Source: Candidatus Brocadiaceae bacterium
Lineage (GTDB): Bacteria; Planctomycetota; Brocadiia; SM23-32
Direction of reading: 5' to 3'
Length of the DNA stretch: 51,169 nucleotides
NCBI GenBank assembly: GCA_012728835.1
Contig: JAAYEJ010000008.1
Location: forward strand, 1 to 51,169
Translations under genes and position numbers: made by a program
Part shown: piece by piece, positions 1 through 51,169 of the stretch
Position numbering within the stretch: position 1 is the first letter of the stretch
Layout of the letters: each line of letters starts with the position of its first letter
The notes under the pieces: generated by a model
The model's database searches: none
Told to the model about the DNA's origin: nothing
What the model saw: only the letters and a program-made list of their open reading frames with translations

Positions 1-2
1 AG

Positions 3-1061
3 AAGCTCGTTCAGCGGTTCGCCGACATCGCCCGCGGGCGCAGCGATCCCGCATGGGGCAAGCGGCTGCGCGCACGCCGCAAGCAGCTCGAACGCGAGAA
101 GGCCCAGGCCGTGGAGCGGCCGACGCTCGGGCCGTCCGGCATCAAGCCCGACTTCAGGACCGAGGGCAGCCGGGCCGACATCGCCCTGCAACTGCGCGGC
201 TACAGCAAGGCGTTCGGCGAGCGCCGGCTGTTCGACGCTGTCGACCTGCTCGTCTCCTGCGGCGAACGCGTGGCGCTGGTCGGCCCGAACGGCTGCGGCA
301 AGACCTCCCTCCTGCGCGACGTCATCGAGCAGGGCGACTGGCAGAACGCCACCATCCGCGTCGGCCCCAGCCTGACCATCGGCTACTGCGCCCAGCAGCA
401 GGAGGTCCTGCGCGCCGATCGCCGCGTGGCCGACGAGGTCATGTCGCTCGGCGTGGCCCGGCGCGACGCCTACGGCATCCTGGCCCGGTTCCTGTTCAGC
501 CGGGACGACATGAACAAACGCGTCGGCGACCTGTCGGGCGGCGAACGCAACCGCCTGCAGCTGGCGCGCCTCATGGTGGACCGGCCGAACTTCCTCATCC
601 TGGACGAGCCGACCAACCACCTGGACATCCTGGCGCGCGAGGCCGTCGAGGACGCGCTCGGCGACTATCAGGGGACGCTGCTGGTGGTCTCGCATGACCG
701 CTACTTCCTGGACAAGATCGTCGAGCGGGTCGTCGAGGTGCGGGACCGGCGCCTGCATTCCTACACCGGCGGATTCACCGAGTTCTGGGAGGCTCGCCGG
801 CGCATCTCCCGGACCTCCGGCCGGATCGCCACCCGGGCAAAGGTGCGCGAGCGAGCGGCCAGGGGACGGTCCGCGCCGACGGCCGTGCTGGAGAAGCAGA
901 TCGGCGAACTTGAACGGGACAAGGTGTCCCTGGAAGGACGGATGGAGAACGCCTTCCGCCACCGCAACCGCCGGGAGGCGCGGCGGCTGGCCGCCGAACT
1001 GGAGCAGTTGCAGGAACGCCTGGACCGCCTCTACCAGGAGTGGCTGGCCGCGAGCGAGTGA
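3..1061 (+). CDS. ABC-F family ATPase, C-terminal half (5' end cut off by window edge)
   Basis: The frame is open from the first complete codon, so the N-terminal ATPase domain lies outside the window. What remains is the basic inter-domain linker (many Arg/Lys around residues 15-35) and the second nucleotide-binding domain: Walker A GPNGCGKT, signature LSGGERNRLQL, Walker B FLILDEPTNHLD and switch histidine in VVSHDRYFLD. The last ~90 residues are highly charged and look like a coiled coil, as in Uup-type members. There are no membrane segments, as expected for ABC-F proteins, which are soluble and mostly act on the ribosome. The subfamily (EttA, Uup, antibiotic-protection) cannot be decided from half a protein. 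A G/C-rich hairpin follows the stop. Confidence 0.9.
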   Translation, partial: KLVQRFADIARGRSDPAWGKRLRARRKQLEREKAQAVERPTLGPSGIKPDFRTEGSRADIALQLRGYSKAFGERRLFDAVDLLVSCGERVALVGPNGCGKTSLLRDVIEQGDWQNATIRVGPSLTIGYCAQQQEVLRADRRVADEVMSLGVARRDAYGILARFLFSRDDMNKRVGDLSGGERNRLQLARLMVDRPNFLILDEPTNHLDILAREAVEDALGDYQGTLLVVSHDRYFLDKIVERVVEVRDRRLHSYTGGFTEFWEARRRISRTSGRIATRAKVRERAARGRSAPTAVLEKQIGELERDKVSLEGRMENAFRHRNRREARRLAAELEQLQERLDRLYQEWLAASE

Positions 1062-1070
1062 ACGGCCGGC

Positions 1071-1111
1071 GGCCGGGGGGGCGCAGCGGCAGGGACCCCC
1101 GCCCCCCGGCC
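1071..1111 (+). terminator. G/C hairpin after the ABC-F gene
   Basis: Left arm at 1071-1082 and right arm GCCCCCCGGCC at 1101-1111 pair over about 11 bp with one bulged G and an 18-base loop. It begins 9 bases after the stop codon. There is no U-tract, so it may only be a stabilising or pausing structure. Confidence 0.4.
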
Positions 1112-1153
1112 GGGCGAACACGCGCGGCGTGCCGGAACGGCGCCGGTCACCCA

Positions 1154-1182
1154 TTGAAGAACCGCCGCGAATCGCATATCCT
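1154..1182 (+). promoter_or_regulatory. Probable sigma-70 promoter for the AsmA-like gene
   Basis: TTGAAG (1154-1159), 17-base spacer, TATCCT (1177-1182). It lies in a 273-base gap with no other gene, leaving a leader of about 145 bases before the GTG at 1335. Placement and spacing are good; the -35 matches 4 of 6 consensus bases. Confidence 0.4.
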
Positions 1183-1334
1183 CATGGGAGTCGATTCTGC
1201 GCGGACCGCCCGGTGGTCCCGTCCGGGCGATGCTTCGGAGCCGGGGGGGGGCACCGTGTCGTCTGTCCCCGCAAGAAAGTGCACATCTGCCGGCATGGGC
1301 CGGGGAACTGACCATTTCAGGGGGAGGACCGGAC

Positions 1335-2243
1335 GTGAAGAAGAAGCTGCTCATTGCGTTCGTGGTCGTTCTGGTCGTCATCGTGGCCGGGGGGCTCCTT
1401 GTCTACTCGAATCTGGACAAGATCATCAAGGTCGGCGTCGAGAAGGGCGGCACGATGGTCCTGGGCGTGTCGACGACGTTGGAGGGGGCGACGGTGGACG
1501 TCCCGAACGGCACCGTCGGCCTGGACGGCCTGCTGCTCGGCAGCCCGGAGGGCTTTTCAGAGCCCGGCATGTTCAAGCTGGGCCATGCGCACACGACGGT
1601 GGACCTCGGGTCGATTCGGAAGGACGAACTGATCATCCGCGAGGTTGTCATCGACGGCCCCGAGATCACGCTGGAGTTCGACGGCACCCGGACGAACTGG
1701 GGCACGTTGCTGGAGAACCTGGAGAGCGAGCCGAAGCAGGAGGAGGCCAGGAAGAAGAGCCAGAAGAGCGTGCGGGTGGACCGGATCGTGTTCTCGAACG
1801 GCAAGGTGCGCATCGCGGGCGTGCCTGCCGTGGGCGGCGCGACCGTGCCGCTGCCGCGGCTCGAGATCACCGACCTCGCCCCGGCTGACGGCACCGTGCA
1901 GACGGTCGGCGGCGTGCTGGCCGACGTAGTCAGGTCGCTCTACACGTCCGTGGTCGGCGCCGCCGGGAGCGTGCTGCCCCTGGAGCAGGTTCAGGCGCTC
2001 GGCCAGGAGGCGCTGGCCGTGGCCGGGCAGGCGGCCCAGGCCGCGACGGAAGCCGCCGGAGCGGCCGCATCAGCGGCCAAGGACGCGGCGGGCAGCGCGG
2101 CCGAGGCGGCGAAGGACGCCGGGGCGGCCGCCGCCGGCGCGGCAAAGAGTGCAGGCGACAAGGCGACGGGGCTCATCCGCGGCGTCCTGCCCGGCGGCAA
2201 GGACGAGCCGGCCGAGGCGGATGGTGCGGACGAAGGAGAGTGA
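1335..2243 (+). CDS. AsmA-like membrane-anchored protein with alanine-rich C-terminus
   Basis: 302 residues from a GTG preceded by a strong GGGGGAGGA Shine-Dalgarno; the frame is open further upstream but has no better start. Residues 1-25 (KKKLLIAFVVVLVVIVAGG) form one uncleaved membrane helix. The following ~200 residues alternate hydrophobic and polar beta-type segments with the DGP.I.....G..NW pattern typical of AsmA/DUF748 proteins, which sit in the periplasm and bridge or influence the outer membrane. From about residue 215 the chain becomes Ala-rich with recurring A-K-D-A-A/G units, resembling amphipathic helical repeats. AsmA-like assignment is by pattern only. It is followed closely by two more membrane-protein genes, possibly one operon. 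Confidence 0.7.
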   Translation: MKKKLLIAFVVVLVVIVAGGLLVYSNLDKIIKVGVEKGGTMVLGVSTTLEGATVDVPNGTVGLDGLLLGSPEGFSEPGMFKLGHAHTTVDLGSIRKDELIIREVVIDGPEITLEFDGTRTNWGTLLENLESEPKQEEARKKSQKSVRVDRIVFSNGKVRIAGVPAVGGATVPLPRLEITDLAPADGTVQTVGGVLADVVRSLYTSVVGAAGSVLPLEQVQALGQEALAVAGQAAQAATEAAGAAASAAKDAAGSAAEAAKDAGAAAAGAAKSAGDKATGLIRGVLPGGKDEPAEADGADEGE

Positions 2244-2291
2244 GCAGCCTGCGGCCGCCGTCGGGGCCGCCCACTGCGGAGGAGAAGATCC

Positions 2292-2546
2292 GTGGACATG
2301 AGCGAGATCATCAGCTTCCTGCTGATCGGGATCGTGGCGGGCTGGATCGCCGGCAAGCTGATGAAGGGCCGGGGCTTCGGCCTGGTCGGGAACATGGTCG
2401 TGGGCGTGCTGGGGGCCGCAGCCGGCAGCGTCCTTTTCGGACTGGTGGGCCTGAGGAACGACGGCAGCCTGATCGGCGTGCTGATCACGGCCGTGGTCGG
2501 CGCGGTCGTGCTCCTGTTCGTCATCGGCGTCCTGCGAAAGGCGTAG
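2292..2546 (+). CDS. GlsB/YeaQ/YmgE family small membrane protein
   Basis: 84 residues with three hydrophobic segments (about 6-24, 33-54, 62-82) and glycine-rich turns; the GWIAGKLMKGRGFG signature near the N-terminus identifies the transglycosylase-associated (GlsB/YeaQ) family. These are integral inner-membrane proteins linked to general stress in several bacteria; the biochemical role is unknown. The GTG start at 2292 is preferred over the ATG two codons later because GGAGGA sits 8 bases before it. Family length is normally 80-90, so this is full length. Confidence 0.85.
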   Translation: MDMSEIISFLLIGIVAGWIAGKLMKGRGFGLVGNMVVGVLGAAAGSVLFGLVGLRNDGSLIGVLITAVVGAVVLLFVIGVLRKA

Positions 2547-2582
2547 CACGCCCGGCAAGCGTCGGCTCGCATGGGAGAGGGG

Positions 2583-3974
2583 ATGGTGCGGCGCAAGGTC
2601 GGTCGTGTGGTGCGGTTCCTGAAGGGCGACGTGTGGCGGGTCCGGTCCAGGGACCTGCCGCCGAGCCGTTCGTTCCTGATCCGGCAGGTCCGCATCGTCC
2701 TCCTGGCCCTGCGCGGCTTCCGGACGGACCGCTGCAGCCTCCGGGCGTCGGCGCTGACGTACTTCACGGTCCTCTCCATCGTGCCCGCCGTGGCCATGAC
2801 GTTCGGCGTGGCCAAGGGGTTCGGCCTGGAGGCGATGCTGGAGGAGCGGATCCGCACGGCGCTGCACGGCCAGCCGGAGGTCGCCGACCACCTCATTCGG
2901 TTCTCGCAGTCGCTCCTTGAGAGCGCGCGCGGCGGCGTGATCGCCGGCGTGGGCATCGCGGTGCTGTTCTGGACGGTCATCAAGGTGCTCACGCACGTCG
3001 AGAAGTCCTTCAACGCGATCTGGGGCGTGGAGGAGCAGCGCCCGCTGCCGCGCCGCTTCGCCGACTACCTGTCCATGATGCTCATCGGCCCCGTGCTGCT
3101 GATCGTGTCCGGCGGCGTGACCGTTCTGGTGGCCGGCAAGGTGCAGGGCTTCGTGCAGGGCGTGAGCCTGCTGGGCTTCCTGGCGCCCGTGGTCACGCGG
3201 CTGCTGCGGCTGCTGCCCTACTGCCTCGGCTGGGGCCTGTTCGCGTTCGCCTACATCGTCATGCCGAACACCAGGGTGCGGTTCCGATCCGCGCTGCTGG
3301 GCGGCGTCGTGGCGGGCACGCTCTACCAGATCGTGCAGTGGGTCTACATCGCCTTCCAGGTGGGCGTGGCGAAGTACAACGCCGTCTACGGGAGCTTCGC
3401 CGCCCTCCCACTCTTCCTGGTCTGGCTGCAGCTCAGTTGGCTCATCGTGCTCTTCGGGGCGGAACTCTCGTTTGCGTCGCAGAACGTGGAGACCTACGAG
3501 TTCGAGCCGGACTGCCGGCTGGCCAGCCGCTCGTCCAAACGGCTCGTGGCGCTGCGCATCGTCCAGGTCGTCGTGCAGAGATTCGCGGGCGGCCTGAACC
3601 CCCTGACGGCCGCCGAGATCTCGCGCCAGGTGGGCGTGCCCATCCGCCTGACCACCGAGATACTGCACGAGCTGGTCGAGGCCCGCGTCCTGTCGGAGAC
3701 GCCCATCGAGAACGCCAAGGACCTCGCCCACCTGCCCGCCCGCCCGCCGGAGCAACTGACGATCGCGTTCGTTCTGGAGGCGCTGGACGACCGCGGCGGC
3801 GACACGCTGCGCCCCGCCGAGTCGCCCGAACTCGAGGAGCTGGCCGACAGCCTCCGCGCGTTCCGCGAGGAACTCCGCCGCTCGCCCGCGAACACGCCCC
3901 TTCTGAGGGCGGCGGCCGGGCCGGACGCAGCACGCCCCGCCCCCCCCTTTGCCCCCCGTCGGCCCCGGCAGTAG
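2583..3974 (+). CDS. YihY/BrkB family membrane protein with C-terminal winged-helix-like tail
   Basis: About 463 residues. The N-terminal ~300 residues hold the YihY/virulence-factor BrkB domain (RASALTYFTVLSIVPAVA near residue 50) with about six transmembrane segments. After the last helix (about residue 290) comes a cytosolic tail of ~170 residues that reads as a winged helix (LTAAEISRQVGVPIRLTTEI) followed by an acidic then Pro/Arg-rich end. Such tails occur in other long family members. The function is not established; the family was once annotated as RNase BN. ATG 2583 has GGAG five bases upstream; ATG 2571 is in frame but lacks a ribosome site. smpB starts 9 bases after the stop. Confidence 0.85.
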   Translation: MVRRKVGRVVRFLKGDVWRVRSRDLPPSRSFLIRQVRIVLLALRGFRTDRCSLRASALTYFTVLSIVPAVAMTFGVAKGFGLEAMLEERIRTALHGQPEVADHLIRFSQSLLESARGGVIAGVGIAVLFWTVIKVLTHVEKSFNAIWGVEEQRPLPRRFADYLSMMLIGPVLLIVSGGVTVLVAGKVQGFVQGVSLLGFLAPVVTRLLRLLPYCLGWGLFAFAYIVMPNTRVRFRSALLGGVVAGTLYQIVQWVYIAFQVGVAKYNAVYGSFAALPLFLVWLQLSWLIVLFGAELSFASQNVETYEFEPDCRLASRSSKRLVALRIVQVVVQRFAGGLNPLTAAEISRQVGVPIRLTTEILHELVEARVLSETPIENAKDLAHLPARPPEQLTIAFVLEALDDRGGDTLRPAESPELEELADSLRAFREELRRSPANTPLLRAAAGPDAARPAPPFAPRRPRQ

Positions 3975-3983
3975 AATGCGTCC

Positions 3984-4457
3984 ATGGCCAGACAGGAATC
4001 AGGCATCGCGGTGGTCGCGCACAACCGGCGCGCCCGGCACGACTTCGTCATCGAAGACAGCTACGAGGCGGGGATCGTGCTCCAGGGCACCGAGGTGAAG
4101 AGCCTGCGCGAGGGCACCTGCAGCCTCAACGAGGCCTACGCGCGGCCCAAGGGGGATGAGGTCTTCCTGTTCGACATGCACATCCCCCCCTACGGCCCGG
4201 CCAGCCAGTTCAACCATGACCCCAAGCGGCCGCGAAAGCTCCTGCTCCAGCGCCGTGAGCTGGACCGCATCATCGCCCGCTGCACCGAGCGCGGGTATAC
4301 GCTGGTGCCGATGCGGCTCTACTTCAAGGGCGGCTACGCAAAGGTGCAGATCGGGCTGGCCCGCCGCCGCAAGCACTGGGACGACCGCGACAAGAAGGAG
4401 GCCCGACAGCGCCGCAAGGACACCGCCGCCGAACTCGGCCGGCGGGGCCGCCGGTAA
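3984..4457 (+). CDS. smpB: SsrA-binding protein SmpB
   Basis: 157 residues, the family's usual size. SmpB binds tmRNA and delivers it to ribosomes stalled on broken mRNAs. Visible signatures are the N-terminal NRRARHDFVIEDSYEAGIVL block, GTEVKSLR, and LVPMRLYFKGG.AKV, with the basic C-terminal tail (KKEARQRRKD) that occupies the mRNA channel. It starts 9 bases after the YihY stop with only a weak ribosome site, so it may be translationally coupled. The tmRNA gene itself is not in the window. Confidence 0.97.
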   Translation: MARQESGIAVVAHNRRARHDFVIEDSYEAGIVLQGTEVKSLREGTCSLNEAYARPKGDEVFLFDMHIPPYGPASQFNHDPKRPRKLLLQRRELDRIIARCTERGYTLVPMRLYFKGGYAKVQIGLARRRKHWDDRDKKEARQRRKDTAAELGRRGRR

Positions 4458-4492
4458 GCGGCCGCGCACAGGACCCCACCAGGAGACTCCCC

Positions 4493-5185
4493 ATGACCGA
4501 CTCCAGGCCGAACATCGTGTATGTGACCGCCCACCCGGACGACTCCTCCAACGCCATGGGCGCCACGGCCCTGCTGCTCAAGGACCGCTACGACGTCCAC
4601 GTGCTCTGCGCCACGCGCGGGGAGCGCGGCATCCGCGGCAAGACGTACGCTGAGGCGGGCGCCATCCGGGAAAAGGAAGAGGCCGCCGCCTGTGCCCTGA
4701 TGGGCGCGCAACTGACCTTCCTGGACAGGGTGAACGGCGAGCTCTACGCCGACAAGGCCATCTGCGACATGGTGGCCGGCATCCTGACCGACCTGCGCCC
4801 GGCCGCCGTCTTCACCCTGTGGCCGATCAACGAGCACGAAGACCACACGGCCGTCTACGAGATCACCATGAAGGCGCTGCTGCTGTCCGACCTGCGCGGG
4901 ACGACCGAGGTCTACATGGGGGAGAACGACATCGGCGGCCAGACGAACCAGTTCGTCCCGGACATCTACGTCGACATCTCCGGCGTGATCGAGCAGAAAC
5001 GGGCGATGGTCGCCTGCCATCGGTCGCAGTACCCGAGCGAGGAGCGCCGGGAGTACATCATCCGGCGCAACGCGATTCGGGGCATGATGGCGCGGTGCCC
5101 CTTTGCGGAGGCATTCAAGACGCTCTACCCCGTGACGACCGGCCGCTGGGGCCGCCCGTCGGGGGCGCTCCTCCTGGACCTGTAG
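4493..5185 (+). CDS. PIG-L/LmbE family deacetylase
   Basis: 230 residues with an LmbE/PIG-L fold: the N-terminal AHPDD metal-binding motif (H and D ligands) and the later ligand histidine in NEHEDHTAVYE. Members remove acetyl groups from N-acetylglucosamine-type substrates, for example in thiol cofactor or glycan metabolism; the substrate here is unknown. The residue after AHPDD, often Glu, is Ser (AHPDDSSNAMG). GGAGACTCCCC precedes the ATG. It is the last plus-strand gene before the convergent aldo/keto reductase, with a 25-base gap. Confidence 0.85.
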   Translation: MTDSRPNIVYVTAHPDDSSNAMGATALLLKDRYDVHVLCATRGERGIRGKTYAEAGAIREKEEAAACALMGAQLTFLDRVNGELYADKAICDMVAGILTDLRPAAVFTLWPINEHEDHTAVYEITMKALLLSDLRGTTEVYMGENDIGGQTNQFVPDIYVDISGVIEQKRAMVACHRSQYPSEERREYIIRRNAIRGMMARCPFAEAFKTLYPVTTGRWGRPSGALLLDL

Positions 5186-5210
5186 GCCGCACCGCGGCCG
5201 CCCGGCCGGT

Positions 5211-6173
5211 TCAGACGTCCGCCCGCTCCAGGTCCAGCCAGGCGCATTCCTCACGCGTCAGTCTGAGTTCCATGGCCGCGACGTTCTCCTCGAGTTCGCG
5301 CGGGGCCATGCAGGCGCAGATGGGGAAGACGTTCAGCCCCTGGCTCACGACGAAGGCCATGGCGATCTGGGCGACCGTGACGCCCTTGCGGCGGGCCAGT
5401 TCCATCGCGCGGTCGAGCCGGCGGAAGTTGACCTCGTGGCAGAACCCCCTGCGCGTCGCCTCGTCGATCGCGCCGGGGTCGTGTTCGTACGCCTCCCGCG
5501 TGATGCGGCCGGCCATGAAACCGCGGGCCATGCTGCTCCAGGCAAACACGGGCATCTGCGTGCGCCGGTACCACGCGCGCGCATCGGCGCCGGCCGCCCC
5601 GCCGATGCTCAGGCAGCCCGCCCAGGTCTCCTCGATCTGCTCGGCCAGGCTGTAGTTGGGGCTGCTGGCGACCAGCGGCGTCAGGCCGTGCGCCTCGGCG
5701 TATTCGTTCGCCTGCTGCAGCCGCTGATGGGTCCAGTTGGAGCCGCCGAAGGCGCGGATGAGGCCCGCCTCGCGCTCCCTGTTCAGGGCGTCCACGATCG
5801 GGCCGACGGGCACGTCCGGGTTGTCGCGGTGCAGCAGGTAGAGGTCGATGTAGTCCGTGCCCAGCCGCTCGAGGGACTCGCGCAGGTCGGAGGCGATGTC
5901 CTCCGGTGTGACCCGCTGCCGATTTGTGGGATGCGCGCCCTTCCCGATAATGACCACCTGCCGGCGCACGCCGCGCTCGGCGATCCACCGCCCGAGTGTC
6001 CGCTCCGCCTTCTCTCCGTACACGTGCGCCGTGTCGAACGCCGTGGCGCCGCGCTCGAACAGAGCGTCCATCAGCGGGAACGGTTCGCCGCCATCGGGCC
6101 GGCGGGCGACCTCGATGCCCATCACCAGACGCGAAACGTCCTTGTCGATGCCCGGTATCCTGCCGTACTGCAT
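5211..6173 (-). CDS. Aldo/keto reductase
   Basis: 320 residues, normal for the family. NAD(P)H-dependent oxidoreductase with a TIM barrel. The catalytic tetrad is visible: Asp in TAFDTAHVYG, Tyr in the same segment, Lys in IIGKGAH, and His in DLYLLHRDNP; SSPNYSL follows. The start at 6173 (MQYGRIPG) is supported by AAGGAG 8 bases upstream; sequence upstream in frame is the tail of the preceding gene read in another frame. It is the last gene of the minus-strand run 9471-5211, starting 13 bases after the mannitol-dehydrogenase-type gene, so the two are very likely co-transcribed. Substrate unknown; probably a sugar or sugar acid given the neighbours. Confidence 0.92.
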   Translation of the reverse strand: MQYGRIPGIDKDVSRLVMGIEVARRPDGGEPFPLMDALFERGATAFDTAHVYGEKAERTLGRWIAERGVRRQVVIIGKGAHPTNRQRVTPEDIASDLRESLERLGTDYIDLYLLHRDNPDVPVGPIVDALNREREAGLIRAFGGSNWTHQRLQQANEYAEAHGLTPLVASSPNYSLAEQIEETWAGCLSIGGAAGADARAWYRRTQMPVFAWSSMARGFMAGRITREAYEHDPGAIDEATRRGFCHEVNFRRLDRAMELARRKGVTVAQIAMAFVVSQGLNVFPICACMAPRELEENVAAMELRLTREECAWLDLERADV

Positions 6174-6186
6174 GCCCCACACTCCT

Positions 6187-7374
6187 TCAACTCGGCCCGG
6201 AACGGGCAAGCGCCGCGTCCTGCGCCTCCACGAGCGCGGCCAACTCGGCGTCCCTGTCCGGGGCCAGTCCACAGTGGCCCGCGAGCACCTCCCGCAGTCC
6301 CTGATGCGTCTGGCCCGTCTCTCGGGCGATCCGAACGGCCGCTGCCAGGCCCGTGGCGAAGGCGACCGGCTCGACGCCCCGGGCGGCGACCGTCCGCAGG
6401 CCATAGACGATGCGCTCGCCCGGTTCGAGCTTGCGCATGATCGCGCGCACGCCGCGCGCGATCGGGTCGTTCAGCAGCGGCGACGTGATCCGGCGCAGGA
6501 TGGCGTCGCAGTAGTTCATGTACTCGCTGCGCCCCAGCGCCGCCCCGTGCCGGGCCTGCAGGGCGGCCCCCGCTTCGTCGATCAGCAGGCGCCGCCCCAG
6601 TTCCAGCAGGTCCGGCTGCACGCGAAGCTCCGGGAACGTCTGCACGCCCCGCAGCCGGCCCAGGCAGGCGAGCACAAAGTGGAGCCCGTTGTGCGAGAGC
6701 ATCTTCACGTCCTCGGACGCCCGGAAGCGGGCGGGCGCCTGGGGCTCCAGGGCGGCTGGCAGGTTGTCCAGGCCGTCCAGAACATGCTCCTGCACGGGAA
6801 TGCCATAGAACGGCTCGGCCACGACCGCCCAGTCGAGCCCGGGGGCCGGCGGCTGCAGGGGCGGCCGGACGGGCTGGACGATCGTGCACATCCGCCCCAT
6901 GACCGTGTCGCCGATCAACGGGGCGGCCGCGAACCCGCCGCCCGCCGCCTGCTCGATGGCGCGGCGCAGCCCCGCGGCGATCTCGACGCCGTTCTCGGCA
7001 CAGGCGATGCGCAGCGGACGACGGGCCGGGCGCTCGGCCGCCGCACGGGACAGCAGCGGCACCAGGCGGTGCAGATTCGACGCGCCGACGGCCGTGATGA
7101 CCAGGTCGGCGCCTTCCAGCACCCCGAGCACCTCGGGCGTGGTGCGTGCGTCCAGGCAGAGAGCGTCCACGTTGCCGACCCGGACGGTCCGGAGCGACAG
7201 CCCGGCCTCGTTGAACACGTAGCACCCGGCCGCGCGCAGCGGGGCCGCCAGGTCGGCCCGGGCCGGCACGTCCACGAAGACGACCGGGGCCTCGGGGGCC
7301 AGTTCCGGCCCCAGGAACCCGAGCCCGAGCGCTCCCGCTCCGAAGACGACGCATCTGAAAGACGTGGCTGCCAT
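6187..7374 (-). CDS. Mannitol dehydrogenase-family (polyol/hexuronate) oxidoreductase
   Basis: 395 residues, similar to mannitol-1-phosphate 5-dehydrogenases. The N-terminal Rossmann domain opens VVFGAGALGLGFLG, and the C-terminal catalytic helix carries K...HNGLH (VKMLSHNGLHFVLACLG), matching the Lys/Asn/His set of the long-chain mannitol dehydrogenase family. Chemistry: NAD(P)-linked oxidation of a polyol or reduction of a keto-sugar; the exact substrate cannot be read. ATG 7374 has CGGAG upstream. It lies between a MoxR gene (28-base gap) and the aldo/keto reductase (13-base gap). Confidence 0.82.
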   Translation of the reverse strand: MAATSFRCVVFGAGALGLGFLGPELAPEAPVVFVDVPARADLAAPLRAAGCYVFNEAGLSLRTVRVGNVDALCLDARTTPEVLGVLEGADLVITAVGASNLHRLVPLLSRAAAERPARRPLRIACAENGVEIAAGLRRAIEQAAGGGFAAAPLIGDTVMGRMCTIVQPVRPPLQPPAPGLDWAVVAEPFYGIPVQEHVLDGLDNLPAALEPQAPARFRASEDVKMLSHNGLHFVLACLGRLRGVQTFPELRVQPDLLELGRRLLIDEAGAALQARHGAALGRSEYMNYCDAILRRITSPLLNDPIARGVRAIMRKLEPGERIVYGLRTVAARGVEPVAFATGLAAAVRIARETGQTHQGLREVLAGHCGLAPDRDAELAALVEAQDAALARSGPS

Positions 7375-7402
7375 GGGGACTCCGCGCGCAGCGCAGACGG
7401 CG

Positions 7403-8416
<1,014 letters not shown>

Positions 8417-8451
8417 GTCGGGGCACGCTCCGTGTGCAGGTGTGGGGGGGC

Positions 8452-9471
8452 CTACGGGGTTCGGTCCGACGCCTCCAGCAGTTCGGCAACCGACACCGGC
8501 CGGCGCTCCCGGGACGACTGCGCCACGGCCATGGCCGTGGCCAGGCTGACCAGGTTGTCGCGCCCGCTGGTCTCGGGTTCCCGGCCCTCGGCCACCGCCC
8601 GCCGGAACTCGGCCAGGACGGCCGCCTGCCCGCTGACGGGCCCCGGGTCGAGTTCCACCTCGCTGTCCGTGTCCGGGTGCGCCGACGGCCGGACGTGCAC
8701 CCGGCCGTCGCAGAACTCCAGCAGGGCGTCGCGGCATTCCACGGACCAGTGGCCGTCCCACGCCGTCTGCGGCCCGCGCGAGACCCAGCTCCCTTCGTAG
8801 ACGACCTTCAGGCCGTCCTCGAACTCCAGCAGCGCGGCCGCGCACGCGTCCTCCTCAAACGGGCTCCAGGAGGGCTGCCACGTGCGCGCGTACACCGTCA
8901 CCGGGTCCCGGCCCGTCAGGGCGCGCATCAGGTCGAAGTGGTGGATGCTCATGTCGCGCACGAGGGGGCGGTCCAGCCGGGCGCGCAGGGCGTCTCGGAA
9001 GCTGACCGACCGCGCAAACCGCACGGAGAGGGCCTCGGGCCGGCCGAACTCGCCCGAACGGATGATCCGGCGCATCGTGCGGGCCCAGGGGCGGAAGCGG
9101 TAGTTCTGGCTCACCATCAGGGCGCGCCCCGCCCGGCGCGCCGCCTCTACGACCAGACACGCGTGCGGCATGGAGTCGGCCAGCGGCTTCTCGGTCAGCA
9201 CGTGCAGCCCGCAGTCGAACGCCGCCAGGGCCACCTCGTGGTGGAGGGGCGCCGGCGTGACGATCAGCACGGCCTCGGCCTGGACGGTCCGGAAGGCCTT
9301 GCGGAAGTCCGTCAGGCACGCGGACGGACTCAGGCCGGTCGCCTCCCGGGCGGCATCCAGCGTCGCCTCGTCGACATCGACGAGGGCGGCCAGGGAGACC
9401 GTGTCGTCGCTCCGGACGCGGGGCAGCCACGTGCGGCCGAACCCGCCTGCGCCCACCTGGATCACCCTCAC
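8452..9471 (-). CDS. Gfo/Idh/MocA family oxidoreductase
   Basis: 339 residues. NAD(P)-dependent sugar or inositol dehydrogenase family: Rossmann motif GAGGFGRTW at the N-terminus, TEKPLADS (the EKP motif whose Lys contacts cofactor and substrate), and a C-terminal beta-sheet domain with the [13 protein letters not shown] block carrying the conserved His and Asp. The GTG start at 9471 has AGGAG 7 bases upstream. First gene of the minus-strand run 9471-5211. This family is greatly expanded in planctomycetes. Substrate unknown. Confidence 0.92.
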
Positions 9472-9642
9472 GGTCGCGCTCCTGAGTTGGCGGAAATGCG
9501 CGCGCGATTCTACCCAAGCCTCGCCCCTGTGGCAAGCAGGCAGCGGACTTCCGGCCGGCGGGACGCCTCCCGACGCCCCCCGTCGGGCAGCGTGGCGGTC
9601 TCGGCCGCGCGTGCGGGGGCCTGCCGGATCCGGGGCCGGCAC

Positions 9643-9671
9643 TTGCGGCGCCGTGCATATCCCGCTATAAT
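9643..9671 (+). promoter_or_regulatory. Sigma-70 promoter for rpsO-pnp
   Basis: TTGCGG (9643-9648), exactly 17 bases, then perfect TATAAT (9666-9671). Transcription would begin near 9678, about 67 bases before the rpsO start. It is the only clear promoter in the 273-base gap between the divergent oxidoreductase and rpsO. Confidence 0.75.
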
Positions 9672-9744
9672 CGTCGAAGATAGGGCGGCCAGGGAGCCGC
9701 CGGGGGTTGGAGCGTCGCCAGAGAGAAGGCGAGTTGCGTCGCAG

Positions 9745-10008
9745 ATGGAAAAGGACCGCAAGACGGCAATAGTCGAGCAGTTTCGGACGCACGAGACCGA
9801 TACCGGTTCGCCGGACGTGCAGGTGGCCCTGTTGACGGAACGCATCAGGGAGCTGACCGAGCACCTGCGAACCCACAAGAAGGACCACGCATCGCGTCAG
9901 GGCCTGTTGAAGATGGTCGGGAAGCGTTCGGCCCTGCTGAAGTACCTGATGCGCGAGAATCCGACCCGGTATCGGGGACTGATCGAGACGCTGAAGTTGA
10001 GGAAGTGA
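9745..10008 (+). CDS. rpsO: Small ribosomal subunit protein uS15
   Basis: 87 residues, close to the usual 88-89. S15 binds the central domain of 16S rRNA early in 30S assembly. Recognised by [37 protein letters not shown] and the [13 protein letters not shown] end. The ATG at 9745 is the first start in frame at the correct conserved N-terminus; the ribosome site is weak (GAGAAGG about 15 bases upstream). rpsO next to pnp is an ancient and common pairing, and in E. coli S15 represses its own translation. Confidence 0.96.
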
Positions 10009-10121
10009 GGGAAGATAACTCCGGTTGTCCCACCTGCGCAGTCCGTCGGCGCCGGCAGGCGTAGCGCGTTCGACAGAACGCGGACGGTGCGCACTACGCA
10101 TTCCCCAGAGTCACCTCACTG

Positions 10122-10167
10122 CCCCGCACCCGCGGCGGACCGGCTGGTCCGGCGTGTGCGCGCGGGG
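10122..10167 (+). other. Nested stem-loop in the rpsO-pnp spacer
   Basis: An outer stem CCCCGC (10122-10127) with GCGGGG (10162-10167) encloses a 6-bp hairpin CGGACC/GGTCCG (10136-10151) with a GGCT loop. In enteric bacteria the rpsO-pnp spacer carries an RNase III site controlling pnp; this structure is in the matching place, but that role is inference. No U-run, so it is not an obvious terminator. Confidence 0.35.
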
Positions 10168-10299
10168 TCTGCGGGTCGTATGGAGGGCGCACCAGGGCTA
10201 CTTTCCGGCGGCCGAGCCGCTCCCCTGCGCAGACAGCGACGTCATTGGACGTGTGTGCCGAGTCGGGTCGATTTCCGTTTGTCATCCGAGGGATGAGCA

Positions 10300-12396
10300 T
10301 TGAAGACGAGAGTGGAGAAAAGGATCGCGGAGCGCGTGTTGAGCATTGAGACCGGCGAGCTGGCCAAGCAGGCCGATGGCGCCGTGCTGGTGCAGTATGG
10401 AGATACGGTCGTGATGGCCGCCGTCATGGCAGTGCCGGACGCGCGGGGCGTGCCGTTCTTCCCCCTGGGGGTCGAATACCGCGAGAAGCAGTACGCCGCC
10501 GGGCAGTTCCCGGGCGGCATCATCAAGCGGGAGGGGCGCCCGACCGAGAAGGAAGTGCTGACCTGCCGCATGGTCGACCGCCCGCTGCGGCCCCTGTTCC
10601 CCGAAGGCTATCACGAAGAGGTACAGGTCACCGCCTGGGTGCTCAGCAGCGACGGCGAGAACGACCCCGACGTGCTGGCCATGATCGCCTCCTCGGCGGC
10701 CCTGGCCATCAGCGACATCCCCTTCCACGGCCCCATCAGCGGCTGTCGCGTGGGCCTGGTCAACGATGAGTTCGTCATCAACCCCACGCACGAACAGCGC
10801 GACGGCAGCGAGTTGGACATGGTCGTCGCCAGCGTGGCCGACAGCGTGGTGATGGTCGAAGGGGCGGCGCGGGAGATCCCCGAGGACGACGTGGCAACCG
10901 CCATTCAGTGCGCGCACGACGTCAACGCCGAGATCCTCGCCCTGATCCGGTCGCTGGTCGATCAGTGCGGCAGGCCCAAGCGGGAATGGGAGCCGCGCGT
11001 GCAGTACGACAGGGCGCTCGAAGCGCTGCGCCCCCGTTACGGCGACCGCTTCGTCGAGGCGCATCGGACCTCCGGCAAGCTGGAACGAGCCCGCGCCGTG
11101 CGCGCCCTGCGCGACGAGGCGATCGAGGCACTGGTCGACGACGAAGACCCCGAAACCATCACGGGCGGGGAGGTCTACGCGGCATTCGACGCGCTCGAGA
11201 ACCGCGCCATGCGCGACCAGCTCGTGGCCGAAGGCCGCCGCGCGGACGGACGGGCGCCGAACCAACTGCGCCCCATCTCCTGCCAGGTCGGCCTGCTGCC
11301 CCGCACCCACGGATCGGCCGTCTTCACCCGCGGCGAGACGCAGGTCCTGGCCGTCGCCACCCTCGGCACGGTGCAGGACGAGCAGCGCGTGCTCGATCCG
11401 CTGGTCGAAGAACCGTCCAAGAAGTTCATGCTCCACTACAACTTCCCGCCCTTCAGCGTCGGTGAGGTCAAGCCCGCCCGCGGCCCGAGCCGCCGCGACC
11501 TCGGGCACGGGGACCTGGCCGAGCGCGCACTGGAGCCGATCCTGCCCGACGGCGAGGCCTTCCCCTACACGATCCGGATCGTGTCCGACGTCCTGGAGTC
11601 CAACGGGTCCTCCTCCATGGCCAGCGTCTGCGGCGGCACGCTCTGCCTGATGGACGCCGGCGTGCCGATCACCAACCCCGTTGCCGGGATCGCCATGGGA
11701 CTGGTCAAGGAAGGCGACAAGACCTTTATCCTGACCGACATCGCGGGCGCCGAGGACCACCACGGCGACATGGACCTGAAGGTGGCCGGCACCCAGCACG
11801 GCATCACGTCCATGCAGATGGACCTCAAGGTGCGGGGCATCGGCCTGGACCTGCTGCGCAAGGCGATGGACCAGGCCCGCGAGGCCCGGCTGGAGATACT
11901 GCGCGCCATGCTGCGCACGCTGCCCCAGCCGCGCGCCGAGATCTCCCCCTACGCGCCGGTGCTCGTGCAGGTCAAGATCGCCCCGGACATGATCGGCAAG
12001 CTCATCGGCCCGGGCGGCAAGACGATCAAGGGCCTCGAAGAGAAGTACGAGTGCAACATCGAGGTGGAAGACGACGGCAGCGTCACCGTCTCCAGCGAAC
12101 GCGGCGGCCGCGCCGCCGAGGCGGCGGAGTACATCCGCATGCTCGGCCAGTCGGTCACCGTCGGGGCCGTCTACGAAGGCACGGTCACCGAACTGAAGGA
12201 CTTCGGCGCCATCATCGAGCTCTTCCCGGGCGCCGACGGCCTCTGCCACATCAGCCAGCTCGATGACGGCTACGTCAAGGAGGTCTCCGAGGTCTGCAAG
12301 GTCGGCGACCGGATGAAGGTGAAGGTCATCAGTGCGGACGATGGCCGGGTGCGGCTGAGCCGCAAGGCCGCCCTGAAGGACGAGGCGGACGCCTGA
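10300..12396 (+). CDS. pnp: Polyribonucleotide nucleotidyltransferase (PNPase)
   Basis: 698 residues, full length. 3'-5' phosphorolytic exoribonuclease of the RNA degradosome. Domains in order: first RNase PH (about 1-210), helical linker, second RNase PH (about 300-540) with FTRGETQVLAVATLG and the active-site Asp pair in DIAGAEDHHGDMDLKVAGT, KH domain (about 550-610, MIGKLIGPGGKTIKG) and S1 domain (about 620-690). The TTG start at 10300 is preceded by GAGG at 8 bases spacing; no other start fits the conserved N-terminus. Likely co-transcribed with rpsO. Confidence 0.97.
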   Translation: MKTRVEKRIAERVLSIETGELAKQADGAVLVQYGDTVVMAAVMAVPDARGVPFFPLGVEYREKQYAAGQFPGGIIKREGRPTEKEVLTCRMVDRPLRPLFPEGYHEEVQVTAWVLSSDGENDPDVLAMIASSAALAISDIPFHGPISGCRVGLVNDEFVINPTHEQRDGSELDMVVASVADSVVMVEGAAREIPEDDVATAIQCAHDVNAEILALIRSLVDQCGRPKREWEPRVQYDRALEALRPRYGDRFVEAHRTSGKLERARAVRALRDEAIEALVDDEDPETITGGEVYAAFDALENRAMRDQLVAEGRRADGRAPNQLRPISCQVGLLPRTHGSAVFTRGETQVLAVATLGTVQDEQRVLDPLVEEPSKKFMLHYNFPPFSVGEVKPARGPSRRDLGHGDLAERALEPILPDGEAFPYTIRIVSDVLESNGSSSMASVCGGTLCLMDAGVPITNPVAGIAMGLVKEGDKTFILTDIAGAEDHHGDMDLKVAGTQHGITSMQMDLKVRGIGLDLLRKAMDQAREARLEILRAMLRTLPQPRAEISPYAPVLVQVKIAPDMIGKLIGPGGKTIKGLEEKYECNIEVEDDGSVTVSSERGGRAAEAAEYIRMLGQSVTVGAVYEGTVTELKDFGAIIELFPGADGLCHISQLDDGYVKEVSEVCKVGDRMKVKVISADDGRVRLSRKAALKDEADA

Positions 12397-12515
12397 TCCC
12401 AGGCGTTCAGGGGCCGCGTCGGGCCGCCGGGCGCCTGCCCTGCGGCCCGTGCCCACCGGCCGAGACGTCGCCGTCCGGGCGGGCGATCCGTGAGCCGCGG
12501 TCAGGGGACGCGCAC

Positions 12516-13880
12516 ATGGACGACCACGCAAACGTGCTGGTGGCCGCCGAAGACAGCGAAACGGCCCAGGCGGCCGGCCGGGCACTCCAGGAGGCCGGCC
12601 ACGCCTGTACGGCCGCCCCCGGCCTGGACGCCGGAATCGAGGAAGCCCGCTCCGGCCGCTATGACGTCGTCGTGGTCGCCCTCGAAGCCGCCGGCGAACG
12701 AGGCTTCGCCGTCCTGGCCGCCGCCCGCAACGGCAACCCCGACTGCCAGGTGATCGTCATCACCCCCCATGGCCGGGCCGACGAGGCCGTCGCCGCCATG
12801 CGCGCCGGCGCCCTCTACTACCTGGAAGCCCCCGTCAATCCCGCCGAACTGACGATGATCGTCGACCGCGCGGTCGAACGCGTGGCCCTGACCCGCGACC
12901 GCGCCCTCATGCAGAGCGAACTGACGCGGCGCTACGGGTTCGACAACATCATCGGCAGCAGCCGCCCGATGCAGAAGGTCTTCGGGCGCGTCGCGCAGGT
13001 CGCACGCACCAACGCCACCGTGCTGATCCAGGGCGACACGGGCACCGGCAAGGAGCTGATCGCCCGCGCGATCCACTACAACAGCGACCGCCGCCACAAC
13101 CGCTTCGTGCCCCTCAACTGCGCCGGCCTGGTCGAGACCATCCTGGAGAGCGAACTCTTCGGGCACGAAAAGGGCGCCTTCACCGGGGCCGTCAGCGCGC
13201 GCGTGGGCCTGTTCGAATACGCCAACCACGGCACGCTGTTCCTCGACGAGATCGGCGACATGCCCCTGGCCAGCCAGACCAAGCTGCTCCGCGTGCTGGA
13301 ACACGGCGAGATCGTCCGCGTGGGCAGCAACGAGCCGATCCGCGTGGACGTCCGCCTGGTGGCCGCCACGAACCAGAATCTGCACCAGAGCATCGCGGAC
13401 GGCACGTTCCGGCGCGATCTGTTCTACCGCCTCAACGTCGTCACCATCCGCCTGCCCGAACTCAGGGAACGCCAGGGCGACATCCCGCTCCTGGTCGACC
13501 ACTACCTGCGCGAGTTCGCCCGCGCCTACGGCAAGTCCATCCGCACCCTCAAGCCGTCCGTGCGCAAGGCTCTCTACCGCTACGCATGGCCGGGCAACGT
13601 GCGCGAACTCCGCAACTGCATCGAGCACATGGTCGTGGCCACCACCGACGACATCCTGGGCGAGGACGACCTGCCCGACTACATGCTCGAACAGGCCGGG
13701 GCGAGCCTTGCCGAACCCTCGCTGGCCGCCCTGGCCGGCCAGCCCCTCGAAGAGGTCGAGAAACGCCACATCGCCCGCACCCTGGAACTGGTCGACGGAA
13801 ACCGGGAGAAGGCCGCCGAACTCCTCGGAATCGGCGAGCGTACCCTCTACCGGAAGATCGAGAAGTACGGCCTCCGGTGA
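12516..13880 (+). CDS. NtrC-type sigma-54 activator with degenerate receiver domain
   Basis: 454 residues: receiver-like domain (about 1-120), sigma-54 AAA+ domain (about 145-380), Fis-type HTH (about 410-454). The AAA+ part is complete: Walker A GDTGTGKE, GAFTGA loop that contacts sigma-54, Walker B TLFLDEIGDM, and the AWPGNVREL block. The receiver keeps the acidic pocket (AAED) and a switch Thr (VITPHG), but the phosphoacceptor Asp is Ala (YDVVVVALEA) and the conserved Lys is replaced (YLEAPVNP instead of LxKPF). It should therefore not be activated by a histidine kinase; another signal or constitutive activity is expected. No kinase gene is adjacent. Confidence 0.94.
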   Translation: MDDHANVLVAAEDSETAQAAGRALQEAGHACTAAPGLDAGIEEARSGRYDVVVVALEAAGERGFAVLAAARNGNPDCQVIVITPHGRADEAVAAMRAGALYYLEAPVNPAELTMIVDRAVERVALTRDRALMQSELTRRYGFDNIIGSSRPMQKVFGRVAQVARTNATVLIQGDTGTGKELIARAIHYNSDRRHNRFVPLNCAGLVETILESELFGHEKGAFTGAVSARVGLFEYANHGTLFLDEIGDMPLASQTKLLRVLEHGEIVRVGSNEPIRVDVRLVAATNQNLHQSIADGTFRRDLFYRLNVVTIRLPELRERQGDIPLLVDHYLREFARAYGKSIRTLKPSVRKALYRYAWPGNVRELRNCIEHMVVATTDDILGEDDLPDYMLEQAGASLAEPSLAALAGQPLEEVEKRHIARTLELVDGNREKAAELLGIGERTLYRKIEKYGLR

Positions 13881-13942
13881 CCTCCGGCGTGCGCAAAATG
13901 TTCCGACTCTTCGGCCCGCATCTGAAAAAAAGGGACACACGC

Positions 13943-13971
13943 TTGCCGAGCGACCCCGGATGTGGTAGTCT
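13943..13971 (+). promoter_or_regulatory. Possible upstream promoter of the RNA locus
   Basis: TTGCCG (13943-13948), 17 bases, TAGTCT (13966-13971). It would start a longer transcript near 13978 that includes the hairpin GGCGAT/ATCGCC (13986-14003) and a CCTAAG/CTTAGG pairing (14003-14031) before the downstream hairpins. Confidence 0.35.
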
Positions 13972-14073
13972 ATGAATAGCGGAACGGCGATGACGAAATC
14001 GCCCTAAGTCGCACGCTCATTGATGCTTAGGCAAAACGCGAGAAGAAGAGGTGGCACGGGACAGTGGCTCGTC

Positions 14074-14103
14074 TTGACACTGGCATGCTCTTTGCTCTAT
14101 TCT
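14074..14103 (+). promoter_or_regulatory. Sigma-70 promoter of the candidate small RNA
   Basis: Perfect -35 TTGACA (14074-14079), 18-base spacer and TATTCT (14098-14103). It lies in a 458-base gene-free gap and points at the three hairpins beginning at 14126. Confidence 0.55.
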
Positions 14104-14109
14104 GCATCA

Positions 14110-14240
14110 GCTGCCTGTCTCTTAGTCACGACGCTCCCACCTAATGATACAGCGTCGTGAGCTGTCGGGTGAGCGCCCCCCTCCCCGACAGCAGCCCCTC
14201 TTGCGGGTGGGCTCACCCCAGCCCACCCGCATTTTTCTTT
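14110..14240 (+). ncRNA. Candidate small structured RNA with three hairpins and intrinsic terminator
   Basis: The gap 13881-14338 has no credible protein gene. From the TTGACA promoter at 14074 a ~130-base RNA would consist of three back-to-back perfect hairpins: TCACGACGCT/AGCGTCGTGA (14126-14160, 15-base loop), GCTGTCGGG/CCCGACAGC (14161-14192, 14-base C-rich loop) and GCGGGTGGGCT/AGCCCACCCGC (14203-14230), the last followed by ATTTTTCTTT, a textbook terminator. The loops contain CCCACCU and CCCCCCU, which could pair with Shine-Dalgarno sequences; that is inference. It does not match the cores of RNase P RNA, tmRNA, SRP RNA or common riboswitches as I know them. A leader/attenuator of the downstream ABC gene is the alternative. 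Confidence 0.55.
14203..14240 (+). terminator. Rho-independent terminator
   Basis: Perfect 11-bp stem GCGGGTGGGCT / AGCCCACCCGC (14203-14213 and 14220-14230), 6-base loop, then ATTTTTCTTT. The strongest intrinsic terminator seen in the window; it ends the candidate RNA and sits 98 bases before the ABC gene. Confidence 0.85.
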
Positions 14241-14338
14241 GGCGCGTCCCGCGACCCCCCCACGCCCACCGGCATGCACGGGCATGCCCGCACACGATGG
14301 CCCCTTCGTCGTCCTCAAGCCGCCACGGGAGCACCCCG

Positions 14339-15178
14339 ATGGACCGCGTCGTGCTCAGCCTCGAAGAGGTGACCTTTCGCCGCGCCCATGCCCGGGTCCT
14401 CCACGGCGTCTCCTGGACGGTCCGCCGGGGCGAGCACTGGGCCGTCCTCGGGCCGAACGGCGCCGGCAAGACGTCCCTGATCATGATCGCCACCGGATAC
14501 CAGCCCGCCAGCACCGGCCGCGTGTTCCTGCTGGACGGCTACTTCAGCGAGATCGTGCTCCCACGCGCCCGCGAGCGCGTGGCGCTGGTCAGCGCCGCCC
14601 TCGGTGACGTGATGCTCAAGCACCGCGGCGCCACAACGGGCCTGGAGGTCGTCCTGAGCGGCCGCTATGCGTCCCTGGGCTTCTACGCACGCCCGGAGCC
14701 GGAGGAGATGGAAAGGGCCCGCGCCGTCCTGCGCCGCATGGGCCTCGAGCACCTGGCCGACGTCCGATACAGCCTGATGTCCACCGGACAGCGCCAGCGG
14801 TGCCTGATCGCCCGCAGCGCCATGGCCGACTGCGAACTGGCCATCCTGGACGAGCCCTGCGCCGGGCTGGACGTGGCCGCCCGAGAGGACCTGCTGGCCG
14901 CCCTGGAGGCCGCCTGTCGCGAACGCCCCCACGTGCCCCGTGTGCTCGTGACGCACCACCCGGAGGAGATCGTGCCGAGCATCTCGCACGTGCTGCTGCT
15001 GCGCAGCGGACGGTCGGTCGCCGCCGGACGCAAGGAGGACGTGCTGACCGAACCGAACCTGGAGGCCACCTTCGGCATCCCGCTGCGCCTCGTGCGCGAA
15101 CGCGGACGCACGTGGATCATCCCGCGCGGGGGTGACGGGCGCCCCTGCCCCGAGCCGGACCCACCGCGGCCCGGGTAG
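14339..15178 (+). CDS. ABC transporter ATP-binding protein (ModF/YlmA-like, orphan)
   Basis: 279 residues, one nucleotide-binding domain: Walker A GPNGAGKTSL, signature region SLMSTGQRQRCLIARS, Walker B LAILDEPCAGLD and switch His in VTHHPEEI. The STGQ signature and HHPEEI segment resemble the ModF/YlmA group, ATPases found without an obvious permease. No transmembrane partner gene is adjacent, so a role in transport is unproven. ATG 14339 is preceded by GGGAG; longer in-frame starts (such as 14297) give a low-complexity extension and lack a ribosome site. A terminator lies just upstream, so it needs its own promoter or read-through. Confidence 0.85.
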   Translation: MDRVVLSLEEVTFRRAHARVLHGVSWTVRRGEHWAVLGPNGAGKTSLIMIATGYQPASTGRVFLLDGYFSEIVLPRARERVALVSAALGDVMLKHRGATTGLEVVLSGRYASLGFYARPEPEEMERARAVLRRMGLEHLADVRYSLMSTGQRQRCLIARSAMADCELAILDEPCAGLDVAAREDLLAALEAACRERPHVPRVLVTHHPEEIVPSISHVLLLRSGRSVAAGRKEDVLTEPNLEATFGIPLRLVRERGRTWIIPRGGDGRPCPEPDPPRPG

Positions 15179-15263
15179 GCGCCCGGACGCCTTTCACTCC
15201 TGCCCGCCGCCCTCCCACTCGGTCACGCCGAAGCGCGCCATCCCGTCCCCCGCCGCGGCGGGC

Positions 15264-15791
15264 TTACGGTTCCTCGGTCGGGTAGTCCAGGAGTGCCACG
15301 ACGCGGCGGCCGGCGAGCTTCTCGCGGCCGGGCAGGAAGCTCAGCTCCACCAGGAAGGCGCAGGCGACGACCTCGCCGCCGAGTTCCTCCACCAGGTCGC
15401 AGCAGGCGGCGGCCGTGCCGCCGGTCGCCAGCAGGTCGTCCAGCACCAGCACCCGCTGGCCGGGCCGGATCGCGTCGCGGTGGACCGTCAGGGTGTCGGT
15501 GCCGTATTCGAGTTCGTAAGACCGCTCCACGGTCTCGGCGGGCAGCTTGCCGGGCTTGCGGACGGGCACGAACCCCGCGCCGAGCCGGCAGGCGACGGCC
15601 CCGCCGAAGATGAAGCCGCGGGCCTCGGCGGCCATCACGACATCGACCTGTTCGCCGGCAAACGGCTCGGCGAGGGCGTCGACGGCCGCCTGGAACCCGC
15701 TGGCATCCTTGATCAGTGTCGTGATGTCGATGAACACGATCCCGGGCTTCGGGAAGTCGGCGATCTTGCGGATGCGGCTCTTCAGATCCAT
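15264..15791 (-). CDS. apt: Adenine phosphoribosyltransferase
   Basis: 175 residues, standard length. Salvages adenine with PRPP to AMP. Evidence: N-terminal IRKIADFPKPGIVFIDITTLIKD, EARGFIFGGAVA, VRKPGKLP, and the PRPP-binding motif VLVLDDLLATGGTA. The ATG at 15791 has AAGGAG 7 bases upstream. It is the last gene of the minus-strand run that begins at cmk and follows the sigma factor by 32 bases. Confidence 0.96.
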   Translation of the reverse strand: MDLKSRIRKIADFPKPGIVFIDITTLIKDASGFQAAVDALAEPFAGEQVDVVMAAEARGFIFGGAVACRLGAGFVPVRKPGKLPAETVERSYELEYGTDTLTVHRDAIRPGQRVLVLDDLLATGGTAAACCDLVEELGGEVVACAFLVELSFLPGREKLAGRRVVALLDYPTEEP

Positions 15792-15823
15792 GTGTTCTCC
15801 TTCGTTAGGGCTGGTCCGACACC

Positions 15824-16657
15824 TCACCCCTGGCCGCCAAGCGCTTCCTTCAGCTTGCCCAGGGCTTCCTTCTCGATCTGCCGGACGCGCTCGCGGCTCA
15901 GGCCCATGCGGCGCCCGGCGGCCCGCAGCGTCAGGGGGCCGTCCTCGCCCAGTCCGAAGCGCAATGACAGTATGCGGGCCTCCCGCTCATCGATGGCCTC
16001 CAGAACACCGCGCAGGGCCTCCATCTCCATGCGCTCGAACACGAGGCGGTCGGGCCGGTCGGACTCCGGGGCGGCCAGCATGGCGGCCAGGGACATGTCC
16101 GACTCAGGGCCGTCGCCCAGGTTCTCATACAGGCTGGCGGGCTCCGCCGCAAGGGCCCTCTGCAGGAACAGCGCCCGCGGGCCGCTGAGGGCCATCTCGT
16201 CGGCGAGTTCCTCCATGGAGGGCTCCCGCCCGAGCCGGCCCTGAAGCTCGGCCTGCGTCTGCTTGGCCCGGGCCACGATGTCCGCCATGTAGGCGGGGAT
16301 GCGGATGGTACGGGCGCTGGAACGGACGGCCCGGCGGATGGCGCGGCGGATCCACCACGTTGCGTGGGTGCTGAAGCGCACGCCCCGCTCGGGGTCGAAC
16401 CGGTCCACAGCGTGCAGAAGGCCGAGGTTGCCCTCCGCGATCAGGTCCGTCAGCTCCACGCCCCGGCCGGCATACTCGCGCGCGATGCTGACGACGAGGC
16501 GGAGGTTGGACAGGATGAGCCGTTCGCGGGCGCCGGCATCGCCGTCCCGCCGGTGGGCGACGGCCAGCTCGCGCTCACGGTCCTTGGTCAGAAGCGGGTG
16601 GGCGGCAACCTCGCGCAGGTAGGCCGCCAGTGCGGACTCCTGTCCCTCCGGCCGCAT
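15824..16657 (-). CDS. RNA polymerase sigma-70 family factor (RpoD/RpoS-like, short)
   Basis: 277 residues with regions 1.2 (AAYLREVAAHPLLT), 2 (NLRLVVSIAREYAGRGVELTDLIAEGNLGLL; RFSTHATWWIRRAI for -10 recognition), 3 (GREPSMEELADEM) and 4 (LSLRFGLGEDGPLTL and SRERVRQIEKEALGKL HTH). It lacks the long region 1.1 and non-conserved insert of a housekeeping RpoD, so it is probably an alternative or secondary group 1/2 sigma. ATG 16657 follows a GGGAGGGGG ribosome site. It lies 119 bases behind rpsA in the cmk-plsC-rpsA-sigma-apt run. Confidence 0.93.
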   Translation of the reverse strand: MRPEGQESALAAYLREVAAHPLLTKDRERELAVAHRRDGDAGARERLILSNLRLVVSIAREYAGRGVELTDLIAEGNLGLLHAVDRFDPERGVRFSTHATWWIRRAIRRAVRSSARTIRIPAYMADIVARAKQTQAELQGRLGREPSMEELADEMALSGPRALFLQRALAAEPASLYENLGDGPESDMSLAAMLAAPESDRPDRLVFERMEMEALRGVLEAIDEREARILSLRFGLGEDGPLTLRAAGRRMGLSRERVRQIEKEALGKLKEALGGQG

Positions 16658-16776
16658 GGCACACCCCCTCCCGGCTCGGGCACGCACAGGCCCCGAAGGC
16701 GTCCGCTCCCGCGACGGTGCGGAAGCGGACGCTCGGGCACTCGGCACTGCTGCGGACGCCGAGGCGGTCGCTTGCG

Positions 16777-18798
<2,022 letters not shown>

Positions 18799-18906
18799 GT
18801 TACACCTGGGTACGTAGAAAAAGTTGTCGTCTGTGGCACACAGCCACGGGCGAAACGCCGGAAGCCGCCGGAAGCGGCCGCCTCCGCCCGACAGAACGGC
18901 AGGCCG

Positions 18907-19560
18907 TCATTGCGCCGGCACCGGGTCCAGGCCCAGATACAGCCGCAGAAAGGCCCGAAGCCGACGGACCTCGGCACGCAATCGCGCCGTCAATTCGTCC
19001 GGATCCACGCCGCGCGAAACCATCGGCTCCCCGTAGGCCACGGCGGTGCGCCCGGTGCGCGGCAGCACGCGCGAGGCCGGCCAGGCCTCCCGCGCGCCCG
19101 CCACGGCCACCGGCAGCACCGGCACGCCCACGCGCGCGGCCACGGCGGCCACGCCGCGCTTGAACGGCCCCAGAGAGCCGTCGCGCGTGCGCGTCCCCTC
19201 CGGGAACATCAGCAGCCGCTGCCCCTTCCGCAGCAGCGTCAGCATCAGCCGCAACGACTGGCTGTCCACCGCGTCCCGGCTGACCGGCCGGGCACCGACG
19301 GTATGGATGAGCTGGCCGAACACAGGCACCCGGAACAGGCTCCGCCGCGCCAGGTAGTAGATCGGCACGGGCAGCCCCATGCCGACCAGCACCGGGTCGA
19401 AGAAGCTCTCGTGGTTCGAGGCGATCAGCAGGCCGCCCCGGAACCGGCGCAGGTCGGGCACGTTGAAGTGCCGCGGCCGCAGCCAGGCCGTCATCGGGGC
19501 GCGAACCACCACGACCCCGACCGAGCGAGTCGCCCAACTGACGCGTCTGCCGAGGTCCAC
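18907..19560 (-). CDS. plsC: 1-acyl-sn-glycerol-3-phosphate acyltransferase (PlsC family)
   Basis: 217 residues. Transfers an acyl chain to the sn-2 position of lysophosphatidic acid at the membrane. The acyltransferase blocks are present: NHESFFDP (catalytic His and Asp, NHx4D) near residue 50 and MFPEGTRTRDG near residue 120. One hydrophobic N-terminal segment could attach it to the membrane. It starts 18 bases after the cmk stop and precedes rpsA, the order also found in several other bacterial groups. Confidence 0.92.
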   Translation of the reverse strand: MDLGRRVSWATRSVGVVVVRAPMTAWLRPRHFNVPDLRRFRGGLLIASNHESFFDPVLVGMGLPVPIYYLARRSLFRVPVFGQLIHTVGARPVSRDAVDSQSLRLMLTLLRKGQRLLMFPEGTRTRDGSLGPFKRGVAAVAARVGVPVLPVAVAGAREAWPASRVLPRTGRTAVAYGEPMVSRGVDPDELTARLRAEVRRLRAFLRLYLGLDPVPAQ

Positions 19561-19578
19561 GGCCCGGTGCCACCGCTG

Positions 19579-20256
19579 CTAAGAGAGCCCCGGCAGCAGC
19601 CCGCGCCGGGAGATTTCGGCCGCCATCACCTCGACGACCTCGTCCACACTCATCCGTGTGCTGTCAATCCAGATCATCTCGTCGGTGCGCCGCAACGCCC
19701 CGACAGGCCGGGTGCGGTCGCGATCGTCGCGGCCGGCCACCTGCCGCATCACCTCGTCGGCGCTCAGGGGGCAGTCGGCCCGCGCCATGTCCGCCAGACG
19801 GCGCCGCGCCCGCTCCTCGAGCGAGGCGTCCAGGTAGAACTTCACGTCGGCATCCGGGAACACCTCCGTGCCCTGGTCGCGGCCCTCGGCCACCAGGTCG
19901 AACCGCGTTCCCAGCCGGCGCTGCTCCTCGATCAGCGGCCTGCGCGCGGCCGGCAGGTCGGCGACGTGGTAGATGCTCTCGGTCACCTCGGGGGTGCGGA
20001 TCGCCTCCGTCACGTCGCATCCCTCGCAGATCACCCGCAGGCCGTCTCCGTCCGGCACCAGCTCGATACGCACACCCGCCGCCACGGCGGCAACGGCCGC
20101 CGCGTCCGCCATGTCCACTCCGGCCTGCAGCGCCTTCCAGGTCGCCGCACGGTACATCGCGCCCGTATCCAGGTAACGGAACCCCAGACGCCGCGCAAGC
20201 CGTCGCGCTACGGTGCTCTTGCCGGCGGCCGCCGGCCCGTCCACAGTGATCACCAA
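19579..20256 (-). CDS. cmk: Cytidylate kinase
   Basis: About 225 residues, matching the family's ~227. Phosphorylates CMP/dCMP. Evidence: ITVDGPAAAGKST P-loop at the very N-terminus, RYLDTGAMYRA, VAEGRDQGTEVFPDADVKFYLDAS and RDDRDRTR. A longer reading from ATG 20328 adds 24 unconserved residues and would leave almost no leader behind the promoter at 20340-20368; the TTG at 20256 (or GTG at 20253) follows GAGGA and gives the expected length, so it is preferred. In the conserved block the Gly-Arg-Asp sequence is followed by Gln, where Ile or Met is more usual (GRDIGT). Confidence 0.92.
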   Translation of the reverse strand: MVITVDGPAAAGKSTVARRLARRLGFRYLDTGAMYRAATWKALQAGVDMADAAAVAAVAAGVRIELVPDGDGLRVICEGCDVTEAIRTPEVTESIYHVADLPAARRPLIEEQRRLGTRFDLVAEGRDQGTEVFPDADVKFYLDASLEERARRRLADMARADCPLSADEVMRQVAGRDDRDRTRPVGALRRTDEMIWIDSTRMSVDEVVEVMAAEISRRGLLPGLS

Positions 20257-20339
20257 CGGCCCGGTCCTCGCGTGGCTGGACAACGGCGGGTCGCATGGCG
20301 CCGGAACGGTACCGGCCCACACGGGCATCCCGGAACGTC

Positions 20340-20368
20340 ACTATACCCGACCGGGCGCGGCCGCGCAA
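20340..20368 (-). promoter_or_regulatory. Sigma-70 promoter for cmk-plsC-rpsA
   Basis: On the minus strand TTGCGC (20368-20363), 17 bases, TATAGT (20345-20340). Start of transcription near 20333, about 77 bases before the preferred cmk start. It lies between the LOG-family gene and cmk. Confidence 0.6.
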
Positions 20369-20414
20369 CCGGACAACGCGCGCCTCGGCCGCGCGCCTAC
20401 GCGTGCGCGCGCGC

Positions 20415-21194
20415 CTACGCCTGCGCGTCGTCCTGGCGCGCGGCACGCCTGGCCACCTCGTGCAGCCGCCGGCGCACGCACGCCACGGCCTCGGCCGGGT
20501 CGTCGGTCAGCTTCATGATATCGATGTCGCCGGGGGCGATGTAGCCGCCCCCGAGCGGCTGGACCTTCAGCCAATCCAGGAGCCCCTGCCAGTAGGAGCG
20601 CCCGACCAGCACCACGCCGAAGTTCGGGTTGCGCTTCGTCTGCACCAGCGTGAGGGCCTCGAACATCTCATCCAGCGTCCCGAAGCCCCCGGGGAGCAGG
20701 ATGAAGCCGACCGAGTACTTCAGGAACATCACCTTGCGCACGAAGAAGTAGTGGAACTCCAGCATCTGGTCGGTGTAGGGGTTCGGGGCCTGCTCGTGCG
20801 GCAGCTCGATGTTGAGCCCGACCGAGATCCCCCCGCCCTCGCGCGCGCCGCGGTTGGCCGCCTCCATGATGCCGGGGCCCCCGCCGGTGATGACCGTGAT
20901 GCTGCTCTCGGCCAGCAGGCGGGCCGTCTGCCGGGCCACGTCGTACCAGGGGTCGCTCTCCGTGACCCGCGCCCCCCCGAAGACCGAGACCGCAGGACCG
21001 AGCCGCGACAGCTCCTCGAAGCCCTCCACGAACTCGCTCATGATCCGGAAGACACGCCACGTGTCCGTGCCCGTGAACTCCCGCGTCTGCCGCGAGGCGT
21101 CCAGCAGCTCGAAATCGGCCCGCACGCTGCGCGTGCCGCTGCGCGGCGCCCTCACCGGCCTCCCCGACGAACCGTCCCGACCGCTTCCACCCAT
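20415..21194 (-). CDS. LOG family protein (cytokinin riboside monophosphate phosphoribohydrolase-like)
   Basis: 259 residues. LOG-family enzymes split nucleoside 5'-monophosphates to base and ribose 5-phosphate; many bacterial members were misnamed lysine decarboxylases. Diagnostic motif PGGFGTLDEMFE (PGGxGTxxE) plus VSVFGGARV and TVITGGGPGIMEAANRGA. An N-terminal extension of ~60 residues precedes the core, typical of the larger bacterial subgroup. ATG 21194 is favoured over GTG 21200 by spacing (10 bases) from AGGGG. It is separated from cmk by a promoter, so it is probably its own unit. Confidence 0.9.
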   Translation of the reverse strand: MGGSGRDGSSGRPVRAPRSGTRSVRADFELLDASRQTREFTGTDTWRVFRIMSEFVEGFEELSRLGPAVSVFGGARVTESDPWYDVARQTARLLAESSITVITGGGPGIMEAANRGAREGGGISVGLNIELPHEQAPNPYTDQMLEFHYFFVRKVMFLKYSVGFILLPGGFGTLDEMFEALTLVQTKRNPNFGVVLVGRSYWQGLLDWLKVQPLGGGYIAPGDIDIMKLTDDPAEAVACVRRRLHEVARRAARQDDAQA

Positions 21195-21300
21195 ATGCAC
21201 AGATCCCCTGAAAATTGGCCTTCATGCGATTCTAAGGCCGCGCGGTCTCGCGATGCAACGCCGCCCGGCGATCGGGCGGGGAATCCGCGACGGGTTTCGT

Positions 21301-21328
21301 TTGACACGCTTCCGTTTTCCGATATAAC
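21301..21328 (+). promoter_or_regulatory. Strong sigma-70 promoter
   Basis: Perfect TTGACA (21301-21306), 16-base spacer, TATAAC (21323-21328); transcription from about 21335 into the small gene at 21380. Confidence 0.7.
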
Positions 21329-21379
21329 CACGGGAGGAACTGAGGAACGACCCCGCAGATCGGCCGGGAGGCAGAAACG

Positions 21380-21724
21380 ATGAGCGACGAAGGCCTGGAA
21401 ACGTTCGAAGTGTCCGGCCCGCCGGAACCCGAACCGAAGCGCAGACCCAGCGCGGAAAGGAGAGCAGGAGGAATGGCTGACGGACGATTCCTGTGCGTCA
21501 CGGTCGTGGATCACAACGCCGTCATCGAACAGACCGGCGAACAGTCCTACATCAACATGCGCATACCCGTCGCCCTGGCGGAGCAGGCGCTCCGGATGCT
21601 GCCCGAGGGCAAGCTCGGCGGAATCGACCCCCAACTGATCGTCGAGATGATCCAGGAAGGGGCCAGCGGAGAGCTCATTAATCTGAGCGAAGAGAAGAAG
21701 ACCATCTCCATCCGCGTGGAATAG
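21380..21724 (+). CDS. Small SHOCT-like domain protein
   Basis: 114 residues, no membrane segment or signal. The C-terminal ~70 residues (INMRIPVALAEQALRMLPEG, then IDPQLIVEMIQEGASGELIN and a final ISIRVE strand) resemble the SHOCT-like domain found near DUF4097 and cell-envelope-stress genes: a beta strand, two short helices and a closing strand. Two starts are possible: ATG 21380 with GGGAGG at 8 bases, and ATG 21473 inside an AGGAGGA purine tract, which would drop the charged 31-residue N-terminus. It is monocistronic, with a strong promoter upstream and hairpins downstream. Function unknown; family match by eye only. Confidence 0.7.
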   Translation: MSDEGLETFEVSGPPEPEPKRRPSAERRAGGMADGRFLCVTVVDHNAVIEQTGEQSYINMRIPVALAEQALRMLPEGKLGGIDPQLIVEMIQEGASGELINLSEEKKTISIRVE

Positions 21725-21738
21725 ACGGCTCGAAGCCC

Positions 21739-21763
21739 GGGGCCTCCGCCGGCCGGAGGCCCC
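21739..21763 (+). terminator. Hairpin after the SHOCT-like gene
   Basis: Perfect 10-bp stem GGGGCCTCCG/CGGAGGCCCC with a CCGGC loop, 14 bases after the stop. No U-run. It lies between convergent genes and could act on both strands. Confidence 0.55.
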
Positions 21764-21785
21764 GCAGGCGGCCGGTTCAAGCCGC

Positions 21786-21809
21786 GAGGCGAACCCGCAG
21801 GTTCGCCTC
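21786..21809 (-). terminator. Second hairpin between convergent genes
   Basis: Perfect 9-bp stem GAGGCGAAC/GTTCGCCTC with a 6-base loop, 12 bases after the stop of the minus-strand DUF4230 gene. Probably its transcript end; no clear T-run. Confidence 0.5.
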
Positions 21810-21821
21810 TGTGCCATACCC

Positions 21822-22457
21822 TCACCGGAAGCGCACGCCGGCGTTCACCTGGGCCGCAAGCAGCGGCGCCGCCCACTCGTTCAGCCGCCGTACCATGTCG
21901 TCCCGGCCCGGCAGCAGCCGCTCCTCCCGCGCGAACGCCCGCGCCCGCACCTCCAGTTGCCTCTCCAACTCGGCGCGCACGTCCCGCTTCGAAAGCTGGT
22001 CCCTGAGCGCGATCAGCCCGCTGCGCTTGCTGAACAGCGTCAGCGAACCCGTGTCCACGGCCACCTTCAGCACCTCCGGGTCCGGCACCGTCACCACGAC
22101 CGTACCGTCCTGCCACGCCAGCGCGTCCGGCCCGATCCGCGCAAGGTCGATCCCGCAGAAGAACTCCACGGTCCCGATCAGCACGCTCTCGCGCCAGCCC
22201 ATGAGCAGGCTGCCCTCCTTGAGGCTCACGTCCAGGCGCGTCACGACGCGGTCCGTCACCAGGAACAGAAGCTGCTCCTGCCGCAGGAACTCCATCGTGG
22301 CGTCCTGCACCGTGTGCCACTCGAACGGCGCCGCACGCAGCTTCACCAGCCCCCTGGCGGCCACCGCGCCGAAGGCCAGCAGCACCACGACCCCCACGAC
22401 CCGCAGCAGCCCCCGCAGGCCGAACGTCGACGCACGCGGCTCATTCGGCGTGCCCAT
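21822..22457 (-). CDS. DUF4230 family membrane-anchored protein
   Basis: 211 residues. One hydrophobic segment (about 15-36, RVVGVVVLLAFGAVAARG) anchors a mixed alpha/beta domain that begins ...LFLVTDRVVTRLDVS and continues VLIGTVEFFCGIDLARI...VVVTVPDPEVL, the pattern of DUF4230. The biochemical function is unknown; members are predicted surface or periplasmic proteins. The ATG is preceded by a run of G. It follows the nitroreductase and a possible 23-residue peptide on the same strand, 12 bases after the latter. Confidence 0.78.
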   Translation of the reverse strand: MGTPNEPRASTFGLRGLLRVVGVVVLLAFGAVAARGLVKLRAAPFEWHTVQDATMEFLRQEQLLFLVTDRVVTRLDVSLKEGSLLMGWRESVLIGTVEFFCGIDLARIGPDALAWQDGTVVVTVPDPEVLKVAVDTGSLTLFSKRSGLIALRDQLSKRDVRAELERQLEVRARAFAREERLLPGRDDMVRRLNEWAAPLLAAQVNAGVRFR

Positions 22458-22469
22458 GCCCCCCCCGGC

Positions 22470-22541
22470 TCAGCAGGAGACCAGACGCAGAGCCATGTAG
22501 ACGCACAACACGACGAGCAGGATGATGCCGGCCCATTTCAT
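22470..22541 (-). CDS. Possible 23-residue single-pass membrane peptide
   Basis: Short frame between the nitroreductase and DUF4230 genes: M-K-W-A-G then a 14-residue hydrophobic stretch (IILLVVLCVYMALR) and ending L-V-S-C. The composition, Lys/Trp head followed by a membrane helix, is typical of genuine small membrane proteins. GGGAGG lies about 11 bases upstream. Gaps of 28 and 12 bases to its neighbours fit an operon. Without homologues this remains a candidate. Confidence 0.4.
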   Translation of the reverse strand: MKWAGIILLVVLCVYMALRLVSC

Positions 22542-22569
22542 CCCGGCCAGGTCCCTCCCAGGCAGGCGG

Positions 22570-23085
22570 TCAGTCGCTCCAGCGGTCGCAGCAGACGACC
22601 TCGTCGAAGGCCTTGCGGCCACGCGGGCCGGGCCAGGCCGCCGGATACCCCAGCGGCATCAGCTCCACGACCTGCACCGAGTCCGGAATGCCCAGGATCC
22701 GGCGCACCGCGTCCTGGCTGAACGCCCCGACCCAGCAGGTCCCCAGCCCGACCGCCCGCGCCGCCAGCGCGATGTGTTCGAGCGCAATCGACAGGTCCAC
22801 AAGGAAGCTCGGGTGCCCGCACGACATCACGTGGTCGTGCGACGTCGCGCACGCCGCAATGACCACGGGCGCGTCCCCGACGAACGCCTGCCCGTTGGCC
22901 GCCTCGGTCAACTGCCGCCGCAGCTCGGCGTCCCGGACGACCACGAACTTCCACTCCTGGAGGTTCCGCGCAGACGGCGCCAGCCGGGCCGCCTCGAGCA
23001 CGCGGCGCACCTTCTCGTCCTCCACGGGACGGTCGGCCCAGGCCCGCACGCTGCGACGCAACTCGATCGCCTCGAACACGTCCAT
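22570..23085 (-). CDS. Nitroreductase family protein
   Basis: 171 residues, the short form of the FMN-dependent nitroreductase family. N-terminal IELRRSVRAWADRPVEDEKV contains the RRSxR FMN-phosphate motif; PSARNLQEWKFVVV, the helix ALEHIALAARAVGLGTCWVGAF and the PLGYPA end match the family. Such enzymes reduce nitro compounds, quinones or flavins with NAD(P)H; the natural substrate is not readable. GAGAGGTG precedes the ATG and a consensus-like promoter lies at 23135-23164. Confidence 0.92.
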   Translation of the reverse strand: MDVFEAIELRRSVRAWADRPVEDEKVRRVLEAARLAPSARNLQEWKFVVVRDAELRRQLTEAANGQAFVGDAPVVIAACATSHDHVMSCGHPSFLVDLSIALEHIALAARAVGLGTCWVGAFSQDAVRRILGIPDSVQVVELMPLGYPAAWPGPRGRKAFDEVVCCDRWSD

Positions 23086-23134
23086 GTGACACCTCTCTGC
23101 TCTGTATGCAAGCGAGCACGGTCGAACACGTTGG

Positions 23135-23164
23135 ATTATACGGGCGGGCCGAAGGCACCGTCAA
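23135..23164 (-). promoter_or_regulatory. Sigma-70 promoter for the nitroreductase unit
   Basis: On the minus strand TTGACG (23164-23159), 18 bases, perfect TATAAT (23140-23135). Leader of about 43 bases before ATG 23085. Confidence 0.7.
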
Positions 23165-23210
23165 ACCGGAGCGGCCCTGACCGCGGTGGCCCCCGGCGCG
23201 TCGATCCGCG

Positions 23211-23216
23211 TATAAT
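23211..23216 (+). promoter_or_regulatory. Perfect -10 box upstream of the NPCBM gene
   Basis: TATAAT 31 bases before the TTG start, with no good -35 at 16-18 bases spacing. It lies back to back with the nitroreductase promoter. Confidence 0.4.
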
Positions 23217-23246
23217 GCCCCCCGGAACCCACGGGAGGAGCCCGGA

Positions 23247-24449
23247 TTGCTCTCCGCGCTGATCTGCTTCATCGCCGCATCGGCCGCCGCTGCCGCCACG
23301 CCCCCCGTCGAATGCCGCCGCGTCGCCTGGGGGGCCGAGAGCGGCCTGCTGGTCTCGGTCGACGCCGGGACCGTCGTGCTCCTTCAGGACGGCCGTCGGA
23401 CGTCGCACCCGCTGGACGCCTTCCGCGATCTGGTCCTGGCCCCCGTCTCCGAGCCCCCCCTGCCGCCCCCTCTGACCGTTTGGACGGCCGGCGGCCACCG
23501 CCTGGCGGTGCGTCGCGTCCGGACCGAACCGGCGCCCGGCGGGGCTCTGACGCTGCTCGGATACGGGTGGCGTGCCGAGGGCATGCCCCTCGGTTCGCTC
23601 CGGGGCCTTGCAACCCGCGCCGCCCTGCAGGCGCCGGCGGAGGACCGCCGCGCATTCGAGGCCGCGATGGCAGACCCGCCGACGGGCCATGACCTGCTGA
23701 GGGCGGAGCGCGGACCGCATGGCCAGGTCCTGGCCTGCACGGTGGAGGCCCTGGGAGAGGACGGTGTGGAGTTGACGATCGGCGGCGGCCGCCGCCGCTC
23801 CCTGGGGTGGGACGCCGTGGGATGGATCGTGCTCGGCCCGGTGGGCGACCGGGCGCCGGCGCCCGTCCACCGGGTGCTGCTGGCCGACGGCACGGCGGTT
23901 CCGCTGGACGCCTTCGAGCTGAGGGGCGGGCGGCTCAGCGGCCTCGGCGCCGGCGCGCGATGGACGATCGAGGCCGCGCGCCTGGCGCGGGTCCGTGTCG
24001 CGTCCGAACGCCACCGCTGCCTGAGCGACCTTCAACCGGCCCGCGTGGCCACGACCCCCCTGCTGGACGTCGTCTGGCCCCCCCGGTTCGACGCCTCGGT
24101 CGCAGGGCCTCCGCTGCGGATGGGCGGTGAGGCGTTCTCGACGGGCATCGGGATGCACGTGCGCACGGAGATGGAGTTTGCGCCGGACGGGGACTACACG
24201 CACCTGTGCGCCCTCGTCGGGGTGGACGACGCCGCCGGGGCCTCGGGCGCGGTGGTCTTCCGGGTGGAGGCCGACGGCCGCGCCGTCTTCCGGAGCGATG
24301 CGCTGCACGGCGGGGACGCCCCGATCGCGGTGACGGCGGACATCGCCGGCGCACGCCGGGTGACGCTGATCGCCGAGTCGGCCGACCCGACCGCCCTGAG
24401 CGGCCAGTTCGCGGACTGGGCGGAGGCGCGGTTCGTCCGCGCCCCGTAG
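23247..24449 (+). CDS. Secreted protein with C-terminal NPCBM domain
   Basis: 400 residues from a TTG start with GGGAGGAG 6 bases upstream. Residues 1-18 (MLSALICFIAASAAAAAT) are a signal peptide. The middle carries two similar beta-rich stretches (VSVDAGTVVLLQDGRRTSH near 30, GGGRRRSLGWDAVGW near 185). The last ~150 residues are an NPCBM/NEW2 domain: PPLRMGGEAFSTGIGMHVRTEMEF, LCALVGVDD, VVFRVEADGRAVFRSD and VTLIAESAD. NPCBM domains bind glycans and are especially abundant in planctomycetes, usually appended to glycosidases; no catalytic domain is seen here. Probably a periplasmic or surface carbohydrate-binding protein. Confidence 0.85.
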   Translation: MLSALICFIAASAAAAATPPVECRRVAWGAESGLLVSVDAGTVVLLQDGRRTSHPLDAFRDLVLAPVSEPPLPPPLTVWTAGGHRLAVRRVRTEPAPGGALTLLGYGWRAEGMPLGSLRGLATRAALQAPAEDRRAFEAAMADPPTGHDLLRAERGPHGQVLACTVEALGEDGVELTIGGGRRRSLGWDAVGWIVLGPVGDRAPAPVHRVLLADGTAVPLDAFELRGGRLSGLGAGARWTIEAARLARVRVASERHRCLSDLQPARVATTPLLDVVWPPRFDASVAGPPLRMGGEAFSTGIGMHVRTEMEFAPDGDYTHLCALVGVDDAAGASGAVVFRVEADGRAVFRSDALHGGDAPIAVTADIAGARRVTLIAESADPTALSGQFADWAEARFVRAP

Positions 24450-24496
24450 CCGGGCGCGTTCGGCCCGTGCGGCGCGCAGGAAGGCGCTCGCGTTCG

Positions 24497-24525
24497 TTGA
24501 CAGGCACCGCCGGCTCTGGTATAAG
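24497..24525 (+). promoter_or_regulatory. Sigma-70 promoter for the rplY-to-trkA gene run
   Basis: Perfect TTGACA (24497-24502), 17 bases, TATAAG (24520-24525). Transcription from about 24532 gives a leader of about 146 bases before rplY, long enough for regulation, though I see no clear regulatory structure in it. Confidence 0.75.
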
Positions 24526-24677
24526 GTAGTGCGGAAAGCGGCGACCCGCGCGGCAGCGTCCGCCTGGCTCATCCCCTGCACGTCTTCCCCAACGAAGGCC
24601 TCTGCGGGGCGGCACTGTGGCGGAACGGCCCCGTCGTCAGGGCAAGCCGTGTCTTCACCGAGCAGAGAGCGATTCCC

Positions 24678-25322
24678 ATGGATATAGCACAACTGCAAGC
24701 TCAGCCGCGCGATGCCAGCGGGTTGAGGGGCTGCCGGAGACTGCGCAAGCAGGGCCTGGTGCCCGCCGTCGTGTACGGACGCGGCGAACCCAACGCGATG
24801 CTCAGCGTGCGGCGTGGCGACGTCGAGAAGCTCCTGGCAGAGCACAGCCTGATCGTGCAGGTCCTCTGGGACGGCCACGAGGAGAACACGCAGGTCAGGG
24901 AGATTCAGTTCGACGCCCTCGGCGACCACATCCTGCACGTGGACCTGCAGCGCATCTCCCTGACGGAGGTCATCGTCGTCCGCGTGCCCATCGAGGTGCA
25001 CGGCGAGGCCGCCGGCGTGAAGGCCGGAGGCGTGCTGGACGTCCAGCTCCACGAGGTGGAGGTGGAGTGCATGCCCACGGCGGTGCCCGAGAAGCTGCGC
25101 GCGGAGGTGGCGGCGCTGGAGATCGGCGACGACATCCGCGTCAGCGACCTGAAGCTGCCCGACGGTGTGAAGGTCATCGACGACGCGGACGCCGTCGTGG
25201 TCGCCGTGGCCCCGCCGGCCGACCTGGAAGAGAAGGAAGCCGAAGGGCTGGGCGAGGAGACGTCGGCCGAGCCCGAGGTCATCGGCCGGGCGGCCGCTGA
25301 AGGCGCGGGCGACGAGGAATAG
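24678..25322 (+). CDS. rplY: Large ribosomal subunit protein bL25 (CTC type)
   Basis: 214 residues: the 5S rRNA-binding N-terminal domain (RRLRKQGLVPAVVYGRGEPN, about 1-95) plus the C-terminal TL5/CTC beta domain (about 96-185) and an acidic Ala/Glu-rich end. The longer CTC form is common outside gamma-proteobacteria. First gene after the strong promoter at 24497; pth follows 35 bases later, a widely conserved pair. Confidence 0.95.
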   Translation: MDIAQLQAQPRDASGLRGCRRLRKQGLVPAVVYGRGEPNAMLSVRRGDVEKLLAEHSLIVQVLWDGHEENTQVREIQFDALGDHILHVDLQRISLTEVIVVRVPIEVHGEAAGVKAGGVLDVQLHEVEVECMPTAVPEKLRAEVAALEIGDDIRVSDLKLPDGVKVIDDADAVVVAVAPPADLEEKEAEGLGEETSAEPEVIGRAAAEGAGDEE

Positions 25323-25357
25323 CGCCCGTCCGCACCGCCGCAGAGTGGGAGACAGCG

Positions 25358-25930
25358 GTGAGGATCGTGGTAGGCCTGGGCAACCCCGGCAGCAAGTACC
25401 GGCACACCCGGCACAACGTCGGCTGGATGGCGTTGGACGAGGTGGCCGCCCGTCGGGGCGGATGCCGGGAGGAGGACGTGCCGGGAGGCGTGTTGGGCCG
25501 ATGCGGCCAGTTGTGGCTGTTCAAACCGCTCGCCTACATGAACGTGTGCGGGCCGGCCATCGCCGGGTTCTGTCGCCGGGCGGGAGCGGACCTGACAGAC
25601 CTGCTGGTGCTCGTGGACGACCTGAACCTGGCCTTGGGCGCCCTGCGGCTGCGGCCGCGGGGCTCCAGCGGCGGGCATAACGGCCTCGAATCGCTGATCG
25701 CCGCCCTCGGGACGGATGGATTCGCGCGCCTTCGGCTGGGCATCGGGCCGGTCCCGGACGGGGTGCCCTGGCGCGATTTCGTGCTGGGGACGTTCCTGCC
25801 CGAGCAGCGACCGGTGGTGGAGGAAATGGCCGGGCAGGCCGCCCGCGCCGCGCTGTGCTGGGCGGACTCGGGCGTTGTCGAGGCCATGAACCGATTCAAC
25901 GCCGTCGTGCGCACCGAGCCGGACTCGTAG
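25358..25930 (+). CDS. pth: Peptidyl-tRNA hydrolase
   Basis: 190 residues, standard length. Frees tRNA from prematurely released peptidyl-tRNA. Catalytic residues visible: Asn in GLGNPGSKY, the essential His in TRHNVGW, Asp in LVLVDDLNLALG, and the GSSGGHNGLESLI block. The start is GTG at 25358, with GGGAG about 10 bases upstream. It lies between rplY and rpsF. Confidence 0.96.
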   Translation: MRIVVGLGNPGSKYRHTRHNVGWMALDEVAARRGGCREEDVPGGVLGRCGQLWLFKPLAYMNVCGPAIAGFCRRAGADLTDLLVLVDDLNLALGALRLRPRGSSGGHNGLESLIAALGTDGFARLRLGIGPVPDGVPWRDFVLGTFLPEQRPVVEEMAGQAARAALCWADSGVVEAMNRFNAVVRTEPDS

Positions 25931-26023
25931 GGCGGGCGTTGCCCCGCCGGCTCGACCGCGGCCCGCCCATTGAAAGGGCAACGACCCGGATCGCCGCCAC
26001 ACGCAGACAACGGAGGATTCGCA

Positions 26024-26476
26024 TTGGCACCCAATCTGTATGAAGCCATGTTCGTGGTCGACGCGGCCAGAGGCACCTCGGCCGTTCCCGACATCGTGCG
26101 TCACATCGCCGGCCTCCTGACCCGGCACGAAGCGCAGATCGAGCGCATCGAACTCTGGGAAGAGCGCAAACTGGCCTACCCGATCCAGAAGGCCAAGCGC
26201 GGCATGTACTTCCTCGTCTACTTCCAGGCCGAGCCCGACGCCATCGCCCAGATCCGCCACACCGTTCGGCTCTCGGAGCAGATCCTGCGCGTGCTGGTCC
26301 TGCGGGCCGAGCAGGTCGTGCCGCCCAAGGGACAGATGTACACCCCCGAGGGCGAACCCGTCGCCGCGCCGGAAGGCGCCGCTGCGCCCGTGCGGGCGCC
26401 GGAGGCGGCGGCCGGCCAGGACGGCAGCCCCTCCGAGGACGACGAAGACGACGAGGACGATTCGGACGACGAGTAG
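26024..26476 (+). CDS. rpsF: Small ribosomal subunit protein bS6
   Basis: 150 residues: the ~95-residue S6 fold (YEAMFVVD, WEERKLAYPIQKAKRGMYFLVYF, LSEQILRVLVLR) followed by a ~55-residue Pro/Ala then Asp/Glu-rich tail ending EDDEDDEDDSDDE, an extended form. The start is TTG at 26024 with GGAGG 7 bases upstream; an ATG-started longer reading (from 25970) lacks this ribosome site and adds unconserved residues. ssb follows after 60 bases. Confidence 0.94.
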   Translation: MAPNLYEAMFVVDAARGTSAVPDIVRHIAGLLTRHEAQIERIELWEERKLAYPIQKAKRGMYFLVYFQAEPDAIAQIRHTVRLSEQILRVLVLRAEQVVPPKGQMYTPEGEPVAAPEGAAAPVRAPEAAAGQDGSPSEDDEDDEDDSDDE

Positions 26477-26536
26477 CCGGAATGCGCCGCGTCGCCGCTA
26501 CGGCCGCCGTCCCCGCACATCCACGAGGAGAACGCC

Positions 26537-27007
26537 ATGGCAAGCCTCAACAGGGTCTTCCTGATGGGCAACTTGACCCGCGATCCGGAACTCCGCTACA
26601 CTCCGAGCGGCACTCCCGTCTGTGAGTTCGGCCTGGCCGTCAACAGGCGCTACGCAACACGCGAGGGCGAGCAGCGCGAGGAAGTGTGCTTTGTGGACAT
26701 CACCATGTGGGGCAAGCGCGGCGTCGTCATCAGCGAGTACTTCACCAAGGGCCAGCCGATCTTCATCGAGGGACGCCTGAAGTACGACAGCTGGGAAAGC
26801 GCCGAAGGCCGGCGCAGCAAGCTGGTCGTCGTGGCGGAGAACTTCGAGTTCCTGGGCGGCCGGGGCGGTTCCGGCGGCCCCGGCGAGCCCGCCGGCGGCC
26901 GGCGCCCCGCGCGCGGCTCGGACCGGCGCCCGGGCCCGCCGCCCGACCGTGACGAGCCGCCCCCGGACGAGGGATACGACGTGGCGGACGACGAGATTCC
27001 GTTCTGA
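26537..27007 (+). CDS. ssb: Single-stranded DNA-binding protein
   Basis: 156 residues. OB-fold domain in residues 1-110 (NRVFLMGNLTRDPELRYTPSG, CFVDITMWGKRG, PIFIEGRLKYDSWE), then a Gly/Pro/Arg-rich linker and the acidic tip DVADDEIPF that binds partner replication proteins. GAGGAG precedes the ATG. Placement between rpsF and rplI is conserved; here rpsR is missing from between them. Confidence 0.97.
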   Translation: MASLNRVFLMGNLTRDPELRYTPSGTPVCEFGLAVNRRYATREGEQREEVCFVDITMWGKRGVVISEYFTKGQPIFIEGRLKYDSWESAEGRRSKLVVVAENFEFLGGRGGSGGPGEPAGGRRPARGSDRRPGPPPDRDEPPPDEGYDVADDEIPF

Positions 27008-27048
27008 GGCAACGTCCCCGCCGCACAGCAGGTAGAACGAGGTCAACC

Positions 27049-27507
27049 ATGGAAGTGCTTCTCCGCAAGGACATCGAACAGCTCGGCCGCATGGGCGAGG
27101 TCGTGCGCGTCGCCGACGGCTATGCCCGCAACTACCTCCTGCCGCGCCGGATGGCCGTCCCCGTGACGCCCGACAACGTGCAGGAGATCCAGAAGGCCCG
27201 CCAGGCCCGCCTGCAGCGCGAGCAGGAGGAACTCGCCCGGGTCGGCCGCCAGGCCGAGATGCTCGACGGCCACCTCTGCTACATCACGGCGCGTGCCACC
27301 GACAAGGGCCACCTGTTCGGCTCGGTCAGCGCCCAGCAGATCGTCGACCACCTCGCCCAGGGCGGCTTCGAGGGCATCCGCGCCACCGGCGTGAGCCTGG
27401 ATCGGCCGATCCAGGAACTGGGCGACTACAACGTGGAGATCATGCTCCACCCCAAGGTGCGGGTCACCGTCCTGGTGCGCGTCGCCAGGGAAGACGAGGA
27501 GGAGTAG
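27049..27507 (+). CDS. rplI: Large ribosomal subunit protein bL9
   Basis: 152 residues, full length: N-terminal rRNA-binding domain (MEVLLRKDIEQLGRMGEVVRVADGYARNYLLPRRMA), a long central helix and the C-terminal domain (DKGHLFGSVSAQQIVDHL). It starts 41 bases after ssb. The gap leaves no room for rpsR (bS18), normally encoded here. Confidence 0.97.
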   Translation: MEVLLRKDIEQLGRMGEVVRVADGYARNYLLPRRMAVPVTPDNVQEIQKARQARLQREQEELARVGRQAEMLDGHLCYITARATDKGHLFGSVSAQQIVDHLAQGGFEGIRATGVSLDRPIQELGDYNVEIMLHPKVRVTVLVRVAREDEEE

Positions 27508-27565
27508 CGGCCCGCCGGGCGGTTCGGCGGCTGGAGCCCGGCCGACATCTGCGAGGTGTGCTGAC

Positions 27566-28927
27566 ATGTCAGACGCCAACGCTGCGCCGCTCGTGCCGCC
27601 CCACGACCTGCAGGCCGAGATGGGCGTGCTCGGCTCGATGCTCCTGAGCCAGGACGCCGCCTACATCGCCCGCGAGCGCCTCGCCGAGGCCAGCTTCTAC
27701 AAGCTGGCCCACCAGGACGTCTTCCGGGCCATCCTGGCCCTGGCCGACAGCCACGGCGCGGTCGACCTCATCCTGCTCTGCGACGAACTCGAACGCGAGG
27801 GGCGCCTGGAAAAGGCCGGCGGACGCGACTACCTCCTGGAACTCATGGAGGCCGTGCCCACCAGCGCCAACGTCGAATACTACGTCGAGATCGTCCGGGA
27901 GAACGCCATCCGGCGCCTCCTGATCCAGACGGCCGGCGAGATCGAGAAACGCTCCTTCGTGCCCGCCGAAGCAGTCGACCACCTGCTGGACGAAGCCGAA
28001 AGCCAGATCCTGGCCGTGCGCAGCCAGAAGGACTCCGGGCAGGTCCGCAACGTCACCGACGTCCTGCAGAGCATCGTCGCCCGCCTGGAGGAGCTCCACC
28101 AGCACCCGGGCCAGTTGACCGGCCTGGCCAGCGGCTACTACGACCTGGACGACCTGACCGGCGGCTTCCAGCCCGGCGAGTTCATCGTCATCGCCGCACG
28201 CCCCAGCATGGGCAAGACCACCCTGACCCTGAACATCCTCCACCACGTCTGCGCCGTCCAGCGCCGCCCGGCCGCCCTCTACAGCCTGGAGATGCCCGCC
28301 GAGCAGATCGTCAGCAACTTCCTGTGCATCCACAACCGCATCGATTCGCACGACTTCCGCCGCGGCACGCTCAAGGACAAGGACTGGAAGGCCCTGGAGG
28401 ACTCCCTCGGCGACCTGAGCGAAATGCCCCTGTTCATCGACGACAGCCCGTCCCTGCGCATCCTCGACCTGCGGGCACGCGCCCGCCGCCTGGCGCATCG
28501 CCACCGGATCGAGCTGATCGCGGTCGACTACCTGCAGCTCCTCTCCGCCAACAAGGGCCATGAGAACCGGGCCACCGAGGTGGCCGAGATCAGCCAGGGC
28601 CTCAAGGCCCTGGCCCGCGAACTGCGCGTGCCACTGATCGCCGTGGCCCAGCTCAGCCGCCGCGTCGAGCAGGAACAGCGCCGGCCCCGCCTCAGCGACC
28701 TGCGCGAGAGCGGAGCCATCGAGCAGGACGCCGACGTGGTCCTGATGCTGCACAGACCGCAGGAGGCCGGCGAGGAGATCGACGACGTCGCCGGCAACGA
28801 GGCCGACCTGATCATCGGCAAACAGCGCAACGGACCCATCGGGCAGGCCCGCCTGATCTTCCAGAAACGCTTCCTCCGGTTCGAGTCGCGCGCCACAAGC
28901 GCCGCTCCGTCCACCGTTCCCTACTGA
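27566..28927 (+). CDS. dnaB: Replicative DNA helicase DnaB
   Basis: 453 residues. Hexameric 5'-3' helicase of the replication fork. N-terminal helical domain (PPHDLQAEMGVLGSMLL to about residue 115), linker helix, RecA-type domain with Walker A ARPSMGKTTL, LEMPAEQ, Walker B LIAVDYLQLL, and the LRESGAIEQDADVVLMLHR block. GAGGTG precedes the ATG. The rplI-dnaB order is widely conserved. No intein interrupts the motor domain. Confidence 0.97.
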   Translation: MSDANAAPLVPPHDLQAEMGVLGSMLLSQDAAYIARERLAEASFYKLAHQDVFRAILALADSHGAVDLILLCDELEREGRLEKAGGRDYLLELMEAVPTSANVEYYVEIVRENAIRRLLIQTAGEIEKRSFVPAEAVDHLLDEAESQILAVRSQKDSGQVRNVTDVLQSIVARLEELHQHPGQLTGLASGYYDLDDLTGGFQPGEFIVIAARPSMGKTTLTLNILHHVCAVQRRPAALYSLEMPAEQIVSNFLCIHNRIDSHDFRRGTLKDKDWKALEDSLGDLSEMPLFIDDSPSLRILDLRARARRLAHRHRIELIAVDYLQLLSANKGHENRATEVAEISQGLKALARELRVPLIAVAQLSRRVEQEQRRPRLSDLRESGAIEQDADVVLMLHRPQEAGEEIDDVAGNEADLIIGKQRNGPIGQARLIFQKRFLRFESRATSAAPSTVPY

Positions 28928-28938
28928 GTGACGAGTTG

Positions 28939-31308
28939 ATGAACTCGACCCCAAGGACGGCCGTCCGGACCCTGGCAGTCATCCTCCTGGGTGCGGCGAC
29001 CCTCTGTGTCCCCGCCCTCGCCGCACAGGCCGAGCCCCCGCCCCTGCGGCGCCTGACCGTGCAGGGGAACGTGCTGCTGACGCGCGAACAGGTGCTGAAC
29101 GCGCTCGGCCTGCGCGAAGGCGACGCCTTCGACGCGCAGCGCGTGGAGGCCGCCGTGCGCCGCTTCAACGAGGCCGGCCTCCTGGGCACGGCCGGATTCC
29201 GCGTGGAGCCGTCCGAAGACGGCGTCGAGGTGGCCGTGAGCATCTCGGAGGCCCTCCGGCTGACGGCCGTGCGGTTCTCCGGCAACGAACGCTTCTCGGG
29301 CCAGCGCCTGCAGGAACTCTCCGGCTTGAGCCCGGGCTCCGTTCTGCGCGCCATCGACCTGGATGCCGCACGGCGACGCATCGTCGGCGCCTATCGGGAC
29401 GAGGGCTACCCCGGCGTGAGCGTCGAGGGCCGCGTGCTGGCGGCCACCGAGCACGCCCGCGTCGTGGCCTTCCAGATCCAGGAAGGCACCCGCTCCTGGG
29501 TGGCCCGCATCGAGTTCGAGGGGAACGAACAGGTGGCGTCCGACGAACTCCGCAAGACCCTCGAGAGCGGCACGCGCCGCTGGCCGAGCTGGATCTGGCC
29601 CGGGTGGTTCGACGAGACGACGTTCCGCGCCGACCTGATCGCCCTGGAACACGCCTGCCGCAACCGCGGCTACCTGGACGCGCGCCTGGACGGCGACCTG
29701 GAGCCCGGCGAGGAGCCCGGCAGCGTCGTGCTGCGCATCAAGGTCTCCGAAGGCCCGCTCTACACCATCCGGGAGGTCACCTTCGAGGGAAACACGCTCT
29801 TCCGCGACGACGAACTCCTGGCCGCCATCCCCACCCTGCCCGGAGAACCATACCGGCCCGACGACGTCGACAATGCCCTGCAGACCATCTCCGACCTCTA
29901 CGCCGACCAGGGCTACTGGGACGTCACCGAGGCCAGGGGCAACCTGGAGGTGCAGGACGTCCTGGCCGAGACCGGCACCGACGTCTCCATGCGCTACCGC
30001 ATCCGCGAGGGCGAGCCGGTGGCCATCGGCCAGATCCACGTGCACGGCCTCACGAAGACGAACGAGATGGTCGTGCGCCGGAACCTGACCTTCTACCCCG
30101 GGGAACGCGCCGCCCGCCGGAAGCTGATCGAGAGCGAGCGCATGCTCCTGAACTCCGGCTACTTCGACTTCGCCGCGCCCCGCCCCGTGGAGATCACCCT
30201 CGAGCCCTCCGAAGGCGCCCTCCGCGACGCCGTCGTGCGCGTGCAGGAAGGCCCCACCGGCCGCCTGATGCTGACCGGCGGCGTCGGCAGCGAGACCGGC
30301 CTGATGGCCGGCGTGGCCATCGAGGAGAACAACTTCGACCTCTGGAACTGGCCCTCCAGTTGGGACGACTTCTGGCACGGCAACGCCCTGCGCGGCGCCG
30401 GCCACCGCCTGTCCATCTCGCTGAACACCGGCACCAGGCGCTCCTACTACGCCGTCACCTTCGAGAACCCCGCCCTCTGGAACTCCGAATACAGCTTCGG
30501 CACGAGCCTCTACTCGCGCGGAATCGCCCGCAACGACTTCGACGAAACCCGCACCGGACTCAGCCTCACCTTCGGCCATCGGCTGACCAGGTACACGCAC
30601 CGAAGCGTCACGGTCGGATACGAGTCCATCGACCTGGACGACCTCACCAACCCGGCGCCCCGCGAACTGCGCCGCGAACGCGGCCGCCACGGCAAACCCT
30701 ACATCCGCGCCGATGCCTCGGTGGACCGCCGCGACAACCGCTTCCTGCCCTCCGAAGGCCACTACCTGGGCGGAAGCGTCGAACTGGCCCTGGGCGACGT
30801 CGGCGCCGTCACCGCCCGCCTGCAGGGCGAGCAGTACCGGACGATCCACCAGCGGCGCGGGCGCCACCGGCACGTCGTCGGCGTGCGCGGGCAACTGGCC
30901 ACGATCCTCGGCGACGCCCCCATCTACGAGCGCCTCTACGCCGGCGGGTTCAGCAGCCTGCGCGGCTTCGCCTTCGAAGGCGTCTCGCCGTCCCACGACC
31001 CCACCGACGTCCTGGTCGGCGGCAAGTCCATGGCGGTCGGCTCGCTGGAGTACAGCATGCCGCTCACCGAGAGCGACGCCCTGCGCCTGGTCACCTTCTG
31101 CGATGCCGGCACCGTGCAGCCCAACAGCACCGGCGCCATCCTCCCGTTCCGCGACCTGCGCATGTCGGTCGGCACCGGCCTCCGGTGGCAGGTGCCCGCG
31201 CTGGGACCGGCCGCGCTGGAACTCGACTTCGCCCTGCCGGTCATGAAGGAGTCCGACGACCGGACGCAGTACTTCCATTTCTCGCTGGCCGCCCAGCGGC
31301 GGTTCTGA
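28939..31308 (+). CDS. bamA: Outer-membrane assembly factor BamA
   Basis: 789 residues. Central channel of the Bam complex, which folds beta-barrel proteins into the outer membrane. N-terminal signal peptide (about 1-33, cleaved after ALAAQA), five POTRA repeats (about 34-440; each opens with a strand such as LTVQGN, VRFSGN, IEFEGN, VTFEGN, IHVHGL) and a 16-strand barrel (about 441-789) containing the lid-loop motif SSLRGFAFEG and ending in the C-terminal Phe (AAQRRF). It begins 11 bases after dnaB; a TTG one codon earlier (28936) is an alternative start. skp, lpxC/fabZ and lpxA follow, as in the classic envelope cluster. Confidence 0.95.
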   Translation: MNSTPRTAVRTLAVILLGAATLCVPALAAQAEPPPLRRLTVQGNVLLTREQVLNALGLREGDAFDAQRVEAAVRRFNEAGLLGTAGFRVEPSEDGVEVAVSISEALRLTAVRFSGNERFSGQRLQELSGLSPGSVLRAIDLDAARRRIVGAYRDEGYPGVSVEGRVLAATEHARVVAFQIQEGTRSWVARIEFEGNEQVASDELRKTLESGTRRWPSWIWPGWFDETTFRADLIALEHACRNRGYLDARLDGDLEPGEEPGSVVLRIKVSEGPLYTIREVTFEGNTLFRDDELLAAIPTLPGEPYRPDDVDNALQTISDLYADQGYWDVTEARGNLEVQDVLAETGTDVSMRYRIREGEPVAIGQIHVHGLTKTNEMVVRRNLTFYPGERAARRKLIESERMLLNSGYFDFAAPRPVEITLEPSEGALRDAVVRVQEGPTGRLMLTGGVGSETGLMAGVAIEENNFDLWNWPSSWDDFWHGNALRGAGHRLSISLNTGTRRSYYAVTFENPALWNSEYSFGTSLYSRGIARNDFDETRTGLSLTFGHRLTRYTHRSVTVGYESIDLDDLTNPAPRELRRERGRHGKPYIRADASVDRRDNRFLPSEGHYLGGSVELALGDVGAVTARLQGEQYRTIHQRRGRHRHVVGVRGQLATILGDAPIYERLYAGGFSSLRGFAFEGVSPSHDPTDVLVGGKSMAVGSLEYSMPLTESDALRLVTFCDAGTVQPNSTGAILPFRDLRMSVGTGLRWQVPALGPAALELDFALPVMKESDDRTQYFHFSLAAQRRF

Positions 31309-31363
31309 GGCGGCCGCCGCCCACTGCGCCGCTGCCCCGGGCGTCCGAGAGCCCGCTTGGCCG

Positions 31364-31392
31364 TTGCTCCGCACCGTGCATTGCGGTAGATT
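31364..31392 (+). promoter_or_regulatory. Possible internal promoter for skp-lpxC-lpxA
   Basis: TTGCTC (31364-31369), 17 bases, TAGATT (31387-31392), 40 bases before the Skp start. Would allow the lipid A genes to be expressed independently of the upstream ribosomal genes. Confidence 0.4.
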
Positions 31393-31432
31393 ATGGGGCG
31401 AGCCATCCGCCCCCGGGAGGACGCATCCCGCG

Positions 31433-32068
31433 ATGACACACACACAGGCGCTCAAGGCATGGGGCGCCGCCGTGCTCTGCGCAACCGCGGTCCTGTCCGT
31501 CGCGGTCGGCGGGGCACGCGGAGCCGACAGGGAAACGCCCGCCCCCGCCGCCGGCGGCATCCGGATCGCCGTGGTGGACATGGAGGGCGTGCTGCGCGGC
31601 TGCCGACAGTGGCGCGACAGCGCCGATGAGCGCATGCGCGCGCTCGAGCGCGTCCGCCGCACTCTGACGCAGCTCTCGCGCGAGGTCCAGGTGCTGCGCA
31701 ACGACTACGAGAACCTGCCCCCGGGCACGGACGAACGCGCGCGCAAGGGCGCCGAGGTCGACGCCGCACTTCGGAACCTGGAGCAACAGCGCTCGGAAGG
31801 CGAGATGGAGATGGCCCGGTTCCAGAACGAATCCGTGCGCGCCTTCTTCGCCGAACTCACGCGCGTCGTGTCCGAATACGCGCAGGAGCACGACGTCCAC
31901 CTGGTCCTGAAGAAGCAGGCCCTGGACCTGGCCGCGCCGGACTCCATGGAACAGAACCTGCAGATCGCCACGGCCGAGGTCCTCTACGCCGCCGGCGCGC
32001 TGGACATCACGCCGCAGATCGTCGAACGCCTGAACGCGGCCTATCTTGCACCCATCGAGGCGAAGTAG
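31433..32068 (+). CDS. Periplasmic chaperone OmpH/Skp family
   Basis: 211 residues. Signal peptide (about 1-30, cleaved after GGARGA), a first strand IRIAVVDMEGVLRG and then a long charged coiled coil (about 60-150), as in the tentacle helices of Skp, and a C-terminal strand/helix HLVLKKQALDLAAP near 170. Skp-type proteins hold unfolded outer-membrane proteins for BamA. Position directly behind bamA and ahead of lpxC supports the call. GGGAGG lies 12 bases before the ATG. Confidence 0.88.
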   Translation: MTHTQALKAWGAAVLCATAVLSVAVGGARGADRETPAPAAGGIRIAVVDMEGVLRGCRQWRDSADERMRALERVRRTLTQLSREVQVLRNDYENLPPGTDERARKGAEVDAALRNLEQQRSEGEMEMARFQNESVRAFFAELTRVVSEYAQEHDVHLVLKKQALDLAAPDSMEQNLQIATAEVLYAAGALDITPQIVERLNAAYLAPIEAK

Positions 32069-32069
32069 C

Positions 32070-33383
32070 GTGGCTCGCTTCCAGAGAACCATCGGCAAGG
32101 CCACCGAAGTCGCGGGCACGGCGACGTTCTCGGGACGCGCCGTCCGGGCGCGCCTTCTGCCGGCAGAGCCCGGGACCGGCTACCTGTTCCTGCGCACGGA
32201 CCTGCCCGACAGCCCCGTCGTGCCGGGCACGGCCGAGGCGGTGTCCGAGGGATTCCGCTGCACCACGCTGAACTGGAACGACGTGGAGGTCCAGGCCGTC
32301 GAGCACGTGCTGGCCGCCTGCGCCGGCCTTCGCATCGACAACCTGATCATCGAGCTGGACGGCCCCGAGCTGCCGGCCATGGGCGGCTGCGCGGCGGAGT
32401 TCGCACGGGTCCTCCAGGCCGCCGGCGCGGTGGAGCAGAACGACGAACGCCCCACACTGACCGTCACCGAGCCCCTCAGCGTGCACGAGGGCGAAGCCTC
32501 CATCGTGGCCATGCCGAACAGCGACCGGCTCTCGGCCAGCTACGTGCTGAACCTGGCCGACGGATACGGCCACACGCAGGCGTTCACGGCCGACATCAGC
32601 CCTGAGACGTTCCTGCGCGAGCTGGCCCCGGCCCGCACCTTCGGGCTCGAGGACGACTACCAGGAGTTCGAGAAGCTCTCGCTGGGCGGGGGCATCGACG
32701 ACGGCAACGCGTTCGTGCTCTGCCGCGGCGGCGCCGTGCGCACCCCCCTGTCGCGCCGGGACACACAGATGCGATTCCCGGAGGAAGCCGCCCGCCACAA
32801 GCTGGTCGACCTGCTGGGCGACCTGGCCCTGGCGGGGCTCGACCTGGAAGCCCGCGTGCTCGCCTTCCGCAGCGGCCACCGCCTCAACGCCCTGTTCGCC
32901 CAGCGCCTCCGGAGCCAGTTGGAGGGAGAGACGGCTCCGGCGCAGTACATGGACATCGGCGAGATCCGCCGCATCCTCCCCCACCGCTACCCCTTCCTGA
33001 TGGTGGACCGCGTCCTGCAGGTGGAGGGCGACAGCAAGGTGCTGGCCGTCAAGAACGTCTCGGTCAACGAACCGTTCTTCCAGGGCCACTATCCGAATCA
33101 GCCCATCATGCCGGGCGTCCTGCAGCTCGAAGCGCTGGCCCAGGCGGCCGGCGTGCTGTTCCTGCGCAGGCTCGAACACGCCAACAAGGTCCCCATGCTG
33201 GTGGGCCTCGACAGCGTGAAGCTGCGCCGCCCCGTACTGCCCGGCGACCAGCTCCAACTGGAAGCCGAGGCCCTGCGCTTCCGTTCCCGGCTCGCCATGG
33301 TCAGAGCGCGCGCCACGGTGAACGGGGAAGTAACGTGCGAAGCTGAAATGACCTTCATGCTCGCGGACGCCGACGCCATCTGA
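32070..33383 (+). CDS. lpxC/fabZ: Bifunctional UDP-3-O-acyl-N-acetylglucosamine deacetylase / 3-hydroxyacyl-ACP dehydratase (LpxC-FabZ fusion)
   Basis: 437 residues. LpxC part (about 1-295) makes the committed step of lipid A synthesis: catalytic Glu and zinc-ligand His in VEHVLAACAGLRIDN, ARTFGLEDD, LGGGIDDGNA, RHKLVDLLGDL with the other zinc ligands, and SGHRLNALF. FabZ part (about 300-437) dehydrates 3-hydroxyacyl-ACP: ILPHRYPFLMVDRV, catalytic His in FQGHYPNQPIMPGVLQ and Glu in LEALAQ. Such fusions are known from Bacteroidota and PVC bacteria. The motif usually read PxMDGSA is PAMGGCAAEF here, so a conserved Asp is replaced by Gly. GTG start at 32070, one base after the Skp stop codon, with GAGG at 10 bases. 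Confidence 0.95.
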   Translation: MARFQRTIGKATEVAGTATFSGRAVRARLLPAEPGTGYLFLRTDLPDSPVVPGTAEAVSEGFRCTTLNWNDVEVQAVEHVLAACAGLRIDNLIIELDGPELPAMGGCAAEFARVLQAAGAVEQNDERPTLTVTEPLSVHEGEASIVAMPNSDRLSASYVLNLADGYGHTQAFTADISPETFLRELAPARTFGLEDDYQEFEKLSLGGGIDDGNAFVLCRGGAVRTPLSRRDTQMRFPEEAARHKLVDLLGDLALAGLDLEARVLAFRSGHRLNALFAQRLRSQLEGETAPAQYMDIGEIRRILPHRYPFLMVDRVLQVEGDSKVLAVKNVSVNEPFFQGHYPNQPIMPGVLQLEALAQAAGVLFLRRLEHANKVPMLVGLDSVKLRRPVLPGDQLQLEAEALRFRSRLAMVRARATVNGEVTCEAEMTFMLADADAI

Positions 33384-33425
33384 AAGCCGGCGCATCCGCG
33401 GACCTCACCAGACAACCAGAACACC

Positions 33426-34259
33426 ATGAAGATACATCCATCCGCCGTGGTCGAGAGCGGTGCCCGGATCGGGAGCGGCGTCGAGATCGGCCCCCATGCA
33501 TACGTCGGCCCCCACGTCGCCATCGGGAATGACTGCACGATCGGGCACGGCTGCCATCTCTCGGGCCGCGTCACGATGGGCTGCAACAACATCCTCGGGC
33601 CCCACGTCGTCGTCGGCACGCCGCCGCAGGACCTGAAGCACCACGGCAATTCCACCGAGATACTCATCGGCGACGACAACGTGATCCGCGAATTCGCCAC
33701 CATCAACACCGGCTCCTCGACCGGCAGCGGCGTCACGCGCATCGGCCACCGCAACTACCTGATGATCTTCTCGCACGTCGGCCATGACTGCGTCGTCGAG
33801 GACGAGACCATCCTGGTCAACGGCGTCCTGCTGGGCGGCCACTGCCACGTGGAGTCGGGCGCGAAGCTCATGGGCGGGGCCGCACTGAACCCGTTCGTCA
33901 CCGTCGGCACGCAGGCCTACGTCGGCGGCCTCAGCCGCATCGTCCACGACGTGCCGCCGTACATGATCGTCGAGGGCAACCCCGCGCGCGTGCGCGGCGT
34001 CAACGAAGTCGGCCTGCAGCGCTCCGGCTACGACCGCCAGGTCATCGAGGAACTCTGGGGCGCCTACAAGGCCATCTACAGGACGCGCGAACTGAACCGC
34101 TCGCCCATCTACGAGATGCTCCAGGCCCGGCCGGGCGTCCACGCCGAAACGGTGAACCTGGTGGAGTTCCTGCGACGCTCCCAGAAGGGCGTGCACGGAC
34201 GCTACCTGGAAAGCCTGCGCGCGAACGCCCGCCGACCGTCCGAGCAGAACGGCGCATGA
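33426..34259 (+). CDS. lpxA: Acyl-ACP--UDP-N-acetylglucosamine O-acyltransferase
   Basis: 277 residues. First enzyme of lipid A synthesis. N-terminal left-handed beta-helix of hexapeptide repeats (about 1-190; repeating [IV]G..[ACV]), catalytic His in the FSHVGHDCVV segment, GNPARVRGVNEVGLQRSG, then a helical C-terminal domain (about 195-265). It follows lpxC/fabZ after 42 bases; because fabZ is fused, lpxC and lpxA are direct neighbours. lpxB and lpxD are not in the window. Confidence 0.96.
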   Translation: MKIHPSAVVESGARIGSGVEIGPHAYVGPHVAIGNDCTIGHGCHLSGRVTMGCNNILGPHVVVGTPPQDLKHHGNSTEILIGDDNVIREFATINTGSSTGSGVTRIGHRNYLMIFSHVGHDCVVEDETILVNGVLLGGHCHVESGAKLMGGAALNPFVTVGTQAYVGGLSRIVHDVPPYMIVEGNPARVRGVNEVGLQRSGYDRQVIEELWGAYKAIYRTRELNRSPIYEMLQARPGVHAETVNLVEFLRRSQKGVHGRYLESLRANARRPSEQNGA

Positions 34260-34273
34260 GAAGGGGAGAGACC

Positions 34274-34993
34274 ATGGAGCGCTCTTCGAACCGCACGGGC
34301 GCACTGCGCATCGCCGTCTTCGGTCTGGGCCGCTTCGGCTTCGATTTCGCCGTGCGGCTGGCCCAGCTCGGCGCCGAAGTCCTCGCCGTCGACTCCGACT
34401 CCGAACGCGTGCAGGAGATCGACCAGCGCGTCTCGCGTGCCGTCGCGCTCGACGCCACCAACGAGTTCGCCATGCGCAGGATCAGCGCCGGCGACATCGA
34501 CCTCGCCTGCGTCTGCATCGGCCGCAACATCGAGGCCAGCCTGCTGGTCACCGCCGTCCTGCAGCGCCTCGGCGTCAAGGACATCTGGGTGCGCGCCATC
34601 GACCAGACCCAGGCCCAGATACTCGAGGCCATGGGCATCACGCGCATCATCAGCCTGGAGCGCGAAATGGCCCGCCAGGTCGCCCAGCAGATCGCCATGC
34701 CCGGCATGCAGATCATCGCCCCCATCACCACCGATCACTCCCTGGCGGAGGTGAAGGCCCGCGCGGAGTTCGCCGGCAAGACCCTCCAGCAGCTCGACCT
34801 GCGCAACCGCTTCGGCCTGAACGTCGTCGCCATCAAGTCCCGAGAGGTCGCCACCGGCCCCGACGGCCCCGAGAAGGTCGAGATCCGCGTCAACGATCTG
34901 CCCCACGCCGACGACGTGATCCGCGAAGGCGACGTGCTGGTGGTCATCGGCTCCGACGAGAAGATCGCCGAACTCCAGGCCGACTTCATGTGA
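34274..34993 (+). CDS. TrkA/KtrA-type K+ channel regulatory protein
   Basis: 239 residues. RCK_N (TrkA-N) Rossmann domain, residues ~10-135, with GLGRFGFDFA and the acidic VDSD that holds the adenosine ribose, then an RCK_C (TrkA-C) domain (~150-237, starting SLAEVKARAEFAGKTLQQLDLR). These cytosolic subunits bind NAD(H)/ATP and gate Trk/Ktr potassium channels; the channel gene is not next door. Start at ATG 34274 with AAGGGGAG; an in-frame ATG at 34256 overlaps the lpxA stop. Last gene of the plus-strand run. Confidence 0.92.
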   Translation: MERSSNRTGALRIAVFGLGRFGFDFAVRLAQLGAEVLAVDSDSERVQEIDQRVSRAVALDATNEFAMRRISAGDIDLACVCIGRNIEASLLVTAVLQRLGVKDIWVRAIDQTQAQILEAMGITRIISLEREMARQVAQQIAMPGMQIIAPITTDHSLAEVKARAEFAGKTLQQLDLRNRFGLNVVAIKSREVATGPDGPEKVEIRVNDLPHADDVIREGDVLVVIGSDEKIAELQADFM

Positions 34994-35015
34994 GCGGCGC
35001 GCACGCGGCGCAACC

Positions 35016-36011
35016 TCACCGCGCGCCCTGCCCCCCGTAGCCCTCCGGATGCGTGCTGTGCCAGCGCCAGGCCGTGCCGACGATCGCCTCCAGCGACGCC
35101 AGCCGCGGCGACCAGCCCAGTTCCCGCCGGATCCGCTCCGACGAACCGACCAGCACGGGCGCGTCGCCCGGCCGGCGCGGCTCCTCGCGCACCGGGACGT
35201 CCGCGCCGCTCACGGCCTTGACCGCCTCGATCACCTCGCGCACCGAATGGCCCCGGCCGGTGCTCAGGTTGTAGGCGGCCCGCGGCCGCTCGTCCAGGCC
35301 CTCCATCGCCAGCACGTGCGCCGTCGCCAGGTCCTCCACGTGCACGTAGTCGCGGATGCACGTACCGTCGGGCGTCGGGTAGTCCGTGCCGTAGATGGCC
35401 ACGCCGTCGCGCCGCCCCAGCGCGGCCTGGATCACCAGCGGGATCAGGTGCGTCTCCGGATCATGGTCCTCCCCGGTCAGCCCGTCGGAGGCCGCCCCGG
35501 CCGCGTTGAAGTAGCGCAGGCACGCCGAACGCAGCCCGTAAGCCTCCGCGTAGTCGGCCAGGATGCCCTCCACCGCCGCCTTCGTGCGCCCGTAGGGGCT
35601 GAGCGGACGGATGGGCTGGTCCTCGTCCACGGGCACGGTGTCCGGAACGCCGTACAGCGTGCACGAACTGGAGAAGACGAGGCGCTCCACGCCCGCCTCG
35701 CGCATGGCGCGCAGCAGCGCCAGCGAGTTCACCACGTTGTTGTAGTAGTACTTCTCCGGCTCGCGCACGGACTCGCCCACGTACGCGCTGGCCGCGAAGT
35801 GCATCACCGCCTCGGCGCCGCACTCCCGCAGCGTCCTGAGCACGCCGTCTGCGTCGCTCAGGTCGCCGCACACCGTCGGACACCCCTGCACGGCCGCGGC
35901 GTGCCCGACCGACAGGTTGTCGAGCACCGTCGGCTCGTGTCCGCACCGCACGAGTTCGCGCACCGCATGGCTGCCCACGTATCCCGCCCCGCCGGTCACA
36001 AGCACTCTCAT
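35016..36011 (-). CDS. galE: UDP-glucose 4-epimerase
   Basis: 331 residues, standard length. Extended short-chain dehydrogenase with NAD motif TGGAGYVGSH at the N-terminus, Ser/Cys segment FSSSCTLYGVPDTVPVDE, catalytic YGRTK, RYFNAAGA and IRDYVHVEDLA. Interconverts UDP-glucose and UDP-galactose (or the N-acetyl forms). Last gene of the minus-strand polysaccharide locus, 10 bases after the neighbouring glycosyltransferase, and convergent with the K+ regulator gene (22-base gap). Confidence 0.95.
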   Translation of the reverse strand: MRVLVTGGAGYVGSHAVRELVRCGHEPTVLDNLSVGHAAAVQGCPTVCGDLSDADGVLRTLRECGAEAVMHFAASAYVGESVREPEKYYYNNVVNSLALLRAMREAGVERLVFSSSCTLYGVPDTVPVDEDQPIRPLSPYGRTKAAVEGILADYAEAYGLRSACLRYFNAAGAASDGLTGEDHDPETHLIPLVIQAALGRRDGVAIYGTDYPTPDGTCIRDYVHVEDLATAHVLAMEGLDERPRAAYNLSTGRGHSVREVIEAVKAVSGADVPVREEPRRPGDAPVLVGSSERIRRELGWSPRLASLEAIVGTAWRWHSTHPEGYGGQGAR

Positions 36012-36021
36012 CGGCTCTCGC

Positions 36022-37107
36022 TCACGTAGCTGAAGGAGAACGGCGGCGTCCATCGCAGAGCGCGCGATAGACGCCCATGTAGCGGTCCGTCATCGTCTCC
36101 CGGCCGAACGCCGACACCCGGCTGCGTTGCCGCCGCACCCGCTCGGGGTCAAACGGCCGCCGCCCCACCCGCTCCATCGCACCGCACAACGCCCCCGCGT
36201 CGCCCGGCGGCACCCAGTCCACCAGGTCGCCCCCCACCTCGACCAGGCCGCCCACGCGCGAGGCGATGCACGGCAGACCGGCCGCGAGCGCCTCCACCAG
36301 CGTCAAGCCGAATGACTCCCAGCGCGAGGGCGCCACGAACGCGTTCAGCCCGGCCAGGAACCCGGGCACGTCGTCCACAAACCCGACCAGAGAGGCCCGG
36401 CCCGCCAGCCCCAGGCCACCGAGCAGCCGCTCCAGCACCGCCCGCTCCGGGCCGTCGCCCGCGATCAGAAGGCGCGCCTCCGGCCGACCGGCCGCCAGCC
36501 GCGCAAAGGCTCGCAGCAGTATATCATGCCCCTTCTCGGGCGCCAGTCGCCCCACGGCCCCGAACACCGGCCCGGCCCCCGGCTCCACGCACAGAAACGG
36601 CGCCAGGTCGATGCCGTTCGCGATGACCTCCTCCCACGGCGCCCGGCCGCCGCGCCCCCGCTGGAACCTCGCCGCCGCTTCGGACACGTACACGTGACAG
36701 GCCGCCGCGCCGGAGAAGAACCGGTAGAAGGCCGCACGCGCCGGACGCCGCGGGTCCACCGAATGGTGCGTCCACACCTGCGGACACCGCAGCCCGCACG
36801 CACGCAACAGGCTGCCCACACAGTGCGCGTGGGCCAGGTGCGCGTGGAGCACGTCCGGCCGCCACGCGCGCACGAACCGCGTCAGCCGCCCGATCCGCCG
36901 GACGTCCAGGCGCCGCCGCATGCCGGCCGATCCCACCTCCACCCCGTCGGCCTCCAGCACCGCGCGCAGCCGCCCGCCCCCCGGTCGCTCCGCCAGACCG
37001 CCGACGGCCGCCTGCACGCCCCGCGCACGCAAGCAGCGCACCAGGTCGACGATCACGCGCTCGGCGCCGCCCAGGTCCAGGTCCGTCGTCAGGTGCATGA
37101 CGCGCAT
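36022..37107 (-). CDS. GT4-type glycosyltransferase
   Basis: 361 residues, GT-B fold. N-terminal TTDLDLGGAERVIVDL is the typical acceptor-domain opening; the C-terminal donor domain has GAVGRLAPEKGHDILLRAF, LLIAGDGPER, LVGFVDDVPGFL and the EX7E segment WESFGLTLVEALAAG. Retaining transferase using a nucleotide sugar, probably at the cytosolic face of the membrane during glycan assembly. ATG 37107 is 5 bases after the stop of the sulfatase-like gene. Confidence 0.92.
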   Translation of the reverse strand: MRVMHLTTDLDLGGAERVIVDLVRCLRARGVQAAVGGLAERPGGGRLRAVLEADGVEVGSAGMRRRLDVRRIGRLTRFVRAWRPDVLHAHLAHAHCVGSLLRACGLRCPQVWTHHSVDPRRPARAAFYRFFSGAAACHVYVSEAAARFQRGRGGRAPWEEVIANGIDLAPFLCVEPGAGPVFGAVGRLAPEKGHDILLRAFARLAAGRPEARLLIAGDGPERAVLERLLGGLGLAGRASLVGFVDDVPGFLAGLNAFVAPSRWESFGLTLVEALAAGLPCIASRVGGLVEVGGDLVDWVPPGDAGALCGAMERVGRRPFDPERVRRQRSRVSAFGRETMTDRYMGVYRALCDGRRRSPSAT

Positions 37108-37112
37108 GCCGG

Positions 37113-38504
37113 CTATCCCCCTGCCCCCGGGCCGTCGGCCTCGTCCATGTAGCCCAGGGCCCGCAGGCGGGCCTTGACCGCCTCGCCGTCGGCCGCCGAC
37201 CGCCCGCACGGCCCCGACGCCGCCGCGCGCGTGCGCCGCCGATGCGCTTCGAGCAGCACGCGCAGCCGCTCGGCCTCCTGCGCATGCCCGGCCGCCTCGT
37301 TGCGGAGTTCGCCGGGGTCCAGCGCCACGTGGTACAGCTCCTCCGCGCCGCCCTCGTAGTCCACCAGCAGCTTCCATTCGGGCGTCCGCACGGCCGCGCG
37401 CTTGGGGCGCTCGGACACGAACAGACGGTAGGCCGTCTCGGCGAACGCCGCCTCGCGCTGCGCCGCGAGCAGCGACCGGCCCTCGAACTCCGCCGGCGCC
37501 GCAAGGCCCGCCGCCTCGCACATCGCCGGCGCCAGATCGATCAGCGACGCCACCCCGGGCCGGCGCGCCGGCCGGATGCCGGGCACCCGCACGATCAGCG
37601 GCACGCGGAGCAGCTCGTCGTAGAGCACGTCGCCGTGGAAGGTCCGGCCGTGCTCGCCGAACGCCTGGCCGTGGTCGGCCGTGAAGAACACCGCCGTGTC
37701 GGCCCACAAACCCCGCGCCCGCAACGCGTCGAACAGCGCCCCCAGGCAGCGGTCCAGGTAGCCCACCTCGGCACGGTAGTATCCGCGCAACCGCTCGCAG
37801 TCGTCCGCATTCAGGCGGTCGGGATGGCGCAACGCCCGGTCCGAGAGCCGCATCGCCTCGGCGCGTTCCGACTCGGACAGCCCGGGCAGGCGCGTTGCAT
37901 AGGGCCAGTGCGGGTCCATGTAGTGCAGCCACAGGAACCAGCACGGACCGGCGCCCGGCAGCCACTCGAGCGCGCGCTCGTTCAGGCGCTCGGCCGGCTC
38001 ATGGGGCAGCTCGACATGCCGCACCCGCCGGGCCGCCGCCCGGTAGCCCCGGCGCGCCAGGCGGAACAGCGGCGCGCAGTGCCGCGCCGCAAGCCTCCCC
38101 AGGCGGTCGACGGCGCGCGGCACGGCCCCCGTCGGCGAGCCACCCTCGGGCAGCGAGTCCCAGAACACGTCGAAACCCCGCCCGTAGCCCCGGCTGCGCG
38201 ACAGCAACGGATTCGAATGGAACCCCGCCGTGGGCCGGCCGGCGGACTGGAAGACCTCGGCGACGGACCGTCGGCCCGCCAGGTTCTGCACCGTGCCGCC
38301 CGTGGTCGGGTAGTTCGAGGCCAGGATGCCCGGGAAGGACTGGGTCGTGTGCGGTCCGGTGGCGAATGCCTGCTCGAACACCACCGCCTCAGCGCCCAGA
38401 CCGTCGAGCACCGGCGTCGGCTCGGACGCGCCGTAGAGGCCCAGGGCGTCGGCCCGGAGGCTGTCCACCGTGATCAGCAGGACCCGTGTCGCCGCCTCAG
38501 CCAT
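37113..38504 (-). CDS. Sulfatase-like (alkaline phosphatase superfamily) enzyme
   Basis: 463 residues, no signal peptide, so probably cytosolic. Metal-site motifs are present: VDSLRADALG at the N-terminus, HYMDPHWPY, FFTADHGQAFGEHG. The nucleophile region reads GPHTTQSFPGIL, lacking the Cys/Ser-x-Pro-x-Arg of formylglycine sulfatases, so Thr or Ser is the likely nucleophile and the enzyme may be a phosphodiesterase or transferase rather than a sulfatase. It overlaps the upstream glycosyltransferase gene by 8 bases. Probably modifies the surface glycan. Confidence 0.85.
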   Translation of the reverse strand: MAEAATRVLLITVDSLRADALGLYGASEPTPVLDGLGAEAVVFEQAFATGPHTTQSFPGILASNYPTTGGTVQNLAGRRSVAEVFQSAGRPTAGFHSNPLLSRSRGYGRGFDVFWDSLPEGGSPTGAVPRAVDRLGRLAARHCAPLFRLARRGYRAAARRVRHVELPHEPAERLNERALEWLPGAGPCWFLWLHYMDPHWPYATRLPGLSESERAEAMRLSDRALRHPDRLNADDCERLRGYYRAEVGYLDRCLGALFDALRARGLWADTAVFFTADHGQAFGEHGRTFHGDVLYDELLRVPLIVRVPGIRPARRPGVASLIDLAPAMCEAAGLAAPAEFEGRSLLAAQREAAFAETAYRLFVSERPKRAAVRTPEWKLLVDYEGGAEELYHVALDPGELRNEAAGHAQEAERLRVLLEAHRRRTRAAASGPCGRSAADGEAVKARLRALGYMDEADGPGAGG

Positions 38505-39738
38505 GCGCGCCCGCCTCCCTGAGCCGCTCCAGAAGCACCTCGAACTGCGCCTGCTGGCTGAACTCCGTCGGGTCCAGGTCCGGCTCCAGTTCGCGCAGTC
38601 CGTCGGCGCGGACCCGCTGGAACGCCTCGCACAGCGCCTCCGGCGAACGGGCCGCCCTGCCGGCCGGGAAGCCCTCCACAAGCCGCCCCGCAGCCGATTC
38701 AGGCGTCACAAGCGCCACCACCGGCCGGTTCAGGTAGATGTAATCATACAGCTTGGCCGGAAGCGACACGTCGGAGATGGCGTTCAGCACCAGCGCGTCC
38801 TGCGCGGCCAGCAGGGCCATCCCCTCGGCATAGGGCAGGCGCCCGGCGGCATGAAAGCACCCCGACAGACCCTCCCGCCGGAACGCCTCCGCCAGGGCGG
38901 GTTCCGGATCGCCCACCTGCGTCACAAACACGCGCGTGCGCGCGTGGAGCAGCGCCACCGCCGTGGCCAGGGACCGGGCGTCCGCGCCGCCGTAGGCCGC
39001 GAACTTGCCGAAGATGCCGACGCGGAACACATCGTCGTCCGGCCGCCGGCAGGGCGCGACGGCACGCACGGCCTCGGCATCGTAGCCCCACCGGACGGTC
39101 GCGAACCGCCCGGCCGGCACGGCCGGGTAGCGCCTGCGGTAGAGGGCCGTCTGGGCCTCGGACGTGTGCACGACCAGCATCGCTCCGGCGACGGCCCGCG
39201 CCTCCGCCCGCCGGTCCACGACCGTGCGCAGCCCGCGCCGCCGGCCCAGCCGGTAGTGCACGCCCCTGGCGTAGAACACGTCGGGAAAGTCGAGCACATA
39301 CGGCAGGCCCGCGCGGCGGCGGAAGTAGGCTCCCAGGGGAAAGAGCCAGAAGGGGTTGCCGCAGATGTAAAGGAAGTCCGGCCGCTCACCGTGCTCGAGC
39401 CGCTCCGCGATGAGCCGCCGGTAGGCGCGCAGGAGGGCGGCGTTCAGCAGCCAGCGCCCGGCCGCCCCCAGCCGCCCGAGGGTCCGATGCAGCCGCGTGC
39501 GCCTCACCTCGCACACGTCCGCCAACTCGTCGCGGAGGCACGGGCCGGCGCCCACGGCCCGCCCGTAGAACGCCGGCGCAGCGGTCACCAGCGTCGGCGG
39601 CGCACCCCGCGCGAGCAGGAAGCGTGCCAGCCGCGTGGGCCGCCGCGCGCCCGTCCCCGCGAACGGCTCGGTGAAATGCGCCGCGATCATCAGCCGCGGC
39701 GGCCGGTCCGACGCGCCGTTCTTCCACCCGTCACCCAT
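38497..39738 (-). CDS. GT4-like glycosyltransferase
   Basis: 413 residues, GT-B type. N-terminal domain opens LMIAAHFTEPFAGTGARRPTRLARFLLARG, the donor domain begins VFRVGIFGKFAAYGG and includes LVLNAISDVSLPAKLYDYIYLNRPVVAL, a variant donor-binding segment with the Glu positions less clear than in classic GT4. The substrate is unknown. It overlaps its upstream neighbour (the double GT2 gene) and the downstream sulfatase-like gene by 8 bases each, showing tight translational coupling. Confidence 0.82.
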   Translation of the reverse strand: MGDGWKNGASDRPPRLMIAAHFTEPFAGTGARRPTRLARFLLARGAPPTLVTAAPAFYGRAVGAGPCLRDELADVCEVRRTRLHRTLGRLGAAGRWLLNAALLRAYRRLIAERLEHGERPDFLYICGNPFWLFPLGAYFRRRAGLPYVLDFPDVFYARGVHYRLGRRRGLRTVVDRRAEARAVAGAMLVVHTSEAQTALYRRRYPAVPAGRFATVRWGYDAEAVRAVAPCRRPDDDVFRVGIFGKFAAYGGADARSLATAVALLHARTRVFVTQVGDPEPALAEAFRREGLSGCFHAAGRLPYAEGMALLAAQDALVLNAISDVSLPAKLYDYIYLNRPVVALVTPESAAGRLVEGFPAGRAARSPEALCEAFQRVRADGLRELEPDLDPTEFSQQAQFEVLLERLREAGAHG

Positions 39739-41755
39739 CGGCCCGTCCCCTCCCGGGCCGGGTCCGCTCCTCGTAGTCGCAGAGCGGCCGGCCCAGCAGC
39801 TTCTTCACAAACACCCAGAACAGCTCCGGAAGCACGGCCGGCAGCGCCCCGCCGTACCGGCACATGCGCCCGGCGATGCGATCGACGCCGCCCGGCAGGC
39901 GTGCGCCCTCGCGCCGGTCAACCATCACCAGCGCCAGCCCCCTGCAGAGCTGCCGCTGCCTGAGCGCGTCCAGCCCGCGTGCGCGCGCCCACTTCAGCAC
40001 GGACCAGACGTAGGCACAGCCGGCTCCCGGCCAGTGCGGGTTGTCGACCCGCGTGTCGTTCGTCGAATGCCGGCGCCACAGCGCGCCCGGCTCCTTCAGG
40101 TCGCCGGCCGCGAGCCGGCAGGTGGCCGACAGCTTCAGCCACATGGCCGAGTCCTCGGTCAGCACCAGGCGCTCGTCGAACAGCCCGGCCCTCTCGAACG
40201 TGCTCCGCCGCAACGTGATGCCCGCCGTATGGAAGGTGCCGCGGGCGCCGAGAAGAAGCGTCGCGAACAGTTCGTCGGAGTCCACCGGCCGGTCCAGCGT
40301 GGTCAACACGCGGTCGCCCCCGGGCATGGCGGCATGGCCGTCCTCGAACAGGGTCCGCACCGCCCCGTAGACGCCGTCCAGGGCCGGATCCGCTTCGAGC
40401 AGGGCCAGGGGGACGTCCAGCCGGTTCGGCAGGTAGAGGTCGTCGGCGTCCAGAAAGGCCACGTAACGCCCGCGCGCGGCCCGGATGCCCGCATTGCGCG
40501 AGGCGGCTGCCCCCCGGTTGCGTCCGCCGCGGTGCCGGAGCACCCGCACCGCAGGGTACCGGGCGGCCAGCCCACGGCAGACGCCCAGGCTGCCGTCCCG
40601 CGAGCCGTCCTCGACCAGCAGCACCTCCACGGCGTGCGGGAGCGCCACCACGGACTGCACGGCCTCGGCCACGTATCGCTCGGCATTGTAGACGGGGATG
40701 ACCACGCTGACCGGCGGGCCGGGGGCATGGCGCGGCAGCCTCACGCCGACGGGCCGCCGCCCGCGCAGCGGGGGCTCGGGAGGCCGCCCGGCGCGCGGCC
40801 GGCCGGCCAGCTTCCGTGCGGCGATCAACGCCAGGTCGGCCAGCAGCGGCGGATGCCGGAACCCGTACTGCAGCGTGCGCCGCACGATGCGCACGGCGCG
40901 CGGCAACAGGGCGGCCCCTTCGCGCCGCCCGACGATGGCCAGGGCCAGGCCGCGCCGCAGGTCGGCCACCCGCCCGGCCGGCTGCCCGCTCGCCTGCGCC
41001 CATCGGAGCACGGACCAGACGTAGGCGCAGCCCGCCCGCCGCCATTCCGGGCTCTCGCGACGCGACCGGTTGCCCGGGTGCCGCCGCCAGACGCCGATCG
41101 GCTCGTCGATGCTGCCGGGCGCCAGGCGGCAGGTCGCGGCCAGCTTCAGCCACATCGCCGAGTCCTGGGCCTGGGGCAGGCGCGTGTCGAAGCAGCCGGC
41201 ACGCCGGAACACGTCGCGCCGCAGCGTGATGCCGTCCGTGCAGAACTCGCCCCGCGTGCCGAACAGGAGCACATCGAACAGGTCTTCCGGCGCGACGGGC
41301 CCGTCCAGCGTCCGGTCGCCCTTCGCCGGCCACGGCATCGGCGTGGCGCCCTCGTCGTAGCGGATCTCGACCTTGCCGTAGACGCCGTCCAGGCCCGGGT
41401 CGGCCTCCAGCATGGGCACGTCCGCGTCGAAGCGGTTCGGCAGGTAGTAGTCGTCGGCGTCCAGGAACGCCACGTAGCGGCCGCGCGCGGCGCGGATGCC
41501 CAGGTTACGCGAGGCGCTCGCGCCGTGGTTGCCGCCGTCCGGATGCCGCAGCAGGCGCACGCGCGGATGGCGGGCGGCCAGCGCGCGGCAGACGGCCAGG
41601 CTGTCGTCCCGCGATCCGTCCTCCACCAGGATCACCTCCAGCCCCGGGGGGAACTCGGGCACGGAGCGCACGGCGTCCTCGACGTAGGGGGCCGCGTTGT
41701 AGACGGGGATCACGACGCTCAGGAGCGGCGGGCCGGCCTGACGCACTCTCATCAT
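39731..41755 (-). CDS. Tandem GT2 glycosyltransferase (two full domains in one chain)
   Basis: 674 residues: two complete, homologous GT2 (GT-A fold) units, about 1-325 and 345-674. Each has VSVVIPVYNA.RYV / LSVVIPVYNAAPYV, LLVEDGSRD, GNHGASASRN / GNRGAAASRN, FLDADD, ITLRRxxFxRAG and DSAMWLKL; the DXD-type and WLK catalytic blocks are intact in both. Two active sites could add two sugars in turn, as in bifunctional GT2 polymerases. ATG 41755 follows AGGAGG at 8 bases and overlaps the stop of the upstream GT2 gene by 4 bases. The duplication is likely ancestral, with part of domain 1 recently homogenised with that neighbour. Confidence 0.92.
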   Translation of the reverse strand: MMRVRQAGPPLLSVVIPVYNAAPYVEDAVRSVPEFPPGLEVILVEDGSRDDSLAVCRALAARHPRVRLLRHPDGGNHGASASRNLGIRAARGRYVAFLDADDYYLPNRFDADVPMLEADPGLDGVYGKVEIRYDEGATPMPWPAKGDRTLDGPVAPEDLFDVLLFGTRGEFCTDGITLRRDVFRRAGCFDTRLPQAQDSAMWLKLAATCRLAPGSIDEPIGVWRRHPGNRSRRESPEWRRAGCAYVWSVLRWAQASGQPAGRVADLRRGLALAIVGRREGAALLPRAVRIVRRTLQYGFRHPPLLADLALIAARKLAGRPRAGRPPEPPLRGRRPVGVRLPRHAPGPPVSVVIPVYNAERYVAEAVQSVVALPHAVEVLLVEDGSRDGSLGVCRGLAARYPAVRVLRHRGGRNRGAAASRNAGIRAARGRYVAFLDADDLYLPNRLDVPLALLEADPALDGVYGAVRTLFEDGHAAMPGGDRVLTTLDRPVDSDELFATLLLGARGTFHTAGITLRRSTFERAGLFDERLVLTEDSAMWLKLSATCRLAAGDLKEPGALWRRHSTNDTRVDNPHWPGAGCAYVWSVLKWARARGLDALRQRQLCRGLALVMVDRREGARLPGGVDRIAGRMCRYGGALPAVLPELFWVFVKKLLGRPLCDYEERTRPGRGRADG
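41376..41476 (-). repeat. 101-bp near-identical repeat, copy 1 (inside double GT2 gene)
   Basis: Matches 42350-42450 with a single difference (41424 versus 42398), while sequence on both sides is clearly less alike. It encodes the GT2 segment FLDADDYYLPNRFD and the following MLEADPGLDGVYG. Confidence 0.85.
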
Positions 41756-42735
41756 GTCCGCCACCTCCTGACCCCCAGGCGGGCGGCCAGCCACCGCGCG
41801 GCGATCGTCGGCAGCAGCAGCGGATCGCGGGCCTGGCAGCGCAGCGTGCGGCGCCACACGCGCAGGAACGCCTCGGCGCGCCCCAGCCCCCTCAGACGCC
41901 GGTGCCGCAGCGCCAGGATCAGCGCCTCGCGCAGCCGGTGCCTCTTCCACGCCTCCAGGCCGACGCATCCCGCCCACTCCAGCGTGGTCGAGTAGACCTC
42001 GCACTCGGCGTCGCGCCAGAGCGGATGCTCGAGGCGCGCGCGGTTGCCGGGATGGCGCCGGCAGACGGCGATGGGCTCGACGATGCTGCCGCCGGCCAGT
42101 CGGCACGCGGCGGCCATACGCAGCCACATGGCCCGGTCCTGGGCGATCGGCAGACGCTCGTCGAAGAGCCCGACCGCGTCGAACACCTCGCGCCGGACGG
42201 TGATGCCCTCCACGCGGAACCACCCGCGGTCGCCCCGCACGAACGCCTCGAACAGGTCCTCCGGCAGGATCACGCCGTCCACCGTCACCCGGTGGCGTTC
42301 GGGCGACGACGCCGGCGGCCCTCCGGGCTCGTAGACGACCCCCACGGCGCCGTAGACGCCGTCCAGGCCCGGGTCGGCCTCCAGCATGGGCACGTCCACG
42401 TCGAAGCGGTTCGGCAGGTAGTAGTCGTCGGCGTCCAGGAACGCCACGTAATCGCCCCGGGCGGCCCGGATGGCCGCGTTCCGCGACGCCGAGCAGCCGT
42501 GATTCGCATGGTCGGCGTGCCGCAGCAGCCGCACGGCCTCGTGCTGCGCCGCCAGTTGCCGGCAGACGGCCAGGCAGCCGTCGGGCGACCCGTCCTCGAC
42601 CAGCAGCACCTCCGTGCGCACGGACAGATCCAGCGCCGAGAGCACCGCCTGCCGGAGGTACCGCTCGGCGTTGTACACGGGCAGGACCACGCTCACCAGC
42701 GGCCCGCCGTCCCGTCCGGCCTGCCGTTCATTCAT
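41752..42735 (-). CDS. GT2 glycosyltransferase
   Basis: 327 residues, GT-A fold, paralogous to both halves of the downstream double enzyme: LVSVVLPVYNAERYL, VLLVEDGSPDG, FLDADDYYLPNRFDVD, GITVRREVFDAVGLFDERL, RAMWLRMAAACR. Inverting transferase working with a nucleotide sugar and divalent metal. Starts with ATG 42735 overlapping the upstream GT4 stop by 4 bases (ATGA), and ends overlapping the next start in the same way. Confidence 0.92.
   Translation of the reverse strand: MNERQAGRDGGPLVSVVLPVYNAERYLRQAVLSALDLSVRTEVLLVEDGSPDGCLAVCRQLAAQHEAVRLLRHADHANHGCSASRNAAIRAARGDYVAFLDADDYYLPNRFDVDVPMLEADPGLDGVYGAVGVVYEPGGPPASSPERHRVTVDGVILPEDLFEAFVRGDRGWFRVEGITVRREVFDAVGLFDERLPIAQDRAMWLRMAAACRLAGGSIVEPIAVCRRHPGNRARLEHPLWRDAECEVYSTTLEWAGCVGLEAWKRHRLREALILALRHRRLRGLGRAEAFLRVWRRTLRCQARDPLLLPTIAARWLAARLGVRRWRT
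42350..42450 (-). repeat. 101-bp near-identical repeat, copy 2 (inside single GT2 gene)
   Basis: Partner of 41376-41476, same orientation, 974 bases apart, 100 of 101 bases identical. Confidence 0.85.
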
Positions 42736-43856
42736 CGCGTCGCCGCGTCCTCCAGGATCGCCGCCAGGCGGCCGATGCGCTTTCCCATGCTGAACTCCGA
42801 GCAGATGCGCTCGCGCGCCGCCCGCCCCAGGCGGGCCGCCAGGGCCGGGTCGCGCGCCAGCTCGATCATGCGGTCCGCCATCCCATCCACGTCGCGCTCC
42901 TCCACGAGCAGCCCCGTCACACCGTCCAGCACCGTCTCCGGAATGCCCGCGTGGCGGGTGGCCACCGCCGGCAGCCCGGCCGCACCGGCCTCCGCCACGG
43001 CCACGGGGCTGCCCTCGCAGTCGCCGTCGCCTGCTCGCACCGAGTGCTGCACGAACGCACGCGCGCCGCGCATGGCGGCGGCCACGTCGGCGTGGGGGCG
43101 TGTGCCCTGCAGCGCGACGGCGCCCTCCATACCCAGCGCCCCGACCATGTCCCTGCAGACGGCCATCAACGGGCCCTCGCCGATCATCTGCAGCCGGGCC
43201 TCCGGGCAGGCGTCGAGCACCTTCCGGAACGCCAGCAGCGTCAGGTGCGGCGCCTTCTTCTCCACCAACCGCCCGACCGCCGCGAAGACCGGAGGATTCG
43301 CCGCCGGGTCCGTCGGCCGGAACATGTCGCAGTCGACTCCGCACGGGTTCACGTGCACCTTCTCGCCCGGTGCGCCCAGGGACCGAAGCTGCTCGGCCAT
43401 CGGCCCCGACACGGCGACCACGGCGGCGCAGGTGCGGAACATGCGCCGATACTCCGCCCCGCAACTCGTCAGGACGTCCTGCCGGTAGGCATCGTAGCCG
43501 TGGAAGTGCACGACCAGCGGGATGCCCGTGCGCCGGCACGGCCCCGCCAGCAGCACGCCCGTGGGGCCGAACTCGGCCAGCACGACCCGGAAACGGTGGC
43601 GCCGGAGGAAGCGCCGCAGCGTCCAGCCCACCAGCGCCCGGTCGACCGGCCGCCCGGACGCACGCGAGAGAAACGCCGCCGCCCGCCGCGCCAGCGGATG
43701 CGGCCCCGAACGCCCGCCCGCGCGCGTCCGCTCCAGTTCCGAGCCGCACAGAGCCTCCCGGCAGCCCGGCAGCCGCTCCGCATGGGCGACGATGAACGTC
43801 TGCGCCTCCGCCATCGCGTGCGGGGCGGCGATGGCGATCATCATGTCCGCCGTCAT
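42732..43856 (-). CDS. GT4-type glycosyltransferase
   Basis: 374 residues, GT-B fold. N-terminal domain with VLAEFGPTGVLLAGPCRRTGIPLVVHFHGYDAY; the donor domain begins FAAVGRLVEKKAPHLTLLAF, includes LQMIGEGPLM and the EX7E region CEGSPVAVAEAGAAGLPAV, and ends with the usual helix EFSMGKRIGRLAAILED. The HFHGYDA segment is typical of colanic-acid-type GT4 enzymes. ATG 43856 has GGAGAG 8 bases upstream; ATG 43844 is an alternative. Confidence 0.92.
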   Translation of the reverse strand: MTADMMIAIAAPHAMAEAQTFIVAHAERLPGCREALCGSELERTRAGGRSGPHPLARRAAAFLSRASGRPVDRALVGWTLRRFLRRHRFRVVLAEFGPTGVLLAGPCRRTGIPLVVHFHGYDAYRQDVLTSCGAEYRRMFRTCAAVVAVSGPMAEQLRSLGAPGEKVHVNPCGVDCDMFRPTDPAANPPVFAAVGRLVEKKAPHLTLLAFRKVLDACPEARLQMIGEGPLMAVCRDMVGALGMEGAVALQGTRPHADVAAAMRGARAFVQHSVRAGDGDCEGSPVAVAEAGAAGLPAVATRHAGIPETVLDGVTGLLVEERDVDGMADRMIELARDPALAARLGRAARERICSEFSMGKRIGRLAAILEDAATR

Positions 43857-43882
43857 CTCGTCTCTCCACTTCCCCCAACCCC

Positions 43883-45577
43883 TCAGACATAGCCGAGCGC
43901 GCGGAGCCTCTCCCGAATCAGGTCGTCGGCCGGCTGCGGCGTCTCCAGTCGGATGGGCGCCGGCTCGAAGGCCCCTCCGTCGTGCTCCCACCAGGGCACG
44001 CGCCGCAGAAGCTCCGTGCTCCACCGACATTCATGCCCGAAATGCCCGTCCTCGCCAAGCAGTTCCCCGTGGTCCGCCGTCACGATCGCACGCCCCTTCA
44101 GATGCGGCAGCAGACCGCGCACCGATTCCCAGACCAGCCTCAGGTTGCCGTCGTAGGCACGGCGGACCTCGCCCCAGTCCAGCTCGCCCCGGAGCACGGC
44201 CTCCTCGGGGTCGGGCAGGCGCCTGAGCGCCTGCAGGAAGGGGTCGCGCGCCGTGCCCGTGCGGCCGGCCCCCAGCTCGGGGCTGCCGATGTACGGCGCG
44301 TGCGGCTGCATGTAGTGCACGATCATGCGGGCCGGCTGGCCGTGCGCGGCCAGGTACGCCCGCAGTTCGTCGCCGAGCGCGTCCGGGTGCACGGTCGGGA
44401 TGCCGGCCGCGCCGTGGCGGTCCCAACGCGTGCGCCAGGCGCTCAGCAGCCGCACGCCGCGCACGCCGCAGGCCGCGCAGTCCCGGTCGATCACCGGGTT
44501 GGCCGTCACCCAGAGGATGTCCGGCCAGTCGGTCCGGCGCGCGGTCAGACGCCCGAACTCATGCACCCACACACGCGTGCACGGCGCGAGCGACCGCACC
44601 GTGCGCACGCGCGGGTCGATCACCCGCCGGAACGCCTCCGCACGGCAGGCGTCCAGCACGATCAGGACGTTCCACTCGGAGTCCAGCAGGCGCCTCTGGG
44701 AAGGCAGGAAGTAGTAGCCCGTGCCGGCGCGCCGGGCCATCACGGGCAGGTGCGCGGCCAACTGCCGTGCACGCGTGACCGTCGCGCGCACGCGCCCCGC
44801 GCCCTGCTCGGACGCACCGCCCTCGGGACGGCGCCCCTCCGGCTCGGCCGCCGGCCGCTCGGCGCGCACGCAGGAGACGACCACCTGCACGCCGAAGAGC
44901 CCCACGAAACGACGCTCCAGCCATGCCCGCAGCCGGCCCGGAAGAAGCTCCAGGATCCACGGGCACCGGTACTTCGCCGCGACGGTCTCGACCCGGAACC
45001 CGCAGGACGCGAGCAACTCGCGGAACGAGTCCGGCGTGAACCAGTGCAGATGCTCTCCGACGTCGTAAATCCAGTCCCGGGGCGCCTTTCCGCGCAGGAG
45101 CCGCGCCCGGTGGCCGTACCACACGATGTTCGGAAACGAAAAGACGAACCGCGTGGCCGGCCCGCATTCGTCGGCCAGCCGGCGCAGCAGGGCCTGCGGA
45201 TAGCGGAGATGCTCCAGCACCTCGAGCGCCACAACGTAGTCGGCGTCCGCCAGATCGAGCGCGGCCAGCTCCCCGGGCTCCTCGTCCAGGTCGCAGCGGA
45301 CGGTGCGCGCGTAGTTCGGGTCCGCCAGCGCCGGGGCCTCGGCGGACACGTCGGCGCCGTACACCTCGAAGGCGCCGCCGCGACGCGCCAGCAGGTCGCC
45401 CAGGCCCCCGTCGCCGCAGCCCAGGTCGACCACGCGCGTCGGCCGCCCGGGCACGGGCTCCAGGAACCCGGCCGCCAGCGCGATGCGCTCCGGCAGACGG
45501 CCGCCCCGGCCGTCGAGCGTCCGGCCGGCCGCCTTCCGGTGCCGCCAGTAGCCGTCGTAGAAATCCGCCGTCTTCAT
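43883..45577 (-). CDS. Methyltransferase fused to alkaline-phosphatase-superfamily (sulfatase-like) domain
   Basis: 564 residues, two domains with no frameshift. Residues ~1-245: class I SAM-dependent methyltransferase (RVVDLGCGDGGLGDLLA for SAM binding, ADYVVALEVLEHLRYP, then HLHWFTPDSFRELLASCGF typical of sugar methyltransferases). Residues ~275-564: sulfatase-like domain with LIVLDACRAEAFRR, candidate nucleophile segment SLAPCTRVWVHEFG, MIVHYMQPHAPY and IVTADHGELLGEDGHFGHE. A charged linker joins them. It begins 27 bases after wzt, so it is probably made with the exporter; by analogy with WbdD (methyltransferase-kinase) it might cap or modify the chain end. That function is inference. Confidence 0.88.
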   Translation of the reverse strand: MKTADFYDGYWRHRKAAGRTLDGRGGRLPERIALAAGFLEPVPGRPTRVVDLGCGDGGLGDLLARRGGAFEVYGADVSAEAPALADPNYARTVRCDLDEEPGELAALDLADADYVVALEVLEHLRYPQALLRRLADECGPATRFVFSFPNIVWYGHRARLLRGKAPRDWIYDVGEHLHWFTPDSFRELLASCGFRVETVAAKYRCPWILELLPGRLRAWLERRFVGLFGVQVVVSCVRAERPAAEPEGRRPEGGASEQGAGRVRATVTRARQLAAHLPVMARRAGTGYYFLPSQRRLLDSEWNVLIVLDACRAEAFRRVIDPRVRTVRSLAPCTRVWVHEFGRLTARRTDWPDILWVTANPVIDRDCAACGVRGVRLLSAWRTRWDRHGAAGIPTVHPDALGDELRAYLAAHGQPARMIVHYMQPHAPYIGSPELGAGRTGTARDPFLQALRRLPDPEEAVLRGELDWGEVRRAYDGNLRLVWESVRGLLPHLKGRAIVTADHGELLGEDGHFGHECRWSTELLRRVPWWEHDGGAFEPAPIRLETPQPADDLIRERLRALGYV

Positions 45578-45604
45578 CGTTGCGCGTCGTCCCCGTCCGT
45601 GCGT

Positions 45605-46903
45605 TTACCCGATCTCACGCAGTCCCGACTCGCCGGCCGGCACCTCCCAACTGTGCGGCAGCGCGATGGGCGACCATCGCACGCTCGGCGGGTCGCCGCT
45701 CCCGTAGATGTCCCGGGGTGAGACCTCGAACTCGCCCGCGTGCGCGGCCTCGTGCACCAGGCCCTCGCCCTGCACGCGCAGCGCCGCGCCCAGGACGTGC
45801 CGGCCCGCCGACAGCGGCAGGCCGGGCACGACGACGTCCACCCGGTGCGTGCCCGCCTCGCAGTCGAGCTGGCGCCCGGCCCCGGCCCGCAGGCCGAACC
45901 CCAGCAGGCGCGCGCCCTCCGGCGTCGAGACCGTCACCAGGGGCGTCACGGTCACGCGCCCCGCGCACTCGAAGTGCACGCGCAGGCGCACGCAGTCGCC
46001 CGTGCAGACCGCGGCGGGGGGCTCGCCGTGCTCGTCGAGCACCTCCACGCAGGCCACCCGGGCGGGCGGAGGCGGCTCCGGGCGCGCCACGGGGAACCGG
46101 AACCCCGACGCCCCGGCCTCCGGCGCCTCCGCGCGCATGCGCGCCAGGTAGGCGTCCACGGCCTCGTCCGCATCGCCCAGGGCGAGCACCCGCCCGTCGT
46201 GCAGCGCCAGGCCGCGCGTACACAAATGCCGCACCGCCGCCATGTTATGGCTGACGAACAGCACCGTCCGGCCGCCGCGCCCGATGTCCTCCATCTTGCC
46301 CAGGCACCTGCGCTGGAAGGCCACGTCGCCGACGGCCAGGACCTCGTCGATCAGCAGGATCTCCGGTTCCAGATGGGCCGCCACGGCAAACCCCAGCCGC
46401 ACGCGCATGCCGCTCGAGTACCGCTTCACCGGCGTGTCGATGAACGTCTCGATGCCGCTGAAGTCGATGATCTCGTCCAGCTTGCGGTCGATCTCCGCTT
46501 TGCGCATGCCCAGGATCGCGCCGCTCAGGTAGACGTTCTCCCGGCCGGTCAGCTCCAGGTGGAAGCCCGTGCCGACCTCCAGCAGGCTGCCGATGCGGCC
46601 GGCCAGCTCGGCCGTCCCCTCGGTCGGGTCCGTGATGCGCGAGAGGATCTTCAGCAGCGTGGACTTGCCCGCGCCGTTGCGCCCGACCACGCCCAGCACC
46701 TCGCCGGGCGCCACCTCGAACGAGACCTCCCGCAGCGCCCAGATGGCGTCCTCCGGCCGGTGAGACGAACGCCCGAAGCTCCGCAGCCGGTGCACCGGCC
46801 CCAGCACCGCGTCCGTCAGCGCCTCGCGCACCGTGCGGTCGCGCACGCGCGCGCCGATCTGGTAGCGCTTCGAAAGGCCCGAAACCGTGATCGCCGAAGC
46901 CAT
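45605..46903 (-). CDS. wzt: Polysaccharide ABC transporter ATP-binding protein (Wzt) with C-terminal glycan-binding domain
   Basis: 432 residues. N-terminal ATPase (about 1-250): Walker A GRNGAGKST, the teichoic/O-antigen exporter hallmark SLLEVGTGFHLELTGRENVYLSG, signature RYSSGMRVRLGFAVA, Walker B ILLIDEVLAVGD, switch VSHNM. Residues ~275-400 form a beta-sandwich of the Wzt C-terminal type, which in E. coli O8/O9a binds the modified chain end and selects finished polymers for export. The presence of this domain predicts a terminal modification. The permease gene lies directly upstream (89-base gap). Confidence 0.94.
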   Translation of the reverse strand: MASAITVSGLSKRYQIGARVRDRTVREALTDAVLGPVHRLRSFGRSSHRPEDAIWALREVSFEVAPGEVLGVVGRNGAGKSTLLKILSRITDPTEGTAELAGRIGSLLEVGTGFHLELTGRENVYLSGAILGMRKAEIDRKLDEIIDFSGIETFIDTPVKRYSSGMRVRLGFAVAAHLEPEILLIDEVLAVGDVAFQRRCLGKMEDIGRGGRTVLFVSHNMAAVRHLCTRGLALHDGRVLALGDADEAVDAYLARMRAEAPEAGASGFRFPVARPEPPPPARVACVEVLDEHGEPPAAVCTGDCVRLRVHFECAGRVTVTPLVTVSTPEGARLLGFGLRAGAGRQLDCEAGTHRVDVVVPGLPLSAGRHVLGAALRVQGEGLVHEAAHAGEFEVSPRDIYGSGDPPSVRWSPIALPHSWEVPAGESGLREIG

Positions 46904-46992
46904 GCAGACGGCCTCTGGTTCAGGAGGCGCGGAGACGCGCGCCGCGTGCGGGCGCCGTGCCCTGCGCCCCGCCGCGCAACGCCCCATCTCCG

Positions 46993-47868
46993 CTACAGTA
47001 TGTCCGCAAACGAGATCTCCACCTTCCGGAAGTACCTCAGCCCGACCAGCAGCAGAAGGGCCGTCGACGCCGCCGAGACCGCCAGCAGCGTGCCGTCGAG
47101 CGGCCAGCCGGGCAGGATGGCCCGCCGGTAGCCCTCGACGATGCCGCACATGGGGTTCAGCGCGATCAGAAGGCGCAGCCTCGGCGCCTCCACGATCCGC
47201 GCCGACCAGATCAACGGCGTGGCGTAGAACCAGACCTGCAGCAGGAAGGGGACGATGTGCCGGAAGTCCCGGTAGGCGGCGTTCAGCGCGCTGATCAGCA
47301 CCCCGACGCCCGTCGCCGCCATCGCCGTCAGCACCGCCAGCGGCACCACCGCCAGCAGGCCGACGCCCGGCGCGTGCCCATACCAGACCATCAGCCCGGC
47401 CAGCACCAGCAGGCTCAACGCAAAGTCCATGGCGGCCCCGGCCACGGCCGACAGCGGGATGACAAGGCGCGGGAAGTAGACCTTCTGCACCAGGTTCGCG
47501 CTGACCACCACGCTCTCGCTGGAACGCCGCAGCGACTCGCTGAAGAACTGCCACGGAAGCAGGCCGGCGAACAGGAAGACGGGGTACGGATACCCCTCCG
47601 ACGTCGTGCCCATCAGCCGCCGGTCGATCCCCAGCAGGCTCCGGAACACGAGCGTGAGCACGACCATGGACACCAGCGGCTGCAGGATGGCCCAGAGCGC
47701 GCCCAGCACCGTCTGCTTGTAGCGCACCTTCACGTCGCGCCAGGCCAGGAAGAACAGCAGCTCCCGGCCGTGCCAGAGCTCGCGCCAGTTGACGGCCGGC
47801 CATCCCCCGCGCGGCCGGATGACCACGCGCTCGGGCAGTGCGCGCAGATTGCCGGGTGAACTCGCCAC
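46993..47868 (-). CDS. wzm: Polysaccharide ABC transporter permease (Wzm)
   Basis: 291 residues, ABC-2 type, six membrane helices. N-terminal ELWHGRELLFFLAWRDVKVRYKQTVLGALWAILQP is the family signature; PFLLQVWFYATPLIW and LNPMCGIVEGYRRAIL are further family blocks. Exports lipid-linked polysaccharide across the inner membrane with Wzt. The GTG start at 47868 follows AAAGGA by 6-7 bases; an ATG 16 codons further up lacks support. Confidence 0.94.
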   Translation of the reverse strand: MASSPGNLRALPERVVIRPRGGWPAVNWRELWHGRELLFFLAWRDVKVRYKQTVLGALWAILQPLVSMVVLTLVFRSLLGIDRRLMGTTSEGYPYPVFLFAGLLPWQFFSESLRRSSESVVVSANLVQKVYFPRLVIPLSAVAGAAMDFALSLLVLAGLMVWYGHAPGVGLLAVVPLAVLTAMAATGVGVLISALNAAYRDFRHIVPFLLQVWFYATPLIWSARIVEAPRLRLLIALNPMCGIVEGYRRAILPGWPLDGTLLAVSAASTALLLLVGLRYFRKVEISFADIL

Positions 47869-47937
47869 AACTCGTCCTTTCGCAGCGGCCCGTGGGCCGC
47901 GGCCCGTCGTCCGCACCGGGCGGGCCGTGCCGCCGGC

Positions 47938-49047
47938 CTACGCGCCGAGGGACCGCTTCACCGTCTTGATCACGTACTCCACCTGCTCGTCCGACAGGTC
48001 CGGATGGATCGGCAGGCTCAGTTCCTCCCGCGCCCAGGCGGCCGCCTCGGGCAGGCCGGCGGGCGCGCAGCGCGGGGCCGGCTCGCGCATCGCCTCCAGG
48101 TCCGGGATGGGGATCGGGTAGTGGATGCCCGTGCCGACACCCGCCTCGGTCAGCCGCTTCTGCAGCGCGTCTCGCCGGTCCGTGCGGATGGCGTACTGAT
48201 GCCAGACGCACGAGGCCCACTCGGCCTCATGCGGCGTCGCCACCCCCGTGTCGGCCAGGGCCTTCGTGTAGCGGGCGGCGATGCGCCGGCGCACGCCGTT
48301 CCAGGTGTCCAGATGCGGCAGCTTCACGTTCAGGACGGCCCCCTGGAAGCCGGTCATGCGGTAGTTGTAGCCGACCCGTGCATGGCGGTAGCGCGCGTTC
48401 TGGCCGTGGTTGCGCAGCATGCGCGCCCGCTCGGCCAGCTCGGGGTCGTCGGTCACCAGGGCGCCGCCCTCGCCGTAGGCGCCCAGGTTCTTCGTCGGGT
48501 AGAAGCTGAAGGCACCCGCCCGCCCGAGCGCGCCGACCTTGTGCCCCTTGTAGAGCGCCCCGTGCGCCTGGCAGGCGTCCTCGACGACCGGCACGCCGTG
48601 CGCGTCGGCCAGCGCGAGCAGCGGGTCCATGTCCGCCGGATGCCCGAACAGGTGCACGGGCATGATCGCGCGCGTGCGCTCGGTGATGAGTTCCTCCACG
48701 CGCGCCACGTCGATGCAGGCCGTGCGGCGGTCCACGTCGGCGAAGACCGGCCGGGCGCCGGTGTAGAGGATCACCTCGGCGGTGGCGAAGAAGCTCATCG
48801 GCGTCGTGATCACCTCGTCCCCCTCGCCCACGTCCAGGGCCAGCAGGGCCAGGTGCAGCGCGGCCGTGCCGGACTGCACGGCCACGCAGTGCCCGGCCTC
48901 GCAGTAGGCGGCCCAGTCGCGCTCGAACTGCTCCACCTCCGGCCCGAGCGCGAACGCCGAGCTTCGGCATACGCGCCTGAGCGCCGCGTCGATCTCCGCC
49001 TCCAGCCCCGCATACTGCGCCTTCAGGTCCAGTATCGGTACGTTCAT
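47938..49047 (-). CDS. DegT/DnrJ/EryC1/StrS family aminotransferase
   Basis: 369 residues. PLP-dependent nucleotide-sugar aminotransferase (keto-sugar to amino sugar). VAVQSGTAALHLAL binds the cofactor phosphate, VVEDACQAHGA has the Asp that pairs with the PLP ring, and FSFYPTKNLGAYGEGG carries the lysine that forms the Schiff base; YNYRMTGFQGA follows. The product would be an amino-deoxy sugar donor, implying that the exported glycan contains one. Gap of 10 bases from the upstream regulator. Confidence 0.94.
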   Translation of the reverse strand: MNVPILDLKAQYAGLEAEIDAALRRVCRSSAFALGPEVEQFERDWAAYCEAGHCVAVQSGTAALHLALLALDVGEGDEVITTPMSFFATAEVILYTGARPVFADVDRRTACIDVARVEELITERTRAIMPVHLFGHPADMDPLLALADAHGVPVVEDACQAHGALYKGHKVGALGRAGAFSFYPTKNLGAYGEGGALVTDDPELAERARMLRNHGQNARYRHARVGYNYRMTGFQGAVLNVKLPHLDTWNGVRRRIAARYTKALADTGVATPHEAEWASCVWHQYAIRTDRRDALQKRLTEAGVGTGIHYPIPIPDLEAMREPAPRCAPAGLPEAAAWAREELSLPIHPDLSDEQVEYVIKTVKRSLGA

Positions 49048-49057
49048 CGGTGCTCTC

Positions 49058-49684
49058 TCACAGGGTCACTGACCCGCCCGCCTCCGGACGGGCGAAGATC
49101 CATACCATCCGCTGCTCGGCCGCCACGCGCTCCGGCAGGAAACGCGGCCCCATCGGGTTGTGCGGATCGAACGCCGTGACGATGATCCGCTCGGCCTCCG
49201 AACGGGCCGCCTCCGAGGGCGATCGCACGGTACAGTCGAAGAACGTGCGCCCGGCCCGCACGGGGTCGAAGACGTCCACCAGCTCCAGCCCCCACTCGCG
49301 CACCCCGAGGTAGGCGATCTCGGCGAGTTCGCCGACGCCCAGAAAGGCCACGCGGCGCACGCCGGACTCGCGCAGGTCGCGACACACCTGGGCCGAGCGG
49401 CGCCGGGCCTCCCGGTAGAACTCGAAGCTGAACTCCAGGAACTCGCGCGTCAGCCGGGCCTTCTCGGCGATGCCGCGGGGCGTCAGGAAGTAGCGCCAGC
49501 GCCGCGCGTTCTCCTTGCGCACGTGCACCAGACCGCGCTCGACCAGCCCGCCGAGCAGCTTGTGGGCCAGCTTGACGCTCACGCCGAGCTTCGAGGCCGC
49601 CACGCGCCGGGGCAGTTCCTCGGCCTGCTCCAGGTGCTCGAGCAGCTTCAGCTCGTAGTAGCGATGGGAGTCGGGCGAATCCAT
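49058..49684 (-). CDS. Winged-helix transcriptional regulator with Rossmann-like C-terminal domain
   Basis: 208 residues. Residues ~8-75 are a winged helix (ELKLLEHLEQAEELPRRVAASKLGVSVKLAHKLLGGLVERGLVHVRKENARRWRYF), close to the MarR-type regulators found in EPS clusters. Residues ~80-105 form a helix, and from ~108 a Rossmann-like fold starts (VAFLGVGELAEIAYLG, then LELVDVFDP), which could sense a nucleotide, NAD or nucleotide sugar. First gene of the polysaccharide run. Two perfect palindromes in its promoter suggest that it controls its own transcription. GGAAGG precedes the ATG. Confidence 0.82.
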   Translation of the reverse strand: MDSPDSHRYYELKLLEHLEQAEELPRRVAASKLGVSVKLAHKLLGGLVERGLVHVRKENARRWRYFLTPRGIAEKARLTREFLEFSFEFYREARRRSAQVCRDLRESGVRRVAFLGVGELAEIAYLGVREWGLELVDVFDPVRAGRTFFDCTVRSPSEAARSEAERIIVTAFDPHNPMGPRFLPERVAAEQRMVWIFARPEAGGSVTL

Positions 49685-49694
49685 GGCGCCTTCC

Positions 49695-49719
49695 GTAACG
49701 TTACCGCCTGTAACGTTAC
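49695..49719 (-). promoter_or_regulatory. Double operator: two GTAACGTTAC palindromes
   Basis: The perfect 10-bp palindrome GTAACGTTAC occurs at 49695-49704 and 49710-49719, starts 15 bases apart, each followed by CG on the plus strand. The distal copy covers the -10 element and the proximal copy the expected start point of the regulator gene's promoter, 11 bases before its ATG. Typical of autorepression by a dimeric winged-helix protein; binding is inferred. Confidence 0.7.
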
Positions 49720-49742
49720 CGCAAAGCGCGCCCCGGTGTCAA
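49713..49742 (-). promoter_or_regulatory. Promoter of the polysaccharide locus regulator
   Basis: On the minus strand TTGACA (49742-49737) is followed after 18 bases by TAACGT (49718-49713), part of the distal palindrome. Predicted transcription start near 49706, leader about 22 bases. Confidence 0.55.
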
Positions 49743-49752
49743 TGGTCACGGC

Positions 49753-49791
49753 CACGCAATTTGTCCCAACTGGACACGCAATTTGTCCCAA
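49753..49791 (-). repeat. 17-bp direct repeat with 22-bp period upstream of the -35
   Basis: CACGCAATTTGTCCCAA at 49753-49769 and again at 49775-49791. The 22-bp period places both copies on one face of the helix, about 11-50 bases upstream of the -35 hexamer, the usual place for an activator. An attachment or other recombination site is the alternative, as phage-like genes begin just beyond. Confidence 0.7.
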
Positions 49792-49876
49792 ACTTCCGCA
49801 AACTCGGGGCGGTGGGCGTACACACCATCAGCGCGACCGGGGGGCCGGCCTGCCAAAAGGATACTATACAAACGCC

Positions 49877-50236
49877 TCAGCGCGGGGGCCGCGCGGGGGC
49901 GCCTCTGTGGTGCGTGCGGCCTGCCGGTACACCGCCGCTGCAGAGGGCGTGCAGGGCCGCCGCATGGCCCGTGCCGAGGGCCTGCACGGCCGCGTCATAG
50001 CGCTCCCGGCCATAGCGGCCCAGCACCATGAGCCGGGGCGCTATGCCCAGGACGCCGCACATGGCCCGCTCGCCGTCTGACAGCGCCGAGTTGAGCACGG
50101 CCGCGGGCAAGGGGGCCTCGGCTTCCTGTGCGCCGCCTGGGGCCGCTGTGGGCCGCCTGGCGGCGCGTCCTCGCTCGAACGTCGCGCGGTCGATGCCCAG
50201 AAGCCGGCAGATCCCGTCAATGCTCAGGTCCGACAT
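49877..50236 (-). CDS. Phage-like small protein
   Basis: 119 residues from ATG 50236 with GAGGAG 7 bases upstream. N-terminal DLSIDGICRLLGIDRATFERGRA and the later LSDGERAMCGVLGIAPRLMVLGRYG resemble the short helical motifs (L[ST]xEExAVCRxLGI) found near the end of Mu-like head protease/scaffold proteins, repeated twice here in degenerate form. The C-terminus is basic and low-complexity. Function not established; phage origin is inferred from this motif and from its neighbours on the same strand. Confidence 0.55.
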   Translation of the reverse strand: MSDLSIDGICRLLGIDRATFERGRAARRPTAAPGGAQEAEAPLPAAVLNSALSDGERAMCGVLGIAPRLMVLGRYGRERYDAAVQALGTGHAAALHALCSGGVPAGRTHHRGAPARPPR

Positions 50237-50396
50237 GCTCGGTCTCCTCATCCTGCTCCTGCAGCTCGCGGCGCGCCTCCGCTTCCGTCTTGGCGCGCCG
50301 GCTGCACCCGTAGGCAATCGTGCCCACCAGGCGCGTCGAGTTGCGCCGGGTGCGCTCAATCAGGCGGTCGAGGAACTCTGTGCGCTCATTGCGCAT
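50217..50396 (-). CDS. Small 59-residue protein between phage-like genes
   Basis: ATG 50396 lies one base after the upstream gene's stop (TGATATG) with GGGAG 6 bases upstream; the frame ends 20 bases inside the next gene. The product is highly charged and helical (RNERTEFLDRLIERTRRN, AKTEAEARRELQEQDEE). The tight packing and good ribosome site argue that it is real, as in phage gene clusters. No family recognised. Confidence 0.5.
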   Translation of the reverse strand: MRNERTEFLDRLIERTRRNSTRLVGTIAYGCSRRAKTEAEARRELQEQDEETEHVGPEH

Positions 50397-50397
50397 A

Positions 50398-51169
50398 TCA
50401 CGCTCCCGCCGTTCCCAGGGCCTTCAGGCGGCGTTCCAGCTTCGCCTGGTCGCGCTGCAGGATCTTCATCTCCGAGGCGACGTTGAACAGTTGCTGTCCC
50501 ACCTCCCCCAGGGTCTGCCGCGTCTCCCGGATCGCGTCGACAGCCGCCTGGCCGTGCTCCTTGACGCCCGCGCTGATCTCGTCGATCCGCCCGGCCTCCT
50601 CGCTCAGCCGCCGCCCGGCATCGCTGACACCCACGGCGACCTGGCCCAGCAGGTCGGCGCCGGCACGGGCCAGGTCGAACCCTCCCGCCTCCGCGCGCGA
50701 GAGCCTCGCCCCCCGCAGGTAGTATTCGCGCTCGTCGGGCGTGAGGTTCTCCCACGGCCCCTCCGGCGCGCGCCAGGCCCCCCGGCGCCGATCTTCCTCG
50801 TAGTACTTCCTCGCCCGCCCCTCCAGGATGCGTTCCTCCGCGCGCCGGAGGGACACGGACACCGACGCCCCCATGCGGGCCAGCACCTTGGCCAGGGACT
50901 GCGCCAGGCCGGCGCCCACGTAATCCCACAGGCGCAGGAAGATCACGCGGATCTCGCCCGCCGCCCAGCGGAACGCCTCGACCAGCGCCGTGGCCAGCGG
51001 GCCGAACTCCCAGCCCTCATCGCCCTTGCGCGCGAACAGGCCGGCCAGCGTGCCCAGCTGCGAGCGCACGAACCCTGCCAGGTCGGACAGCGCCGCCTTC
51101 AGGTTGTCGAACGACCAGTCCCGCGTGGTCAGCCACTCCAGGCTGCGCCGCAGGCCCCGATCCAGCGCA
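50398..51169 (-). CDS. Probable phage tail tape-measure-like protein, C-terminal part (5' end beyond window)
   Basis: The minus-strand frame stays open to the right edge, so at least 256 residues of a larger protein are seen. Visible: a helical segment with repeated LxxxLxxL spacing and a possible hydrophobic stretch (WAAGEIRVIFLRLWDYVGAGLAQSL), then a long charged, Ala/Glu-rich helical tail ending in coiled coil (QLFNVASEMKILQRDQAKLERRLKAL). Such composition is usual for the end of tape-measure proteins, but no signature motif is present, so this is a guess from composition and from the compact gene arrangement behind it. Confidence 0.45.
   Translation of the reverse strand, partial: ALDRGLRRSLEWLTTRDWSFDNLKAALSDLAGFVRSQLGTLAGLFARKGDEGWEFGPLATALVEAFRWAAGEIRVIFLRLWDYVGAGLAQSLAKVLARMGASVSVSLRRAEERILEGRARKYYEEDRRRGAWRAPEGPWENLTPDEREYYLRGARLSRAEAGGFDLARAGADLLGQVAVGVSDAGRRLSEEAGRIDEISAGVKEHGQAAVDAIRETRQTLGEVGQQLFNVASEMKILQRDQAKLERRLKALGTAGA

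Follow-up and report, generated by a model that had tools for sequence, protein, structure and literature searches.

A structured RNA gene behind an NtrC-family activator gene

The window, by which we mean the whole 51,169-nt stretch of DNA analysed here, contains a gap of 458 nt (13881-14338) between the stop codon of an NtrC-family sigma54 activator gene and the start of the next gene at 14339. We predict in this gap a small RNA gene that has a promoter and a terminator of its own. The features of the locus, all on the + strand, are as follows:

12516-13880, + strand: gene for an NtrC-family sigma54 activator (bEBP), directly upstream of the RNA
13943-13971, + strand: possible distal sigma70-like promoter TTGCCG-N17-TAGTCT, weak here
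14081-14095, + strand: predicted sigma54 -24/-12 promoter TGGCATGCTCTTTGC (GG-N10-GC; TGGCAT-N5-TTGC), overlapping TTGACA-N18-TATTCT
14107-14240, + strand: small RNA gene of about 130 nt, predicted +1 at about 14107, 3' end in the T-tract
14109-14125, + strand: conserved single-stranded 5' tail AGCTGCCTGTCTCTTAG
14126-14160, + strand: hairpin 1, 10 bp (stem 14126-14135/14151-14160), loop core CCCACC
14161-14192, + strand: hairpin 2, 9 bp + 1-nt bulge + 3 bp (9-bp stem 14161-14169/14184-14192), loop Y-GCCCCC, the most conserved part of the RNA
14193-14201, + strand: conserved, C-rich single-stranded linker AGCCCCTCT
14202-14239, + strand: hairpin 3, intrinsic terminator of 12 bp (stem 14202-14213/14220-14231), loop CACCCC, T-tract

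A sequence-only reading of this DNA had described the 458-base gap, three back-to-back hairpins and a U-tract, all of which are present, the third stem having 12 bp here. The minimum free energy of the 135-nt stretch is -62.9 kcal/mol compared to -35.9 +/- 3.7 kcal/mol for dinucleotide shuffles (z -7.35), with none of 200 shuffles equally good. A terminator scan finds hairpin 3 as the sole terminator-like site in the 458-nt gap, with T5CTT directly 3' of its stem (14231), and the intrinsic terminator proposed in that reading is borne out by this hairpin and its T-tract. As a separate observation, the 5' end GCUGcCUGUC (14110-14119) could pair with GACAGCAGC (14187-14195) on the 3' side of hairpin 2; both parts are conserved and their pairing is a possible alternative fold.

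Conservation, covariation and distribution

Four other genera of the family carry the RNA stretch at 80-90 % identity (loci L002-L005), and a 41-base core also occurs in another family within the order. In 5/5 family sequences all 34 base pairs are intact, so that standard pairs occupy all 170 pair cells (100 %). Five pairs have changed on both sides compared to 1.2 in shuffles (0/500 shuffles as good), and in a control where the partners are slid by 1-3 columns pairing falls to 38-52 %. Among the five family sequences two of the two-sided changes are in hairpin 1 and three in hairpin 3. Hairpin 2 has 11 of its 12 pairs invariant within the family and one two-sided change in genome G009, which belongs to a sister family. 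Compensatory change had been suggested as the check on the proposed discrete, structured RNA of about 130 bases; these changes, together with the conservation and the terminator of its own, bear the proposal out.

Of the 10 genomes compared from the order, 6 match a covariance model of the RNA (R1; E 3e-17 to 6e-12), five of them among the nine of the family and the sixth being G009 (E 5.8e-12). No further genome is found among 75 of the class and 392 sampled across the phylum, in searches that used stricter filters than the search of the order, and viral contigs and plasmids also give no match. Three weak candidates were discarded: the match in G403 (L123, E 0.0045) has no C-rich loop and is a perfect hairpin unrelated to the RNA, that in L062 (E 0.33) falls in an apparent thiE-like coding stretch, and that in L086 (E 3.1) is too weak. 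The comparison of sequences therefore indicates that the RNA is real and, as far as the genomes searched tell, limited to one small order.

Four family genomes have no match to the RNA; for G006 this carries no weight, since its contig stops inside the upstream activator gene. In genus g3 three whole assemblies (82-87 % complete) have the upstream activator but no match to the RNA, and in G007 and G008 the activator gene is followed directly by unrelated DNA that lacks the RNA, a pattern suggestive of loss or replacement. Since the three g3 genomes keep the activator without the RNA, the activator must have other targets in that genus.

A conserved promoter element of the sigma54 type

The element TGGCATGCTCTTTGC is the only strict sigma54 match in the 51-kb window, where 0.14 are expected, and one of only nine in the whole genome of 3.07 Mb. 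The pattern GGCA(T/C)-N5-TTGC (GG-N10-GC) is kept in 5/5 genomes as an island within otherwise unalignable upstream DNA. The distance from the -12 GC to the conserved RNA block (AGCTG, 14109 here) is 12-13 bases in all five, and it is this fixed spacing that places the predicted +1 at about 14107. In four of the five genomes 0-1.6 % of shuffles contain an element as good; for the weaker element of G001 (CGGCAT) the figure is 28 %. The genome of the window itself encodes RpoN (G000 C29, E 1.5e-62), which is found in 11 of the 13 genomes searched. We therefore predict that the conserved promoter of the RNA is of the sigma54 type.

The sequence-only reading had instead assigned the RNA to the sigma70-like TTGACA-N18-TATTCT. 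These hexamers are present and score 10/12, but the other four genomes do not share them, whereas they do share GG-N10-GC, and for this reason the hexamers were rejected as the main promoter. A second promoter had been proposed at 13943. In the window this site is no better than chance (7/12 matches, shuffle P 0.64), but sigma70-like sites stand at nearly equal distances, 165-196 nt before the RNA, in the five family genomes, and three of them reach a P of 0.05 or less (G005, TTGACG-17-TACAAT, 10/12 matches, P 0.01; G004, 9/12, P 0.02; G003, 9/12, P 0.05), with a weaker site in G001 (8/12, P 0.175). By analogy with crcZ, discussed below, such a distal site could give a basal long form of the RNA.

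The upstream activator

The protein encoded at 12516-13880 has the Pfam domains Sigma54_activat (2e-71), AAA lid, HTH_8 (a Fis-type HTH) and a Response_reg receiver, and its AAA+ domain carries an intact GAFTGA loop. In 5/5 RNA-bearing family genomes the gene next to the RNA on its 5' side is the best counterpart of this activator, at a distance of 228-266 nt, with pnp farther upstream of the activator in the family and likewise in G009 and G011. This adjacent activator, the RNA's most informative neighbour, had been passed over in the sequence-only reading. Beyond relatives, its two best named matches are from Planctomycetota, the phylum to which Brocadia belongs, with 48-50 % identity.

The receiver domain in the window has no phospho-acceptor (D to A, with K to E). 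At the position of the phospho-acceptor Asp the five RNA-bearing genomes have A (window), G, G, G and S, and two genus g3 genomes have N, while G006 and G007 retain the Asp. Most family members also lack the conserved Lys of the receiver. G009, G011 and G012, which belong to other families, keep the Asp, the acidic pair and the Lys. Judging from these residues, a phosphorelay is unlikely to switch the activator in the RNA-bearing family; since the phosphorylation site is lost in the RNA-bearing genomes, the signal probably does not arrive through a classic phosphorelay. The gene at 12516-13880 can be described as a pseudo-receiver activator linked to pnp.

Words shared in the upstream DNA are not above shuffles, so that this search yields no candidate enhancer site for the activator. 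The same order of bEBP gene, sigma54 promoter and target is seen at two further places in the genomes compared: in G000 (C77) a GAF-type activator and a strict sigma54 promoter precede a glutamate-synthase-like gene, and in G005 (C108) an activator and a strict sigma54 promoter precede a flgB-like gene, both targets being named by reading the sequence. The first of these places is recorded as L126 (885-3170 and 3316-3330), the second as L127 (371-385). The two further loci support, without proving, the RNA as target of its neighbour, and the neighbouring activator most likely drives it.

Downstream genes and the copy in a sister family

The gene 3' of the RNA varies. It encodes an ABC ATPase in the window and a P-type ATPase in G005, it is metK in G001 and G004 (two genera; L002 and L005) while metK is not linked in the others, and in G003 it is a convergent spermidine-synthase gene. 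Because the downstream genes differ, the RNA does not appear to be the leader of the next gene, and because it has its own promoter and its own terminator it should act in trans.

In G009 the RNA is flanked by genes for a sodium:alanine symporter and a competence protein (L092 1442-1700, minus strand). A near-consensus sigma70-like promoter, TTGACA-N16-TATGAT, stands 152 nt before its hairpin-2 block, and a GG-N10-GC element looked for by eye near the RNA was not seen. The G009 RNA has a different terminator hairpin. Since this copy is located elsewhere and has a sigma70-like promoter, the RNA is older than, or separable from, its link to the activator.

Exposed loops, ribosome-binding sites and Hfq

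The exposed conserved segments are the 5' tail, loop 1 with CC(C/U)ACC, loop 2 with GCCCCCC and the linker AGCCCCUC, and in the family alignment CC[CU]ACC and GCCCCCC are invariant or nearly so. The sequence-only reading had placed CCCACCU and CCCCCCU in the loops. Both are present, but the U of loop 1 is private to the window genome, relatives having CCCACCA, CCCACCC or CCUACCC, and the last bases of the invariant CCCCCCU run of loop 2 close the stem.

That reading had also paired CCCACCU with AGGTG, which does occur before rpsA and dnaB. This pairing is not conserved because it needs the U carried by the window genome alone. When five exposed segments were compared with 20 start regions of the window, none consistently outpaired its own composition-matched scrambles, a sample too small to exclude targets elsewhere in the genome; with loop 1, 50 of 100 scrambles pair as well for rpsA and 70 of 100 for dnaB. 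A riboregulator with C-rich loops, as had been suggested, is the best mechanism available, but the ribosome-binding sites of the window give no pairing signal for it. The Hfq model (PF17209) finds 0/13 genomes, the controls being positive.

Comparison with known RNA systems

No Rfam 15 family reaches its gathering cut-off in the window, where tRNA and tmRNA are also absent; the earlier remark that no housekeeping RNA is recognizable here agrees with this. By control architecture, the closest analogue appears to be nla19/pxrR-pxr, then cbrB-crcZ and luxO-qrr1. In Myxococcus xanthus an NtrC-like regulator gene is followed, across a gap of about 260 bp with a sigma54 promoter, by Pxr, a triple-hairpin RNA of about 110 nt in a host without hfq (PMC5568312, PMC5684412). 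The locus described here shares the NtrC-like gene directly upstream, the sigma54 promoter and the three hairpins, but by its model (RF01812) the RNA is not Pxr (score 16.1 bits, E 2.1, where the cut-off is 80); pxrR moreover has a partner kinase, pxrK, and Pxr is reported only in myxobacteria.

CrcZ of Pseudomonas, in the cbrB-pcnB gap, is an RpoN-dependent RNA just 3' of the gene for an NtrC-type regulator, CbrB, which is barely dependent on phosphorylation (PMC8395346, PMC6296734), and crcZ has a second, weak constitutive source (PMC8395346). The position behind such a regulator, a second possible promoter and a regulator with little need of phosphorylation are shared, but CrcZ is 407 nt long, titrates Hfq/Crc through A-rich motifs and has no Rfam match here. 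Qrr1 of Vibrio is a sigma54-dependent sRNA adjoining luxO, the gene of the activator that drives it (PMC8043402). It differs in being divergent from luxO and likewise has no Rfam match here; with Hfq found in none of the 13 genomes, an Hfq-dependent sRNA of the Qrr type is not indicated.

Other likenesses concern the RNA itself. The Xanthomonas RNA sX13 has three hairpins with C-rich loops and represses targets with G-rich ribosome-binding sites independently of Hfq (PMC3771888). Three stable hairpins and C-rich loops are common to both RNAs, but the sX13 model (RF02232) gives 15.8 bits against 50. We know of no sigma54 activator linked to sX13. The closest Rfam look-alike over the full length is BjrC80 of Bradyrhizobiaceae (RF02354; 28.7 bits, E 4e-4), which shares the GCCCCCCUCC loop and a CCCC terminator loop. 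Its cut-off of 80 bits is far above this score, hairpin 1 aligns badly, and the likeness is driven by C-runs and the GC-rich terminator. As judged from its sequence, the RNA is a new family outside every Rfam family, with control and loops like those of known sRNAs.

Alternative explanations

An RNA whose C-rich loops bind an RNA-binding protein and so release the mRNAs bound to it, in the manner of CrcZ with Hfq/Crc, would fit the genomic logic of cbrB-crcZ (PMC8395346), loops that repeat one motif type, a nearly invariant hairpin 2 and the missing pairing signal in the 20 window genes. We consider such a sponge unlikely, for CrcZ titrates Hfq via A-rich motifs, whereas the loops here are C-rich and Hfq was not found, and about 130 nt is short for an RNA of this kind. 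To our knowledge no C-binding translational repressor has been described in these bacteria. It is quite unlikely that the RNA is transcribed constitutively by sigma70, from TTGACA-N18-TATTCT or from the 13943 site, with the sigma54 match and the activator being coincidental or minor. The proximal hexamers score well but are absent from the other four genomes, while 5/5 have GG-N10-GC at a fixed distance from the RNA, and of the nine strict sigma54 sites in 3.07 Mb one falls exactly here. What speaks for sigma70 are the distal sites at similar distances in relatives, the sigma70-like promoter of the G009 copy and the weak constitutive second source of crcZ (PMC8395346).

The location between two co-oriented genes and the terminator at its end would also suit a cis element, that is, a terminator region belonging to the activator mRNA, or else a leader or attenuator of the next gene. 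This explanation is very unlikely: the next gene varies in identity, and in G003 in orientation; the terminator ends the unit about 100 nt short of the start of the following gene; conservation sets in at the predicted +1, nothing conserved being found from the activator stop codon to the promoter; and the G009 RNA stands apart from the activator. We give almost no credence to a small protein-coding gene, such as the GTG frame from 14157, since loop 1 varies in length by 1-4 nt and the linker of G004 lacks 1 nt, which breaks the open frames that cross the region, and the changes track base pairs, not codons.

A candidate sigma54-controlled regulatory RNA

Taken together, the conservation and covariation of the RNA, its conserved promoter, its linkage to the activator, the presence of RpoN and the lack of a detectable Hfq suggest, with a probability of roughly 0.62, a sigma54-dependent, activator-linked, Hfq-independent RNA acting in trans by pairing C-rich loops with G-rich ribosome-binding sites. 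Because the conserved promoter is of the sigma54 type and the RNA lies directly behind a sigma54 activator gene, it is probably a signal-switched regulator like those of Myxococcus, Vibrio and Pseudomonas. The NtrC-type protein encoded directly upstream most likely remodels the closed complex at 14081-14095, whereupon RpoN polymerase would transcribe the RNA of about 130 nt (14107-14240). Three stable hairpins are predicted for this RNA, and Hfq would not be needed for its action. We infer that the C-rich segments conserved in its loops and linker (CCCACC, GCCCCCC and AGCCCCUC) pair with G-rich ribosome-binding regions, which would block translation of the targets.

We also entertain a more speculative and, on present evidence, doubtful history, in which control of the RNA passed from sigma70 to the sigma54 activator next to it, and the receiver of the activator later ceased to be phosphorylated. 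The outcome would be a kinase-free and Hfq-free sRNA switch serving as a lineage-specific global regulator, with an origin independent of Pxr, CrcZ and Qrr.

If the reading as a sigma54-dependent, Hfq-independent trans-acting RNA is right, it would add a new RNA family, with promoter class and likely activator named together, to the PVC group, for which as a whole a review counts 8 sRNA families compared to 345 in Proteobacteria (PMC9029176). It would also add one more, seemingly independent, example of an sRNA gene located behind that of a sigma54 activator, and RNA regulation could be studied through it in bacteria that lack a detectable Hfq.
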